This document shows, piece by piece, positions 1 to 64,000 of a stretch of 64,000 nt of DNA. Numbering within the stretch: the first letter of the stretch is position 1; every line of letters begins with the position of its first letter. The notes below the pieces were generated by a model. The model did not search any database. It was not told the origin of the DNA and saw only the letters and a list, made by a program, of their open reading frames with translations. Source of the stretch: Clostridia bacterium (GTDB taxonomy: Bacteria > Bacillota > Clostridia > Peptostreptococcales > Acidaminobacteraceae); NCBI GenBank assembly GCA_014859095.1, contig JACUUV010000007.1:1-64000 (forward strand), in the 5' to 3' direction. The position numbers and the translations under genes are program-made.

Positions 1-15
1 TATTTTTCATTTCGT

Positions 16-75
16 GTTGCCGTCAATCTCTTGCGGCGACTCTCTTATGATACCACCATTCGTTTTTAGTGTCAA
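16..75 (-). promoter_or_regulatory. strong outward-facing sigma-A promoter and start of a leader, possibly of an rRNA operon
   Basis: On the minus strand there is TTGACA (70-75), a 17-base spacer and TATCAT (47-52) preceded by an extended -10 TG. The upstream DNA is A/T rich, like an UP element. The predicted transcript starts near base 40 with GAGAGTCGCCG and can fold on a later CGGCAAC (stem arms 34-40 and 16-22, one mismatch). From memory, many Firmicute rrn leaders begin with a similar GTCGC stem. The gene it drives is outside the window, so the rRNA assignment is inference. Confidence 0.5.
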
Positions 76-338
76 TAACTTTTCGACATGTTTTGAAATG
101 TTTTTTTACATGAAATTAACAAACTATTCACATGAACTCATCTCAAAATCAACGGTGCTTTACGATAATATCACTTGATGTTTCATTCGTCAACCCCAAA
201 ATAAAAAAAAGACTTTTCTGATTTCTTAAGCAGAATAATCCTAAGCAGAATAATCTTTATGTTTTTTATACTATATAAAGAAAGAAAAATGTGCTATCTT
301 ATTATTATTGCTCCTAAATAATATTGGAGGTCATCCGC
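76..338. other. A/T-rich intergenic region upstream of the YczE-like gene
   Basis: About 260 bases with no credible gene on either strand. It holds the A/T-rich upstream part of the minus promoter, a 15-base tandem repeat (226-255), and the ribosome binding site of the next gene (GGAGG at 326-330). CTCC (311-314) can pair with GGAG (326-329), so the binding site may be weakly hidden in the mRNA. No clear -35/-10 pair for the plus gene was found; TATACT near 270 is the best -10 candidate. Confidence 0.5.
226..255. repeat. 15-bp tandem direct repeat
   Basis: TTAAGCAGAATAATC (226-240) is followed at once by CTAAGCAGAATAATC (241-255); only the first base differs. It is probably a small slippage duplication upstream of the YczE-like gene, or a pair of protein-binding sites. 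Confidence 0.8.
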
Positions 339-992
339 TTGAATCCATCCGCATTTAAAAAAACGCTTAAATATTTTCCTAGATTGATTCTAGGATTTGT
401 AATCATAGCACTTGGAATCAATCTCTCATTATATGCCGATCTTGGGACAAACCCTTGGGGTACTTTTCATCAGGGCGTTTCCAGAATAACGCCATTGACT
501 TTCGGTCAGGTCACACAGCTTACTGGCGTCGTAATAATCCTGCTTTCCTTAATCATCAAGATATACCCGGGAATAGGTACAATTTTGAATATGCTCTTCA
601 TCGGTCTATTGGTCGACTGGATGGATGCGCTCAATTTGATCAGCACTCCTGATTCATTTGGTATGAAAATAGTCTTTTTGATTATTGGAACTTTTTTATT
701 CAATTACGGCGTTTACATCTATCTGAGTTGTGAACTTGGAGCAGGACCAAGAGATGGTTTGATGGTGGGCCTGGTGAAAATCACTGGAAAAAGTGTTTCT
801 GTCATCCGTCCCATCATAGAAGTCACAATAGTGATCATCGGAATATTTTTGGGAGGATCATACGGAATTGGAACAGTAATCAATGCTTTCGGTGGTGGTT
901 ATGTTCTCAATACGATTTTCAATTTCCACAAATTCAATCCCAAGGCCATCAAACAAATGGTAATCACCGACTATCTACTGTCGAAATCTTAA
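339..992 (+). CDS. YczE/YyaS/YitT-family integral membrane protein
   Basis: A 217-residue polytopic membrane protein with about five hydrophobic segments. The segment ADLGTNPWGTFHQG near the N-terminus and the later CELGAGPRDGL, GIGTVINAFGGG are typical of the YczE/YyaS family, whose transport or regulatory role is poorly defined. I place the start at TTG 339, eight bases after GGAGG (326-330). An in-frame TTG at 324 overlaps that binding site and is unlikely. It is the only plus-strand gene in the first 5 kb. Its TAA (990-992) directly abuts the stop codon of the convergent pyrD gene, with no terminator between them. Family call is good; function is unknown. Confidence 0.8.
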   Translation: MNPSAFKKTLKYFPRLILGFVIIALGINLSLYADLGTNPWGTFHQGVSRITPLTFGQVTQLTGVVIILLSLIIKIYPGIGTILNMLFIGLLVDWMDALNLISTPDSFGMKIVFLIIGTFLFNYGVYIYLSCELGAGPRDGLMVGLVKITGKSVSVIRPIIEVTIVIIGIFLGGSYGIGTVINAFGGGYVLNTIFNFHKFNPKAIKQMVITDYLLSKS

Positions 993-1907
993 TCACATTC
1001 TTAAGTCACCAATCAGGGTGTTGAAGTCCACGTGACCATAATGGCGCATGTAGTCTTCGATACCTTTTTTTATTTCCAGTGGTGCATATGGATTGGAAAA
1101 ATTTGCTGTCCCTATTGCAACAGCTGAAGCTCCAGCAAGGATAAACTCGATGGCATCCGTTGTGTTAGATATGCCTCCCATTCCCAGTACAGGAATTGAA
1201 ACTACCGAATGGACATCATAGACCATTTTTAGAGCTATCGGTTTGATTGCCGGTCCGGATAACCCACCACTGACTCTTTTTAAAAATGGTTTTCTGTTGT
1301 GTATATCTATTGCCATCCCAGCCATGGTGTTGATCAGCGAAATGCAGTCTGCACCTTCTTCTTCTGTAATTCTTGCGATTGTTTTTATATCCGTAACATT
1401 AGGTGATAATTTGACTATCAAGTGTTTCTTACAAGCCTTCCTAACTTTGGATACAACCTCTCTTACAATTTTGGGATTTGTACCAAAGGCAAGACCTCCA
1501 TTTTTCACATTTGGACACGAGATATTTAATTCAATTGAATCAACGTCTTCATCAGATAAGATTTTAGCCATCTTACAGTACTCATCAATTGTATTGCCAT
1601 TGATATTCGCTATGATTTTAGTATCGAATTGTCTTAAAAACGTAATTTCGTTTTCTATGAAAAATCGTATTCCAGGATTTTGGAGTCCAACACTGTTGAT
1701 CATCCCCATCGGTGTTTCCACCATTCTTCTGCCTTCGTTACCTTCTCTAGGTTCCAGCGTCAACCCTTTAACTGATATTGCACCAATTTGATTGAGATCA
1801 ATGATTTCAGAGTATTCACGTCCAAACCCGTAAGTGCCAGATGCAACAGTAATAGGATTGTTCAGAGTCAATCCGTTCAAATCCACTTTCATTTTCAGTT
1901 TATTCAT
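993..1907 (-). CDS. pyrD: dihydroorotate dehydrogenase B, catalytic subunit (PyrDB)
   Basis: Cytoplasmic FMN enzyme that oxidises dihydroorotate to orotate, step four of UMP synthesis. About 304 residues, a class 1B TIM barrel. NISCPNVKNGG carries the catalytic cysteine typical of class 1B, and the C-terminal GMGGI and AVAIGTANF segments bind the FMN phosphate. The start is ATG 1907 with GAGGTGAT upstream; TTG 1910 is an alternative. It overlaps the end of pyrK by 8 bases, suggesting translational coupling of the catalytic and electron-transfer subunits, which form a heterotetramer with NAD as acceptor. Last gene of the pyrC-pyrF-pyrK-pyrD operon. Confidence 0.95.
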   Translation of the reverse strand: MNKLKMKVDLNGLTLNNPITVASGTYGFGREYSEIIDLNQIGAISVKGLTLEPREGNEGRRMVETPMGMINSVGLQNPGIRFFIENEITFLRQFDTKIIANINGNTIDEYCKMAKILSDEDVDSIELNISCPNVKNGGLAFGTNPKIVREVVSKVRKACKKHLIVKLSPNVTDIKTIARITEEEGADCISLINTMAGMAIDIHNRKPFLKRVSGGLSGPAIKPIALKMVYDVHSVVSIPVLGMGGISNTTDAIEFILAGASAVAIGTANFSNPYAPLEIKKGIEDYMRHYGHVDFNTLIGDLRM

Positions 1908-2679
1908 CAAATATCACCTCATCAGAGTAGAACATCGGACCATCCTTGCACATCCTTGAATGTTTGAATCCGAAATCACCGTTCTTGGTTTTGCAGGTGC
2001 ATACTAAGCAAGCTCCTATGCCACAAGCCATTTTCTCTTCCATTAGAAGCTGTGCCCGAAACCCTTTACTATTGAATAAATCTGTCAGATTTTTCAACAT
2101 CGGATACGGCCCACACACATAAATCATGTCATACACTTCGGATTCCAGCATTTTTTTTACCGGGTCTGTGACATAACCTCTATTATACTGTTCATCGTTT
2201 TCCGATACGATTTCACAAATTGCTGAATTGGCCGCAAAGTCCTCATACAGATATGGCGCATCTCTGTATCCAAGCACCGAGTGAATCTCCACTTCCGTTT
2301 TTTTCAAACTATTGATCAGTCCTTTTAATGGTGCAATCCCAATACCACCACCAATCACAAGTATTTTTCGGTATCCACCGTATTCAAACCCGTTGCCTAG
2401 CGGTCCCATGAGTTCAACTGCTTCCCCTTCATTATAATCCAACATCGCCCTTGTGCCTTCGCCGATGATTTTGATGGTGAACTCAATTGTGTCCTCGCCC
2501 ACGTCACTCACTGATATCGGTCTTTTGAGCATTGGATATCCCACCTTGGAGGCGGATACATTAAAAAACTGGCCTGGATAGACGCATCCCATCTCATCGG
2601 ATCGTTTAATGACAAACCTGAAATTTTCTTCGTTGATAATCTGCTTTTTCAACAACTTTGCTTTACCGACAAATTTCAT
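1900..2679 (-). CDS. pyrK: dihydroorotate dehydrogenase B, electron-transfer subunit
   Basis: 259-residue ferredoxin-reductase-like subunit that moves electrons from FMN in PyrDB through a [2Fe-2S] cluster and FAD to NAD+. RPISVSD (about residues 53-59) belongs to the FAD-binding beta barrel, GGGIGIAPL to the NAD domain, and the C-terminal cluster motif has C219, C224, C227 and C244 (spacing 4, 2, 16). ATG start follows GGAGGCGCA. It lies 10 bases after pyrF and overlaps pyrD. Residues and neighbours agree, so the call is secure. Confidence 0.95.
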   Translation of the reverse strand: MKFVGKAKLLKKQIINEENFRFVIKRSDEMGCVYPGQFFNVSASKVGYPMLKRPISVSDVGEDTIEFTIKIIGEGTRAMLDYNEGEAVELMGPLGNGFEYGGYRKILVIGGGIGIAPLKGLINSLKKTEVEIHSVLGYRDAPYLYEDFAANSAICEIVSENDEQYNRGYVTDPVKKMLESEVYDMIYVCGPYPMLKNLTDLFNSKGFRAQLLMEEKMACGIGACLVCTCKTKNGDFGFKHSRMCKDGPMFYSDEVIFDE

Positions 2680-2689
2680 TGCGCCTCCT

Positions 2690-3616
2690 CTAATAATGGT
2701 TTCTTAAATTTTTCACTTCTTTCGCGATCGCCAATTTCATGTCAATGGTGGCTTTTTCCGCAGCACCTTTATAATCCCCGCCTTCTTTGATATAAGCGTA
2801 TAGTATTCCTCTGGAATTATTGATTAAAGCTCCAAGTCCATCGCCGTCAAAAGCTCCAACTATATCTCTCGCTCCCCCACCTTGAGCTCCATATCCTGGC
2901 ACAAGGAACATGGCTCTGGGCATTTTCTTACGCAGAAGCTCTAGCTCGGCAGGATAAGTTGCACCAACGACCGCACCGATGGAAGAATACCCACTGTTCC
3001 CAAAGTTTTTTTCTGACCAATGATTGACTATTCTTGCCACTTTCTCATACACTTTCTGGCCAGAAACGTCCAAATCTTGAATTTGTCCCGAGGTTTTATT
3101 GGATGTTTTCACCAGTATGAATATGCCTTTGTCATAGAGCTCAATCTCTTCCATGAATTCTTGCATGCAATCATCACCGAGATATGGATTGATTGTTGCG
3201 AAATCCACTTCAAATGTACTGATTTTTTTATTTCCTACAATGGCCTTTCCCAGATGTGCAATGGAATAGGCTTTCGATGTTGAACCGATATCGCCACGTT
3301 TCACATCCCCCACTACTATAAGTCCATTTTCTTTTGCATATTTACATGCATCTTGATAAGCAACCAATCCTTCAATTCCATATTGTTCATAAAATGCAAT
3401 TTGAGGCTTAACGGCAGGCACATGTGGTGCGACTGAATCAATTATGCCTCTATTGAATTCAATAATGGATTCTGAAACAGCTTTAAGAGTTTCACCATAT
3501 GTTTTGAAATGCTTATTTCTTATATCTTCAGGAATCATGTCCAGTCTCGGGTCTAATCCGACTACTATCGGACTTTCTTTTTTGATGATTTCACCTATCA
3601 AGCGATCACTTAACAT
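2690..3616 (-). CDS. pyrF: orotidine 5'-phosphate decarboxylase, type 2
   Basis: Catalyses OMP to UMP, the last step of the pathway. 308 residues, longer than the Bacillus type (about 240), as expected for the type 2 family. The catalytic DxKxxD appears as D104-K106-D109 in GDVKRGDIGST; FLVPGYGAQGG near the C-terminus binds phosphate. I use ATG 3616, preceded by GGAGGAGA; a longer upstream reading overlaps pyrC further and has no binding site. It overlaps the 3' end of pyrC by 11 bases and is followed after 10 bases by pyrK. Confidence 0.95.
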   Translation of the reverse strand: MLSDRLIGEIIKKESPIVVGLDPRLDMIPEDIRNKHFKTYGETLKAVSESIIEFNRGIIDSVAPHVPAVKPQIAFYEQYGIEGLVAYQDACKYAKENGLIVVGDVKRGDIGSTSKAYSIAHLGKAIVGNKKISTFEVDFATINPYLGDDCMQEFMEEIELYDKGIFILVKTSNKTSGQIQDLDVSGQKVYEKVARIVNHWSEKNFGNSGYSSIGAVVGATYPAELELLRKKMPRAMFLVPGYGAQGGGARDIVGAFDGDGLGALINNSRGILYAYIKEGGDYKGAAEKATIDMKLAIAKEVKNLRNHY

Positions 3617-4886
3617 ATTTCTCCTCCACACTCGAATTTGAGAATACAATCTCACCTCTAAAAATTGTCATTACCACACCACCATTAAAAGTCATTCCAT
3701 CAAAAGGTGTATTCTTGCCTTTGGAAATAAAATTTTGAGCTTCAATGCATTTTTTTTCATTCAAGTCCACAAGTACAACATCAGCATCATATCCCGATTG
3801 AATGGACCCGGCTCTTCTAATTTTCGCTATTTCAGCTGGTTTCGAAGTCATCATGCTTATGAGCCTCATAAGTGGTATTCCCTCGTTTTTCACCAGTGTT
3901 GTGTATGCAATTGAGAAAGCCGTTTCAATGCCACTTATTCCGAATGCGGCTTTTTCATAATTCCCCGATTTAACTTCGTTTTCATGTGGTGCGTGGTCTG
4001 TTGCTATGATATCAATCGTCCCATCTGCTATCCCTTTGACCAAAGCTTTGCGATGGACTTCACCTCTGATGGGTGGATTTACTTTTGCTGATGGACTTAG
4101 GACGTTCACCATCTCATCATTTAGCGCAAAATGATGTGGCGCTGCTTCACAGGTGACATTTACGCCATCCCTTTTGGCTTTTCTGATGGCTTCGATTGCA
4201 TCCACTCCACTGACATGTGCAACATGGAGCCTACCATTTGATTTATTGCACAGCTCAATATCTCTCATGACGATTGATGTTTCAGCTTCAATTGGATATA
4301 CCGTATCTATGAAACGACTAGAGACATCATGGTCTTCTGAATGAGTTATGATCAGTCCATCAAATTTTTTTGCATTTTCGAACGCCTCAGTCATCAATTT
4401 AGGGTTCATAGTGGTTCGACCGTCATCTGAAATCGCAAATACCCCCTGATTAAAAAACCCTTCGTGATCGGTTAGGAATTCACCCTTGATGTCATGAGTT
4501 ATGGCGCATATGGGCAGTATATTAATTACCGAATCCTTTTTTATAATGTCCCTAAGTATTCCTAGATTTTCAATCGAGTCGATTACCGGCTTTGTATTAG
4601 GCATACAAGCTACTGTTGTATACCCCCCTTTTGCACAGGCCATTGTTCCTGTTTTGATGGTTTCTTTATTTTCGAATCCTGGTTCTCTCAGATGGACATG
4701 TAAATCGATAAAGCCCGGAAAAACACTTTTTCCTGTTGCATCAATAACGGCATCATAATCCGTAACATCCAATTTTCCTTGTTCAACTACTGCTTGAATA
4801 ACCGGGCCATCAATCAGAATATCATAATAGCCTTCAAGTTCAGTAATTGGATCCATCAAGTATCCACCTTTGATCGCTTTTCTCAT
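3606..4886 (-). CDS. pyrC: dihydroorotase
   Basis: 426-residue zinc amidohydrolase that closes carbamoyl-aspartate to dihydroorotate. The metal motif HVHLRE has H63 and H65, and T296-D-H-A-P-H301 carries the catalytic Asp297. This matches the type I dihydroorotases of Gram-positive bacteria. Start ATG 4886 is set by GGGAGGAATT directly upstream. First gene of the minus pyr operon, behind a promoter at 5004-5032, a PyrR-box-like stem-loop and an intrinsic terminator at 4897-4928. Expression is therefore probably controlled by attenuation. Confidence 0.95.
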   Translation of the reverse strand: MRKAIKGGYLMDPITELEGYYDILIDGPVIQAVVEQGKLDVTDYDAVIDATGKSVFPGFIDLHVHLREPGFENKETIKTGTMACAKGGYTTVACMPNTKPVIDSIENLGILRDIIKKDSVINILPICAITHDIKGEFLTDHEGFFNQGVFAISDDGRTTMNPKLMTEAFENAKKFDGLIITHSEDHDVSSRFIDTVYPIEAETSIVMRDIELCNKSNGRLHVAHVSGVDAIEAIRKAKRDGVNVTCEAAPHHFALNDEMVNVLSPSAKVNPPIRGEVHRKALVKGIADGTIDIIATDHAPHENEVKSGNYEKAAFGISGIETAFSIAYTTLVKNEGIPLMRLISMMTSKPAEIAKIRRAGSIQSGYDADVVLVDLNEKKCIEAQNFISKGKNTPFDGMTFNGGVVMTIFRGEIVFSNSSVEEKYVK

Positions 4887-4896
4887 AATTCCTCCC

Positions 4897-4928
4897 AAAA
4901 AAAAATGTCCTGGCACCCGCCAAGACAT
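4897..4928 (-). terminator. leader terminator (attenuator) of the pyrC operon
   Basis: On the minus strand a 10-bp stem (arms 4919-4928 and 4905-4914, one G-U pair) with loop GGGT is followed by an eight-to-nine T run and then the pyrC ribosome binding site. It lies between the promoter and the first gene, so it acts as an attenuator rather than as an end-of-operon terminator. Confidence 0.85.
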
Positions 4929-4956
4929 AGAACTATCGCACTAATTCATATTTCTT

Positions 4957-4988
4957 GCCTTGCAGGTCTCTCGTACCAAATTAAAGGC
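4957..4988 (-). promoter_or_regulatory. PyrR-box-like stem-loop in the pyrC leader
   Basis: The minus leader folds with lower stem GCCTT/AAGGC (4984-4988 with 4957-4961), an asymmetric internal loop, and a short upper stem GGT/ACC closing a loop that contains CGAGAG. It shares CCTTTAATTTG and CGAGAG with the pyrB leader on the other strand. PyrR binds such a loop (consensus CCNGNGAGGY). This copy is the weaker match because the bases flanking CGAGAG differ. Confidence 0.65.
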
Positions 4989-5003
4989 TTATTGATTTTC
5001 TTA

Positions 5004-5032
5004 AATCTATCACAGCAGCCAAACTCTGTCAA
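5004..5032 (-). promoter_or_regulatory. promoter of the pyrC-pyrF-pyrK-pyrD operon
   Basis: TTGACA (5027-5032), 17-base spacer, TAGATT (5004-5009) with a TG one base upstream. It lies back to back with the pyrB promoter; the two -35 boxes are 14 bases apart. Confidence 0.8.
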
Positions 5033-5046
5033 GATTCATTTTTGTG

Positions 5047-5076
5047 TTGACCTGTTATTCGTACTTGTGGTATGAT
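5047..5076 (+). promoter_or_regulatory. promoter of pyrB-pyrI
   Basis: TTGACC (5047-5052), 18-base spacer, TATGAT (5071-5076) with extended -10 TG at 5068-5069. The predicted start is about 5083, just before the PyrR-box-like element. Confidence 0.8.
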
Positions 5077-5094
5077 GATTGCGACAATTGAATA

Positions 5095-5125
5095 CCCTTT
5101 AATTTGACCCGAGAGGTCGAAAAGG
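5095..5125 (+). promoter_or_regulatory. PyrR-box-like anti-antiterminator in the pyrB leader
   Basis: Lower stem CCTTT/AAAGG (5096-5100 with 5121-5125), internal loop, upper stem GACC/GGTC (5106-5109 with 5115-5118), loop CGAGA. CCCGAGAGGT (5108-5117) matches the PyrR consensus CCNGNGAGGY at every position. The 3' half (CGA, GTCG and AAGG within 5110-5125) can instead pair with TCG, CGAC and CCTT of the following terminator, giving the mutually exclusive antiterminator expected for PyrR control. No pyrR gene lies in the window. Confidence 0.8.
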
Positions 5126-5160
5126 AATAAAAATAACTGGACAATGTTTCAGCTTATAAT

Positions 5161-5188
5161 ACCTTCGCGACTCGGCGAAGGTTTTTTT
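5161..5188 (+). terminator. leader terminator (attenuator) of pyrB
   Basis: Perfect 8-bp stem ACCTTCGC/GCGAAGGT (5161-5168 with 5175-5182), loop GACTCG, then a T run to 5188. It lies 46 bases before the pyrB start codon. Confidence 0.9.
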
Positions 5189-5233
5189 ATTTCTTACTTT
5201 AAGATGATTCTGAGAAATCAAAAGGAGGATAAC

Positions 5234-6163
5234 ATGAGACATGTGATTGAACCAGAGGATTTGACACTAGACGAAATCCTTGAGCTTGTTGACATGGGTC
5301 TTAGTATGTATGAGGATCCAAAACCTTATTCCAAGGTTTGTGACGGAAAAATCTTGGCTTCACTTTTCTTTGAGCCTAGCACACGTACAAAGTTCAGTTT
5401 TGATAGCGCAATGATGCGACTTGGCGGAAATGTAATAGGCTTTTCCGATGCGGATACCACTTCGGCAAAAAAGGGAGAAAGTCTTGCGGATACCATCAGA
5501 GTTATGGGGTTTTACTCCGATATCGTCGTTATGCGTCATCCTAAAGAAGGCGCTCCGAAGCTCGCAGCAGAGTATTCAAGCGTTCCCATCATCAACGGTG
5601 GAGATGGAGGTCATCAGCATCCGACTCAGACGCTTACGGATTTGATTACAATCAAAAGATTTAAAGGGACTGTTGAAGGGCATAATGTCGCATTCTGTGG
5701 AGATTTGAAATACGGAAGGACAGTCCATTCACTAATCAGAACTCTAGCTCGCTTTGGCAGCAAAAAATTCTACCTGATCTCACCTGATGAACTCAAGTTG
5801 CCTTCGGCGCTCAAAAGACAACTTACAGAAAAATATGGCGTTGAACTGGTTGAAGTCAATTATACGGAAGATGTCATCGATGACATCGATGTGTTTTATA
5901 TGACCCGTATCCAAAAAGAAAGATTCTTCAATGAAGCGGATTATCTCAAATTGAAGAATTCATTTAAACTCACACGTGAAAAACTGAAGAACGCAAAGAG
6001 AGATATGATTGTCATGCACCCCCTACCACGTGTCAACGAAATTGATTATGATGTAGACGAAGATCCAAGAGCTGTTTATTTTGAACAATCAGAAATGGGT
6101 GTATACGTCAGAATGGCATTGATTACAAAATTACTGGAGGTGGGTCCATATGCTAGAAGTTAA
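5234..6163 (+). CDS. pyrB: aspartate carbamoyltransferase, catalytic chain
   Basis: 309 residues, the normal length. Joins carbamoyl phosphate and aspartate to carbamoyl-aspartate. The carbamoyl-phosphate loop FFEPSTRTKFSF (S49-T52) and the HPTQTLTDL and HPLPR motifs are all present. Start ATG 5234 follows AAAGGAGGAT; reading from an upstream ATG at 5144 would run through the attenuator and is rejected. It overlaps pyrI by 14 bases. The adjacent regulatory-chain gene suggests an E. coli-like allosteric holoenzyme rather than the Bacillus trimer. Confidence 0.96.
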   Translation: MRHVIEPEDLTLDEILELVDMGLSMYEDPKPYSKVCDGKILASLFFEPSTRTKFSFDSAMMRLGGNVIGFSDADTTSAKKGESLADTIRVMGFYSDIVVMRHPKEGAPKLAAEYSSVPIINGGDGGHQHPTQTLTDLITIKRFKGTVEGHNVAFCGDLKYGRTVHSLIRTLARFGSKKFYLISPDELKLPSALKRQLTEKYGVELVEVNYTEDVIDDIDVFYMTRIQKERFFNEADYLKLKNSFKLTREKLKNAKRDMIVMHPLPRVNEIDYDVDEDPRAVYFEQSEMGVYVRMALITKLLEVGPYARS

Positions 6164-6578
6164 AGGAATTGAAAACGGTATTGTCATCGACCACATGAAA
6201 GCCGGAAACGGTTTGAAAATTTTCAACTTGCTTTTTTCCAATATTGAACATCCGGTTGTATTGCTCATGAATGTCAAGAGCGACCAATTGGGCAAAAAGG
6301 ACATTATAAAAGTGGAAAACACTTTTGATGTGGATATGAGCTTATTAGGTCTTGTGGATCAAAGCATCACCGTCAATACCATCAAGAATAATATGCTAGT
6401 GGACAAAAGAAAAGTGGAGATTCCAAAAACACTGACAGGAGGCATCAAATGCCAAAATCCACGTTGCATCACTCACAGTGACGACTATGCGATCCCAACA
6501 TTCACTTTGCTAAAATCAAACGGCAAACTTGAATACGAATGCAACTACTGTGAAGAAATCACAGTATATAAATTGTAG
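6150..6578 (+). CDS. pyrI: aspartate carbamoyltransferase, regulatory chain
   Basis: 142-residue non-catalytic chain. The N-terminal part (1-95) is the nucleotide-binding allosteric domain. The C-terminal zinc domain has C101, C106, C131 and C134, which join it to PyrB. ATG 6150 follows GGAGGTGGGTCC inside pyrB, so the two chains are translationally coupled. PyrI is absent from Bacillus but found in several clostridia. It is closed by a plus-strand terminator at 6591-6623. Confidence 0.95.
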   Translation: MLEVKGIENGIVIDHMKAGNGLKIFNLLFSNIEHPVVLLMNVKSDQLGKKDIIKVENTFDVDMSLLGLVDQSITVNTIKNNMLVDKRKVEIPKTLTGGIKCQNPRCITHSDDYAIPTFTLLKSNGKLEYECNYCEEITVYKL

Positions 6579-6590
6579 TTCATATCATTC

Positions 6591-6623
6591 AAACGAATCG
6601 GAAATCAGCCGGTTCGTTTTTTT
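6591..6623 (+). terminator. terminator of pyrB-pyrI
   Basis: Stem ACGAATCGG/CCGGTTCGT (6593-6601 with 6609-6617, one U-G pair), then a T run to 6623. Confidence 0.85.
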
Positions 6624-6627
6624 ACAT

Positions 6628-6657
6628 AAAAAAATGGCCAAGCATTTCGCCTGGCCA
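6628..6657 (-). terminator. terminator of the SNF transporter gene
   Basis: Minus-strand stem formed by 6649-6657 and 6635-6643 (TGGCCAGGC with GCTTGGCCA, one G-U), followed by seven T on that strand. It is separate from the pyrI terminator, so each convergent unit has its own. Confidence 0.85.
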
Positions 6658-6687
6658 AATCAACATTTATAACAAATGTCATTAATC

Positions 6688-8106
6688 TTATAATTTTTTA
6701 GAGAATATTGCCAATACAACGATTACAGCAATACCGAACAACATGAGGCTTGTTTGAGTAATCGAGATGATTCCTGCAACAGCGATTACTGCAACTGCTA
6801 AAGGAATGATGTACTTAACGATGTTATACCAAACATTGAAGAGTGCAAATTTGACAGTGCCACTATTTGTAAGTTCGTCTTGTAAATCTTCTTTCTTAAC
6901 AACCCAACCAACGAACACTGCAAGAAGCATTCCGCCGATAGCAAGGAAAATCTTGTCTGTCAAGATGTCGAAGAAATCGAAAACGCCAACTCCGAACATT
7001 GTGAATCCAGACATAACGCCAAGAGACAATGATGCGAAGATACCAGTTACTGTCATAATTGCTGCAGTAATTAATACGGCAGGTTTTCTTTCCATATTCT
7101 TTTGGTCTATGAGGTATGATACAACAACTTCAAGCAATGAAACTGAAGAAGTCAACGCTGCAACGACAAGAGCCACAAAGAATAATGCTGAGAATGCATA
7201 ACCGATTGTTCCCATTTGAGCAAAGATTGAAGGAACAACTACAAATACAAGTCCAGGACCTGCAGCAGGCTCCATACCAAATGCGAAGAGTGCAGGGAAG
7301 ATTGCTACGCCCGCAAGCAATGCAACAGCAGTATCAAGAGCTGTAACGATCAAAGCATTTTGTGGCAAGTTCTCCTTTTTGTTGAGGTAACTGCCGTATG
7401 TGATCATACAACCCATACCTAAACTGAGTGAGAAGAATGCTTGTCCAAGAGCGGCAAGGAATGTCTCACCTGTAACTTTAGTGAAGTCAGGTTTGAACAA
7501 GAACTCAAGACCTGCTGCTGCGCCGTCAAGCGTAACACTTCTGATCGCAAGAAGAATGAAAAGTACGAACAATGTAGGCATCAATACCTTACCTGCTTTT
7601 TCAATACCTCCTGAAATACCTTTGATAACAATTAAAACGTTTGCAGCAAGGAAAGCCACGAACCAGAACAATGGTTGGATAGGATCCGTAATAAATGCTC
7701 CAAACGAATCTCCAATCAGTTCAGGACTGCTTAAAAGACCAGTAAATGTCTTAAATACATAAGCGAGTGCCCATCCACCGACTACTGGATAGAATCCCAT
7801 AATGAAGAATGCAGATACAACGCCGATGACACCGACAAAGGTCCATCTTGGGCTGTACTTCTTGAATGCTCCAACTGCAGCGAGTTGAGTTCTACGACCA
7901 ACCGCAAATTCTGCGACCATAACACTCAAACCAATAATAAATACAAAAGCCAAATAAATAATAATAAATGCGCTACCACCATTCTGTCCGGTAGTATAAG
8001 GGAATCTCCAGATATTACCGAGGCCTACAGCTGAACCAGCAGCGGCCATGATAAATCCAAGTCTGGATCCCCAATTGTCTCTCTTCTTTCCGCCTAAATT
8101 TTCCAT
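6688..8106 (-). CDS. sodium-dependent transporter, SNF/NSS family
   Basis: 472-residue polytopic membrane protein with about 11-12 membrane segments. The N-terminal signature GSAVGLGNIWRFPY (about residues 24-37) is diagnostic of the neurotransmitter:sodium symporter family; its unwound first helix binds sodium and substrate. Bacterial members take up amino acids, but the substrate cannot be read from sequence. I use ATG 8106 with AGGA eight bases upstream; ATG 8115 leaves no room for a binding site. It is monocistronic, with its own promoter and terminator. Confidence 0.9.
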   Translation of the reverse strand: MENLGGKKRDNWGSRLGFIMAAAGSAVGLGNIWRFPYTTGQNGGSAFIIIYLAFVFIIGLSVMVAEFAVGRRTQLAAVGAFKKYSPRWTFVGVIGVVSAFFIMGFYPVVGGWALAYVFKTFTGLLSSPELIGDSFGAFITDPIQPLFWFVAFLAANVLIVIKGISGGIEKAGKVLMPTLFVLFILLAIRSVTLDGAAAGLEFLFKPDFTKVTGETFLAALGQAFFSLSLGMGCMITYGSYLNKKENLPQNALIVTALDTAVALLAGVAIFPALFAFGMEPAAGPGLVFVVVPSIFAQMGTIGYAFSALFFVALVVAALTSSVSLLEVVVSYLIDQKNMERKPAVLITAAIMTVTGIFASLSLGVMSGFTMFGVGVFDFFDILTDKIFLAIGGMLLAVFVGWVVKKEDLQDELTNSGTVKFALFNVWYNIVKYIIPLAVAVIAVAGIISITQTSLMLFGIAVIVVLAIFSKKL

Positions 8107-8237
8107 ATTCACCATCCTTAAAATTTAATCAATGCTTCAACCGTTATTAGATATTACGGAACAGCATCCCCTATTGATAATGCAAATTTTTTTGAAGGCT
8201 CACAATTTTTTGATAAACCTTTTTCAAATTTAAACAA

Positions 8238-8266
8238 ATTGTAACAGAAATCTTAACAGAGTGCAA
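8238..8266 (-). promoter_or_regulatory. promoter of the SNF transporter gene
   Basis: TTGCAC (8261-8266), 17-base spacer, TACAAT (8238-8243) with TG extension. The 5' untranslated region is about 125 bases and contains no recognised riboswitch. Confidence 0.65.
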
Positions 8267-8293
8267 TATAAAAATTAATTTATACTATCGTTA

Positions 8294-9949
8294 TTACTTT
8301 AACATCTCAATAATGATTTGTTCCGCAACCTTTACCCCATCAACTGCCGAGGAGGTGATACCACCGGAATAGCCAGCACCTTCTCCAATTGGGTACAATC
8401 CTCGATGGGAAAACGAGCTCATCGTCTCTGATTCCCTCAGTATTCTAACCGGTGCGGAGCTTCTTGATTCAATGCCTGTCAATATCGCTCTGGGATCGTC
8501 AAACCCCTTGATCTTCTGTCCGAATTTTGGAATGGACTCCACAAGTGCCTCGAATGCAAAGCTTGGTAACACCTCTTTCAATTTCACCGATTTGATGCCA
8601 GGTCTATATGTGGCCTTCATGGCGTCAAACGCTTGGTCGTAATTCACGCCCAACTTGCTATAGATTGATTTGACGTCCTCGAATGATTTGTTTTGTCCGC
8701 AGAACTCACCTACAGTCTCAATAGGAGCATTGTAATCTTCGCCCCCTGCCCTGTAAGCATTTTCCTCTAAACGTCTTTGAAACGCAATACCTTCAAGAAC
8801 ACATTCACCTTCGAGATCGCTAGGATCAACATTGACCAAAAGCGCACTGTTGGCATTGTAAAGGTCCCGTTTGTAATAACTCATCCCATTGACGACAAGT
8901 CTACCTTCCTCGGAAGCCGAGGCAACGACCTCTCCTCCGGGACACATGCAAAATGAATAGACGTTTCTGCCATTTGAAGTTCTATTTGTGAGTTTGTATT
9001 CTGCAGCTCCCAAATCATCGTGTACATGATTGTTTCCATATTGAGAGGCATTGATGATCACTTGTGGATGTTCGATTCTCAAACCGATTGCAAATGGTTT
9101 CCTTTCCATTGCAACATTTCTTGATTTCAAGAGTTCATAAAATTTTCTCGAACTGTGTCCGACAGCCGCCACTACATATGAACTGCTCAGAGTCGTGCCG
9201 TCTGAACATACAACACCTTTGATCGAATTGTCATGCACTGAAATCACCAAGTCAGTCACTTCAGTACCAAATCTTATTTCCCCTCCAAGTGATTCTATTT
9301 CAAGTCTGATGTTTTTAACTGTTTTTTTCAATAAATCGGTCCCGATATGAGGCTTATTCTTATAGATTATATTCTGTGGCGCACCATTTCTGACCAAAAC
9401 CTCCATCACCATTTCAATCCTCGGATCTTTGATTCTCGTTGTAAGTTTTCCATCAGAAAAAGTTCCAGCACCACCTTCACCGAACTGTACATTGGACTGC
9501 GTATTCAGCTCACCTGTGTCCCAAAATTTTTCAACCGTGATGGTTCTGGAATCCACGTCTTCACCTTGTTCCAAAACAATAGGTTTTAGACCTGCTTTGG
9601 CAAGTTGCAAAGCTGCGAATATCCCCGCCGGACCAAATCCGATCACTACGGGCATCTGCTCTTTTTTAAGCTCATCACGTTGCTTTTCCGTCAATGACTT
9701 GTCAATTGATAAAAATGGTAACGGTGCTAGTTTGAATCCCCGTTTGATACAATCTCTCTCATCCGCCAAATCCACATCGATCACATAGGAAAAAACAACC
9801 TCTTTTCTGGCATCTATGGATTCCCTGATGATATTGTACTTTAGAATCATATCTTTTTTTATTTTGAGTTTTTTCGATAATTTACTCAATATGGCGGCAT
9901 GTACCAAGGGCTCGCCAAGTTTGAACTTGATTTCATTGACGCGAATCAT
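8294..9949 (-). CDS. FAD-dependent oxidoreductase (uncharacterised COG2509-type dehydrogenase)
   Basis: 551 residues. Residues 1-100 form a basic N-terminal domain seen in this family. The FAD-binding Rossmann motif is GFGPAG at 104-109, followed by an acidic residue after the second strand (VLEQGE). GEGGAGTFSDGKL, CMCPGG and GEGAGYSGGI near the C-terminus are family signatures. The physiological substrate is unknown. Start ATG 9949 has GGGGGAGAA upstream. Its start is one base past the stop codon of the 71-residue protein, and a GH18-like gene lies before that, so the three are probably one transcript. No clear terminator follows. Confidence 0.85.
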   Translation of the reverse strand: MIRVNEIKFKLGEPLVHAAILSKLSKKLKIKKDMILKYNIIRESIDARKEVVFSYVIDVDLADERDCIKRGFKLAPLPFLSIDKSLTEKQRDELKKEQMPVVIGFGPAGIFAALQLAKAGLKPIVLEQGEDVDSRTITVEKFWDTGELNTQSNVQFGEGGAGTFSDGKLTTRIKDPRIEMVMEVLVRNGAPQNIIYKNKPHIGTDLLKKTVKNIRLEIESLGGEIRFGTEVTDLVISVHDNSIKGVVCSDGTTLSSSYVVAAVGHSSRKFYELLKSRNVAMERKPFAIGLRIEHPQVIINASQYGNNHVHDDLGAAEYKLTNRTSNGRNVYSFCMCPGGEVVASASEEGRLVVNGMSYYKRDLYNANSALLVNVDPSDLEGECVLEGIAFQRRLEENAYRAGGEDYNAPIETVGEFCGQNKSFEDVKSIYSKLGVNYDQAFDAMKATYRPGIKSVKLKEVLPSFAFEALVESIPKFGQKIKGFDDPRAILTGIESRSSAPVRILRESETMSSFSHRGLYPIGEGAGYSGGITSSAVDGVKVAEQIIIEMLK

Positions 9950-9950
9950 T

Positions 9951-10166
9951 CTATTCTCCCCCACCATTCCATTTTTCTTTGATCTCAACCATTCCAAGAC
10001 CACGAGCACGTTCGATAATTTCATCATCACTGAGTGTCGATTTGAATCCGTTGACCTGAGCGTTATAACTGATCATACCACCAAAAATCATAGCAAGACC
10101 CATTATAAGCATCACATAATAGGCAAATATCCTCTTGCCGTTAAACAATAACCCGTAAGCTCTCAT
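9951..10166 (-). CDS. 71-residue single-pass membrane protein, unknown function
   Basis: N-terminal basic stretch, one hydrophobic helix (about residues 13-33), then a short extracytoplasmic tail containing LSDDEIIERARGLGM. I have seen similar short DDEII-RA-LGM segments in clostridial envelope proteins but do not assign a family. ATG 10166 has GAGG eight bases upstream; GTG 10175 is an alternative. It is packed between the GH18-like gene (11 bases away) and the FAD oxidoreductase, so it likely works at the membrane with the GH18-like protein. Confidence 0.7.
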   Translation of the reverse strand: MRAYGLLFNGKRIFAYYVMLIMGLAMIFGGMISYNAQVNGFKSTLSDDEIIERARGLGMVEIKEKWNGGGE

Positions 10167-10177
10167 ATCCTTCACCT

Positions 10178-11968
10178 CTAGTGGAGCACATCATAAATCG
10201 CATCCCATACATCCTGCGTCTCAAATCCACGTCTCCAGACACCTACACCAGCCAAATCAAGTTGATTGACAATATCGGATCTTATTGCCAACGTTTCAGC
10301 ATTTTCTATCCACATCTTGACCAGGGCATCTTCTTCAAAGAAGGAGGCGTAATATAACTTATCCACATCATCCCAAATCGGCTTGAGTTCATATTTTTCT
10401 ATGAGATTATTTTGAGCTTCCATCCCGATAGCAGATGACTTGGTGACCATCACATTTGCAAGTAATGTGGATGGTCTTTCCCGCCAGACCCGTGTATATG
10501 TCGGCAACCCCAGTATCAACTTTTCCGGTTTTACAACCTCAGTCAACAATAGTGTGTGTTTGTAAACCCAATCATACGAAGCCACAGGGCCGCTCACAGG
10601 ACTTGAAGCCCAGTACTCATCATAAGTCATAACAATCAAAAAATCAACGATTTTTCCGAGTTTGGCATGGTCATAGCATTTTGACCAATTATCACTGCCC
10701 CCCATGATTGTGACGTCCATTGAAAGAACTATTCCATGTTTCTTTGCATGCCACTTGAATTCGTTCACAAAGTGGGTAAGTGCGTCTTTATCTGCAAGAT
10801 AAACGTTCTCAAAGTCGATGTTGATGCCTTCAAATCCATAACGTTTTGATTCAGAAATCATAAAATCGATAAAATGCTTTCTGGCTTTTGCATCATGGAG
10901 AAACTCATGGGTCATGTTTATATCGAATGCATTGGATACCAGTACCCACAGTTCTATATTCTGTGAATTTGCCCAACCAATATAGTCCGTGGACACCTTT
11001 GAGCTGACATTACCACTTGAATCAGAAAGCTCATACCATGTCGGAGAAAGTACATTGACACCTTTCATAGGGAGTATGTTTTCCGTATTCGGGTTAAAAC
11101 TGTAAACAGCTTCCCAAGTCAATATGATCGGATCTTCATATGTGAACAATGAACCGCTATCCACTGACGACATACTGGCCAACAGCTCAAACTCCTGGCT
11201 TTCATTTGTGGCAATATAGCCTACATAATTGTCGTCACTGACAACTTTTAGTATGTTCTCATTAATCGGCTCCACAATGACCGTTTCTTTTTTCAATTCA
11301 TGGATTATCGGTTCCTTGAAGAATATATTTTTAAGATCGAAAAGAAAATTGAGTGCATATCTATTTTCATTGTACGATGCAAGACTTTCCTCATCAGCCA
11401 TCAAAAAGACTTCATTTGTTATATTAATCATTTTGCGTTCTTGCCAGTAATTCTCAAAAATAATATTGCCGTTTTCAGTAACTTCTCTCAGTTCAATTCC
11501 AAAGGACTCCAGTTCTTCAGATCCCTTGAGGTCTTCATATGAGATATAAACCACATCATCAATTGTAAACCACTCAATTGAATCTTCTGTCTCCTGATCT
11601 TCCAAACTTAATTTCCCGTTTGAGTCTAGTGAAATAAAATGCTTATCCGTTGCTATATTGATTTGTTCATTACCGAAATCCATGTGATATGTGATGCCTT
11701 CAGAGAGGATCCATGACAATCTTATGAATGTTCTCTCCGCTTGGGCATAGTGGTCCATCAATGTCATGGAATTAGGATCCTCATAAATACCATTCCCGCC
11801 AATGAAATAGACCTTAGGCTGTACGTTTACAATCTCGTAAGGGCGTAAAAACTCATTGGCTTTCCTTCGGATCTTTATGTTCATTTCCACGTTGATGCTC
11901 AGTATGACAGCAGTCATGAAAACTAGTGCCAACACTAAAAAAAATAAACGTATAAAAGTCTTTTTCAT
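10178..11968 (-). CDS. membrane-anchored glycoside hydrolase family 18 protein
   Basis: 596 residues. One N-terminal membrane helix (about 7-28) leaves the rest outside. Residues 30-300 hold a poorly defined region related to the stalk or copper-amine-oxidase-like N-domains found before GH18 in clostridial proteins. The GH18 barrel occupies about 295-596. The catalytic motif reads FEGINIDFENV, with D385 and general acid E387 kept, while the first acidic position of the classical DxxDxDxE is replaced. GH18 proteins of this type (YaaH/SleL-like) cut peptidoglycan or chitin-like glycans. First gene of a three-gene operon. Confidence 0.85.
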   Translation of the reverse strand: MKKTFIRLFFLVLALVFMTAVILSINVEMNIKIRRKANEFLRPYEIVNVQPKVYFIGGNGIYEDPNSMTLMDHYAQAERTFIRLSWILSEGITYHMDFGNEQINIATDKHFISLDSNGKLSLEDQETEDSIEWFTIDDVVYISYEDLKGSEELESFGIELREVTENGNIIFENYWQERKMINITNEVFLMADEESLASYNENRYALNFLFDLKNIFFKEPIIHELKKETVIVEPINENILKVVSDDNYVGYIATNESQEFELLASMSSVDSGSLFTYEDPIILTWEAVYSFNPNTENILPMKGVNVLSPTWYELSDSSGNVSSKVSTDYIGWANSQNIELWVLVSNAFDINMTHEFLHDAKARKHFIDFMISESKRYGFEGINIDFENVYLADKDALTHFVNEFKWHAKKHGIVLSMDVTIMGGSDNWSKCYDHAKLGKIVDFLIVMTYDEYWASSPVSGPVASYDWVYKHTLLLTEVVKPEKLILGLPTYTRVWRERPSTLLANVMVTKSSAIGMEAQNNLIEKYELKPIWDDVDKLYYASFFEEDALVKMWIENAETLAIRSDIVNQLDLAGVGVWRRGFETQDVWDAIYDVLH

Positions 11969-11995
11969 GTGATATTCTCCTACCTGTTGATAAGG

Positions 11996-12108
11996 TTATC
12001 CACAAATGCGTCGAGTTATATTCAGTTGATTGTGGGTAATTGTCATTTGTACAGCGGTGATATTTCTTATTTGTGGCTATTATACACATTCTCCACATAT
12101 TATCCCCA
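11996..12108. promoter_or_regulatory. DnaA-box-like cluster and promoter region upstream of the GH18 gene
   Basis: TTATCCACA at 11996-12004 is a perfect DnaA consensus box. TGTGGGTAA (12031-12039, reverse) and TTATCCCCA (12100-12108) each differ by one base, and TGTGGCTAT (12072-12080, reverse) by two. GATAA-GG-TTATC (around 11990-12000) is a small dyad. On the minus strand TATAAT (12079-12084) could be the -10 of the GH18 operon, but no good -35 is visible. Confidence 0.4.
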
Positions 12109-12111
12109 GAT

Positions 12112-13560
12112 TCATTTATATCTATCCACTGTGAATCTCATGATTTTCTCTATTTCATCCACAGTGAATCCACCTTTATTACACGCGATTCTCAATTGTT
12201 GATCGACAGTTTCAATACTTTCCAAATTAGGCAATAAAACGCCTTGTCTCCCTTTTGAAGAAACTGTTACACCATATCGCTCCGGTGACAATGTGCTTTG
12301 ATCTTCAACCACCTCAAGTTCTGACAAAACATCCACTGAAATGATAAGACTTTTTAATTCATCGGCATCTATGGGATTGAATCTGTAATCCTTTGTGGCA
12401 GCCGCAATGGCGTTTCTATAAATCTCATCAATGATATTTTTCTCGCTAGGCAAAATGGTGCCGATACATCCTCTGAGTCCCAACTCATTTTTGATTGAAA
12501 CAAAGGTTCCACGTTTCATGCTCATATAAATGTTGTTCTCAGGCAACTCCAATGTAGTATTGTTGACCTTTACATGATCTTTTGAGATGGTCAACTTCGG
12601 AGGCACTCTATTTTTAACCCGTTCTTCAATAATCAATCTAGCGAACTTAACCAAAAAGTGTTCTTTTTGCAAGTGATTATCATACTTGTCTTGGACTTTC
12701 CTCTCCAGATACTCCAACCAATCCGTTTCAACACCATCTTTTTCCGGAATGAATGAGGCGCACAAATAACCGACCCCAAATGGACCTTCATAGGACAAAA
12801 CTTCAGTTTTGATTTTGGAATCCTCAAGAGCACCAAGCATCACCGCAAAAGACCTGAGTCCACACTCCCTTGCATGTTCAATGTTTTCCAAAGATTCCGC
12901 AAATACTTCCCAAGGTTTTTGCTCTTCGATATTCGTTTTCATCAAAGCGTCAAACCATGGCCCCTTCGGATCATAAGCATAAGGGCCACTATCCTTGAGT
13001 GCGTGGGACATATCTCCACTCGCAACTACTACAATATCGAGTCCCATACTGTCGGACACGGTTTTTAGCAGTTTTCCGTTTTTGATCAATCTCATATAAG
13101 GAAAAGTACCGTAACTCATAGCTACCATCGGAATGTTATCCACATGTTGATAAATGAAGTGTGCTGGTACCAAAACCCCATGGTCCAGCTTGGCATCATG
13201 ATGAAATTGTTGGAACTGATTCTTTTTGAGCGGGTAGTAATCAAGACTGCTTTCCTTGCTGAATTCACACAAAAGCTTCAGAAACTCCGACCCGATTTTG
13301 AACTCATATTCCAGTTCAAACTCCCCAAATGCATGAAAATCACCTTTATAGGACTCCAAATCATATACCGCGATCGCATCGGAGAACACTGGTCCGTGTG
13401 GCGAGACAAATACAATCAGATCAGGGTTCAGAATTTTTATGGCCTTACCGATTTGATGCATGGAATCGATGGTCTCCTCTACAGCACGGATTTGATGACG
13501 CCCTATAGCCTCAAGAAAAACAGGTGCATGAGGCATCAGATAACCTGCCAATATTGACAT
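12112..13560 (-). CDS. Memo-like / AMMECR1 fusion protein (AmmeMemoRadiSam system A+B)
   Basis: 482 residues with two domains. Residues 1-280 are a Memo-like, extradiol-dioxygenase-III-B fold (MPHAP near the start, SPHGPVFSDA, VASGDMSHALKD), which lacks a proven reaction. Residues about 300-482 are an AMMECR1 domain (GTFVSIKNELGLRGCIGTI, YRFNPIDADEL). The two are often encoded with a radical SAM enzyme as the AmmeMemoRadiSam set; no radical SAM gene is next to it here. ATG 13560 follows GAGGTGA. It has its own extended -10 promoter just after the rpsI terminator. Confidence 0.9.
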   Translation of the reverse strand: MSILAGYLMPHAPVFLEAIGRHQIRAVEETIDSMHQIGKAIKILNPDLIVFVSPHGPVFSDAIAVYDLESYKGDFHAFGEFELEYEFKIGSEFLKLLCEFSKESSLDYYPLKKNQFQQFHHDAKLDHGVLVPAHFIYQHVDNIPMVAMSYGTFPYMRLIKNGKLLKTVSDSMGLDIVVVASGDMSHALKDSGPYAYDPKGPWFDALMKTNIEEQKPWEVFAESLENIEHARECGLRSFAVMLGALEDSKIKTEVLSYEGPFGVGYLCASFIPEKDGVETDWLEYLERKVQDKYDNHLQKEHFLVKFARLIIEERVKNRVPPKLTISKDHVKVNNTTLELPENNIYMSMKRGTFVSIKNELGLRGCIGTILPSEKNIIDEIYRNAIAAATKDYRFNPIDADELKSLIISVDVLSELEVVEDQSTLSPERYGVTVSSKGRQGVLLPNLESIETVDQQLRIACNKGGFTVDEIEKIMRFTVDRYK

Positions 13561-13583
13561 AATAATCACCTCTCAATCTTTAT

Positions 13584-13592
13584 ATTATATCA
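13584..13592 (-). promoter_or_regulatory. extended -10 promoter of the Memo-AMMECR1 gene
   Basis: TGATATAAT on the minus strand (13584-13592) lies directly after the U-tract of the rplM-rpsI terminator. There is no good -35. Confidence 0.5.
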
Positions 13593-13593
13593 C

Positions 13594-13633
13594 AAAAAAT
13601 AAAAAGCCCTCATGGGAAAATATACCCATGAGG
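13594..13633 (-). terminator. terminator of rplM-rpsI
   Basis: Perfect 9-bp stem CCTCATGGG/CCCATGAGG (13625-13633 with 13608-13616), an 8-base loop, then GCTTTTTATTTTTT on the minus strand. Confidence 0.9.
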
Positions 13634-13650
13634 ACTGCCTCATCAACAAA

Positions 13651-14046
13651 TTAACGCTTAGAGAATTGTGGAGCTCTTCTCGCTGCCTTAAGACCATATT
13701 TCTTTCTTTCCTTCATTCTTGAATCTCTAGTCAAGAAACCAGCCGCCTTAAGTATTGCTCTGAATTCACCATCAACTTGCAAAAGTGCTCTGGAAAGACC
13801 ATGTCTTACCGCACCAGCTTGTCCAGTGTATCCGCCACCTTCAACTTTTACGATTACATCGTATTTTCCAGTGGTATTAGTCAACCCTAAAGGTCTTTGC
13901 ACTTCTCTTCTCAATGTTTCAAAATTGAAGAAATCTTCAACTGTTCTGCCATTTACGATAAACTTTCCTGTGCCAGGAAGTAATCTAACTCTAGCGACAG
14001 AAGTTTTTCTTCTACCAGTACCTTGATATTGCATCGATTTAGTCAT
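13651..14046 (-). CDS. rpsI: 30S ribosomal protein S9
   Basis: 131 residues, full length. The glycine-rich segment ([21 protein letters not shown]) and the invariant basic C-terminal tail ending SKR, which reaches the P-site tRNA anticodon loop, are present. It follows rplM by 13 bases, the universal L13-S9 pair. GGGAGGG precedes the ATG. A strong terminator follows. Confidence 0.98.
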
Positions 14047-14059
14047 TAGTTACCCTCCC

Positions 14060-14494
14060 TTACAGATTAATTTCGAGTACTTCAGGCATTTGAGCTTCAT
14101 GCTTATGCTCTGGACCTGCGTATACTTTTAATTTTGTGTACATTTGACTTCCCAAAGAGTTGTGCGGCAACATGCCTTTAATAGCAAGTTCAACAATTCT
14201 CTCAGGATTTCTTTGGTTCATTTCTCTGAAAGTTCTTTCTTTTAGGTTACCTACGTAACCTGTGTGCCATCTGTACATTTTTTGGTCCATTTTTTTACCA
14301 GTTACTTTTACTTTTTCAGCATTTACTACTATGACAAAATCTCCAGTATCAACATGCGGAGTAAAAATAGGCTTATGTTTACCTCTCAAAATCTTAGCAA
14401 CTTCAGATGCTAATCTTCCTAAAGTTTTTCCATCTGCATCAACTACGTACCACTTTCTTTCAATCTCAAGTGGTTTTGCAACGTAAGACTTCAT
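14060..14494 (-). CDS. rplM: 50S ribosomal protein L13
   Basis: 144 residues, full length. Motifs [28 protein letters not shown], and GMLPHNSLG are typical. Early 23S rRNA assembly protein. ATG follows AAGGAGGTCACTAA. It has its own TTGACA/TAGAAT promoter and a roughly 110-base structured leader, consistent with autoregulation by L13 known for Firmicutes. Confidence 0.98.
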
Positions 14495-14499
14495 TTAGT

Positions 14500-14605
14500 G
14501 ACCTCCTTAAATATTATTTCACCGTTTATCTCAAAAACCCGGGGCAGGATTTTTTGATCATTTTCTAATAAAACACTCTGCAATAATCATTGCGAGCCAC
14601 AATCT
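14500..14605 (-). promoter_or_regulatory. L13-type ribosomal protein leader
   Basis: The rplM 5' leader contains a stem-loop GCAAT-GATT-ATTGC (14580-14593), flanked by GTGGCTC and AGAGTG, and a later CCTGCCCCGGG segment. This resembles the Rfam L13 leader from memory; a covariance search would settle it. Confidence 0.6.
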
Positions 14606-14634
14606 ATTCTATATGATAATGTACTTGCTGTCAA
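14606..14634 (-). promoter_or_regulatory. promoter of rplM-rpsI
   Basis: TTGACA (14629-14634), 17-base spacer, TAGAAT (14606-14611). It begins 14 bases after the truA stop codon. Confidence 0.85.
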
Positions 14635-14647
14635 CATTTTGTTGGCA

Positions 14648-15382
14648 TTAATAATGAACTTCTTTCAAATACAAACCATTCGGTGGTGCTGTCCATTTTG
14701 CTCCCGATCTGTCATGATTTGCAATGATCATCGGGATTTCCTCTGGACTTGTTTTGCCTCCGCTGACTTGGAATAATGTACCAATAATGATTCTGACCAT
14801 ATTATAGAGAAAACCATCTCCGGATATGGTAAACTCAAGTGTGTTCCCGATTTGTTCAACCTCAAAAGAGTATATGGTCCTCACCGTATTGCTCACGGCG
14901 CTACCTGATGCCATAAATGTCCTGAAATCATGAGTTCCAAGAAAAAACTTCATTCCATTTTTGACTGCATCCAAATTGAGTTTACGTGGATAATGATAAT
15001 AATAGTTATCTTTAAATGGATCTCGAATTTCGTCCAAGTAGACTTTGTAGATGTAGGTCTTTCCTTTTGCGCTATAACGCGCATGAAAATCATCAGGCAT
15101 TACTTTAAGTTCATGAACCAATATGTCTACAGGTAAAATTCGATTAAGAGCATACTTCAATCGATTTTCTGGCATAATCAGATCCGCTGTGAACGAAGCA
15201 CATTGGGACAAAGCGTGCACTCCTGAATCGGTTCTTCCTGAGCCGTGGATTATAACCTCAGAACCAAGAATTCTTGAAAGTTTCTTTTCAATGACGCCTT
15301 GTACGGTTTTATGCCTAGGTTGCCTTTGCCATCCACAGTAATGCGTACCATCGTATTTGATCCAAATTGCAATGTTACTCAT
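14648..15382 (-). CDS. truA: tRNA pseudouridine(38-40) synthase
   Basis: 244 residues. Converts uridines 38-40 of the tRNA anticodon arm to pseudouridine. The catalytic aspartate lies in GSGRTDSGVHA, and FLYNMVRIIIGTL is the conserved C-terminal segment. Start ATG 15382, one base after the ecfT stop codon, implies coupling; only a weak binding site is visible. It is last in the ecf operon, the usual Firmicute order. Confidence 0.95.
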   Translation of the reverse strand: MSNIAIWIKYDGTHYCGWQRQPRHKTVQGVIEKKLSRILGSEVIIHGSGRTDSGVHALSQCASFTADLIMPENRLKYALNRILPVDILVHELKVMPDDFHARYSAKGKTYIYKVYLDEIRDPFKDNYYYHYPRKLNLDAVKNGMKFFLGTHDFRTFMASGSAVSNTVRTIYSFEVEQIGNTLEFTISGDGFLYNMVRIIIGTLFQVSGGKTSPEEIPMIIANHDRSGAKWTAPPNGLYLKEVHY

Positions 15383-15383
15383 C

Positions 15384-16178
15384 TTACAGCACCACACAAA
15401 CGGCCATATACAGCACGACCACCGCACCACCAAAAACATCCAACTTCGTGTACTTGAGCACCTTCATTCTTGTCCTGTCCTCGCCACCTCTATAGCATCT
15501 TGCTTCCATGGCCATGGCCAGTTCATCCGCACGTCTGAACGCACTGATAAAAAGAGGTACGAGAAGTGGTATGAGGGCTTTAGCCCTATTCATAATATTA
15601 CCGCTCTCAAAATCTGCGCCCCTTGCCATTTGAGCTTTCATGATTTTGTCCGTCTCCTCTAATAGTGTAGGAATAAATCTTAAGGCGATGGTCATCATCA
15701 TTGCGAGTTCGTGGGCAGGTAGTCCAATCCTTTTAAAAGGGTTGAGCAGATATTCAATTCCATCTGTGAGTTCGATCGGTGACGTTGTAAGAGTCAGAAG
15801 TGATGTGCCAACAATTAAAAGCACTAACCTGATCGCCATGAAAAAAGCGCGTTCCACACCTTCCGGATATATGGTGATAAACCCAATATCCACTAGAGGA
15901 GCACCTTGTCCAGGGGTCAGGAATATATTGATTGTAAACGCAAAAACGATTAACATCAAAATTGGCTTTAGTCCTCTCATAACAAAACCGAGTGGTACTT
16001 TCGACAGTTTGATGACAGTCCCAATGAAAAGGATTACAGCAACGTATGCGAGTATTTGATTGACTAAGAAAAGAGACACCAAATAGAGCATGGATGCTAC
16101 AATTTTAAATCTTGGGTCCATTCTATGAATCACTGAGTTCTCAGTATAATATTGTCCTATAGTAATATCTCTTAACAT
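15384..16178 (-). CDS. ecfT: energy-coupling factor transporter transmembrane protein EcfT
   Basis: 264 residues with about five to six membrane helices and the cytosolic coupling helices carrying MARGADF and [10 protein letters not shown], the two Ala-Arg-Gly-like motifs that contact the ATPases. It joins substrate-binding S components, encoded elsewhere, to EcfA1/EcfA2 for vitamin or metal uptake. ATG overlaps the end of ecfA2 by 7 bases. Confidence 0.95.
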
Positions 16179-17104
16179 ATGTCACCTGATTTTTTCTTTC
16201 GCTGAAGTTTAAGTGAAAGTTGATCAAAGGCCTCTTGAACGGTTAAAATATCGGCATCGATTTCGAATCCTCTAGCATTGAGCGCTCTTATGAGGTACGA
16301 AATTTGTGGTACTGCCAGACCGATTTCCTCTAGCATGTCTATATTTCTAAACACCTCTTTGGGTGAACCGTCGAGGACAATTTTACCTTGATTCATTACA
16401 ATCAGCCTTTCGGAGATTTTAGCCATATCTTCCATACTGTGAGATACGATAATCACAGTAATTCCTTCTTTATCGTGCAATCTCTTGATTTGGCCCAATA
16501 TCTCATCTCTACCTCTAGGATCTAGTCCAGCGGTAGGTTCGTCAAGAATCAGGACTTCTGGTTTCATTGCAAGTACACCGGCTATGGCAACTCTGCGTTT
16601 TTGCCCTCCACTGAGTTCAAATGGAGATCTGTCCTTATATTCCTCATAATCGATTCCTACAAGCGCCATTGCTTCAATAACACGCCTTTTGACTTCAGTT
16701 TCACCAAGCCCCAAATTCGTAGGTCCAAATGCGATGTCTTTTTCTATCGTCTCTTCGAACAACTGATACTCAGGATATTGAAATACAAGTCCTACGCGTT
16801 TTCTGACCTCAATAAGTCTCTTTTTTCTTGCTTTTGCATCTGCCTTGCGATCTCTTCGTTTTTTGGGAATTTCAGTTCTGAGACCTTCAGTAATGTTATA
16901 ACCACTGACGATGACGTCCCCTTCAGAGGGTTTTAAAAGTCCGTTGAGATGTTGGATCAAAGTTGATTTTCCAGATCCAGTATGTCCGATGAGTCCAATG
17001 AATTGACCACTGTCAATATCGAGATTGATACGATCGATTGCTCTTGTTTCATTTGGTGTGTTTTGATCATAAATATGAGATAATTCAACTATTTTAATTG
17101 ACAT
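16172..17104 (-). CDS. ecfA2: energy-coupling factor transporter ATPase EcfA2
   Basis: 310-residue ABC ATPase. Walker A is GHTGSGKST, the signature is [13 protein letters not shown], and Walker B is [13 protein letters not shown] basic insert after Walker A (about residues 78-98) is longer than in EcfA1. It overlaps the 3' end of ecfA1 by 16 bases and ecfT by 7, so the three energizing-module proteins are coupled. Confidence 0.93.
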
Positions 17105-17919
17105 AATTCATTCACCAACTCTTCTACAGTTAAATTCTGATTTGAAACCTCAAAGCCTTGCTTTGCCAATTCATGCGATAGCAAAGTGACCTGGGGAACA
17201 TCAAGTCCGATTTTTCTAAGCTCCTCTACTTTAGAGAACACTTCCTTTGGTGTGCCTTCAAGTACGATTTCACCTTCATCCATAACCAAAATACGATCCG
17301 CATTTACTGCTTCATCCATAAAGTGCGTGATGTGGACTATTGTCATTTTTTTAGTTTTGTTCAAATGATGTATGGTTTGAATGACTTCTTTTCGACCTGA
17401 AGGATCAAGCATCGCTGTAGGCTCATCAAAAATAATACACTTAGGCTTCATAGCTAGAATTCCGGCAATTGCCACACGCTGCTTTTGACCACCAGAAAGA
17501 TGATGTGGTGGTTTTCGTTTGTAATCCTCCATTTTGACTATCGCAAGTGCCTCATCAACTCTCTTTCGGATTTCAGCCGAAGGGAGTCCCAAATTCTCGG
17601 GACCAAACGCCACGTCTTCTTCGACAATGGTCGCCACAAGTTGATTGTCTGGATTCTGAAACACCATTCCAGCGGTTTTACGGATTTCCCAGATTAGGGA
17701 TTCGTCAGAAGTATCCATATGATCGATTATAATTTTTCCTTGAGTCGGGAAATAAATACCATTGAGAAGTTTTGAAAGTGTGGATTTTCCGGAACCATTA
17801 TGACCTATGATCACAACGAATTCTCCATCTTTAATGTGTAAATTGATATCCCTGAGTGCGAATTTATCTTCATCTTTTTCGTCACCATATCTGAAAAAGA
17901 GATTTTCTGTCTTAATCAT
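17089..17919 (-). CDS. ecfA1: energy-coupling factor transporter ATPase EcfA1
   Basis: 276-residue ABC ATPase, heterodimer partner of EcfA2. Walker [10 protein letters not shown], signature [13 protein letters not shown], Walker [13 protein letters not shown], all complete. There are three candidate ATGs; I choose 17919 because GGTGAT lies four bases upstream. It follows rplQ, separated by a hairpin with a poor T run, so some ecf expression probably comes by read-through from the alpha operon. Confidence 0.93.
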
Positions 17920-17956
17920 AATCATCACCATACCTTAATAGATTCCACATAACTTA

Positions 17957-17990
17957 TGTAATAAAGGGACTAAAGCATAAACTTAGTCCC
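17957..17990 (-). terminator. weak terminator after rplQ
   Basis: Stem GGGACTAA/TTAGTCCC on the minus strand (arms 17983-17990 and 17966-17973) is followed by TTTATTAC, a broken T run. Partial termination between the alpha operon and ecf genes is likely. Confidence 0.55.
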
Positions 17991-17997
17991 CCAATCA

Positions 17998-18339
17998 TTA
18001 TATCAACTCTAATTTACACATAGGTGCTGCGTCGCCTCTACGAGGACCTGTTTGTACCAATCTCGTATAGCCGCCGTTGCGTTCTTTGTAATTTGGAGCG
18101 ATTTCATCGAACAATTTCTTAACAACTGCTTCTTCAGTAACAAATGCAAGAACTTGTCTTCTCGCGTGAAGGTCGCCTCTTTTAGCAAGAGTGATCATTT
18201 TCTCAGCGAATTTCTTAGTTTCTTTAGCTCTAGTTACTGTAGTTTCGATACGTCCATTTTTTAGAAGAGATGTTGTTAAATTTCTAAGCATCAATGTTCT
18301 ATGTGAACTCGGACGCCCAAGTTTACGGTAAGCTGCCAT
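17998..18339 (-). CDS. rplQ: 50S ribosomal protein L17
   Basis: 113 residues. [18 protein letters not shown] and the C-terminal [17 protein letters not shown] are typical. It sits near the peptide exit tunnel. ATG follows GGAGGGAAAAAG. It is last in the S10-spc-alpha cluster, 13 bases after rpoA. Confidence 0.98.
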
Positions 18340-18352
18340 CTTTTTCCCTCCT

Positions 18353-19303
18353 TTACTCGTCTTCTGCTCTGAGACCTAGGTCTAATTCTGCAAGCTTATG
18401 TTTAACTTCTTCAAGCGATTTTTTACCTAAGTTTCTAACTTTCATCATGTCATCTTCACTTTTGTTGGTAAGTTCCTCAACTGTGTTGATGCCAGCTCTT
18501 TTGAGGCAGTTATAAGAACGTACTGAAAGGTCGAGTTCTTCGATTGTCATTTCAAGTACTTTCTCTTTGATATCTTCCTCTTTTTCGACCATGATTTCGA
18601 CACCATTGACACTATCAGTCATGTCTATGAAAAGATACAAGTGCTCAGCCATGATTTTGGCTCCTATTGAAGTTGCCTCATCAGGATTGATTGTACCGTC
18701 AGTCCAGACTTCCAGGGTCAATTTATCGTAATCACCCTCTTTTCCAACTCTAGTTTTATCTATTGAGAAATTTACTTTGCGAACAGGTGTATAGATTGAG
18801 TCAACTGGAATGATACCAATTGGCAACCCTACTTCCTTATTGTTTTCAGCAGGAACGTAGCCTCTGCCTTGGCCCAAAGCGATTTCCATAAACAGTCTTG
18901 AATTGTCTTCAAGCGTGCAAATGTGAAGATCCGTATTTAGGATTTCCACATCCGCATCTGCAATGATGTCACCAGCGGTGATTTCTCCGGCTTCAGTTGC
19001 TTCGATACGAAGGATCTTAACATCTTCGTCTGAATGAATTTTTGCGAACAAACCCTTGAGATTCAAGATGATTTCAATGACATCTTCTTTAACTCCCGGA
19101 ATTGTTGAAAATTCATGCAATACGTTTTCGACTTTGATCCATCTGACTGCAGTTCCTGGTAGAGAGGAAAGCAAAATGCGTCTTAAACTGTTTCCAAGCG
19201 TCGTTGCATAACCTCTTTCAAGGGGTTCTACGACAAATCTGCCGTATTTGCCATCCTCACTCATTTCTACACACTCAATCGTTGGTTTTTCTATTTCAAT
19301 CAC
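18353..19303 (-). CDS. rpoA: RNA polymerase alpha subunit
   Basis: 316 residues. The N-terminal domain (1-230; [13 protein letters not shown] near 37-49) dimerises and scaffolds beta and beta'. The C-terminal domain (about 245-316; [22 protein letters not shown]) binds UP elements and activators. Start is GTG 19303 with AAGGAGGGTC upstream. It lies between rpsD and rplQ as usual. Confidence 0.98.
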
Positions 19304-19373
19304 TATTTAAGACCCTCCTTTTCAATCAAATCATTAAACATACATCTGAGGGTAATAATATAATTAACCAACC

Positions 19374-19994
19374 TTATTTTGAGTAAAGCTCGACAATAAG
19401 ATGCTCTTCGATTGGTAAATCAATATCATCTCTTACAGGTAATGCTGTAATTTTCCCTTCCATCTTTTCGAAATCAACATCTACCCATTTCGGAGTAGTT
19501 CTAGCGGCTTCTGCAAGTGACTTGAATTTGTCTGATGACTTACTCTTGTCTTTAAGAGCAAGAACATCTCCGATTGCAAGTGTCATCGATGGAATATCTG
19601 CTTTATGGCCATTCAAAGTGAAGTGTCCATGTGTTACCAATTGACGTGCTTCTTTTCTAGAATTTGCAAAACCTAATCTGAAAACAACATTATCAAGTCT
19701 GAGCTCGAGTAATTGTAACAAGTTTTCACCAGTGATGCCCTTCATTTTTTCTGCACGGTCATAAGTGGATCTGAACTGAGTCTCAAGCACTCCGTAGAAT
19801 CTCTTGACTTTCTGTTTTTCTCTTAACTGCGTTCCATAACCTGAAAGCTTGCCTCTTCTAGCGCCATGCTGTCCAGGTGCAGTTTGTCTTCTATTTAATG
19901 CGCATTTGTCGCTGTAGCATCTGTCACCCTTAAGGAATAACTTTTGCCCTTCTCTACGACAAAGTCTACAAGATGGTCCTGTATATCTTGCCAC
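19374..19994 (-). CDS. rpsD: 30S ribosomal protein S4
   Basis: 206 residues; primary 16S binder and, in Bacillus, an autoregulator. It is the zinc-binding form, with C9, C12, C26 and C31. The S4 RNA-binding domain spans about 95-160 ([22 protein letters not shown]). Start is GTG 19994 after AGGAGGTG. It is part of the alpha operon here, unlike Bacillus where rpsD is separate. Confidence 0.97.
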
Positions 19995-20019
19995 TTAAAA
20001 CACCTCCTAATACTGATTA

Positions 20020-20418
20020 TTACACTCTTCTTCTTTTTGGTGGTCTACAGCCATTGTGTGGAATTGGAGTAACATCTGAAATAGATGTAATTTCAAGTCC
20101 TGTGGCTTGAAGCGCTCTAATTGCAGCTTCTCTACCTGAACCAGGTCCTTTTACAAATACTTGAACTGACTTCAATCCATGCTCCATACCAGATTTTGAA
20201 GCCGCTTCCGCAGCCATCTGTGCAGCATATGGCGTTGATTTTCTTGAACCCTTGAACCCTAAGCTACCAGCGCTTGACCATGCGAGTGCATTGCCAACAG
20301 GATCTGTCAAAGTAACAATTGTGTTATTGAACGTAGCTTGGATATGCGCTTGACCACGTTCAACGTTTTTACGTTCACGCTTTTTTCTCACTCTACGTGC
20401 TTTTTTAGCAGCAGCCAT
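20020..20418 (-). CDS. rpsK: 30S ribosomal protein S11
   Basis: 132 residues. [18 protein letters not shown] and the C-terminal [12 protein letters not shown] are diagnostic. Part of the 30S platform near the E site and the anti-Shine-Dalgarno. ATG follows AAAGGAGGCG; 18 bases after rpsM. Confidence 0.98.
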
Positions 20419-20436
20419 GAATTACGCCTCCTTTAC

Positions 20437-20808
20437 CTATTTTTTCTTTTTACGGCTAACAGTTTTCTTAGGACCTTTTCTTGTTCTTGCATTCGTTTTC
20501 GTCTTTTGTCCACGAACTGGAAGGCCTTTTCTATGTCTGATGCCTCTAAAACATCCTATTTCTTTAAGTCTCTTGATGTTCATAGCGATTTCTCTTCTGA
20601 GGTCACCCTCAACAATTACATCTTCTTCTATGAACTGTCTTAATTTACTGACTTCTTCTTCAGTGAGATCTTTGATTCTAGTGTCTTCACTGATTCCTGC
20701 CTTCTCCAACAACTGTTGGGAAGTAGGTCTTCCGATACCATAGATGTAAGTTAAGCCTATTACAGCTCTCTTCTCTCTAGGCAAGTCAACACCTGCAATT
20801 CTTGCCAT
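20437..20808 (-). CDS. rpsM: 30S ribosomal protein S13
   Basis: 123 residues. [26 protein letters not shown], and [25 protein letters not shown] are typical; the basic tail contacts P-site tRNA. ATG follows AGGAGGTG. The 100 bases between rpmJ and rpsM are longer than other gaps in this cluster and may hold a leader structure. Confidence 0.98.
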
Positions 20809-20908
20809 TGAATTACACCTCCTAATGTGTATAGTTGATTGTTTGTCGGTTTATATATTCCAAATATAAAGTAGTTCAGCCGCGCTCCATATTTGCATAC
20901 ACGCCATA

Positions 20909-21022
20909 CTAACCTTGCGTTTGCTTGTGCTTTGGATTTTCGCAAATCACCATGATCTTACCTTTTCTTTTGATGACTTTGCACTTTTCACACATTGGTT
21001 TTACTGATGGTCTAACTTTCAT
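20909..21022 (-). CDS. rpmJ: 50S ribosomal protein L36 (zinc form)
   Basis: 37 residues, read directly from the minus strand ([20 protein letters not shown] onward). Zinc ligands C11, C14, C27 and H32 are all present. ATG 21022 follows AAGGAGGTATAAC; stop TAG at 20909-20911. It lies between infA and rpsM as in most bacteria. Confidence 0.97.
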
Positions 21023-21034
21023 TGTTATACCTCC

Positions 21035-21253
21035 TTACTTTCCTCTCCATACAATCCTACCGCGTGTAAGATCATACGGTGATAAATCTAATGTCACTTT
21101 ATCTCCAGGTAATATCCTAATAAAATTCATTCTAAGTTTTCCAGAAATATGCGCAAGTACTATATGCCCATTTTCTATTTTAACTTTAAACATTGCATTT
21201 GGCAATGCTTCTACGACTATGCCTTCTACTTCAATAGAATCACTTTTTGCCAT
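21035..21253 (-). CDS. infA: translation initiation factor IF-1
   Basis: 72 residues, a single OB-fold S1-like domain ([36 protein letters not shown]). It blocks the A site during initiation. ATG after GGAGGGAG; 22 bases after the KOW gene and 12 before rpmJ. Confidence 0.98.
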
Positions 21254-21275
21254 TAGAAACTCCCTCCTTATCAGA

Positions 21276-21557
21276 TCAGATTAAGCCTGCTTTTTCAACT
21301 TCTTTTCTTAGCAATGCATTGTTTAGCTTCATATCACTCTGCGCTTTGTCTTTTACTTCCGCACTTATAAGATCAAGTTTATTCAAATGCTTCACTTTTT
21401 TCATTTTCGGTTTCTCAAGCTTTCTTAGATCGCCGTCAGCTACGTGAACATAGTGTTCATCGATAATCTCAACGACAATGAAGACTCTCTCTTTATCCCG
21501 GCCAGCTCTGGATTTAACAAACTGGCCAACTTCAAGTTCTTTGGACGATTTAATCAT
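21276..21557 (-). CDS. KOW-domain RNA-binding protein, L14e-like
   Basis: 93 residues. An N-terminal KOW segment ([21 protein letters not shown], about 8-28) and a central [22 protein letters not shown] resemble eukaryotic and archaeal L14e; the rest is helical and charged. Found between map and infA in many clostridia, where the function is unproved but probably ribosomal. Its ATG overlaps the map stop (ATGA), so the two are coupled. Confidence 0.85.
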
Positions 21558-22318
21558 AGTGTCACCTCATTTGTTGAACACGTCAATAATAGCGGTTCAT
21601 CTTCGGTAATGACGACAGTGTGTTCGTAGTGTGCGGACCAAAGTCCATCGAGTGTCACAACTGTCCAATCATCATCGAGAACTTTAACTCGATAATCACC
21701 TTGATTGATCATTGGTTCAATAGCTAAGACCATGCCACTTTCGAGTCTGGGACCCCTTCCGGGGGAACCATAATTCGGTATGGGTGGATCTTCGTGCAGT
21801 TGCCTGCCGACTCCATGCCCTACAAAGTCTCTGACTACACCATAACCTTTGTCTTCGGAGTATTTTTGTATGGCGTGAGAAACGTCAGACAATCTGTACC
21901 CTTTTCGACAATACTTCAATCCTTCAAAGAAACTTTCTTCTGTGACTTTGATGAGGTTAGCGGCTGCTTCACTCACTATTCCAACAGGATGGGTTCTAGC
22001 GGCATCAGCGTGATAGCCGTTCTTTAATGCGCCTACGTCAATACTGATGATATCGCCTTCTGAAAGTTTTATACCTCCCGGAATGCCATGGATAACTTGA
22101 TCATTGATTGAGGCACATATCGATCCTGGAAACCCGTGATATCCTTTGAAAGATGGCACAGCTCCATTTTCGGTTATGACCGATTCAGCGATCTTGTCAA
22201 GTTCACCGGTGGTGACGCCTGGCTTTATTGCTTTTTTAATGGTTTCATGAACCAATGCAACAATTCTTCCGGACTCTTGCATCAGTTCAATTTCCTTGCT
22301 TGATTTTATGACAATCAT
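21554..22318 (-). CDS. map: methionine aminopeptidase, type I
   Basis: 254 residues. It removes the initiator Met from nascent chains. Metal ligands fit the segments SIDVGALKNGYHADAARTH, GHGVGRQLHEDP, LAIEPMIN and HYEHTVVI. Start ATG 22318, three bases after adk; it overlaps the KOW gene by four bases. Type Ia length (no N-terminal zinc domain). Confidence 0.96.
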   Translation of the reverse strand: MIVIKSSKEIELMQESGRIVALVHETIKKAIKPGVTTGELDKIAESVITENGAVPSFKGYHGFPGSICASINDQVIHGIPGGIKLSEGDIISIDVGALKNGYHADAARTHPVGIVSEAAANLIKVTEESFFEGLKYCRKGYRLSDVSHAIQKYSEDKGYGVVRDFVGHGVGRQLHEDPPIPNYGSPGRGPRLESGMVLAIEPMINQGDYRVKVLDDDWTVVTLDGLWSAHYEHTVVITEDEPLLLTCSTNEVTL

Positions 22319-22321
22319 GTC

Positions 22322-22966
22322 TTAGCCCCTTAATGCATTAACAATGTCTTCTGAAACAACGTCTATATCTTGTTCACCTTCAATGTCAACAAGTTTGCCG
22401 CGCTTCTCGTAGTAATGAATTAAAGGAGATGTCTCATTAACGTAGACATTAATTCTATTTTTTACGGTTTCTTCTACATCGTCACTGCGCTGGTATAGCT
22501 CTCCACCACATTTATCGCAAATTCCTTCAATTTTAGGAGGATTATTGACAATATGATACGTTGCACCACAATTTCTACAAATTCTTCTCCCGATTGCTCT
22601 GGATACCAAAATTTCTGGATTGACCTTGATGTTGATTACCGCATTAAGATCGACTTCCATTTTTCCGAGTACCTTATCGAGCTCCAGTGCTTGAACTTCA
22701 GTTCTTGGAAAACCGTCGAGCAGAAAGCCTTCTTTACAGTCCGCTTCTTTCAAACGATCCTCAACGATTTCAACGACGAGTGAATCAGGAACAAGTTCTC
22801 CTTTATCCATAAAGGATTTGGCTCTAGTTCCCAGTGCTGTTCCCTCTTTTATGTTTTTCCTAAAGATGTCTCCTGTGGATATATGAGGGATACCGTATTT
22901 TTCTATAATGAATTCTGCTTGTGTTCCTTTACCAGCACCTGGAGGTCCGAGCAATATTAATCTCAT
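22322..22966 (-). CDS. adk: adenylate kinase
   Basis: 214 residues. Walker A GPPGAGKGT (7-15); the LID carries a four-cysteine zinc site (CRNCG and CDKCG, about residues 130-153), typical of Gram-positive enzymes. Interconverts AMP, ADP and ATP. ATG after TAGGAGGATACT; nine bases after secY. Confidence 0.97.
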   Translation of the reverse strand: MRLILLGPPGAGKGTQAEFIIEKYGIPHISTGDIFRKNIKEGTALGTRAKSFMDKGELVPDSLVVEIVEDRLKEADCKEGFLLDGFPRTEVQALELDKVLGKMEVDLNAVINIKVNPEILVSRAIGRRICRNCGATYHIVNNPPKIEGICDKCGGELYQRSDDVEETVKNRINVYVNETSPLIHYYEKRGKLVDIEGEQDIDVVSEDIVNALRG

Positions 22967-22975
22967 AGTATCCTC

Positions 22976-24241
22976 CTAGTTCAGGAATCCTTCGTAGTGT
23001 CTCATCAACATTTGTGCTTCCACTTGCTTCATAGTCTCAAGGGCTACAGATACAACGATCAGTAAAGATGTTCCACCGAAGCTGAATTGAGTACTTGTGA
23101 TCGCACCTAAGAAGTTAGGTAAAATCGCTATGGTCGCAAGGAAAATTGCACCTACTATTGCTATCTTATTGAGTGACTTTGACAAATACTCCGACGTAGG
23201 TCTTCCTGGTCTAATCCCCGGAATAAATCCGCCGTTCGTCTTCAAACGATCTGCAACTTCAACTGGGTTGAAAGTGATGTTCGTATAGAAGAATGTAAAG
23301 AATATAATTAATAAGACATACAACACATTGTAAAGAACCGAAGTTTGAGCAAGCCACTTCCCAATGAATATCGCAAATCCAGACTGTGGGATGAATGCTG
23401 CTATTGTAGCAGGAAACATCAATATGGAAATCGCAAAGATTACTGGAATAACACCTGCTTGGTTGACTTTAAGTGGAATATGTGTACTTTGTCCACCGTA
23501 CATTTTTCTTCCAACCACTCTTTTTGCATACTGTACTGGAATTTTTCGTTGTCCTTGTTGGATGAATATAATTCCCATGATAATCACAATCGCGAAAATC
23601 AGGAATATAAGTGCTTGAATTATGTTCATCTGTCCAATTCTAAGATTGGCATACATATTGAGTGTCGCCGAAGGCAAACTTGCAACGATACCAGCAAAGA
23701 TGAACAACGAAATACCATTACCTATACCATTTTCAGTAATTTTTTCGCCAAGATACATTAAAAACGCTGTTCCTGCCGTTAATGTCAAGACGGCAATGAA
23801 TGTCGACCAAGCACCTGGCTTCAAGAAGAAGCTTTGGAAATAGCCAACACTGAATCCAATTCCTTGAATTAATGCCAAAACGACTGTTAAATATCTAGTA
23901 TATCTGGCAATTTTCTTTCTACCTTCTTCTCCTTCTTTGGCAAGTGCCTCTAAAGCAGGGAAAGCAATTTGTAAAAGATTTAATACAATGGAAGCGGTGA
24001 TATAAGGACTGATTCCGAGTGCGAAGATAGTAAACGTTTTAAAGTTACCACCACTCATCAGATTGAAAAGTCCCAATAAACCGTCTTCACTGTTTGCAAA
24101 AGCTGATGCTAATTTTGCGCTATCAATTCCGGGTACTGGTACTGCAGATCCTAATCTAAAGATTGCAATCATCGCAAAAGTATAGAGGATTCTATTTCTT
24201 AAATCAGGAATTTTCCAAGCGTTTCTAAGTGTCGAAAACAA
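22976..24241 (-). CDS. secY: protein translocase subunit SecY
   Basis: 421 residues with ten membrane helices; the central channel of the Sec translocon. GSAVPVPGID and YTRYLTVVLALIQG near the N-terminus and GIRPGRPTSEYL in the cytosolic loop are typical. The start is TTG 24241, directly after the rplO stop codon with no gap; the binding site GAGGTGATT lies within the last codons of rplO. Partner SecE is encoded at 48847. Confidence 0.96.
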   Translation of the reverse strand: MFSTLRNAWKIPDLRNRILYTFAMIAIFRLGSAVPVPGIDSAKLASAFANSEDGLLGLFNLMSGGNFKTFTIFALGISPYITASIVLNLLQIAFPALEALAKEGEEGRKKIARYTRYLTVVLALIQGIGFSVGYFQSFFLKPGAWSTFIAVLTLTAGTAFLMYLGEKITENGIGNGISLFIFAGIVASLPSATLNMYANLRIGQMNIIQALIFLIFAIVIIMGIIFIQQGQRKIPVQYAKRVVGRKMYGGQSTHIPLKVNQAGVIPVIFAISILMFPATIAAFIPQSGFAIFIGKWLAQTSVLYNVLYVLLIIFFTFFYTNITFNPVEVADRLKTNGGFIPGIRPGRPTSEYLSKSLNKIAIVGAIFLATIAILPNFLGAITSTQFSFGGTSLLIVVSVALETMKQVEAQMLMRHYEGFLN

Positions 24242-24682
24242 TTAAATCACCTCTGCCTTTCCTCCAGCAGCTTCAATTTTGCTTATTGCTGACTGAGTGA
24301 ATTTGTTTGCTTTAACTGTAAGCTTTTTATTCAATTCTCCATCGCCCAATATCTTTATGCCGTACTCGATTTTGCTTACAACACCAGTTTGTAATAAAAC
24401 GTCTGGCGTAATTTCTGTTCCATCTTCAAAATCATTTAAAAGCTCAACATTGACAATTGTCCATTGTTTCTTGAACTTGTTGTTAAATCCGCGTTTTGGG
24501 ATTCTTCTGAATAATGGCATTTGACCACCTTCAAAGCCCGGTCTTACTCCGCCGCCTGAACGTGAATTTTGACCATTCATACCGCGTCCTGCAGTTGTTC
24601 CGAGACCGGAACCTGTACCTCTACCTACACGCTTTTTGCTTTTAGTAGAACCTTCTGCGGGTCTTAAATCATGAAGTCTCAT
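24242..24682 (-). CDS. rplO: 50S ribosomal protein L15
   Basis: 146 residues. The basic glycine-rich N-terminal half ([20 protein letters not shown]) and [18 protein letters not shown] are typical. Late 50S assembly protein. ATG 24682 is preceded by GGAGGTGTGACC; an in-frame GTG six bases earlier overlaps that site and is unlikely. Confidence 0.97.
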
Positions 24683-24704
24683 GGTCACACCTCCTTTATG
24701 ATTA

Positions 24705-24881
24705 TTACTCTACGATTTTTACTAAGTGACTTACTTGATTGACCATACCTCTCATTTGAGCATTGTCTTGTTTCTCGACAACTTGACCAATTTTTCTAAG
24801 GCCCAAAGCTTCAACCGTTAATCTATGCTTTGGCAATGCGCCAATTGTACTTTTAACCAATTTGATATTTATTGTAGCCAA
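24705..24881 (-). CDS. rpmD: 50S ribosomal protein L30
   Basis: 58 residues read from the minus strand (start [20 protein letters not shown]; includes [21 protein letters not shown], near the end LVKIVE). The start codon is TTG 24881, with GGGGGT about eight bases upstream; an earlier ATG is out of frame. It lies between rpsE and rplO, the canonical place. Confidence 0.95.
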
Positions 24882-24893
24882 GGTTCATACCCC

Positions 24894-25400
24894 CTAACCT
24901 AATATTTGTTCTACGGTCTTGCCTCTTAATTTAGCCACACTTTCAGCTGTCTTAAGATTATCAAGTCCATCGATGGTTGCGTTAACCATATTTCTAGGGT
25001 TGTTACTACCCAATGATTTCGCTCTAACGTCTTTTATTCCTGCGAGTTCTAGGACCGCACGAACAGGACCACCAGCGATTACACCGGTACCTTCTTTAGC
25101 TGTCATAATTCTTACGCTACCTGCTCCAAAATGTCCTTCGACATTATGAGGTATACTTGTTCCTACTCTTGGAACATAGATCAAACGCTTTTTAGCGTCT
25201 TCTACTGCTTTTGAAATTGCTTCTGGAACTTCTTTAGCTTTTCCCGTTCCGATGCCTACGTAGCCGTTTTCGTCACCAACAACAACAAGTGCGCTGAATC
25301 TGAAGTTTCTACCACCTTTAACAACCTTAGTAACACGATTTATATTAATAACCTGTTCTTTGAGGTCTAACTTACTCGCATCAATCAATTGACGGTTCAT
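24894..25400 (-). CDS. rpsE: 30S ribosomal protein S5
   Basis: 168 residues. N-terminal dsRBD-like domain ([20 protein letters not shown]) and C-terminal domain ([23 protein letters not shown]). Helps mRNA unwinding and decoding fidelity. ATG follows TAGGAGGTAAGCAC; 16 bases after rplR. Confidence 0.98.
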
Positions 25401-25416
25401 GTGCTTACCTCCTACT

Positions 25417-25782
25417 CTAGAATTTTAATCCTGCTTCTCTTGCACCTTCAGCGAGTTCTTTAACTCTACCGTGATAAAGGTAACCACCTCTATCAAAAAC
25501 GACATCTTCAATGCCTTTTTCAAGTGCTTTTTTAGCTACCAACTCACCAACAAATTTAGCAGCTTCCTTGTTGCCTGTAGAAGAAACTTTCTCTTTTACG
25601 GAAGCCTCAAGGCTAGAAGCAGCAATTAAAGTGTTTCCAGTAATATCGTCAATGATTTGTGCATAGATATTGAGGTTTGATCTGTAAACGTTAAGTCTTG
25701 GTTTAGCAGTTGTACCTGAAATTTTCTTACGCACTCTTGCATGACGCGCTTTTCTATTTTCATTTCTACTTTTAGAAGCCAT
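25417..25782 (-). CDS. rplR: 50S ribosomal protein L18
   Basis: 121 residues. [18 protein letters not shown], the central [15 protein letters not shown] and [26 protein letters not shown] are typical of this 5S rRNA binder. ATG 25782, 17 bases after the rplF stop codon. Confidence 0.98.
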
Positions 25783-25799
25783 TTTACGCTACTCCTTTC

Positions 25800-26345
25800 T
25801 TATTTTTTCTTACCGGTCTTTCCTTCTTTTCGGATAACCTTTTCATCTGAGTAACGAACGCCTTTGCCTTTGTAAGGTTCTGGTTTTCTCCACTCTCTGA
25901 TTTTAGAAGCATAGTTGCCTACACGTTGCTTGCTGATTCCTTTTACAATGATTTCAGTTTGTGTAGGAACTAAAGTTGTAAGATCTTCAGGGTCTTCCAT
26001 CACTACTGGATGGGAGTGACCTAAAGATAATTCGAGTTTGTTTCCATTTTTGATTGCTTTGTATCCAACGCCGACAATTAGAAGTTTTCTTTCAAAACCT
26101 TGAGTCACACCAGTTACCATATTGTTGATCAGCGCTCTTGATAAACCATGTAATGCTCTGTGTCTTTTATTGTCAGATGGACGCGTAACATTTAATGTTT
26201 CGCCATCAATTTCAACTTTAATGTCTTTGTCTATTTGCTCTGACAATTCTCCTAGAGGTCCAGTTACTGTAACAAGATTCGTATCCGAGATCTTGATTTG
26301 TACCCCTTGAGGCATTGTAATAGGCAATTTACCTACTCTTGACAT
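25800..26345 (-). CDS. rplF: 50S ribosomal protein L6
   Basis: 181 residues, two related domains. MSRVGKLPI at the start and EWRKPEPYKGKGVRYSDE near the C-terminus are diagnostic. Near the factor-binding site. ATG 26345 follows AGGAGGTGTGACA; the upstream in-frame GTG overlaps that site. Confidence 0.97.
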   Translation of the reverse strand: MSRVGKLPITMPQGVQIKISDTNLVTVTGPLGELSEQIDKDIKVEIDGETLNVTRPSDNKRHRALHGLSRALINNMVTGVTQGFERKLLIVGVGYKAIKNGNKLELSLGHSHPVVMEDPEDLTTLVPTQTEIIVKGISKQRVGNYASKIREWRKPEPYKGKGVRYSDEKVIRKEGKTGKKK

Positions 26346-26370
26346 TGTCACACCTCCTAGTTATTAATAA

Positions 26371-26769
26371 TTACCATACGTAGCAAATCACTTCGCCACC
26401 AACGCCAAGTTTTCTAGCTTCTCTGTCAGTTATAATGCCATTCGAAGTAGAAATTATCGCACAACCTAATCCGCCTAGTACCTTAGGGATATCAGTTCTC
26501 TTAGCATATACTCTCAAGCCTGGCTTGGAAATACGCTTTAATCCAGTGATAACACGTTCTTTGTTCTCACCGTATTTTAGTTCGATTCTGATGAGGCCTT
26601 GTTTGCCATCTTCAATCACATCGAAACCTTTAATGTAGCCCTCTTCTAAAAGGATCTCTACAATTTTTGTTTTAACATTTGATGCTGGTATATCTACTGA
26701 TGTATGTTTTACCATATTCGCATTACGTACACGCGTCAGTAAATCAGCAATTGGATCTGTCATTGCCAT
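26371..26769 (-). CDS. rpsH: 30S ribosomal protein S8
   Basis: 132 residues. [14 protein letters not shown] at the N-terminus and [11 protein letters not shown] at the C-terminus are typical. Central-domain 16S rRNA binder; in E. coli it represses the spc operon. ATG 26769 has GGAGG nine bases upstream, so MAMTD is the likely start. Confidence 0.98.
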
Positions 26770-26793
26770 GAGTAATTACCTCCTTCCGATATC

Positions 26794-26979
26794 TTACCAA
26801 CTTGCTTTTCTAACACCAGGAATCTGTCCTTTGTACGCCAATTCTCTAAAGCAAATTCTGCAAATTCCATATTTTCTGATATAAGCATGTGGTCTTCCAC
26901 AAATTTTACATCTACTGTACTCTCTGGTTGAGTATTTTTGCGGTCTTGATTGTTTTACTTTAAGACTAGTCTTAGCCAA
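26794..26979 (-). CDS. rpsN: 30S ribosomal protein S14, zinc type (type Z)
   Basis: 61 residues, the short zinc-binding form with two CxxC pairs (CKICGRPH and CRICF). Start codon TTG 26979 after GGAGGGATTTACA. Only one rpsN is seen here; a zinc-independent paralogue may be elsewhere. Confidence 0.97.
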
Positions 26980-26992
26980 TGTAAATCCCTCC

Positions 26993-27532
26993 TTACTTCG
27001 TGAATGGCATTCCCATCAATCTCAATAATTCTCTTGCCTCTTCATCTGTTTTCGCAGTTGTAACAAAAGTGATGTCCATACCTCTGACAGTGTCAACTTT
27101 GTCAATATTGATTTCAGGGAAAATCAACTGCTCTTTAACACCTAAAGTGTAATTGCCTCTGCCATCAAATGAATTAGGATTAACACCTCTAAAGTCTCTT
27201 ACTCTAGGTAATGCGATGGTAATGAATCTGTCTAAGAATTCGTACATTCTCTCGCCTCTGAGGGTTACTTTGGCGCCGACACTCATGCCTTCTCTTACTT
27301 TAAAGTTTGCAACTGATTTCTTTGCTTTTGTAATGATTGGCGCTTGACCAACTATAGTAGTAAGCTCATCAACTGCTACCTTGATTACTTTAGGATTATC
27401 CTTACCGTCACCAAGACCCATGTTGACAACGACTTTCTCAATTTTGGGAATTTCCATTACATTACTATAGCCGAATTTTTCCATCATTGCTTTTGTTACT
27501 TCATTTTTATATTTATCTTTAAATCTCGCCAC
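26993..27532 (-). CDS. rplE: 50S ribosomal protein L5
   Basis: 179 residues. [39 protein letters not shown] and [17 protein letters not shown] are typical; binds 5S rRNA and P-site tRNA. Start GTG 27532 with AAAGGAGGTTTGACTC. Confidence 0.98.
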
Positions 27533-27558
27533 GAGTCAAACCTCCTTTCTCACCGGTT

Positions 27559-27870
27559 TTAGTCTATTACTTCACCAGTTTTTACTGATACTCTGACCTT
27601 ATTACCGTTTTCTAGTGCTTTGTATCTGATTCTTGTACCAGCTTTCGCTTTGGCATCATATAATAGAACATTTGATACATGGATCGCAGCTTCTTTATGA
27701 ATTCTGCCGCCTTGTTGAACTTTCATAGACGGTTTCTGATGCTTTGTTACCATATTTACGTTCTCAACTATGATTCTTTCCGTTTTTGGGTTTACGCTTA
27801 ATACTTTACCTTTTTTGCCTTTATCTTTACCGGCAACAACGATAACAGTATCGCCTTTTTTAATATGCAT
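27559..27870 (-). CDS. rplX: 50S ribosomal protein L24
   Basis: 103 residues with an N-terminal KOW domain (IKKGDTVIVVAGKDKGKKGKV). Assembly initiator at the exit tunnel. ATG after AGGAGGTGTAGTA; 17 bases after rplN. Confidence 0.98.
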   Translation of the reverse strand: MHIKKGDTVIVVAGKDKGKKGKVLSVNPKTERIIVENVNMVTKHQKPSMKVQQGGRIHKEAAIHVSNVLLYDAKAKAGTRIRYKALENGNKVRVSVKTGEVID

Positions 27871-27887
27871 TACTACACCTCCTAAGT

Positions 27888-28256
27888 TTAAAGAACTTCT
27901 GGAGCTAGAGAAACGATTTTCATGAACTTCTTGTCTCTTAACTCTCTAGCAACTGGTCCGAAGATACGAGTTCCTATTGGAGATAAATCATCTTTTATGA
28001 TTACAGCTGCATTTTCATCAAATTTGATGTAACTGCCATCCGGTCTTCTTAAACCATAGTTGGTTCTTACGATGACAGCCTTTACGACTTCACCCTTCTT
28101 GACAACTCCACCAGGTGTTGCATTTTTTACAGTCGCCACTATAACATCTCCAATATTACCATATCTTCTCTTTGAACCGCCAAGTACACGGATACAAAGT
28201 ATTTCTTTTGCACCAGAGTTATCAGCAACTTTTAAACGAGTTTCGGTTTGGATCAT
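27888..28256 (-). CDS. rplN: 50S ribosomal protein L14
   Basis: 122 residues, the universal length. [38 protein letters not shown] and [25 protein letters not shown] are diagnostic. Sits at the subunit interface. ATG follows AAAGGAGGAGAAAAGC. Confidence 0.98.
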
Positions 28257-28280
28257 GCTTTTCTCCTCCTTTCAGCTAAA

Positions 28281-28535
28281 CTACTTAGCTTTTTCTAAGA
28301 CTTCAATAAGTCTCCATCTTTTGTCTTTGCTAAGTGGTCTAGTTTCCATAATTCTTACTTTATCGCCAATACCACATGTGTTTTCTTCATCATGTGCCTT
28401 GAATTTTTTAGTTCTCTTTACTCTTTTTCCGTAAAGTGGATGACGAATAAATTCTTCAACCGTAACAGCAATGGTTTTATCCATTTTGTCACTGGTTACG
28501 TATCCAACTCTAACTTTTCTTCTGCCTCTTTCCAC
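28281..28535 (-). CDS. rpsQ: 30S ribosomal protein S17
   Basis: 84 residues, OB fold ([47 protein letters not shown]). Primary 16S rRNA binder. Start codon GTG 28535 after AAAGGAGGTTACGCC. Confidence 0.98.
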
Positions 28536-28552
28536 GGCGTAACCTCCTTTGC

Positions 28553-28747
28553 TTATGCGTTGATCTCTTTGTCTCTTAAGATCGTTTTAACACGAGCAAT
28601 GTCTTTTTTTATAGATTTGATTTGCATTGGATTATCCAATTGGCCTGTAGCTAATTGGAATCTTAAGTTGAAAAGCTCGTTTTTCAACTCAATCACCTTG
28701 TCGTTCAACTCTTGTGAAGTCATTTCTTTTATCTTATTTGCTTTCAA
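28553..28747 (-). CDS. rpmC: 50S ribosomal protein L29
   Basis: 64 residues, two helices ([35 protein letters not shown]). Lies at the tunnel exit beside L23. The start codon is TTG 28747, two bases after the rplP stop; the binding site GGGTGGTG lies in the rplP 3' end, so translation is coupled. Confidence 0.96.
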
Positions 28748-28749
28748 CT

Positions 28750-29181
28750 TTATTCACCACCCTTTTCGATAGCGTCGTCTTTTTTAACGAATTTGCATTT
28801 GATTGGCAACTTATTAGCAGCGAGTCTCATTGCTTCTCTTGCTAATTCCTCATCAACTCCGGAAAGTTCAAATAGAACTCTTCCTGGCTTAACTACTGCT
28901 ACCCAATACTCAGGTGAACCTTTACCGGCACCCATACGAGTTTCAGCAGGCTTTTGAGTGATTGGCTTATGAGGGAACACTTTGATCCAAACTTTACCGC
29001 CTCTTTTAATTCTTCTATTAATAGCAATTCTGGCTGCTTCAATTTGATTAGATGTTAGCCAAACTGGTTCCATAGCGACTAATCCGTAATCTCCGTAAGT
29101 CACTGTGTTACCTTTTTGAGCAGTACCTGACATTCTACCTCTGTGAACTCTACGGCGTTTTACTCTTTTAGGCATTAACAT
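28750..29181 (-). CDS. rplP: 50S ribosomal protein L16
   Basis: 143 residues. [40 protein letters not shown] and [19 protein letters not shown] are typical. Near the A-site tRNA elbow and peptidyl-transferase centre. ATG 29181 has GGAGG eight bases upstream, and MLMPKR parallels the MLLPKR start of Bacillus L16. Confidence 0.98.
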
Positions 29182-29211
29182 GGTAATTGCCTCCTTTCAC
29201 AAAACTCTTTA

Positions 29212-29970
29212 TTAATTGTTATTGGTTCTTGGCCTTCTCGGTCCCTTGCTTGGTCCTGCATTGGTTCTTCCGCCTCTTGGACGTTTGTCGCTCGCTTTTC
29301 TAGCTTCTTTTCTTTGAAGTCTAGTTTCTTCGCTCACGCTTGGCAATACTTCGCCTTTGTTGACCCAAACTTTGATACCGATTTTTCCGTATGTTGTATC
29401 TGCTTCAGCAAAACCATAGTCAATGTCTGCTCTGAGTGTAGATAAAGGTACATTACCCTCTGAGTAACCTTCTGTTCTCGCCATTTCAGCGCCACCTAAA
29501 CGACCGGAAGTCTGAACTTTGATACCTTCTGCACCAGCTTTAAGTGCTCTACCAATTACTTGCTTCATTGCTCTTCTGAATGAAACCCTTTTCTCAAGTG
29601 AAAAAGCTACATTTTCTGCAACAAGTTGAGCATCGATGTCGATATTATCAACTTCTGAAATGTCAAGTTGAATTGACTTTTTAGTCATTTTTTCAATTTC
29701 TTCTCTCAACACTTTGATGTTTTCTCCACCTTTACCTACAACCATACCTGGTTTAGCGGTAAAAATGTTGATGTGAACTTTATCGTTTGCAGTTCTATCA
29801 ATGTATATTCTAGAGATTCCTGCAGTAAAAAGTCTTTTCTTAATATATTTACGAATTTCGAAATCTTCGATCAATAAACCAGAGAAATTCTTTTTATTTG
29901 CATACCATTTTGAGTCCCAATCTTTGATGACTCCGACTCGGAGTCCGTGTGGGCTAACTTTTTGACCCAT
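29212..29970 (-). CDS. rpsC: 30S ribosomal protein S3
   Basis: 252 residues. The KH domain (about 60-110) has the GxxG loop in [11 protein letters not shown]; the C-terminal domain follows ([17 protein letters not shown]). The tail after 215 is basic and proline/glycine rich, ending TNNN, longer than in Bacillus (about 218). Part of the mRNA entry channel. ATG follows AGGAGGGTATACTGA. Confidence 0.97.
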
Positions 29971-29986
29971 TCAGTATACCCTCCTT

Positions 29987-30322
29987 TTACTCTTTTTCAG
30001 CGACAACAACGCCAACGTGGCTGCTTCTTCTTAAAATAGGGTTTGCTCGCCCCATTGAACCGGCATTCCATCTTTTCATAGTAGGACCTTGATTTGCGTA
30101 AATATCTTTTACGATTAAAGTATCCACATCCATATGATGGTTGTTTTCAGCATTTGCTACAGCTGAATTTAAAACGTTAAGAAATATTTCAGCACCTTTT
30201 CTAGGTGTAAACTTTAGAATAGCTTGTGCATCTTTAACACTTTTTCCTCTGACCAAATTAGCGATTGGCTTCATCTTGCGAGGAGAAATTCTAATGTACT
30301 TAGCTTCCGCTCTTGCTTGCAT
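29987..30322 (-). CDS. rplV: 50S ribosomal protein L22
   Basis: 111 residues. YIRISPRKMKPIANLVRGK and a C-terminal beta-hairpin that lines the exit tunnel (GPTMKRWNAGSMGRANPILRRSSH). No macrolide-type duplication in the hairpin is evident. ATG after AAAGGAGGTACTAAGA. Confidence 0.98.
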   Translation of the reverse strand: MQARAEAKYIRISPRKMKPIANLVRGKSVKDAQAILKFTPRKGAEIFLNVLNSAVANAENNHHMDVDTLIVKDIYANQGPTMKRWNAGSMGRANPILRRSSHVGVVVAEKE

Positions 30323-30351
30323 TCTTAGTACCTCCTTTCGGATTATTGAAC

Positions 30352-30624
30352 TTATTTACTCTTCTTATCGCCTGCATGACCTCTGAATGTTCTAGTTGGA
30401 GCGAATTCTCCAAGCTTATGACCAATCATGTCTTCTGTAACATATACAGGAACGTGCTTTCTACCATCATGTACCGCGATTGTGTGACCAACCATTTGCG
30501 GGAAAATAGTCGATGATCTAGACCAAGCTTTGATAACTTTCTTCTCGCCGCTAGTGTTCATTTCTTCTATTTTTCTCAATAGGCCTTTATGGACAAATGG
30601 ACCTTTTTTAAGAGATCTTCCCAT
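30352..30624 (-). CDS. rpsS: 30S ribosomal protein S19
   Basis: 90 residues. [39 protein letters not shown] and [17 protein letters not shown] are diagnostic. Forms the head heterodimer with S13. ATG after AAAGGAGGACATATC. Confidence 0.98.
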
Positions 30625-30654
30625 GATATGTCCTCCTTTCAGTTATAGATCCGA

Positions 30655-31485
30655 TTATTTCTTTCTTTTAGAAACGATATATTTATCAGATGTTTTGTTT
30701 TTCTTTCTGGTTTTGTATCCAAGTGCAGGCTTGCCCCACGGAGTAACCGGATTTGGTCTGCCGATAGGAGATTTACCTTCACCACCACCATGTGGGTGAT
30801 CGTTAGGGTTCATTACAGAACCTCTGACTGTTGGTCTGATGCCCATGTGTCTCTTACGACCGGCTTTACCGATTGAAATATTTTCATGGTCGATATTTCC
30901 AACTTGACCGATGGTTGCTCTGCATTCTTTTCTGACTTGACGAGTCTCGCCGGATGGCAATCTCACAAGTGCATAGTTGCCTTCTTTCGCCATAAGTTGA
31001 GCAGAGTTTCCAGCAGATCTTACCATTTGAGCGCCCTTGCCAGGCTTCATCTCGATATTGTGAACGATAGTACCAACAGGCATATTCATAAGTGGCATTG
31101 CATTTCCCACTTTAATATCTTGTTGCTCACCAGAGAGAACCACGTCGCCAACTTTCAATCCTTGCGGATGAATGATGTATCTCTTTTCGCCATCAGCATA
31201 TGATAATAGAGCAATGTTCGCACTTCTGTTTGGATCGTACTCAATCGCAGATACTTTTGCAGGGACATTGTCTTTAAGTCTCTTGAAATCGATAATTCTG
31301 TATTTCTTTGTTGCTCCGCCACCTCTATGACGAACAGTGATTTTCCCTTGGTTATTTCTTCCGGAATTTTTCTTTAAAGCGACTACAAGCGATTTTTCAG
31401 GTTGCTTTTTAGTGATCTCTTCAAAAGTTGACACTGTCATTTGTCTTACAGCAGGTGAAGTCGGTTTAAATCCTCTAATACCCAT
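30655..31485 (-). CDS. rplB: 50S ribosomal protein L2
   Basis: 276 residues. The C-terminal [19 protein letters not shown] carries the conserved histidine needed for peptidyl-transferase activity. Subunit-bridge protein. ATG after AAGGAGGTATAACC. Confidence 0.98.
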
Positions 31486-31513
31486 GGTTATACCTCCTTC
31501 GAGTCTTTATTGA

Positions 31514-31804
31514 TTACATTCCTTCGAAGAACTCGATTGTTTTACTGTCTGCCGTCAATTTAACAATCGCTTTCTTCCAGCTTCTTGTATAGCCTTCATG
31601 TTTACCTTGTCTCTTGAGCTTTCCTTTAACATGCATAGTGCAAACTTTTTCAACTTTCACACCAAACACTTCTTGAACAGCTTTTTTGATCTCAGTTTTG
31701 TTTGCGTCCTTCAAAACTTCGAAAGTATACTTTCTGTCTGAAGTTTGCATCATAGAATTCTCAGTTACGATTGGTCTTACTATTACATCATAAGAGGTTC
31801 TCAT
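31514..31804 (-). CDS. rplW: 50S ribosomal protein L23
   Basis: 96 residues. VIVRPIVTENSM, YTFEVLKDANKTEIKKAVQEVFGVKV are typical. Docking site at the tunnel exit for trigger factor and SRP. Its ATG overlaps the rplD stop codon by one base (TAATG), so the genes are coupled. Confidence 0.98.
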   Translation of the reverse strand: MRTSYDVIVRPIVTENSMMQTSDRKYTFEVLKDANKTEIKKAVQEVFGVKVEKVCTMHVKGKLKRQGKHEGYTRSWKKAIVKLTADSKTIEFFEGM

Positions 31805-32430
31805 TACGCATACACCTCCTCGAATTTTTCAATTGCGTTTTTAGTTACAACACAGTAATCGTGATTCAAAATCTCATATACGTTGATTTGACCCACAAAA
31901 GTTGTGCTCACACCAGTGATGTTGCTTGCCGCTTTAACAACGTTCTGTTCAACATCGCCTGTGACGAACAATACTTTTTTGCCGTTCACTTTAATGTTGT
32001 TCAAAATGTTCAGCATATCTTTTGTCTTTGGAGCCGCCATTGTAAGCTCGTCCAGAATGATCATCTCATTTTCTCTTACTTTTGCACTTAATGCAGATTT
32101 GAGAGCAAGTCTCTTCATCTTCTTAGGCAACGTATATCTGTAGCTTCTCGGCTTTGGTGCAAATACAACACCACCACCTACGAAATGTGGTGCTCTGATC
32201 GTACCTTGTCTTGCATTACCTGTACCTTTTTGTCTAAAAGGCTTTCTTCCGCCGCCTCTTACTTCTGCTCTTGTTTTTGCAGATTGAGTACCCTGTCTTT
32301 GGTTAGCAAGGTAGTTTTTTACAACTTCATGCATAACCGGCACATTTGGCTCTATTCCGAAAATACTTTCGTTCAATTCAATTTCAGTCACTTTTTGACC
32401 AGAAACGTTTAATACTTCTAATTTAGGCAC
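31804..32430 (-). CDS. rplD: 50S ribosomal protein L4
   Basis: 208 residues. The tunnel-reaching loop (TRAEVRGGGRKPFRQKGTGNAR, near 55-80) is intact. In E. coli it also represses the S10 operon by attenuation. Start is GTG 32430 after AAAGGAGGAAGCACA. Confidence 0.97.
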   Translation of the reverse strand: MPKLEVLNVSGQKVTEIELNESIFGIEPNVPVMHEVVKNYLANQRQGTQSAKTRAEVRGGGRKPFRQKGTGNARQGTIRAPHFVGGGVVFAPKPRSYRYTLPKKMKRLALKSALSAKVRENEMIILDELTMAAPKTKDMLNILNNIKVNGKKVLFVTGDVEQNVVKAASNITGVSTTFVGQINVYEILNHDYCVVTKNAIEKFEEVYA

Positions 32431-32454
32431 TGTGCTTCCTCCTTTCGTCAGCTA

Positions 32455-33087
32455 TTATTTTGTTGCCTTAACAGCTTTACTAATTATTACTTGACCAGTT
32501 TTAGGACCTGGCACTGCACCTTTTACTAACAAAAGATTTCTTTCAGCATCAACTCTGATGACTTCAAGGTTTTGTACAGTTACTTGCTCGTTACCCATTC
32601 TACCAGCCATTGGCATACCTTTGAAAACTCTTGCAGGATAAGAAGCAGCACCGATTGAACCGCCACCTCTGTGGTATTTCGAACCGTGTGTCTCAGGACC
32701 TCTTGATTGATTGTGTCTTCTGATTGGACCGGTTGTTCCTTTACCTTTAGATGTTCCTGTAACATCTATGCTTTGACCATTTTCAAATATGTCAGCTTTG
32801 ATTTCCTGACCGACTGTGAATTCTGCCGGATTCTCAACTCTGAATTCCTTTAAAGTTCTTTTGTAAGCAACGTTCGCTTTATCAAAATGTCCTTTCAAAG
32901 GTTTGTTAACGTGTTTAGTCTTCACGTCACCCGAAGCTACTTGGATGGCATTGTATCCGTCAGTTTCAACTGTTTTGATTTGTGTGACCACCATAGGTGT
33001 CACTTCAACAACAGTTACTGGCGTAACGATGCCTTCTTCATTGAAAACTTGGGTCATACCGATTTTTTTACCGATAATTCCTACCAT
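32455..33087 (-). CDS. rplC: 50S ribosomal protein L3
   Basis: 210 residues. [17 protein letters not shown] at the start and the central loop [20 protein letters not shown] near the peptidyl-transferase centre. Early assembly protein. ATG follows AGGAGGTGCGAAACGC; 107 bases after rpsJ, where nothing else recognisable is seen. Confidence 0.98.
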
Positions 33088-33194
33088 GCGTTTCGCACCT
33101 CCTAATATTCTTACAGCGGATTACCAAAGTAATCATCCTAAAAAATCAGGTTTATCTATTTAAACCGAAATCTTAGTCTTTCCTCATTTACGCA

Positions 33195-33506
33195 TTAGAG
33201 CTTGATTTCTACGTCTACTCCCGCAGGCAATTCAAGTTTCATAAGCGCATCAACTGTTTTTTGTGCAGGATTCAAGATGTCGATCAATCTCTTGTGGGTT
33301 CTGATCTCAAATTGCTCTCTTGAATCTTTGTACTTGTGTACCGCTCTCAAAATGGTTATGATTTCTTTCTTTGTTGGCAACGGGATTGGACCAGCTACGT
33401 CTGCACCAGTTTGTTTCGCCACTTCAACGATCTTTTGTGCTGTGTTGTCAAGCACTTTGTAATCGAATGACTTTAATCTGATTCTGATTTTTTGCTTGTT
33501 AGCCAT
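33195..33506 (-). CDS. rpsJ: 30S ribosomal protein S10
   Basis: 103 residues. [23 protein letters not shown] and [16 protein letters not shown] are typical; also a transcription elongation factor (NusE) that partners with NusB and NusG. First gene of the S10 operon. ATG after AAAGGAGGTTTAGCAA; a hairpin (33527-33553) stands directly upstream of this site. Confidence 0.98.
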
Positions 33507-33526
33507 TTGCTAAACCTCCTTTTTTT

Positions 33527-33694
33527 ATCGTATGCAAACTGTGATCATACGATCAAGTTGAACATCGTCCACTGCGCCTGGTGTTTCGTAAGCGTTTGGA
33601 CAAAAAAACTCGACGCCCATATCATGTATGGACAATTCTCAGCGAAAATTCTCTCACAGCGAAGTAACTTTCCGCTTCATCGCTTTAGTGCACC
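33527..33694 (-). promoter_or_regulatory. structured 5' leader of the S10 operon
   Basis: A leader of about 180 bases lies between the S10 promoter and rpsJ. It holds an 8-bp hairpin ATCGTATG/CATACGAT (33546-33553 with 33527-33534) abutting the ribosome binding site, and a terminator-like stem GTCCATA/TATGGGC (one G-U) followed after five bases by seven T near 33602-33608. A third possible stem is GTCC/GGAC with CGC/GCG near 33568-33600. Regulation by a ribosomal protein is inferred, not shown. Confidence 0.45.
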
Positions 33695-33699
33695 ACAAT

Positions 33700-33728
33700 A
33701 TTATATAATAACCCCTTGCTTTTGACAA
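33700..33728 (-). promoter_or_regulatory. promoter of the S10-spc-alpha operon, overlapping the tuf1 terminator
   Basis: TTGTCA (33723-33728), 17-base spacer, TATAAT (33700-33705). The spacer and -35 lie inside the stem-loop that ends tuf1. Confidence 0.8.
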
Positions 33729-33737
33729 GGGGTTATT
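33707..33737 (-). terminator. stem-loop terminator after tuf1
   Basis: Perfect 12-bp stem AATAACCCCTTG/CAAGGGGTTATT (33726-33737 with 33707-33718), 7-base loop. On the minus strand it is followed by ATATAATATTG rather than a pure T run, so termination may be incomplete. Confidence 0.7.
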
Positions 33738-33772
33738 TTGAATCCTTTTATTTATTTTTAGAAACAATTGGT

Positions 33773-34963
33773 TTAGTTTGTAATCTTGATTACAGAACCT
33801 GCACCTACTGTTCTACCACCTTCACGGATAGAGAATCTTAAACCCTCTTCTACCGCGATTGGTGCTATAAGTTCGATGCTCATTTCGATGTTGTCTCCAG
33901 GCATACACATTTCAACACCTGCTGGTAAATCGATTGATCCAGTTACATCTGTTGTTCTAAAGAAGAATTGTGGTCTGTAACCTTTGAAGAACGGTGTATG
34001 TCTTCCGCCCTCTTCTTTAGTAAGAACGTATACTTGCGCCTCAAACTTTGTATGTGGATGGATAGTTCCCGGTTTTGCAAGAACTTGTCCTCTTTCAATC
34101 TCTGTTCTTTGGATTCCTCTTAAAAGAAGACCGCAGTTATCGCCTGCTTGACCTTCATCAAGAAGTTTCTTGAACATCTCTACGCCTGTTACCACTAACT
34201 TTCTTGGTGCATCAGCGAGACCTACGAGTTCAACTTCTTCTTGAACTTTAATAACGCCTCTTTCAATTCTACCTGTTGCAACTGTTCCACGACCTGTAAT
34301 CGAGAATACGTCTTCAACTGGCATCAAGAATGGTTTGTCTGTCGCTCTCTCGGGTTGCGGGATGTAAGTGTCAATGATATCGAACAATTCGATGATTTTT
34401 TCTGCCCACTCTGGTTCGCCTTCAAGTGCTTTAAGAGCCGATCCTCTGATGATTGGTGTGTCATCACCCGGGAAATCGTATTCAGTCAAAAGGTCTCTTA
34501 CTTCCATTTCAACAAGCTCAAGTAATTCTTCGTCGTCTACCATATCACATTTGTTGAGGAACACAACGATGTATGGAACGCCTACTTGTCTCGAAAGAAG
34601 GATATGCTCTCTTGTTTGTGGCATTGGACCGTCAGCTGCGGAAACAACAAGGATGGATCCGTCCATTTGAGCGGCTCCTGTGATCATGTTCTTTACGTAG
34701 TCGGCGTGACCTGGACAGTCTACGTGAGCGTAGTGTCTAGCTGGAGTTTCGTACTCGACGTGAGCAGTAGAGATAGTGATTCCTCTTTCTCTCTCTTCTG
34801 GTGCCTTATCGATGTTGTCAAAGTCTACTTTTGCGCCTAAAGCGTACTTCTCAAATAGAACTTTAGTGATTGCAGCTGTTAGAGTTGTTTTACCGTGGTC
34901 AACGTGACCGATTGTCCCAACATTACAGTGAGGCTTGTTTCTTTCAAATTTTTGCTTAGCCAT
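33773..34963 (-). CDS. tuf: elongation factor Tu (copy 1)
   Basis: 396 residues; delivers aminoacyl-tRNA to the ribosome. GTPase motifs GHVDHGKTT (about 18-26), DCPGH and NKCD are intact; domains 2 and 3 follow. It is at its classical place after fusA. Nucleotide sequence matches the second copy (49512-50702) from the start codon to 33816; only the last 43 bases differ (5 changes), altering the final residue (Asn here, Asp in the other). Confidence 0.99.
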
Positions 34964-34983
34964 TTCTCAATTCCTCCCTAGGA

Positions 34984-37050
34984 TTAATTTTTACCGACGA
35001 TCTCTTCAGCGATACTTCTAGGTACTTGCTCATAATGACTGAAAATCATAGTGTAGTTACCACGACCTTGTGATTTTGATCTAAGGTCTGTAGCATAACC
35101 GAACATTTCAGAAAGTGGTACATGAGCATTAATGATTTGTGCGCCATGAACAACTTCCATACCTTCGAGCTTACCACGTCTGGAGTTGATATCACCCATT
35201 ACATCACCAAAGTACTCTTCAGGTACTGTAACTTCAACCTTCATAAAAGGTTCAAGGAGTACAGAATCGCCTTTTTTCATTGCTTCTTTAAATGCCATGG
35301 ACGCAGCGAGTTTAAACGCCATCTCATTAGAGTCAACCTCATGGTATGATCCATCATAAAGATTGGCTTTAACATCAACAACTTCGTAACCACCTAAGAT
35401 ACCCGCTTTAAGAGCACCTTGAACACCATCATTGATGGCATTGAAGTATTCTCTTGGAACAGTACCACCGGTAACCGTTGATTCAAACGCATAACCTTTA
35501 CCAGATTCATTTGGAGCGAATTTAATTTTAACATGACCGTATTGACCTCTACCACCAGACTGCTTAGAGTATTTGTAGTCGATATCAACTGGTTTTGTAA
35601 TAGTTTCTTTGTATGCAACTTGAGGAGCACCGATATTGGCTTCAACTTTGAATTCTCTTAAAAGTCTGTCTACGATGATTTCAAGGTGAAGTTCACCCAT
35701 ACCAGCGATGATGACTTGTCCGGTTTCTTCGTCAGTGTAAGCTCTGAATGTCGGATCTTCTTCCGCAAGTTTTGCAAGTGCGATACCCATCTTTTCTTGA
35801 GACGCTCTCGTCTTAGGCTCAATTGCCACACGAATAACAGGCTCAGGGAATACCATGGACTCAAGAACAATGACATGATCCGGATCACAAAGTGTGTCTC
35901 CAGTAGTTGTATACTTCAGGCCAACCGCCGCTGCGATGTCTCCAGAGTAAACTTTTGCAAGTTCTTCTCTTTTGTTGGCATGCATCTGAAGGATACGACC
36001 AATTCTTTCCTTCTTTTGTTTAGTCGAGTTGTATACATATGAACCTGAATCCAATGTACCCGAGTAAACTCTGAAGAATGTCAATTTTCCAACATAAGGA
36101 TCCGTCATAATTTTGAATGCAAGTGATGAAAATGGGATGTCGTCGCCAGATGCTCTTTCATCTTCATTTCCGTCTTCATCAAGTCCTTTTATCGCTTCAA
36201 CATCTGTTGGAGCAGGCATGAAATCGACAACTCCGTCAAGCAGTCTTTGAACACCTTTATTTTTATAAGAAGAACCACAGAAAACTGGTACAATTTCATT
36301 ATTGATTGTCGCTCTTCTGAGCGCCTTTTTCAATTCTTCAATTGTAGGTTCTTCACCCTCAAGATATTTCTCCATCAATGTTTCATCTGTTTCAGAGATT
36401 GACTCGACAAGACCATGTCTAAATTCTTCAGCAAGGTCTTGAAGTTCAGCTGGTATTTCGATGATATCGACTTTTTCGCCCATGTCGTCTCTGTAGTAAA
36501 CAGCTTTCATTTCAAATAAATCAATGATACCTTCAAATTTGTCTTCAGAACCTAAAGGTATTTGTACTGGAACTGCATTTGCTTTTAAACGATCCTTCAT
36601 CATTTTTACAACTCTGAAGAAATCTGCTCCTGTAATGTCCATTTTGTTGACAAATGCCATTCTAGGTACGCCATATTTATCAGCTTGTCTCCAAACCGCT
36701 TCAGACTGAGGTTCAACCCCGCCTTTAGCGCAGAAAACAGCTACGGATCCATCTAATACACGAAGTGATCTTTCAACTTCAACGGTAAAGTCAACGTGAC
36801 CAGGCGTATCAATAATATTGATACGTTTATCTTTCCAGACACATGTTGTAGCAGCAGAAGTGATTGTAATTCCTCTCTCCTGTTCTTGCTCCATCCAGTC
36901 CATTGTGGCAACACCATCATGAACTTCACCAATCTTATAGTTGATACCTGTATAATAGAGGATTCTTTCAGTGGTAGTTGTCTTACCCGCATCGATGTGA
37001 GCCATGATGCCGATGTTTCTGGTATTCTCTAGTGAATAACCCCTACTCAT
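34984..37050 (-). CDS. fusA: elongation factor G
   Basis: 688 residues, normal length; drives tRNA-mRNA translocation and ribosome recycling. [15 protein letters not shown] (G1), [11 protein letters not shown] (switch I), DTPGHVDF and NKMD are present. Start ATG 37050 follows AAAGGAGGATATAAG; a longer upstream reading lacks a binding site. Between rpsG and tuf in the str operon. A partial EF-G paralogue lies at the right edge. Confidence 0.98.
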
Positions 37051-37100
37051 CTTATATCCTCCTTTCAAAACAAAGTTTGAGCGCACTCAAACATATTTTA

Positions 37101-37571
37101 TTAGAAACGGTAGTGTGCGAACGCTTTGTTTGCATCTGCCATTTTGTGAGTATCTTCTCTTTTCTTAACTGCAGCACCAGTGTTGTTTGCCGCATCCATG
37201 ATTTCTTTTGCAAGTTTTTCCTGCATGGTTCTTTCGCCTCTTTTACGCGAATAAGTTACCAACCATCTGAGTCCAAGAGTTTGTCTTCTTTCGGTTCTAA
37301 CTTCGATTGGTACTTGGTAGTTTGAACCACCAACTCTTCTTGCTTTTACTTCAAGAACTGGCATGATATTGTTGATTGCAGCTTCAAAAACTTCTGCTGG
37401 CTCTTTTCCAGTCTTCTCTTTAATCATATCAAACGCACCATATACGATGCTTTGAGCTACACCTCTTTTTCCGTCATACATAACAGAGTTGATCAACTTA
37501 GTGACAACTTTGCTTCCGTACATTGGATCAGGCAATACGTCTCTTTTAGGAACACTTCCTTTTCTAGGCAC
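37101..37571 (-). CDS. rpsG: 30S ribosomal protein S7
   Basis: 156 residues. [46 protein letters not shown] are typical. Nucleates the 30S head and in E. coli represses the str operon. Start codon GTG 37571 after AAGGAGGGAAGCAAA. Confidence 0.98.
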
Positions 37572-37669
37572 TTTGCTTCCCTCCTTATAATGTGTTTAGG
37601 TCATTCATCGGTACTCGACATTTTACTGTCGCTGTGCGGAACTGCTTATTGAATTGTTTACTATTTAAA

Positions 37670-37692
37670 GCCCCTTCCTTAACGGAAGAGGC
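37670..37692 (-). promoter_or_regulatory. stem-loop in the rpsL-rpsG intergenic region
   Basis: On the minus strand GCCTCTTCC/GGAAGGGGC (37684-37692 with 37670-37678, one U-G) with loop GTTAA lies just after rpsL and is followed by TTTAAAT. The rpsL-rpsG gap is 132 bases, longer than most here; in other bacteria S7 binds this interval. It may be a weak terminator or an S7 target. Confidence 0.45.
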
Positions 37693-37703
37693 CGATTAGT
37701 ACA

Positions 37704-38120
37704 CTACTTTTTCTTTGGTCTCTTAGCGCCATATTTTGATCTTCCCTGCATTCTGTTGTTAACACCAGAAGTATCAAGTACGCCCCTTACGATGTGATAT
37801 CTACAACCCGGTAAGTCTTTGACTCTACCGCCTCTAATAAGAACAACACTATGCTCTTGTAAGTTGTGACCGACACCTGGAATATAAGCTGTCACCTCAA
37901 AGCCGTTTGTAAGTCTAACCCTTGCAACCTTTCTCAAAGCTGAGTTTGGTTTCTTAGGTGTAACTGTCTTAACACTCGTACAAACACCTCTTTTTTGTGG
38001 TGAACTCATTTTTACTTGCTTTCTCTTCAAAGTATTTAAACTTCTTTGTAAAGCAGGAGAAGTTGACTTTTCTTCAACTTGTTGTCTTCCTTTTCTCACT
38101 AACTGATTTATAGTAGGCAT
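37704..38120 (-). CDS. rpsL: 30S ribosomal protein S12
   Basis: 138 residues; decoding-centre protein. [11 protein letters not shown], the loop [19 protein letters not shown], and [17 protein letters not shown] contain the lysines (in PKKPNS and GGRVKDLPG) where streptomycin resistance arises; they are wild-type here. ATG 38120 after AAGGAGGTGCTGAAAAGG. Confidence 0.98.
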
Positions 38121-38154
38121 TCCTTTTCAGCACCTCCTTCCTTTTTATAAAATT

Positions 38155-38403
38155 CTATTTTTCAATAACCGCTGTCGCAGCACCAACGTCAATATTACAA
38201 GCCTTACCCAAATCCTTCATGGACTCGACAAATACAATCTCCACACTCTTCTCGGTCGCCAACTGAATGATCCTTCTAATAACATGCTGTTCCGCATCTT
38301 TTGCAACAAATATTAGCCTGGCATGATTGTTCATCAAGACTTTTGTGGTTTGCTTAACGCCAACCACCAATTTAGGGTTTTTAGCAAGTTCACTTAGTTG
38401 CAT
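38155..38403 (-). CDS. L7Ae-family ribosomal / kink-turn RNA-binding protein (YbxF-like)
   Basis: 82 residues, a complete L7Ae-type domain (LVVGVKQTTKVLMNNHARLIFVAKDAE, and a final VDVGAATAV-like IDVGAATAVIEK). Bacterial members bind kink-turns; its place between rpoC and rpsL is shared with Bacillus ybxF. ATG after AAGGAGGATACCGT. No separate promoter is seen, so it is likely read from rpoBC. Confidence 0.93.
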   Translation of the reverse strand: MQLSELAKNPKLVVGVKQTTKVLMNNHARLIFVAKDAEQHVIRRIIQLATEKSVEIVFVESMKDLGKACNIDVGAATAVIEK

Positions 38404-38481
38404 ACGGTATCCTCCTTGAAGTCGCCAATATGCACTTCATCATTTTAACACCATAAAAAATTACTGTCAATAAATTTTATG

Positions 38482-41400
38482 TTAAATAGTCTTAAAAGCC
38501 TCAGCTCTTGCAAGGTCAAAATCGTTCTTTGCCTTCACAGTCATTTCGCGATAATAGCGCATGCCTGTACCTGCCGGAATCAATTTTCCTATGATGACGT
38601 TTTCCTTGAGTCCCAACAAACGGTCTTCCTTGCCGTTTATGGCAGCTTCGGTAAGTACCCTAGTTGTTTCTTGGAAAGACGCCGCGGAAAGGAACGAATC
38701 TGTTGCAAGAGAAGCTTTAGTGATTCCGAGCAGTGTTCTTGTACCTTCAATAATTTCGCCACCTTCGGCTTCAATCTCATCATTGAGACGATTGAACTCT
38801 TTAATACTGATCACTGTTCCCGGCAACAACAATGAATCTCCAGGCTCATCAATTTTTATCTTTGACAACATTTGTTTCACAATAATTTCAATGTGCTTGT
38901 CATTGATATCAACACCTTGTAGTCTATAAACTTTTTGGACTTCCTTGATGATGTATTCACGCACACCTTTCACACCAACCACTCTTAGAAGGTCATGAGG
39001 ATTGATTGAACCTTCCGTTATGGACTGCCCCTGTGTCACGCGATCGCCATCTTTGACTTTTAGATTGGCACCAAATACAATCAATGAAGCATGTTGTTCA
39101 CCCGTTTCTTCATTGGTGATCACAACCTCATGCTTTTTCTTGGTCTCTTTAAAAGAAATAACACCATCCATCTCTGCAATTACCGCAAGACCTTTCGGCT
39201 TACGTCCTTCAAAGAGCTCTTCAACCCTTGGAAGACCTTGCGTAATATCACCACCGGCGACACCACCTGTATGGAATGTTCTCATTGTAAGCTGTGTTCC
39301 AGGTTCACCGATAGATTGAGCTGCTATGATTCCTACGGCTTCACCAACATGCACTGGCTTTCCTGTCGCAAGGTTAAGTCCGTAACATTTCGCACAAACA
39401 CCATGTTGCGTTTCACAAGCAAGCACTGAACGGATTCTAAGAGTCTTATACCCCGCTTTAACAATTTTATCAGCAATTTTTTCCGTAATCATCTGATTCT
39501 TAGTGCAAAGGATTTCGCCAGTTTCAGGATGCGTAACCTCATCAACCGGATAACGGCCAAGGATTCTCTCCTGAAGTGGCTCTATAAGTTCATTGCCTTC
39601 TCTGAATTCGACAACTTCAATACCTTCATTGGTGTTGCAATCGACTTCTCTGACAATGACTTCCTGACTGACGTCTACAAGTCTTCTTGTTAGGTAACCG
39701 GAGTCGGCTGTTCTTAGTGCTGTATCGGCAAGACCTTTACGTGCACCTGTTGTCGATATGAAATACTCAAGAACCGTCAGACCCTCACGGAAGTTTGAAA
39801 TAATTGGAATCTCAACCGTTTTACCGAGTGCATTGGCCATAAGACCACGCATACCTGCAAGTTGTCTGATTTGATTCTTGGAACCCCTTGCTCCTGAATC
39901 CGCCATGATTTTGATATTATTGAGATTCGAAAGGTTCTTCATCAATTCATCAGTTACATCGTCTGTGGTTTTTGTCCAAGTTTGAATGATTTTTTCATAT
40001 CTTTCTTCCTCGGAAATAAGTCCTCTTCTGTACGCTTTCTGATACTGATCAACAACTTCTCTCGCGCCTGCAATCAATGCTGTTTTAGCTTCAGGAATGA
40101 CCATGTCGGAAACGGAAACCGTAACCGCACCTTTTGTCGAATACAGGAATCCCATATCTTTCATGTGATCGAGAAGCTCAGCTGTTATTGTATTTCCATA
40201 CTCCGTAAAGCTTTTTGCAATAATGTCTTCAAGATCTTTTTTCTTACATAGAAAATCTATCTCAAGTGCGAATGGTTCTTTTTCACGATCGACAAATCCC
40301 AAGTCTTGAGGAATTTTATCGTTGAATATGAATCGACCAACCGTACTTTCAAGAACGACAAATTTGTCAGCCTCTTCGAAATACTTTCTCATCTTCACTC
40401 GTTCCTGAAGATGTACGGCACCATTGAAATAAGATAAATTCAACTCCTCGAAATCTTTGAATATTTTCAAGTTTTCTCGTTTAACTTCTTCTTCAAAAGT
40501 CATATAATAAGCTCCGAGTACCATGTCCTGTGTTGGAGTTGTAATCGGTTTACCGTCTTTAGGGGCTAAAATATTGTTAACAGAAAGCATCAGGAATCTC
40601 GCTTCTGCTTGCGCTTCTACCGAAAGTGGAACGTGGACTGCCATTTGGTCGCCATCGAAGTCAGCATTGTAAGCCGTACAAACAAGAGGATGCAACTTGA
40701 TTGCTTTACCTTCAACGAGTACCGGCTCAAAGGCTTGGATACCAAGTCGGTGAAGCGTCGGTGCACGGTTGAGTAACACTGGATGCTCGCGAATGACTTC
40801 TTCCACGATGCTCCAAACTTCCGGTTTTACACGTTCAACCATTCTTTTCGCACTTTTGATGTTATGAACATAGCCATCTTTGACCAATCGTTTCATTACA
40901 AAAGGTTTGAAAAGTTCAAGTGCCATTTTTTTTGGAAGACCACATTGGTAGAATTTGAGTTCAGGTCCGACAACGATAACCGAACGACCTGAATAGTCAA
41001 CCCTTTTACCAAGTAAGTTTTGTCTGAAACGTCCTTGTTTACCTTTTAGAAGATCCGAAAGAGACTTAAGAGGTCTGTTTCCAGGACCTGTAACCGGTCT
41101 TCCTCTTCTGCCGTTGTCTATGAGAGCATCAACTGCTTCTTGAAGCATACGTTTCTCGTTTCTTACGATGATATCAGGAGCACCTAGTTCAAGCAACCGC
41201 TTTAATCGGTTGTTTCTGTTGATTACTCGTCTATATAAATCATTCAAGTCTGCTGTTGCAAATCTTCCACCATCCAATTGAACCATTGGTCTTAAATCTG
41301 GTGGAATTACTGGAACCACGTCAAGAATCATCCATTCTGGATCATTGCCCGATTTTCTAAAAGCATCTACAACTTCAAGTCTACGTACAATTCTGATTTT

Positions 41401-42006
41401 CTTCTGACCGGAGCTGTCTTTGAGTTGAGATTTAAGTTCAACAGCAAGCGAGTCAAGGTCAACTTGTCTAAGAATTTCTTTGACCGCTTCAGCTCCCATC
41501 ATTGCTCTAAAAGTATTGCCATATTTCTCTCGGTATTGTGAGTATTCGCTTTCTGTAAGCAATTGCTTGTGCTCAAGGCTTGTTTCGCCTGGCTCAATTA
41601 CTATATATGAAGCAAAATACAATACCTTTTCAAGTGCTCTAGGTGACATATCCAACAGAATACCCATTTTTGAAGGAATTCCTTTGAAATACCAGATATG
41701 AGATACGGGAGCAGCGAGTTCAATATGCCCCATACGTTCACGACGGACTTTGGATTTAGTGACCTCAACGCCACAACGGTCGCAAACCACACCTTTGTAT
41801 CTTACTTTTTTATATTTCCCACAATGACATTCCCAGTCTTTTGTAGGTCCAAATATTTTTTCACAAAACAACCCCTCCTTCTCAGGTTTAAGTGTTCTGT
41901 AATTGATCGTTTCTGGTTTTTTAACTTCACCTTTCGACCAAGATCTTATCTTGTCTGGTGATGCTAAGCCAATTCTAATGGAATCAAAATTATTGAATTC
42001 GATCAA
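38482..42006 (-). CDS. rpoC: RNA polymerase beta' subunit
   Basis: 1174 residues. N-terminal zinc site C60, C62, C75, C78; the active-site [12 protein letters not shown] with three Mg-binding Asp lies about residue 450; second zinc cysteines are in [13 protein letters not shown]. Start is TTG 42006 with GGGAGAGG. It starts 32 bases after rpoB. Length is typical of Firmicutes without insertions. Confidence 0.98.
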
Positions 42007-42038
42007 GGGCTACCTCTCCCTTCTCTAATAAAAGTTAA

Positions 42039-45000
42039 TTACGCTTCAAAATCATCATCTTCAGGATAAAACTCGTCTTCAGACTCTAAAAGTTCTTCAG
42101 CATCTACTTCGACAACTTTTTCTTCCTCATCGACAAGATCATCTATAAATGCACCTTTTTCGATGTCGTTCGAGATTTTATTCTCTTTGAGTGCTGCGTT
42201 ATAATCAAGACCGTCATCATCATTGTCAATGAGTTCGATTTCGATTTCACCGGCATCATCTCTAAGGACTTTCACATCCAATGCAAGTGCTTGCAATTCT
42301 TTGATCAGAACTTTGAAAGACTCTGGTATGCCAGGCTCGGGGATGTTCTCGCCCTTTACAATCGCCTCATACGCTTTAACACGCCCGACAACATCATCTG
42401 ATTTAACTGTAAGAATTTCTTGTAATGTATGTGCAGCACCATAAGCTTCCAGTGCCCAAACTTCCATTTCACCGAAGCGCTGTCCACCAAATTGAGCTTT
42501 ACCACCAAGTGGTTGTTGCGTTACAAGTGAATATGGTCCTGTACTTCTGGCATGGATCTTATCTGCGACCAAGTGGTGAAGTTTTAGCATGTACATGTAA
42601 CCGACAGTTACAGGGTTGTCAAACTTTTCCCCTGAACGGCCATCACGAATGATTAGTTTTCCATCAGCTGGATAACCGGCTCCCTCTAAAATATCCATGA
42701 TTTGGATTTCGCTGGCGCCGTCAAATACTGGTGTTGCAATCTTCCAACCATTTTTCTTGGCTGCAAGACCAAGATGGACTTCAAGTACTTGTCCGATGTT
42801 CATACGCGAAGGTACACCAAGCGGGTTCAGTACAATTTGAATTGGTGTGCCGTCCTCGAGAAAAGGCATGTCTTCTACAGGTAAAATCCTGGAAATTACA
42901 CCTTTATTACCATGACGACCAGCCATTTTATCACCAATACTGATTTTTCTTTTCTTGGCAATATATACTCTAATGAGTTTGTTGACGCCTGGAGATAGTT
43001 CATCGCCATTTTCACGTTCAAACTTTTTGACATCCACTATGATTCCAGATTCACCATGAGGCACTCTAAGCGAGGTATCTCTGACTTCTCTTGCTTTTTC
43101 ACCGAAGATTGCTCGAAGTAATCTTTCTTCAGCTGTGAGTTCAGTTTCACCCTTCGGGGTTACTTTACCGACAAGAATGTCACCCGCTATCACTTCAGCA
43201 CCAATTCGGATAATACCCTCTGCATCTAAGTTTTTGAGCGCATCCTCACCCACATTTGGAATGTCTCTTGTGATTTCTTCAGGACCAAGCTTAGTATCTC
43301 TAGCTTCAGATTCATATTCTTCTATATGAATAGAGCTGAGTTTGTCTTCCATAACCAGTTCTTCACTTAAAAGGATAGCATCCTCGTAGTTGTAACCTTC
43401 CCATGTCATGAATCCAATCAACAAGTTTGTTCCAAGAGCAATCTCACCATTGTCCGTTGAAGGACCATCCGCAATGATCTCATCAAATTTAACAGCTTCG
43501 CCTTTTTTGACAAGTGGCTTTTGATTGATACAGGTGCCTTGGTTCGATCTCTTGAATTTCAATAATTTATATCTGTATTTCTTTTTGTCCGCATTTCCAC
43601 GGATTACAATTTCTTCAGCCGATACATATTCAACAACACCATCAACTGTAGCTTTGACAACAGCTCCTGAATCTTTAGCCGCAATATGCTCAATACCGGT
43701 TCCAATAATTGGAGCCTCAGCTCGTAATAATGGTACCGCTTGTCGTTGCATGTTCGAACCCATGAGGGCACGGTTGGCGTCGTCATTTTCAAGGAAAGGA
43801 ATCATGGCTGTTGCGACTGAAACCATTTGCTGAGCTGAAACTTCAACCAATTCAATTTCTGATGCAGGAAACTCTTTGATGTCCGCACGTCTTCTGGCTA
43901 CTATTCTATTGCCGACAAATCTGCCATCTTCACCAATAGGCTCATTGGCAGGAGCTACAATGAATTTTTCTTCAACGTCAGCTGTGACATAGATGATTTC
44001 ATCTGTAATAATTCCGGTCTTCTTGTCCACTTTTCTATAAGGCGATTCAATAAAACCATATTCATTGATTCTCGCGAATGTACTGAGCGAACCAATCAAA
44101 CCAATATTTGGACCCTCTGGCGTTTCAATAGGACACATTCTTCCATAGTGCGAGTGGTGAACGTCACGCACCTCGAAACCGGCTCTTTCTCTTGAAAGAC
44201 CACCTGGTCCAAGTGCAGACAATCTTCTTTTGTGTGTCAATTCGGCAAGCGGATTGGTCTGATCCATAAATTGTGACAATTGAGAACTGCCGAAAAACTC
44301 TTTAATAGAAGATACAACCGGTTTAATGTTTATAAGTGCCTGAGGGGTTATGGCTTCCATATCTTGGATGGTCATACGTTCCCTGACAACTCTTTCCATT
44401 CTGGAGAGTCCGATTCGGAATTGATTCTGTAAGAGTTCTCCTACAGAACGGATTCTTCTGTTGCCAAGATGATCAATGTCATCGACATTACCAACTGCAG
44501 AGTCAAGGTTTAATATATAACTGAAGGAAGCAATGATGTCAGCAGGTGTGATGTGTCTTGGTACAAGTTCCAGCATTCTTTCTTCTATAGCTTGTACGCG
44601 CTCGTCTTCAGTTTCATTTGTATCCATGATTTCTTTTAAAACAGGGTAATATACTTTTTCCTTGACATTCAATCGATCCGATTGAATGTACGTTTTGATG
44701 TCGACAAACTGATTGCCTATGACACGAATGATCCTCTCATTCTCTCCATAGACATCAACCTGTTTGATGCTTGCATTTTCAATAACTGTAGCCATTTCAA
44801 TGGTGATTTTTTCGCCTTTTTCAACCAGGATTTCGCCAGTATGAGGGTTTATTATATTTTCTGCTGCGATTTTTTCTTCAATACGGTTAGAAACACCTAA
44901 TTTTTTGTTGAACTTATATCGACCCACTTTAGCAAGATCATATCTCTTTTCATCAAAAAACAATGAATTGATTAAGTTCTTTGCACTTTCCACCGTTGGA

Positions 45001-45731
45001 GGTTCACCTGGTCTCAATTTCTTGTAGATTTCAATCAAACCTTCTTCTTGATTGGCAGTACTGTCCTTATCAAGCGTTTTAATCAATTTCTCATCTTCAC
45101 CGAAAAGCGTTAAGATTTCATGATTGGATTGATATCCAAGTGCTCTGATCAAAGTCGTCGCAGGCAGTTTTCTTGTTCTGTCGATTCTGACTGAAACAAT
45201 ATCATTGGAATCGGTTTCGTACTCGAGCCATGCACCCCTGTTTGGGATTATGGTACTTGAATACAGTTGGGTTCCGACTTTGTCTCTTTTGACATCATAA
45301 TATGGTCCCGGTGATCTGACCAATTGGCTGACGATTACCCTCTCCGCTCCATTGATTAAAAAGGTACCATTCTCCGTCATCAATGGAAAATCACCCATGA
45401 AAACTTTTTGTTCCTTGATTTCTCCCGTTTCACGGTTTATGAAACGCACTTGAACTCTTAGTGGAACCGCATAATTCACATCACGCTCTTTACATTCTTC
45501 AACACCATACTTGGGCTCTTCTTCGAATTCATAGTCAATAAATTCAAGGATCAAATTACCAGTATAGTCTTCGATTGGAGAAATGTCCTTAAAAGCCTCT
45601 TTTAAGCCTTCCTCAAGAAACCATTCATATGATTTCCTTTGAATCTCAATCAAATTGGGTTTCTCCAGCAGTTCATTGATTCTGGCAAAACTGATTCTCT
45701 CTGTTCTTCCGTACATTACAGGTTGTGGCAT
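42039..45731 (-). CDS. rpoB: RNA polymerase beta subunit
   Basis: 1230 residues. The rifampicin-binding region reads [31 protein letters not shown] and is of the sensitive type (Asp, His and Ser kept). [12 protein letters not shown] and [15 protein letters not shown] are near the C-terminus, which ends in an acidic tail typical of clostridia. ATG 45731. It has its own promoter (45859-45887) flanked by inverted repeats, besides read-through from rplL. Confidence 0.98.
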
Positions 45732-45834
45732 TAAATTTTCACCCCTTGTGTAATAAAGTCATTGTATTATAAAAGGAAAGATTTCCTTTTTAAACCTTCC
45801 ATGCCATCGTTTAAAAAGCGAAAAAACTCCATTC

Positions 45835-45909
45835 TAAACAAACTTATAGCATTATAAAATAATATCACACGGCACAAACCGTGTCAACATGTTTTTATAA
45901 GTTTGTTTA
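45835..45909. repeat. 14-bp inverted repeat around the rpoB promoter
   Basis: TAAACAAACTTATA (45835-45848) and its exact reverse complement (45896-45909) are separated by 47 bases that contain the whole rpoB promoter. A second, inner inverted repeat ACACGG/CCGTGT (45867-45872 and 45879-45884) sits in the promoter spacer, almost on the same centre. Confidence 0.9.
45859..45887 (-). promoter_or_regulatory. promoter of rpoB-rpoC
   Basis: TTGACA (45882-45887), 17-base spacer, TATTAT (45859-45864) with extended -10 TG. Predicted start near 45852. Confidence 0.85.
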
Positions 45910-45944
45910 AAAAAGAGTTTTAATTTTTCTTAATGCAGTTCTTT

Positions 45945-45988
45945 CTAAAAAGTATAAAATAGCCACCAAGATTTGGTGGCTATTTTAT
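45945..45988 (-). terminator. terminator after rplL
   Basis: 16-bp perfect stem ATAAAATAGCCACCAA/TTGGTGGCTATTTTAT (45973-45988 with 45954-45969), 3-base loop; the minus strand continues ACTTTTTAG. It begins seven bases after the rplL stop and separates rplJL from rpoBC, probably as a partial terminator. Confidence 0.85.
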
Positions 45989-45994
45989 TGATAA

Positions 45995-46354
45995 TTACTT
46001 CAATTCCACTGCAGCGCCAGCTTCTTCAAGTTTAGCTTTTACAGCTTCTGCTTCTTCTTTAGATACGCCTTGCTTAACAGCTTGAGGAGCGTTATCTACA
46101 AGATCTTTAGCTTCTTTGAGGCCTAACCCTGTAAGTTCTCTAACAACTTTGATTACGCCAATTTTCTTAGCGCCTGCATTTGCCAAGATTACATCGAACT
46201 CTGATTGCTCTTCTACCGCATCAGCTGCTGCTGCAACTGCAACTACAGGAGCAGAAGCAGAAACACCAAACTCCGTCTCACAAGCTTCTACCAATTCTTT
46301 TACTTCTAAAATAGTCATGCCTTTGATAGCTTCAATAATTTGCTCTTTAGTCAT
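45995..46354 (-). CDS. rplL: 50S ribosomal protein L7/L12
   Basis: 119 residues. N-terminal dimer domain ([24 protein letters not shown]), an Ala-rich hinge (about 37-52), and the C-terminal factor-binding domain ([37 protein letters not shown]). ATG 46354 is preceded by GGAGGTG; the in-frame GTG upstream is part of that site. Confidence 0.98.
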
Positions 46355-46398
46355 TTTGTACACCTCCGAATTTTTTTCAATATTAATAACAGTTGAAA

Positions 46399-46896
46399 TT
46401 AAGCGTTGCTCTCTTGCTCTTTAATAAGATTAGATAAGAAGTAAGCGAAGTTTGATACTGGCGCTTTGATACTTCCAAGGAATCTTCCAAGCAATATTTC
46501 TTTTGATGGTAAGTCGGCAATTTTGATGATATCTTCCAAATTACAGTATGAACCTTCGACAATACCAGCTTTAAGTTCCAAAGCCTTATGATCTTTAGCA
46601 AAATCCTTGACGATTTTCGCAGGAATTACTGCATCATCGATTCCGAATGCGATTGCATTTGGACCAGTCAAGTCTTGAGACAATGGTTCGAACTCAGTAC
46701 CTTTGATAGCAAGTTTCACCAGGTTGTTTTTGTATACTTTATACTCAACACCAGCTTTTCTGAACTTACTTCTAAGTTCAGTTGCTTCTTCAACGGTCAA
46801 TCCTCTGTAATCTACAAGCACAGCAGACTTTGCATTTGAAAATCGCTCTTTGATTTCTTCAACAGCCACTTTCTTCAATTCAAGATTCTTTGACAT
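46399..46896 (-). CDS. rplJ: 50S ribosomal protein L10
   Basis: 165 residues. Stalk base that carries L12 dimers on its C-terminal helix. [23 protein letters not shown] is typical. ATG 46896 follows AAGGAGGTGGACAA; the reading upstream runs through the L10 leader and is not translated. Confidence 0.98.
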
Positions 46897-46914
46897 TTGT
46901 CCACCTCCTTGTGC

Positions 46915-47022
46915 ATAATAAAACCTCTCTTCCGTAGACAAGAGAGGTTACAATTTATTTTACAATAAATCATTTATCCTTACCTCGGTAGGAAATTAAG
47001 CGTTAGCACCTACTGTCTACGG
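46915..47022 (-). promoter_or_regulatory. ribosomal L10 leader (attenuation element)
   Basis: The 108-base leader starts CCGTAGACAGTAGGTGC, has the internal CTTAATTTCCTACCGAGG, and ends with a 9-bp hairpin (46941-46949 with 46922-46930) followed by a short T-rich run. CCGTAGACA (47014-47022) can pair with TGTCTACGG in the loop of that hairpin (46932-46940). These features match the known L10 leader; L10-L12 binding there regulates rplJ-rplL. Confidence 0.9.
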
Positions 47023-47078
47023 TTTATTTACAACATTTAGAACAAAACAATTCTACCAGAGAACTATTGCTTTGTCAA

Positions 47079-47771
47079 TTATAATTTTGCTGCGTTCAGT
47101 TTGATACCAGGACCCATTGTGCTCGCAATTGTAACACTTCGTAAATAAGTGCCTTTAGCAGCAGCCGGCTTAGCTTTGACAAGCGCTTCAACCAATGCTT
47201 GTAAGTTTTCAACCAGTTTGGCATCTTCGAAAGACACTTTACCGATTGATACGTGAACGATATTGGTTTTATCCAATCTGTATTCAACTTTACCAGCTTT
47301 GATTTCGTTCACTGCTCTTTCGATATCAAACGTTACCGTTCCTGATTTCGGGTTTGGCATTAAGCCTTTAGGACCAAGTACTCTACCCAATCGACCTAAT
47401 TGGCCCATCATATCAGGAGTTGCAACGATTACATCGAAGTCAAACCAGTTTTCACTTTGAATTTTAGTGATGATATCTTCTGCGCCAACGAAATCTGCTC
47501 CAGCTTTTTCTGCTTCTTCAGCTTTTTCGCCTTTAGCGACAACAAGAACTCTTTTTGTTTTACCTGTACCGTGTGGTAAAACGATTGCACCTCTTACTTG
47601 TTGGTCAGCATGTCTACCATCGACACCCAACTTGATATGCAATTCAACTGTTTCATCAAACTTCGCTTTCGAAGTTTGTTTTACTAATTTGATTGCTTCT
47701 TCCAATTCATGAAATTTGTTTCTTTCAACAAGTTTTGTTGAATCTTGATAAGCTTTTCCTCTTTTAGGCAT
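47079..47771 (-). CDS. rplA: 50S ribosomal protein L1
   Basis: 230 residues, L1 stalk protein. [52 protein letters not shown] and [19 protein letters not shown] are diagnostic. Assists E-site tRNA release. ATG after AAGGAGGAAAAGAA. Followed by the L10 leader. Confidence 0.98.
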
Positions 47772-47831
47772 TTCTTTTCCTCCTTAGTGGTATTTGCGGA
47801 TTAACCTCCCACGTGCTACTGTGAAGATCAT

Positions 47832-48257
47832 TTAATCTTCTATTATGATTCCCATGCTTCTTGCCGTACCTTCTACCATGCTCATTGCAGCTTCAACACT
47901 ACCAGCATTTAAGTCAGTCATTTTAATCTCTGCGATTTCCTTGACTTTAGATCTTTTCACTGTAGCAACCTTTTTCTTGTTTGGTTCACCTGAACCACTT
48001 GCGATTCCAGCCGCTTTCAATAACAAGTTTGCCGCAGGCGGCGTCTTTGTGATGAAAGTATAAGATCTGTCTTGGTATACTGTGATGACAACTGGAATAA
48101 TCATTCCAACCTGATCAGCAGTTTTTGCGTTGAACTCCTTGCAGAATTGCATGATATTAACTCCTTGTTGACCAAGAGCTGGACCAACTGGTGGTGCCGG
48201 AGTCGCTTTACCTGCAGGAATTTGTAATTTTACAAGACCTGTAACTTTTTTAGCCAT
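47832..48257 (-). CDS. rplK: 50S ribosomal protein L11
   Basis: 141 residues. [33 protein letters not shown] is the thiostrepton-region N-domain; the C-domain binds 23S rRNA ([27 protein letters not shown]). ATG after AAGGAGGTGTAATAA. Confidence 0.98.
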
Positions 48258-48283
48258 TTATTACACCTCCTTTTTTAATGATA

Positions 48284-48808
48284 TTAGTTCTTTTGGATTT
48301 GATCAAATTCAAGTTCTACAGGTGTTTCCCTGCCAAACATTGAGATTGTCGCTTTGATAGATTGTCTTTCCATATGAATTTCTTCGACTGTGCCCAGGAA
48401 ATTCTCAAACGGACCTGATATAACCGTGATTGAGTCTCCAATCGCAAAATCAATTTCAATTTTACGTTTTTCAAGACCCATATTTTCAACTTCATCGTCC
48501 GTCAGCGGAATTGGTTTGGACCCAGGGCCCACAAATCCAGTCACGCCTCTTGTGTTTCTTACAACATACCAAGATTCGTCAGTCATAATCATTTTAACCA
48601 ATGCATAACCTGGGAAGATTTTTTTGGACTTGTCCTTACGTTTGCCGTTCTTGATTTCCACTACGATCTCAGTTGGAACGACAACTTGCAGGATTTCATC
48701 CTCCATACCTCTATTTTCAACGATCTTTTCTATGTTCGCCTTCACTTTGTTCTCGTGACCCGAGTACGTGTGAACGACGTACCATTTCGCATTATTCGTT
48801 TCTGACAT
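48284..48808 (-). CDS. nusG: transcription termination/antitermination factor NusG
   Basis: 174 residues. N-terminal NGN domain (WYVVHTYSGHENKVKANIEK to about 115) and a C-terminal KOW domain (IGDSITVISGPFENFLGTVEEI). It binds the polymerase clamp and S10. ATG after GGAGGTTTGAAAAATC; 38 bases after secE. Confidence 0.98.
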   Translation of the reverse strand: MSETNNAKWYVVHTYSGHENKVKANIEKIVENRGMEDEILQVVVPTEIVVEIKNGKRKDKSKKIFPGYALVKMIMTDESWYVVRNTRGVTGFVGPGSKPIPLTDDEVENMGLEKRKIEIDFAIGDSITVISGPFENFLGTVEEIHMERQSIKATISMFGRETPVELEFDQIQKN

Positions 48809-48846
48809 GATTTTTCAAACCTCCTCCCATAATTATTGTATCAGCC

Positions 48847-49053
48847 TTATGCAAGTAAGTTGAAGAAAAATTTAAAAATCGTATCTAGCACTCCAATGGT
48901 CACTGCTGAGATCAAAACCATAACAAGCACAACAACTGTGTAATTCCATACATCCTTACGCGTTGGCCAAGTCACTTTCTTGATTTCACTTCTTACACTC
49001 TTGAAAAACTTGCCTGCGCCTGGTTTTTTTTCTTTTACATTACTAGAAGACAT
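48847..49053 (-). CDS. secE: protein translocase subunit SecE
   Basis: 68 residues with one C-terminal membrane helix (about 39-60) after the conserved amphipathic region FKSVRSEIKKVTWPTRKDVWN. Clamps SecY. ATG 49053. Between rpmG and nusG, the standard order. Confidence 0.97.
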   Translation of the reverse strand: MSSSNVKEKKPGAGKFFKSVRSEIKKVTWPTRKDVWNYTVVVLVMVLISAVTIGVLDTIFKFFFNLLA

Positions 49054-49085
49054 TTTTATCTCAACCCCTTATTCAATATTAGAAA

Positions 49086-49235
49086 CTACTTAGTTTCTTT
49101 GTGAAGCGTATGCTTCCTGTCGAATTTACAATATTTCATCATTTCAATTCTGTCTGGGTTGTTTTTCTTGTTCTTTGATGTGTTGTAATTTCTGTTTTTG
49201 CACTCTGTACAAGCTAATGTGATATTCACTCTCAT
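49086..49235 (-). CDS. rpmG: 50S ribosomal protein L33
   Basis: 49 residues. [17 protein letters not shown] and HTLHKETK are typical. The first CxxC (C9, C12) is intact, but the second pair reads YCKFD, so only three cysteines remain; Bacillus RpmGA is similarly disrupted. ATG 49235 follows AGGAGGTGTCGAA. First gene of rpmG-secE-nusG-rplKA, behind a TTGACA/TAGGTT promoter. Confidence 0.96.
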
Positions 49236-49308
49236 TTCGACACCTCCTAAACCGACTATTGTCCGTGCCTGGCAATGCACACTCCATCCACTATAACATC
49301 ACTAATTT

Positions 49309-49337
49309 AACCTACCACAAAACGTTTTGCATGTCAA
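49309..49337 (-). promoter_or_regulatory. promoter of rpmG-secE-nusG-rplKA with a palindromic spacer
   Basis: TTGACA (49332-49337), 17-base spacer, TAGGTT (49309-49314) with a TG extension. The spacer contains the perfect 12-base palindrome CAAAACGTTTTG (49318-49329). Confidence 0.75.
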
Positions 49338-49395
49338 TAAAACCTCAACACTTTTTGTGCTGAAATAATGTTAACAATAATTCAAATCGTTTGAA

Positions 49396-49432
49396 AAAGT
49401 TAAATAAGGACTAGTTGCCACTAGTCCTTATT
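49396..49432 (-). terminator. terminator of tuf2
   Basis: 13-bp perfect stem AATAAGGACTAGT/ACTAGTCCTTATT (49420-49432 with 49403-49415), 4-base loop, followed on the minus strand by TAACTTTTTC. Confidence 0.85.
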
Positions 49433-49511
49433 ACATGTCATTTTGGATTACGACCTTAAACACTCATGATATTCTAACGCATATCCTGTTAAAAATCAAG
49501 TTTTTTTTAAG

Positions 49512-50702
49512 TTAGTCTGTAATCTTGATTACAGATCCAGCTCCTACTGTTCTTCCACCTTCACGGATAGAGAATCTTAAACCCTCTTCTACCGCGATTG
49601 GTGCTATAAGTTCGATGCTCATTTCGATGTTGTCTCCAGGCATACACATTTCAACACCTGCTGGTAAATCGATTGATCCAGTTACATCTGTTGTTCTAAA
49701 GAAGAATTGTGGTCTGTAACCTTTGAAGAACGGTGTATGTCTTCCGCCCTCTTCTTTAGTAAGAACGTATACTTGCGCCTCAAACTTTGTATGTGGATGG
49801 ATAGTTCCCGGTTTTGCAAGAACTTGTCCTCTTTCAATCTCTGTTCTTTGGATTCCTCTTAAAAGAAGACCGCAGTTATCGCCTGCTTGACCTTCATCAA
49901 GAAGTTTCTTGAACATCTCTACGCCTGTTACCACTAACTTTCTTGGTGCATCAGCGAGACCTACGAGTTCAACTTCTTCTTGAACTTTAATAACGCCTCT
50001 TTCAATTCTACCTGTTGCAACTGTTCCACGACCTGTAATCGAGAATACGTCTTCAACTGGCATCAAGAATGGTTTGTCTGTCGCTCTCTCGGGTTGCGGG
50101 ATGTAAGTGTCAATGATATCGAACAATTCGATGATTTTTTCTGCCCACTCTGGTTCGCCTTCAAGTGCTTTAAGAGCCGATCCTCTGATGATTGGTGTGT
50201 CATCACCCGGGAAATCGTATTCAGTCAAAAGGTCTCTTACTTCCATTTCAACAAGCTCAAGTAATTCTTCGTCGTCTACCATATCACATTTGTTGAGGAA
50301 CACAACGATGTATGGAACGCCTACTTGTCTCGAAAGAAGGATATGCTCTCTTGTTTGTGGCATTGGACCGTCAGCTGCGGAAACAACAAGGATGGATCCG
50401 TCCATTTGAGCGGCTCCTGTGATCATGTTCTTTACGTAGTCGGCGTGACCTGGACAGTCTACGTGAGCGTAGTGTCTAGCTGGAGTTTCGTACTCGACGT
50501 GAGCAGTAGAGATAGTGATTCCTCTTTCTCTCTCTTCTGGTGCCTTATCGATGTTGTCAAAGTCTACTTTTGCGCCTAAAGCGTACTTCTCAAATAGAAC
50601 TTTAGTGATTGCAGCTGTTAGAGTTGTTTTACCGTGGTCAACGTGACCGATTGTCCCAACATTACAGTGAGGCTTGTTTCTTTCAAATTTTTGCTTAGCC
50701 AT
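49512..50702 (-). CDS. tuf: elongation factor Tu (copy 2)
   Basis: 396 residues, same protein as copy 1 except the last residue (Asp rather than Asn). Nucleotides 49555-50702 appear identical to 33816-34963. Flanking DNA is unrelated on both sides. ATG 50702 follows GGGAGGAAGAAATCC; an 8-bp inverted repeat (50717-50744) overlaps the region just upstream. It sits between sigH and rpmG, with its own terminator. Confidence 0.99.
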
Positions 50703-50716
50703 GGATTTCTTCCTCC

Positions 50717-50744
50717 CTTGTTAACTTATATATATTTTAACAAG
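50717..50744. repeat. inverted repeat over the tuf2 5' untranslated region
   Basis: CTTGTTAA (50717-50724) and TTAACAAG (50737-50744) form a perfect 8-bp stem with a 12-base A/T loop, ending one base from the tuf2 Shine-Dalgarno. Copy 1 has no counterpart. Confidence 0.75.
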
Positions 50745-50770
50745 CACTTTTGCACTTGTCTGTAAACCCA

Positions 50771-51409
50771 CTAATTTAAATTCACCAAAAATTTCTCGAG
50801 TTTCTTTTTCACTCTTTGAAGTGCATTGTCAACTGATTTTACATGTTTGTCCATTTCCAGTGAGATTTCATTGTATGACTTCCCTTCAAGATATGCGTTG
50901 AGAACTTTCCATTCGAGGTCACTGAGCACTTCACCCATTTTTTCCTCAATCTGGCTCAATTCTTCCCTTTTGATGACCAGATGTTCAGGATTGAGCTCCT
51001 TACTGTTCATCATCATATCATAAAGGGTTCTGTCCGACTCCTCATCAAAGATTGGTTTGTTGAGTGAGACGTATGAATTGAGTGGTATGTGCTTTTGTCT
51101 AGTAGCAGTTTTGATAGCAGTTATGATCTGCCTCTTGATACAAAGTTCTGCAAATGACCTGAATGAAGTGACCTTGTCTGGTTGAAAATCTCTTATCGCT
51201 TTAAAAAGACCAATCATTCCTTCCTGCACAATATCCTCACGATCCGCCCCGATAAGAAAATAGGCTCTCGCTTTGCTTCTAACAAAATTCTTGTACTTTC
51301 TGATCAGCTGCTCTTGAGCTTTAGGGTCACCTTTACGTGCAAGTTCGACCACAATTTCTTCATCAAAGCTGTCGTGATTATACCATGTCGCAGTCTCAAT
51401 TGGCTCCAT
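50771..51409 (-). CDS. sigH: RNA polymerase sigma factor SigH (sigma-30)
   Basis: 212 residues. Region 2 (KYKNFVRSKARAYFLIGADREDIVQEGMIGLFKAI, about 39-73) binds core and -10; region 4 (LSDLEWKVLNAYLEGKSYNEISLEMD) binds -35. It directs post-exponential and early sporulation genes in Bacillus and clostridia. ATG 51409 has GGGGAGG nine bases upstream; TTG 51412 is an alternative. Own sigma-A-type promoter at 51463-51492. Confidence 0.93.
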   Translation of the reverse strand: MEPIETATWYNHDSFDEEIVVELARKGDPKAQEQLIRKYKNFVRSKARAYFLIGADREDIVQEGMIGLFKAIRDFQPDKVTSFRSFAELCIKRQIITAIKTATRQKHIPLNSYVSLNKPIFDEESDRTLYDMMMNSKELNPEHLVIKREELSQIEEKMGEVLSDLEWKVLNAYLEGKSYNEISLEMDKHVKSVDNALQRVKKKLEKFLVNLN

Positions 51410-51462
51410 CAAAGCTGTCCTCCCCAAATGTTAGAAACGGATTCTTAACAAGTCATAAAGTC

Positions 51463-51492
51463 ATTATATATTATTCGCAATCCTGACGTCAA
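51463..51492 (-). promoter_or_regulatory. promoter of sigH
   Basis: TTGACG (51487-51492), 18-base spacer, TATAAT (51463-51468). It is in the 161-base gap after rlmB. Confidence 0.75.
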
Positions 51493-51541
51493 GTCATCAT
51501 CAAGAGTCAAACTTCAATATTTTCCCAACGGCTTCAGAGTC

Positions 51542-51557
51542 GTTCCAACTATGGAAC
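51542..51557 (-). terminator. possible weak terminator after rlmB
   Basis: 6-bp perfect stem GTTCCA/TGGAAC with 4-base loop, 13 bases after the rlmB stop, but no T run follows. It may only stabilise the 3' end. Confidence 0.3.
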
Positions 51558-51570
51558 AAAGCTATTGAAA

Positions 51571-52317
51571 TTATTGTTGTGCGGTTTTCGACTGGCGCTG
51601 CCTCACTACCTCGTACATCACTACGGCGCCCGCCACCGCAGCATTGAGCGAACTCACTTTCCCAAACATTGGAAGCGATATCATGAAATCACATTTTTCT
51701 TTGACAAGCCGGCTGATGCCTTTGCCCTCATTGCCAATTACCACGCCAATACTTCCAATAAGTTTAGCATCGCAATAATTTTGAGCACCCATGTCTGTAC
51801 CGACAATCCATAATCCATTCGCCTTCAATTCTTCGATGGTCTGGGAAATGTTTGTCACTTTTGCTACAGGTACGTATTCAACTGCTCCGCAAGAAGTCTT
51901 CACAACGGTCTGATTGATGAGGGCACTCCTCCTCTTAGGTATAATCACACCATGTGCTCCGACAGCATTTGCAGTTCTGATGATGCTGCCCAAGTTGTGG
52001 GGATCAGTGATTTCATCGCATATGATCAAAAATGGTTCCTCACCTTTGGATTTGGCGATTTCAATCAGTTCTTCCACTTCATGATAGGGATACGGCGCTA
52101 CGTATGCGATCACACCCTGATGATTTTCACCATCTGTGATTCTATCCATTTTTTTACGATCCAAATACTGGATCAAATACTTTCGCTCTTTGGATATGTC
52201 TATGATCTTTTGTATCGGTTTATCTTTGGTGTTTTCCAGCACAATGATCCTATTGATTTCATGACCCGATTCCAGTGCCTCTAAAACAGGATTTCTTCCA
52301 TATATTATATCTTCCAT
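51571..52317 (-). CDS. rlmB: 23S rRNA (guanosine-2'-O-)-methyltransferase, RlmB/TrmH family
   Basis: 248 residues. SPOUT methyltransferase with an N-terminal L30-like substrate domain (IIYGRNPVLEALESG). Knot motifs DPHNLGSIIRTANAVGAHGV, GVVIGNEGKGISRLV and MFGKVSSLNAAVAGAVVMYE are complete. Methylates G2251-type positions in the P loop; exact target inferred from family. ATG 52317, 16 bases after thyX. Confidence 0.93.
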   Translation of the reverse strand: MEDIIYGRNPVLEALESGHEINRIIVLENTKDKPIQKIIDISKERKYLIQYLDRKKMDRITDGENHQGVIAYVAPYPYHEVEELIEIAKSKGEEPFLIICDEITDPHNLGSIIRTANAVGAHGVIIPKRRSALINQTVVKTSCGAVEYVPVAKVTNISQTIEELKANGLWIVGTDMGAQNYCDAKLIGSIGVVIGNEGKGISRLVKEKCDFMISLPMFGKVSSLNAAVAGAVVMYEVVRQRQSKTAQQ

Positions 52318-52333
52318 TCATACCTTCCTTTAT

Positions 52334-53092
52334 CTACAATAATCCAAAAGAAGCTCGTACTTCAGCTATAGCTCCACAAGTCATTTTACCTTCTGGACAC
52401 GGACCAATCAAACATTTCGGGCCTGCATTTCCAAACACATTTGGTGCGACCTGCTTGACTATTCGGAGCATCTCAGTCGCAAGTTCACGAATCTCCCATT
52501 GTGCTCTATTGCAGCATCGATGATTGAAGAAATTGATCAGGCTTCTCGCATTCATGCTCACAACAATTTTTGTTTCACATGCGTTAGGAAATACAAACCG
52601 CGCATCCTCAACCGCCACTTTTTCAGCTTGGGATCTTGCCTTCTTCTCACTATACCCTTTTTCGATGTATCTTAAATAATAATCTTCTTCCAACTTTTCG
52701 GCAATAGTGTCATAAACTTTTTGATCATCTGCCATTGCCTGTTCAAACATCTCCCGCACTTCCGGATTGGACCCAATGGCCGGTGGGATGATATACTCAA
52801 AAGCATCAAGTTTAACGTATCTTTGTGATTGTTGGGAGTATGAGGCGATTCTATGTCTGACAAGTTGATGCGTCAGCACCCTGCTGACTCCTTCTATCGC
52901 AAAGGTGAACGAAATATGCTCAAGTGGAGAAAAATGTCCATACTCCATCAATTTATCCAAAAAAATACCGGATGATTCATCATCCAGGTTTTCATATAAA
53001 GTTTCAATGCCGACTGGGGAATAGCACAGTTTGGCAGAAGCTGCAATCACCTTTTCAGGTTCAGGGGTATGTGCAATAAGCTTAACCTTCAT
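52334..53092 (-). CDS. thyX: flavin-dependent thymidylate synthase
   Basis: 252 residues. ThyX signature [13 protein letters not shown] (R79-R91) fits the RHRxxSxxxxSxR consensus. It makes dTMP from dUMP with FAD and methylene-folate, replacing ThyA. Start ATG 53092 after AAGGAGGTCAATTTG. Position between mrnC and rlmB is unlike Bacillus and known from clostridia. Confidence 0.95.
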
Positions 53093-53125
53093 CAAATTGA
53101 CCTCCTTATCTTTCATCTTGATCTC

Positions 53126-53428
53126 CTATTGTTCATCTGAGGAAAAATACGAATCCCCGAATGGGAGAATTCCAATCAGGTATTTTCTATAACGTCCTGT
53201 GAAATCATTTTCATCTTCGACTTTCACATCTGTAATCCTGAACTTCAAGATTCCTGTTTTATAGAGGATGTTGGAATGCCTCTCATCGAGAATTCCCTGC
53301 ATTCTGACAACAACAGCCTCATCCTTTGGATCTTCTGTATCGACCGGATCCAAGACAAAGGACTTGTATCCCAATATAATCAAGACAATCAGTGTCATCC
53401 CAATTAAAATCCTATCCTTACGTTTCAT
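53126..53428 (-). CDS. 100-residue single-pass membrane protein, unknown function
   Basis: Basic N-terminus, one membrane helix (about 8-25), then an acidic linker (DPVDTEDPKDE) and a predicted beta-rich outer domain (residues about 37-100; ILKFRITDVKVEDENDFTG). The architecture recalls DUF4330-type proteins, but I cannot confirm it. ATG 53428 has GGTGA five bases upstream and overlaps mrnC by 11 bases. It precedes thyX by 33 bases. Confidence 0.65.
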   Translation of the reverse strand: MKRKDRILIGMTLIVLIILGYKSFVLDPVDTEDPKDEAVVVRMQGILDERHSNILYKTGILKFRITDVKVEDENDFTGRYRKYLIGILPFGDSYFSSDEQ

Positions 53429-53882
53429 TGTGTTCACCGAGATCCTTTATTGAATTTTCTTTCGAATCAATGGCTTTTATGGTCAAGTGAACGATTTCAT
53501 ACAAGCGTTCCTTTCGATCTGTCAAATAAAGATAGCCAATCAATGCCTCATAACCGGTTGCGTATCTATAGTCTGACAAGAGTGCATTTTTGGGAACCGT
53601 ACTCGACTTCTGATTTCTTCCTCGCTTGATCATCTGCCATTCATCTTCACTGAAAGATTCCCTCAGCCTATGCACTGCCGTCGCCTGTGCGTTTGCATTG
53701 ACAAATTGTTTGGCTTTTTTTGACATTTCATGTGGTGTCATAACAAATTGACTGATTAGGTACGTTCTGATGTAAGCTTCATAGATGGCATCACCCAAAA
53801 AAGCCAACTTCAGCGGATTCATCATTCTAACATCCATATCCGATAAACTATTCAATTCAGCATTCTCTAAAAAATCGTTCAT
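53418..53882 (-). CDS. mrnC: mini-ribonuclease 3
   Basis: 154 residues. RNase III catalytic domain without a dsRNA-binding domain; LAFLGDAIYEAYIRTYL and YRYATGYEALIGYLYL carry the acidic catalytic residues. It matures 23S rRNA ends. I use ATG 53882, with AGAGG upstream. A longer reading from ATG 53978 would add 32 Cys-rich residues across a strong hairpin and is less likely. It follows gltX as in Bacillus, without cysE and cysS between. Confidence 0.88.
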   Translation of the reverse strand: MNDFLENAELNSLSDMDVRMMNPLKLAFLGDAIYEAYIRTYLISQFVMTPHEMSKKAKQFVNANAQATAVHRLRESFSEDEWQMIKRGRNQKSSTVPKNALLSDYRYATGYEALIGYLYLTDRKERLYEIVHLTIKAIDSKENSIKDLGEHNET

Positions 53883-53915
53883 AAAAGCCTCTTCACTCGA
53901 GTATTGTTTAGAACA

Positions 53916-53950
53916 GTGGGGGCAATTGTAATGGATACAACAGCCCCCAC
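53916..53950 (-). other. stable two-part stem-loop between gltX and mrnC
   Basis: GTGGGGGC/GCCCCCAC (53943-53950 with 53916-53923) continues, after a 2-base internal loop, into TTGTA/TACAA closing TCCAT (inner arms 53936-53940 and 53926-53930). It starts 16 bases after the gltX stop. No T run follows, so it is not a classical terminator. Confidence 0.8.
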
Positions 53951-53965
53951 AAATTATCGGTTTAA

Positions 53966-55456
53966 TTATTTGACACACAAGTTCCGTATACTGTAATCGA
54001 TACGCTCAAGTACGTTCGCACACCCTATGACTTCCATCACCTTGGCGATGTCGGGACCGTGCACCTGACCGGTCAACGCGACTCGAACTGGCATAAACAG
54101 GTTCTTGCCTTTATGGCCGGTTTCTTTCTGGACTTCCTTAAGCAGGCGTTTTACATCCTCGGAAGTGATTACTTCTAGTTCAGACACCTTATTGGAAAAG
54201 CGCTCCAGCATCTCTGACACATGTGGCATTTCAATCATTTCTCTTGCTTCGTTGTCTTCAAGTTCTATCGTATTTACATTGAACAAATTGTAGTAGTCTG
54301 AGATTTCATTCAACTTATCAAGTCTTTCTCTCAAGATATCGACGATATTTCTGTATTTCGAGAACTCAACATCGAATTCAGACTCACTGACAAATCCACT
54401 CTCAACAAAATAAGCTTTTGAAAGCACTGTCAATTGGTCCAAATCGTAATTTCTAATATATTGGTTGTTCATCCAATTGAGTTTTTCCACATCGAATACA
54501 CCACTGGATTTTGATACTCTATCAAATGAAAATTTATTGATCAAAGTTTGCATGTCCATAATCTCTTCACCATCATCCGGTGACCATCCCACAAGTGCGA
54601 TATAATTGATCAAAGCTTCTGGCAAATAGCCTTTACGTTTGAAGTCCTCAACTGAAACATCACCTTCACGTTTGCTGAGTTTCTTTTTGGATTGTCCCAA
54701 AATGACAGGCAAATGAACGAATTGTGGAGCTTCCCACCCGAAAGCCTCATAAGTATAAATGTGCTTAGGCGTGGAGATCAACCATTCGTCACCTCGTACA
54801 ACGTGTGTGATTCCCATGAAATGATCGTCAACGACTACAGCCATATGATAAGTAGGAAAACCATCAGTTTTCATCAAAACCTGATCGTCCATATCATCCG
54901 TATTCACCTCTATATGCCCCTTGATGGCGTCATCAAATTCAATCACCCTACCTTCAGGCAACTTCAATCGCACCACGTGAGGGAGTCCTGCAGCAAGTTT
55001 CTCGTCTACCTCAGCTTTGGAAAGTTTCCTGCAAAATCCATCGTATTTAGGCGTTAAGCCATCAGACTTTTGTTTTTCCCGGACTTGCTCCAGACGTTCC
55101 TTGGTACAGAAGCAATGATAGGCATGTCCTGACTCAATCAATTGGTCCGAGTGTTTCTTATAAAGTTCCAGTCTGTGTGACTGAATATAAGGTCCAAATT
55201 CGCCCTTTTCAATAACGCGATGAGTACCCTCATCAATAAACGGACCTTCATCATGGACAACACCAGCCCACTGCATGGAGTTGATCATGCCTTCAATTGC
55301 ACCTTCAACGAATCTGGTTTGATCGGTATCTTCGACACGAATCAGATAAGTGCCTTCATTTTGTTTCGCATACAAAAAATTATATAACGCCGTTCTCAGA
55401 CCACCTATATGTACATATCCGGTAGGACTCGGCGCAAATCTCAATCTGGGCTTCAT
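53966..55456 (-). CDS. gltX: glutamyl-tRNA synthetase
   Basis: 496 residues, class I synthetase. The HIGH motif is PSPTGYVHIGGLRTALYN, the KMSKS motif is KKLSKREGD, and the C-terminal anticodon domain follows. In lineages lacking GlnRS it also charges tRNA-Gln. ATG 55456. In order after ispF and a Cys-rich small protein gene. Confidence 0.97.
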   Translation of the reverse strand: MKPRLRFAPSPTGYVHIGGLRTALYNFLYAKQNEGTYLIRVEDTDQTRFVEGAIEGMINSMQWAGVVHDEGPFIDEGTHRVIEKGEFGPYIQSHRLELYKKHSDQLIESGHAYHCFCTKERLEQVREKQKSDGLTPKYDGFCRKLSKAEVDEKLAAGLPHVVRLKLPEGRVIEFDDAIKGHIEVNTDDMDDQVLMKTDGFPTYHMAVVVDDHFMGITHVVRGDEWLISTPKHIYTYEAFGWEAPQFVHLPVILGQSKKKLSKREGDVSVEDFKRKGYLPEALINYIALVGWSPDDGEEIMDMQTLINKFSFDRVSKSSGVFDVEKLNWMNNQYIRNYDLDQLTVLSKAYFVESGFVSESEFDVEFSKYRNIVDILRERLDKLNEISDYYNLFNVNTIELEDNEAREMIEMPHVSEMLERFSNKVSELEVITSEDVKRLLKEVQKETGHKGKNLFMPVRVALTGQVHGPDIAKVMEVIGCANVLERIDYSIRNLCVK

Positions 55457-55491
55457 AACGTTTGCCTCCTCTTTTCTTCTCGCCTATTATA

Positions 55492-55749
55492 CTAAAAATC
55501 AGAACCTCTTTCAATCACCTTCTTCATCCCCGACATTATATAGGCATAACTGCCAGAATCATGAGGTTTTGTGCAATCACTACAATCTTTGATCCCATTC
55601 GTCATCTTGAAGTTTCCCCCACATTCACCCCTCAGCATATAAAGTGGACAATAGCAAAAAAGACAGTTGAACTCCTCATCGGCCACATTTTTGTGGCAAG
55701 GGAAGAATTCGCAAACTTTATTTTGAAAAAACTTGTAATTCTCAGACAT
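55492..55749 (-). CDS. cysteine-rich small-domain protein
   Basis: 85 residues with ten cysteines, including CEFFPCHK, CLFCYCPLY, GECGG and CSDCTKPH. This matches the Cys-rich small domain (PF04071 type), thought to bind metal; it occurs alone or fused to cobalamin-related enzymes. Its ATG lies directly before the ispF stop codon (no gap), so it is coupled to ispF. Function unknown. Confidence 0.85.
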   Translation of the reverse strand: MSENYKFFQNKVCEFFPCHKNVADEEFNCLFCYCPLYMLRGECGGNFKMTNGIKDCSDCTKPHDSGSYAYIMSGMKKVIERGSDF

Positions 55750-56229
55750 CTATACCTCCATTTTATTTAGCAGTACGATTGCTTGGCTGGAAATTCCCAG
55801 ACCGGCACCTTCGAACCCCAATTTTTCAGTTGTTGTCGCCTTTATATTTATCTGATTCAACTCACAGCCCATCACTTCGGAGATGATTTTTCTCATTACC
55901 TCAATGTGAGGAGCCATTTTAGGTTGCTGTGCCACAATAGTGGCATCTAAGTTGACAATTGAATATCGATGTTCTTTCATAGTTTCAGCCACACTCTTTA
56001 ATAGCACTACACTGGATATATCTTTATACTCATCCGATGTATCAGGAAAATGCCTTCCGATATCACCAAGTGCCATTGCTCCAAGCAAAGCATCCATGAT
56101 GGCATGAAGCAAAACATCAGCATCCGAGTGCCCGAGCAAACCTTTTTCAAAGGGCACGTTCACACCTCCCAGTATAAGATCCCTTCCCTCCACCAATTGG
56201 TGGACATCATATCCCATTCCGATTCTCAT
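55750..56229 (-). CDS. ispF: 2-C-methyl-D-erythritol 2,4-cyclodiphosphate synthase
   Basis: 159 residues; forms MEcPP in the non-mevalonate isoprenoid pathway. Zinc ligands D8 and H10 in GYDVHQL and the histidine in [32 protein letters not shown] is the family signature. Six bases after ispD, as usual. Confidence 0.97.
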
Positions 56230-56235
56230 AAGTTA

Positions 56236-56952
56236 TCACTCCCAGGATAACCAGTCCAAAATGGCTTGACCGAAAATCAGATCCATTGGAGTGGTTATTT
56301 TTATATTGGATTTTTCACCTTCACATAACAACACTTTATAATCGTATTTTTCCATAAGGCTCGCATCGTCTGTTCCGACAAACCGATCTTTGCTAGCTCT
56401 ATCATGCACTTTCCTAAGCTCGGAATGCTTGAAAACCTGAGGCGTCTGAACACCCCATATCTCTTCTCGATTCAAAGTCGTCTGCACAACATTGTCAGCA
56501 TCCACAATTTTCAGTGTATCCGTTGACGGCAACGCAGACACGATCGAATCAAAATCAGCCATATACTTAAGATTTCTATACAGCCACTTGATATCGACAA
56601 AAGGGCGAACCCCATCATGCACCACAATCCACTCTATCGGATCAGGAATACATTTCAACGCTTTATGGACAGACTCCTGTCTGTTTGATCCACCCTCTAC
56701 GACATGAATCAGTTGAGGAAAACCATACGCCTTCTGCCACCTAATGATTTTTTCCTCCACAGAAACCAACACTTCCTTTGGCACAACAACCCAAACCACA
56801 TCAATGATTGCCTCTTTCAAAATGTTTACAAGTGTCCATTCCAGAATTTCTCGATTCCTCAATAGCATGAATTGCTTTTTTTCACCGGATTGCATCCTGC
56901 TGCCCGTTCCTGCGGCAGGAATAATTGCTCCAACCTGTTTACCTTCGTACAT
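56236..56952 (-). CDS. ispD: 2-C-methyl-D-erythritol 4-phosphate cytidylyltransferase
   Basis: 238 residues; transfers CMP to MEP. The nucleotide loop AAGTGSRMQ (about 14-22), VHDGVRPFVD and WGVQTPQVF are typical. ATG 56952 is followed by the ispF gene. An 84-base gap separates it from yacL. Confidence 0.96.
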   Translation of the reverse strand: MYEGKQVGAIIPAAGTGSRMQSGEKKQFMLLRNREILEWTLVNILKEAIIDVVWVVVPKEVLVSVEEKIIRWQKAYGFPQLIHVVEGGSNRQESVHKALKCIPDPIEWIVVHDGVRPFVDIKWLYRNLKYMADFDSIVSALPSTDTLKIVDADNVVQTTLNREEIWGVQTPQVFKHSELRKVHDRASKDRFVGTDDASLMEKYDYKVLLCEGEKSNIKITTPMDLIFGQAILDWLSWE

Positions 56953-57036
56953 CTTTTTTCTCTCTTTCTGTCAACATGTTCGCCTACATTATATCAAAAA
57001 AAAGATAAAGAAGGTCAAATAACCTTCTTATCGATT

Positions 57037-58134
57037 TCATTTTTTGGATTTGGCGAAAATCATACGCCCTGCGGATGTTTGTAAAACGCTTGTTACGATG
57101 ACCTGAATGTTTTCGTTGATGAATTTCCGGCCATCTTCGACCACGATCATAGTTCCATCATCCAGATAGGACACCCCTTGATTGTTTTCCTTGCCCTCTT
57201 TGATGATTTGAACCAACATTTCCTCACCCGGCAGAACAACAGGCTTCACTGCATTTGCAAGTTCGTTGATATTGAGGATATGTACTTCCTGAAGTGAAGC
57301 GACCTTATTGAGGTTGAAGTCATTTGTCACAATGCTCGCATTCATCTTTTGAGCGAGTTTGATCAATTTTACATCAACTTCAGAAATATCCTCAAAGTCC
57401 TCATCGATGATCTTGACGTCAATCGGAAGTTCCTTCTGAATGATTTTGAGAATATCAAGACCTCTTCTTCCTCTGTTGCGCTTCAGCCCATCCGATGAAT
57501 CAGCGATATGTCTGAGTTCTCTTAGGACAAATTCAGGAATGATGATGTCACCCTCTATGAATCCTGTCTTGCAAATATCGGCAATGCGTCCATCGATGAT
57601 GACACTTGTGTCCAAAATCTTTGGCTTGGCGCCATAAGTCCCAACTTTTTCTTTGCTTTGTTTTCCTACATTGATGCGCTTTGTTAAGTCGCCAAGCCTG
57701 GATGAATCTTTCGAATTCCTTTGTGCGATATTGATTCCCAAATAACCCAAGAATATATAAGCCAATATTTTAAGCGCACTTGCCACCATTGGTATAGGTA
57801 TGATCTCAAACAACCCACTTATTAAAAAAGCTACGACGAGTCCAAGTACAAGACCTCCAAACATAAATAACAATTCATGTTGAGGAATTTTTTCGAGTTC
57901 TGTTTGGGTATACTGTGCAAGTTTTTTTCCTAGGGCGATCATCAATTTGGAAAAGAAAAAAGTAATAATGGTAAAAATAAGTCCGAATAAAATTGGCAGC
58001 GATATCGTATAAACCATTCGATGAAGATTAAAAAGATCCCTTTCATAAACAAAATCCGTCAAATAGATCCCGGTTCCAACACCGACACAAAATCCGACAA
58101 AAATAATGATATATTTGATTATTTTCTCAATCAC
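57037..58134 (-). CDS. YacL-type PIN/TRAM-domain membrane protein
   Basis: About 365 residues. Four N-terminal membrane helices (first ~115 residues), a PIN nuclease-like domain (ILDTSVIIDGRIADI, later VTNDFNLNKVA) and a C-terminal TRAM domain (about 300-355). PIN domains often cut RNA; the role here is unproved. The start is probably GTG 58134, six bases after GGGAGG; ATG 58152 overlaps that site. Own promoter at 58187-58214. Confidence 0.9.
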   Translation of the reverse strand: MIEKIIKYIIIFVGFCVGVGTGIYLTDFVYERDLFNLHRMVYTISLPILFGLIFTIITFFFSKLMIALGKKLAQYTQTELEKIPQHELLFMFGGLVLGLVVAFLISGLFEIIPIPMVASALKILAYIFLGYLGINIAQRNSKDSSRLGDLTKRINVGKQSKEKVGTYGAKPKILDTSVIIDGRIADICKTGFIEGDIIIPEFVLRELRHIADSSDGLKRNRGRRGLDILKIIQKELPIDVKIIDEDFEDISEVDVKLIKLAQKMNASIVTNDFNLNKVASLQEVHILNINELANAVKPVVLPGEEMLVQIIKEGKENNQGVSYLDDGTMIVVEDGRKFINENIQVIVTSVLQTSAGRMIFAKSKK

Positions 58135-58186
58135 GCTAACCCTCCCTTCCATTAATTTTATTGCACCCTTTTTGAGGGTCTTTTAA

Positions 58187-58214
58187 ATTGTAACACAGCA
58201 ACAAAGAATTTCAA
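58187..58214 (-). promoter_or_regulatory. promoter of yacL-ispD-ispF
   Basis: TTGAAA (58209-58214), 16-base spacer, TACAAT (58187-58192) with a TG extension. It lies directly after the carD terminator. A small hairpin ACCCT-CAAAA-AGGGT lies in the leader. Confidence 0.65.
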
Positions 58215-58221
58215 AGCACAC

Positions 58222-58252
58222 AAAAAAAAATGAGGCCTAAGCCCCGTTTTTT
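58222..58252 (-). terminator. terminator of carD
   Basis: Short stem GGGGC/GCCTC (58241-58245 with 58232-58236, one G-U), loop TTAG, then A and nine T on the minus strand. Confidence 0.7.
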
Positions 58253-58256
58253 TCTT

Positions 58257-58739
58257 CTAATGACTACCTATGGTCATGTTGACCAAAGTGGCCGCTTCAT
58301 CTTCATTCAAATTTTTTGCTAAAATCATTTCACTGATCAATATTTGCTTTGAATTGCTGAGCATCTTCCTCTCGCCTGTTGACAATCCTTTTTCACGATC
58401 CAATATTTCAAGATTTCTGACAACTTGTGCCACTTCAAATATATCACCAGTCTTCACTTTTTCCAGATTGGATCTGTAGCGCCTGTTCCAGTTGTCTGGC
58501 ATAACACCCTTTTCTTGACTCAAGACTTCCATGACTTCAGTCAAAACATCGTTGTCAACAACTTTACGTACACCCAAATTCTCAGCGGAATCAATCGGCA
58601 ACATCACTTTCATGTTCTTAATTGGCAATTTTAAAATATAAAACAGTTTACTGTCACCCAGCAACTCTTTTTCTTCTATTGCTTCAATAATCCCCGCTCC
58701 ATGCATAGGGTACACAACTCTATCTCCGATTTTAAACAT
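58257..58739 (-). CDS. CarD family transcriptional regulator
   Basis: 160 residues. The N-terminal Tudor-like RNA-polymerase-interacting domain (MFKIGDRVVYPMHGAGIIEAIEEKE to about 60) is shared with TRCF; the C-terminal helical part contacts promoter DNA (PDNWNRRYRSN). CarD proteins stabilise open complexes, notably at rRNA promoters. Two tandem promoters lie upstream; a terminator follows. Confidence 0.93.
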   Translation of the reverse strand: MFKIGDRVVYPMHGAGIIEAIEEKELLGDSKLFYILKLPIKNMKVMLPIDSAENLGVRKVVDNDVLTEVMEVLSQEKGVMPDNWNRRYRSNLEKVKTGDIFEVAQVVRNLEILDREKGLSTGERKMLSNSKQILISEMILAKNLNEDEAATLVNMTIGSH

Positions 58740-58771
58740 TCAATCCCTCCATGCATCCTTTATTTATATTT

Positions 58772-58838
58772 ATTATACACTATTTTGAGCTTAATCACAA
58801 CAAACCTACATTCTACATTTAGCTTTATTCCTTGTCAA
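58772..58838 (-). promoter_or_regulatory. two tandem promoters of carD
   Basis: Distal: TTGACA (58833-58838), 17 bases, TAGAAT (58810-58815). Proximal: TTGTGA (58795-58800), 17 bases, TATAAT (58772-58777). Confidence 0.7.
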
Positions 58839-58957
58839 GCCTTTTATTCAGAGGGATTATTTGTTTATATTACTTTTTGTTTAAATTCATTTGTGATAGA
58901 ATAAAAGCAATCCATATCTCTAAGTTGAATTTTGATCTTATGTTTATAGGAGGAATT

Positions 58958-59353
58958 ATGAAAGACGTAATTTATGATGAATTTCAAAATAAGGTAGACG
59001 AAGTCCTGATCAGACATGCAAATTTATTGGATATAGTCAGCAAAATGAGTGAATCGGCTTCAAAATCCAATCGCGCAGTGATCAAGTCCATAACAAATTG
59101 CGGTTGTGTGAAATTGGATGTCTCCAAAACAGAGTTCCCGGAAGGGCTTACATATGATGCCTTTAAGGAATATCGCGCAGAGCACATTCAGGGTAAACCA
59201 TGTGCCGTTTGCCGAGAAAAAATTGAAGAGGAACTGGGCAGACTTGAGTTCTATGTCGCAGCCCTGTGCAACGTTCTCGATTTGAACCTTTATGATGTTC
59301 TTCTTAAAGAATACAATAAGATCAACACTCTCGGTAAATTCAGTCTCTATTAA
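58958..59353 (+). CDS. 131-residue Cys-containing protein, conserved in clostridia by recollection, unknown function
   Basis: Mostly helical. N-terminal helix region (1-45), then two cysteine pairs, NCGC (C48, C50) and PCAVC (C82, C85), that could bind one metal, followed by an amphipathic C-terminal part (EELGRLEFYVAALCNVLDLNLYDVLLKEY) that distantly resembles MazG-like helices. ATG 58958 follows TAGGAGGAATT. It is the only plus-strand gene in the last 57 kb and lies between radA and carD, where many Firmicutes have disA. Ends in a bidirectional terminator. Confidence 0.8.
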   Translation: MKDVIYDEFQNKVDEVLIRHANLLDIVSKMSESASKSNRAVIKSITNCGCVKLDVSKTEFPEGLTYDAFKEYRAEHIQGKPCAVCREKIEEELGRLEFYVAALCNVLDLNLYDVLLKEYNKINTLGKFSLY

Positions 59354-59366
59354 AATCCAGTTAAAT

Positions 59367-59413
59367 AAAAAGGCAGCAAACGACATCCATGAGATGCCAT
59401 TTGCTGCCTTTTT
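59367..59413. terminator. bidirectional terminator between the plus-strand gene and radA
   Basis: 12-bp stem AAAGGCAGCAAA/TTTGCTGCCTTT (59369-59380 with 59400-59411), A run before, T run after, so it works for both convergent genes. Confidence 0.9.
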
Positions 59414-59420
59414 ATTTTCA

Positions 59421-60779
59421 CTAAAAAAAGTATTTGAATACCTCTTCAATATGTTTCATGCCTATAGCCTGAAAATTATCAGGTCGATTCAAACCATCTA
59501 GATTTGCGTGTGGAATAAGTGCTTTCTTAAAACCCATTTTGGCAGCTTCATTGACCCGCTGCTGCACTTGATTGATTGCACGGATCTCACCGGTCAATCC
59601 GACTTCTCCAAAAACAATCATATCGTCAGAAATCTTTATCTCTCTGAAACTTGAAGCAATTGCGACGATGATGGCTAGATCCGCAGCAGGTTCATCAATA
59701 GTCATGCCACCCACGACATTAAGATAGATATCCTGATTGTAAAGCATCATTCCAGCTTTTTTTTCAAGCACCGCAGTCAGAAGAATCAATTTGTTGTAAT
59801 CAATTCCCACAGCCATTCTTCTAGGCATATTGAAGTTGGTCTGCGAAACCAGGCACTGCATTTCCACCAAAACGGTTCTTGTCCCTTCCAAAGTTGGAAT
59901 AACAACGGAACCAGCTTCCTTGATCATAGTATTTGACAAGAATATTTTCGAAGGGTTATCGACCTCTTGCAATCCAAAATTCGTCATTTCAAAAATTCCG
60001 ATTTCATTGGTTGAACCAAATCTATTTTTCACAGCCCTTAGTATTCTAAAAAGGTTATGTCCTTCACCTTCAAAATAAAGAACCGTATCCACCATGTGTT
60101 CCAGTACTTTGGGTCCGGCAATGGTTCCTGTCTTGGTGACATGACCAACCAAAAATGTACTGATCCCATTCTTTTTTGAAAGATTCATGAATTGGTTGGT
60201 TCCTTCCCTGACCTGACTGACACTTCCAGGCGCTGATGCGACTTCCGGCCCGTACACGGTTTGGATGGAATCCACAATAAGAACTTCCGGTTTCAGATTT
60301 TCTACATGATATTTGATTTTTTCCAAGTTGTTTTCAGCGACGATATACAAATGCTCTGAATCCACACCCAGCCTTTGCGCGCGGAGCTTTGTCTGTTTGA
60401 CGGACTCCTCTCCTGAAACGTAAAGCACCAACCTCTCGCTACTTGCTATATTATGTGCCACTTGAAGCAAAAGTGTTGATTTTCCAATTCCCGGATCTCC
60501 TCCGACCAAGATCAAGGATCCCTTTACCACACCGCCTCCAAGAACAATATCGAGTTCCTTGATTTGTGTGGAATAACGCTCTTCCAAATCGAATGTGACA
60601 TCTATTATCTTTTGAGGTTGACTTGCATTTCCGATATCAAGTGTCGCCGCTTTCATCGGTTTTACATCCGGTTCTTCCACAAAACTGTTCCAAGCTCCAC
60701 AATCAGTGCATTTCCCAAGCCATTTGGGTGAAATGCTTCCACATTCCTGACAAACATATTTGCTTTTGATTTTAGACAT
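59421..60779 (-). CDS. radA: DNA repair protein RadA (Sms)
   Basis: 452 residues. N-terminal zinc finger C10, C13, C24, C27; RecA-like ATPase with Walker A GGDPGIGKST (about 91-100); the RadA-specific KNRFGSTNEIG; and a C-terminal Lon-like domain (about 270-452). It extends D-loops in recombination. ATG 60779 overlaps the clpC 3' end by 8 bases; clpC-radA is a Firmicute operon. Confidence 0.96.
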   Translation of the reverse strand: MSKIKSKYVCQECGSISPKWLGKCTDCGAWNSFVEEPDVKPMKAATLDIGNASQPQKIIDVTFDLEERYSTQIKELDIVLGGGVVKGSLILVGGDPGIGKSTLLLQVAHNIASSERLVLYVSGEESVKQTKLRAQRLGVDSEHLYIVAENNLEKIKYHVENLKPEVLIVDSIQTVYGPEVASAPGSVSQVREGTNQFMNLSKKNGISTFLVGHVTKTGTIAGPKVLEHMVDTVLYFEGEGHNLFRILRAVKNRFGSTNEIGIFEMTNFGLQEVDNPSKIFLSNTMIKEAGSVVIPTLEGTRTVLVEMQCLVSQTNFNMPRRMAVGIDYNKLILLTAVLEKKAGMMLYNQDIYLNVVGGMTIDEPAADLAIIVAIASSFREIKISDDMIVFGEVGLTGEIRAINQVQQRVNEAAKMGFKKALIPHANLDGLNRPDNFQAIGMKHIEEVFKYFF

Positions 60780-63237
60780 TTTTTCTCCTCTGTGTCTTAT
60801 GATGAATCAGTCTTTTTCCCGAGTCATCCAAATCAAATGATATTTCGAATGACTCCTCGATGCTTTCCAGTACATACTCCGCAACAACGTCTTTGATTTC
60901 TTTATCTACCGCGCGTCCCAAGGGTCTGGCTCCATACTCTGGGCTGTAGTACTGCTTTGCGATCCATTCGATGACAACGTCGGAAACAGTGATTTCCAAT
61001 TTTTTTTCCGACATTTGTGTCTTAAAGGCTTCAATATGTTTTTTTACAATAAGTGACGCTGAAGCGACACTCAGAGGATCAAACACGATGATTTCATCCA
61101 TTCGGTTGATGAATTCCGGTTTAAAGAATGATTTGCAAGCTTCCCTTATTTTTTCTTCGTTGTTGACGGCATCTGTGGACTTTAAAAATCCGACTTGTTT
61201 GTTGACCAAATCCTTTGTTCCAAGATTTGATGTGAGTATGATCAGAGCATCTTTGAAATTCACACTCACGCCACGCCCGTCCTTGAGAGTCCCTTCATCC
61301 ATCACCTGAAGCAGTATGTCTATGACCTCTTCATGAGCTTTTTCCACTTCATCAAACACCACTACTGAATACGGATTTTTTTTGACCGCACCCGTCAGAT
61401 AGCCACCTTCTCTATGTCCCTCATATCCTGGAGGTGATCCGATCAATTTTGACACGGCATGCTTTTCCATATATTCGGACATATCGATCTTGATCAGACT
61501 TCGATCATCTCCATAGAACACATCCGCTATTTTTCTTGCAAGCTCTGTTTTTCCAACTCCGGTCGGTCCGACAAAAAGGAATACTCCCGTAGGTTTCCTT
61601 GGATCTTTGATTCCAATTCTTGAACGTTTGAGTGCTCTTGAGATGACATTGACGGCATTCTCCTGACCAAAAATGCTCTCCGATAGTTTACTTTCAAGTG
61701 CCACAAGTCTTTCTTTGTCATTTGAGGATAACTTGGTAATGGGAATCTGAACCCAATCCGAGACCACTTTTTCAATATCCGCTTTCACAATAAGTAGCTT
61801 CTGTGAAGACATTAAAGCTTTTGTGTTTCGATTCTTCTCAATATGAGATAAAATCCGTTTTTCCTCACCTTGTATTTTTGATGCATATTCAAAATCCATT
61901 TCTATAATCGAATTTTCTTTTTCTATTTTCAATTGTTGTAGCCTATATTTCAATTCATCAATTATTTCCAATGTTTTGAGATTCTCATACCTCTTTCTTG
62001 AAGACGCTTCATCAATAATATCGATTGCCTTATCAGGAAGTCTTCTATCTGTAAGATACCGCTTTGATAGCTGAATAGCGCTTCTTACCGCTTCGTCACC
62101 GATCACAACACCATGATGGATCTCATAATTGGATTTGACATGATTTAAAATTTCATAAGTTTCTTCATCTGTTGGTTCCTTGACATCAATGACAGTCATT
62201 CTTCTGACCAACGCCTGATCAGGTTCCATATATTTTTGAAAGTCGTCATAAGTTGTTGCGCCAATGACTTGGATCTGACCATTCGCCAAATAGGGTTTCA
62301 ATATGCCTATTGCATCCAGCGACTTATCTCCAGTGGCTCCCACGCCAATGAGATTGTGTATCTCGTCGATAAATGCGATGGTATTGCCTCCTGTGATCAT
62401 ACTTTGGATCCAATCGTTCATCCGCTCCTCGAATTGCCCCCTATAAGAAGTTCCCGAGACCAACGATCCAATGTTTACCTCAATTATTTTCTTGTCTTTG
62501 AGCACATCCGGGACGTGACCGTCAGCAATTCTGTTGGCCAGCCCCAGTACTATTGCCGTTTTCCCGACTCCAGGTTCTCCAACAAGACATGCATTATTTT
62601 TGGTTTTTCTTGATAAAACCAACAATATACGCTCAATAATCTCTTCTCTTCCAATGACAATGTCAAATGGCACATCTTTGGCACGTTCCGTCAAATCCAT
62701 ACCAAATGTAGAGGTCTTTTCTTCCTCGTAATCTGTCGACAGCTCCATCATCTTGATATTCAGTTTGCCCGTTGCATCGCCCTTGATGATGTTTGTTTCG
62801 AGGATTGTGCTTTGTTGTTCAACCAACACACCTTTTAGGACACTCGCTATATCCAGATTCAGTCGGCTCAAAATTTTATATCCCATGCACAATCTATCAT
62901 GCATGATCGCTAAAAAAATATGTTCAGGAATTATTTCAGAATTGTTCGTCTTGACAGCATATTGATGACTTCTTTCCAAACACTCCCGCGCTCTTCTTGT
63001 ATAATCTTCTATGCCTTCAGAAGAGTCACTTTTCCCAATGATTTTCACAATTTCCATTTTGACATTTTGGTGGGTCACTCCATAACTCTCCAGCAATTCG
63101 GCCACTTTAGAACCTTTTATGAGTGACAATCCTAGAGCGAAGTGTTCTGTACCTATGAATTTATGTCCCAAATCACGCGCCTCTGCAAAAGCAAAATTAA
63201 TCACGTCATTCGCTTTTTCATCAAAGTTATAATCCAA
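60772..63237 (-). CDS. clpC: ATP-dependent Clp protease ATP-binding subunit ClpC
   Basis: 821 residues. Clp-N repeats (1-140), first AAA+ domain with Walker A GEPGVGKT near 215, a middle coiled region with UVR-like IEMDFEYASKIQGEEKRIL (about 430-460), second AAA+ with GPTGVGKT near 555. It unfolds substrates for ClpP. The start is TTG 63237 with GGTGA upstream; an adjacent ATG is out of frame. The usual ctsR, mcsA and mcsB genes are not upstream. Confidence 0.95.
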   Translation of the reverse strand: MDYNFDEKANDVINFAFAEARDLGHKFIGTEHFALGLSLIKGSKVAELLESYGVTHQNVKMEIVKIIGKSDSSEGIEDYTRRARECLERSHQYAVKTNNSEIIPEHIFLAIMHDRLCMGYKILSRLNLDIASVLKGVLVEQQSTILETNIIKGDATGKLNIKMMELSTDYEEEKTSTFGMDLTERAKDVPFDIVIGREEIIERILLVLSRKTKNNACLVGEPGVGKTAIVLGLANRIADGHVPDVLKDKKIIEVNIGSLVSGTSYRGQFEERMNDWIQSMITGGNTIAFIDEIHNLIGVGATGDKSLDAIGILKPYLANGQIQVIGATTYDDFQKYMEPDQALVRRMTVIDVKEPTDEETYEILNHVKSNYEIHHGVVIGDEAVRSAIQLSKRYLTDRRLPDKAIDIIDEASSRKRYENLKTLEIIDELKYRLQQLKIEKENSIIEMDFEYASKIQGEEKRILSHIEKNRNTKALMSSQKLLIVKADIEKVVSDWVQIPITKLSSNDKERLVALESKLSESIFGQENAVNVISRALKRSRIGIKDPRKPTGVFLFVGPTGVGKTELARKIADVFYGDDRSLIKIDMSEYMEKHAVSKLIGSPPGYEGHREGGYLTGAVKKNPYSVVVFDEVEKAHEEVIDILLQVMDEGTLKDGRGVSVNFKDALIILTSNLGTKDLVNKQVGFLKSTDAVNNEEKIREACKSFFKPEFINRMDEIIVFDPLSVASASLIVKKHIEAFKTQMSEKKLEITVSDVVIEWIAKQYYSPEYGARPLGRAVDKEIKDVVAEYVLESIEESFEISFDLDDSGKRLIHHKTQRRKNV

Positions 63238-63294
63238 TATCGCTCACCATCCTGCTTTTCTTCTAGTTTAACAATTAAAAGGGGATATTGAAAG

Positions 63295-63334
63295 AAAAAA
63301 GGATACGAATGCTTTCGCATTCGTATCCTTTTTT
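63295..63334 (-). terminator. terminator of the EF-G paralogue
   Basis: Perfect 12-bp stem GGATACGAATGC/GCATTCGTATCC (63301-63312 with 63317-63328), loop of four, T6 on the minus strand (and T6 on plus). It isolates clpC from the upstream gene. Confidence 0.9.
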
Positions 63335-64000
63335 CTATTTTTCATTATCTTTCTTAATCTGTTCAATGATTTTAACTGCGATTTGCATTGGTACTTCATC
63401 ATAACGATCTACCCGCATACTGAACCAACCTCTTGCCTGTGTCATGGATCTTAAATCAGTCGCATATTCAAACATTTCTGATTGTGGTGCCTCGGCGATG
63501 ACTTTTTGATATCCTGACTCATTGGGTTCCATACCAAGAATTCTGCCTCTTCTTCTGTTCATATCGCCCATGATGTCTCCCATATACTCATCAGGCACAT
63601 AGATCTCCACATGAGCAACAGGTTCAAGCAATACAGGTTTCGCCTGCTCCATACCTTTCTTGAACGCCAAGTGGGCAGCCATCTTAAAGGCCATCTCAGA
63701 TGAGTCGACCGCATGGTACGATCCGTCAAGCAATGTCGCTTTGATGTTGACCACTGGGCAACCTGCCAATATCCCACGATCCAATGACTCCAATAGACCT
63801 TTTTCAACTGCAGGAATATACTGTCTTGGTACTGATCCACCAAAAATCTTCTCTTCGAAAACGAAATTTTCATTTGATGGTTCAAATTTAACGTGAATAT
63901 CTCCGTACTGTCCTGCGCCTCCTGATTGTTTCTTGTGCTTACCTTGGACCGTCGCAACACCTTTTATTGTTTCTCTGTAAGCTACCTTAGGTGGCTCAAG
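63335..64000 (-). CDS. elongation factor G paralogue, C-terminal part (runs off the window)
   Basis: 221 residues plus stop are present; the frame is open to the last base. The segment KKQSGGAGQYGDIHVKFEP begins domain IV, and MGDIMGDMNRRRGRILGME is domain V. Against fusA (34984-37050) it shares the same order but differs at many positions (ARGWFSMRVDRYDEVP versus [16 protein letters not shown]), so it is a paralogue, not a copy. Similar second EF-Gs in clostridia are of unsettled role. The GTPase domain is outside the window. Confidence 0.9.
   Translation of the reverse strand, partial: LEPPKVAYRETIKGVATVQGKHKKQSGGAGQYGDIHVKFEPSNENFVFEEKIFGGSVPRQYIPAVEKGLLESLDRGILAGCPVVNIKATLLDGSYHAVDSSEMAFKMAAHLAFKKGMEQAKPVLLEPVAHVEIYVPDEYMGDIMGDMNRRRGRILGMEPNESGYQKVIAEAPQSEMFEYATDLRSMTQARGWFSMRVDRYDEVPMQIAVKIIEQIKKDNEK

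Follow-up and report, generated by a model that had tools for sequence, protein, structure and literature searches.

Do two halves of a biosynthetic pathway that are transcribed away from a common gap answer to one regulator, and would they answer alike? The question is raised by a Fusibacter-like bacterium (by PyrB comparison within the collection searched, two MAG lineages are 94% identical, and the nearest named relatives are Fusibacter species at 83–85%), from which we analysed a single stretch of 64,000 nucleotides, here called the window. Within it, a 347-bp gap containing two leaders and two promoter-like sites separates pyrBI on the plus strand from pyrCFKD on the minus strand. PyrR is the textbook RNA-binding regulator here, described for the most part in two roles: attenuation in Bacillus, and repression of translation in mycobacteria. 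We propose, with good confidence, that this is a PyrR-controlled divergent pyr locus with three PyrR-type RNA boxes, two of them in attenuators and one on the Shine–Dalgarno (SD) sequence of pyrB. The genes and promoter-like sites are as follows.

993..1910, minus strand: pyrD, dihydroorotate dehydrogenase (NF005574, above cut-off)
1900..2679, minus strand: pyrK, dihydroorotate dehydrogenase electron-transfer subunit (NF000798, E 1.5e-59, 201.6 bits; cut-off 219)
2690..3655, minus strand: listed open reading frame of pyrF, orotidine-5'-phosphate decarboxylase, type 2 (TIGR02127, above cut-off); the true start is probably downstream of 3655
3606..4886, minus strand: pyrC, dihydroorotase (TIGR00857, above cut-off)
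5004..5032, minus strand: promoter-like site of pyrCFKD (consensus scan: TTGACA at 5032, 17-nt spacing, TAGATT at 5004)
5047..5076, plus strand: promoter-like site of pyrBI (consensus scan: TTGACC at 5047, 18-nt spacing, TATGAT at 5076)
5234..6163, plus strand: pyrB, aspartate carbamoyltransferase catalytic subunit (TIGR00670, above cut-off)
6150..6578, plus strand: pyrI, aspartate carbamoyltransferase regulatory subunit (top NCBIfam match NF002063, E 2e-48, 163.5 bits; cut-off 171)

Reading of the sequence puts the pyrC start at the ATG at 4886, with GGGAGG as its SD. A preliminary description of this DNA had two divergent promoters with −35 boxes 14 nt apart, and sites of that form are indeed present; their number, however, does not exceed chance (two seen against a mean of 2.3 in shuffled sequence), so that the promoters are called by position.

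The same description had two divergent pyr operons, each with a PyrR-type attenuator. Both leaders contain the parts of a PyrR binding loop (lower stem, internal bulge, upper stem and GNGA-type loop), and both contain an intrinsic terminator.

4897..4928, minus strand: pyrC-leader intrinsic terminator, whose 5' arm UGUCUUGGCGGGU is the antiterminator partner of the loop's 3' half
4956..4989, minus strand: PyrR-type binding loop of the pyrC attenuator, pentaloop CGAGA, A·G closing mismatch (R1 20.1 bits, E 0.007)
5094..5127, plus strand: PyrR-type binding loop (anti-antiterminator) of the pyrB attenuator, pentaloop CGAGA (R1 33.7 bits, E 2e-6)
5161..5189, plus strand: pyrB-leader intrinsic terminator, whose 5' arm ACCUUCGCGACUC is the antiterminator partner of the loop's 3' half

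The boxes read CCTTTAATTTGACCCGAGAGGTCGAAAAGG (pyrB, 5096–5125, plus strand) and CCTTTAATTTGGTACGAGAGACCTGCAAGG (pyrC, 4987–4958, minus strand). Their scores come from R1, a binding-loop model of 35 positions whose training set was limited to pyrB attenuator boxes from outside the Fusibacter lineage; in its alignment the upper stem covaries. Because the two boxes are the top two R1 matches across the whole 64-kb window, searched with filters off, we take both to be real; genome-wide, R1 finds one further strong match, the carAB leader. Three other hits were discarded: an R1 match at window position 26625, probably within a coding region, and an OmrA-B match in the Rfam scan (E 0.34), both as chance, and a pattern match (L006, GAGAGATTGAAAAGG) inside an unrelated open reading frame. 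Two intrinsic terminators, placed by the scan at 4928–4905 on the minus strand and 5161–5182 on the plus strand, were found in the region where 0.3 would be expected; terminators lie downstream of the box in most family members examined, and attenuator boxes and terminators alike are conserved in relatives. Rfam model RF00515 aligns at full length to the pyrB leader (5092–5191, 41.4 bits, E 3e-4) and to the pyrC leader (4991–4898, 28.6 bits, E 0.08), neither of which reaches its gathering score of 54 bits, a threshold that reflects curation and is not a biochemical feature. Elsewhere in the window, at 46909–47040 on the minus strand, lies an ordinary ribosomal protein L10 leader (RF00557, 82.7 bits).

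The genome also encodes the regulator. Adjoining an rluD-like gene at C28:13001–13528 is pyrR, whose product of 178 residues is 62% identical to B. subtilis PyrR and matches an NCBIfam equivalog. The gene is present in 31 of 41 family genomes. No box was found upstream of pyrB in the four relatives that lack a detectable pyrR (86–95% complete), a negative control of four genomes, one of which is only 86% complete; genomes that have boxes but in which pyrR was undetected are 62–77% complete. The preliminary description had staked its attenuators on a pyrR gene in the genome and on covariation of the stems among relatives; the gene is there, the upper stems covary, and together with the boxes, the terminators and their conservation these results bear out a PyrR-type attenuator before each operon.

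It strikes us as very improbable that the leaders answer not to PyrR but to, for example, UTP-sensitive transcription, translation of the leader or a different RNA-binding protein. That alternative could draw on two open frames, one leading in frame into pyrB (from 5144) and the other into pyrC (from 4928), and on the allosteric PyrI encoded at the locus, which implies that other nucleotide sensing exists; yet the loops have PyrR recognition features, pyrR is present, and the boxes are missing from the four pyrR-less relatives checked. Leader translation from the two open frames was rejected, as reading of the sequence finds no SD near either upstream start codon and many relatives have only a short open frame around pyrB.

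With PyrR as the preferred regulator, the two attenuator boxes differ from one another in ways that had been put down to decay. The pyrB box had been matched to the PyrR consensus at all ten core positions, which is imprecise in that the loop in the window has five nucleotides (CGAGA) and the consensus loop six (CNGNGA). The pyrC copy had been called degenerate, in keeping with its R1 score and its A·G closing mismatch; its form, GTACGAGA, is nonetheless conserved throughout the family, with A·G or A-U at the closing position among relatives, and for that reason we regard it as a distinct version of the box and not as a decaying copy. A recent duplication of the pyrB leader, followed by drift and loss of regulation on the pyrC side, would account for the CCTTTAATTTG and CGAGAG common to both window boxes, but we read the shared CCTTTAA and GAGA letters as the most conserved positions of PyrR boxes. 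Moreover, pyrC-type and pyrB-type boxes are conserved separately through the family and are distinct in outgroups (in Fusibacter, Anaerosolibacter, Thermotalea and Geosporobacter the two types are already distinct and separately conserved), and the pyrC leader retains a strong terminator as well as an antiterminator, the latter changing along with the box. The proposal of leader duplication and drift is thus scarcely credible to us, a judgement drawn from conservation, as a tree of 30-nt boxes cannot resolve the matter further.

Folding bears directly on how the two leaders would switch. In constrained ViennaRNA folds with soft penalties, run on transcripts truncated before the terminator 3' arm and on full leaders, the truncated pyrC transcript pairs ACCUGCAAGGCA-AGAA with UUCU-UGUCUUGG-CGGGU, giving an antiterminator of −20.5 kcal/mol against −13.6 when the PyrR loop is kept; the pyrC antiterminator, once thought unclear, is in fact a clear one. 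The truncated pyrB leader is balanced (antiterminator −14.5, PyrR loop −14.4 kcal/mol), and at full length both leaders favour loop plus terminator. Relative to shuffles of the 3' half, the gain in antiterminator pairing is better than 291 of 300 for pyrC (9/300 as good) and marginal for pyrB, better than 273 of 300 (27/300 as good), so an antiterminator that competes with loop and terminator is clear in pyrC and marginal in pyrB; the pairing of the pyrB box's 3' half with the terminator arm, noted earlier, is seen in the folds with that weak gain. The competing pairings recur in most relatives, and the pyrC terminator arm varies with the box (by reading, ACCUGC/GCAGGU in Fusibacter and GCGAAGG/ACUUCGC in locus L031). 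Since the folds give the pyrC leader the stronger antiterminator, pyrC should resist shut-off more than pyrB, a model-based expectation to be set beside the finding that the pyrC antiterminator is the stronger in only 10 of 15 relatives.

A third box had gone unnoticed, the interval of the preliminary description (4897–5188) ending just short of it.

5194..5228, plus strand: third PyrR-type box (SD-box), lower stem CUUU/AAAG, loop CUGAGA (R2 32.3 bits)

Its sequence, TTACTTTAAGATGATTCTGAGAAATCAAAAGGAGG, follows directly on the U-run of the pyrB terminator, with the ATG 5 nt further on, and comprises the lower stem, a bulge, the upper stem UGAUU/AAUCA and the loop; RNAfold of 5196–5250 returns a hairpin of this form. 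The lower-stem strand AAGG is also the first half of the pyrB SD, AAGGAGG, so that the ribosome-binding site is contained in a PyrR-type loop, as befits a site of PyrR translational repression. The scoring model R2, trained on 17 SD-boxes of equal length from other genera (set A4, which includes three same-family sequences), gives E 7e-6 in the window and 3.4e-4 in the bacterium's own genome. The same-length set was chosen because MAFFT misaligned the 3' arm when two box lengths were combined (set A2), where the upper stem alone was counted.

The SD-box was also compared across species. In a gapless alignment on the SD of nine Fusibacter-clade species, identity is 82% over the 26 nt preceding the SD and drops to 28–31% in windows further upstream, and the variable columns of the box include both N positions of CNGNGA. 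Two-sided changes in the upper stem number 41 over a set of 30 distinct boxes, where shuffles give 11.4 and slid registers stay far below the observed count, and in 46 of 49 loci the AAGG of the box runs on into AAGGAGG, with an in-frame start codon 4–8 nt later. The box search itself demanded at least three stem pairs plus the loop motif, which inflates the paired-cell percentages and affects the covariation controls less. Since an Acidaminobacter-like lineage keeps the attenuator with a plain SD that lacks the box, an SD alone does not force the box motif.

We think it unlikely that only the two attenuators matter and that the SD hairpin, whether a third box in decay or just an ordinary hairpin at a ribosome-binding site, has no PyrR function in this genus. 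Such a reading would fit the weak score under the attenuator-trained R1 (13.1 bits, E 0.43), the loss of the first lower-stem pair in the window (one pair, C to A) and a predicted stability of about −2 to −3 kcal/mol where other genera mostly have −5 to −9; a weak hairpin, however, is what a protein-dependent switch would need. Nine species retain the PyrR-specific letters (CUUUAA, CNGNGA and the flanking stem) even though identity in their spacer further upstream has fallen to about 30%, and a plain hairpin at a ribosome-binding site would have no need of CNGNGA.

A PyrR-type box on the SD is also common outside this bacterium. An attenuator is combined with an SD-box in 41 of 87 distinct pyrB upstream regions; 15 have an attenuator only and 8 an SD-box only, while in 12 an attenuator is accompanied by a box about 50 bases before the start; all three boxes occur in 15 family members. 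R2 matches were found in 39 of 196 sampled genomes of the class, and the loci fetched include 12 pyrB genes with a second box upstream, one uracil-permease-like gene and several leader peptides of 14–18 codons. It is fairly likely that in many Clostridia the pyrB mRNA is a two-stage PyrR device, the one regulator acting on RNA polymerase at the first stage and, on that same transcript, on the ribosome at the second.

Several arrangements turned up beside these. A PyrR-type box covers the SD of the uracil-permease-like gene (L146, about 1516; assigned by reading of the N-terminal sequence only). In L141–L143, L145, L150 and L152, PyrR-type SD-boxes precede open reading frames of 14–18 codons, mostly of 18 codons ending in Tyr-Gly, which are possible PyrR-controlled leader peptides. 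Where a second pyrB box lies some 50 nt ahead of the start (L069, L071, L073, L074, L077, L083, L084, L086–L089, L092, L093, L095, L098, L104), it ends in AAGGGAG, and in the cases read its 3' half can pair just downstream, for example GGCTAAA with TTTAGACT.

The carAB leader of the bacterium's own genome (L120 1495–1681, on contig C20 from 14670 onwards) has a PyrR-type box whose 3' arm is the SD AAAGAGG. That SD serves an open reading frame of 47 codons, which crosses the terminator and overlaps the start of carA at its end; in relatives the position of the frame's start after the box is kept, the frames having 19–58 codons. By its layout this leader looks like a case of coupled transcription–translation attenuation. 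In other genera of the family (L169, L170, L173–L175, L182, L184, L188) carA is preceded by a hairpin next to its SD, whose loop is of PyrR type (CGAGA, CAGTGA or CAGAGA) and whose lower stem resembles AATTA/TAATT in place of CCTT/AAGG.

How, then, would the pyr locus work? At high UMP, PyrR would hold the binding loop and thereby block the antiterminator, stopping both pyrBI and pyrCFKD early; on pyrB mRNA that had escaped termination, PyrR–UMP would clamp the weak SD hairpin and block ribosome loading. Having the SD-box in addition to its attenuator, pyrB, the committed step, would probably be repressed twice and pyrCFKD once. We infer from the sequences that PyrR binds all three RNAs with UMP as co-repressor, that occlusion of the SD lowers translation, and that pyrB may respond at lower UMP than pyrC. 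The earlier suggestion that the two halves of the pathway respond differently seems plausible in light of the A·G closing mismatch and stronger antiterminator of pyrC and of the additional SD-overlapping box that only pyrB has.

If true, a conserved series of both readouts would link the attenuation and translational-repression modes of PyrR, and one mode could turn into the other by the loss of one box; the Acidaminobacter-like lineage retains the attenuator only, and a few other loci the SD-box only. The locus would also offer a testable case of layered control over a committed step, that of aspartate carbamoyltransferase. For annotation, binding loops without an attenuator, or with a loop of 5 nt, escape the Rfam whole-leader model.

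Among known systems, the pyr leader of Thermus ZO5 combines PyrR with a leader peptide in coupled transcription–translation attenuation. The carAB leader of our bacterium resembles it in placing a box on the SD of a short open reading frame that crosses a terminator, but belongs to a different operon outside the window, within which no SD-equipped leader peptide was seen. Both modes of PyrR action are already known; what appears new is an attenuator and an SD-box in series on one mRNA, an arrangement for which our literature search returned no report, although the main reviews lay outside its coverage and an earlier description is possible. The pyr operon of B. subtilis is under PyrR attenuation at three regions with the consensus ARUCCAGAGAGGYU (PMC7430163), and the present locus shares with it the binding loop, an antiterminator overlapping the loop's 3' half, an intrinsic terminator and PyrR in the genome; it differs in having two divergent operons instead of one, a 5-nt loop (CGAGA) instead of the 6-nt CNGNGA, leader scores short of the Rfam cut-off, and an additional box at the pyrB SD. 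In Mycobacterium smegmatis, PyrR is reported to repress translation (Fields and Switzer 2007, as cited in PMC10672894 and PMC12369341). A PyrR-dependent block of translation is also what we propose for 5194–5228, with the difference that here the transcript has a PyrR attenuator ahead of the site, which would place the two readouts in series, and that the genome is clostridial, not actinobacterial.
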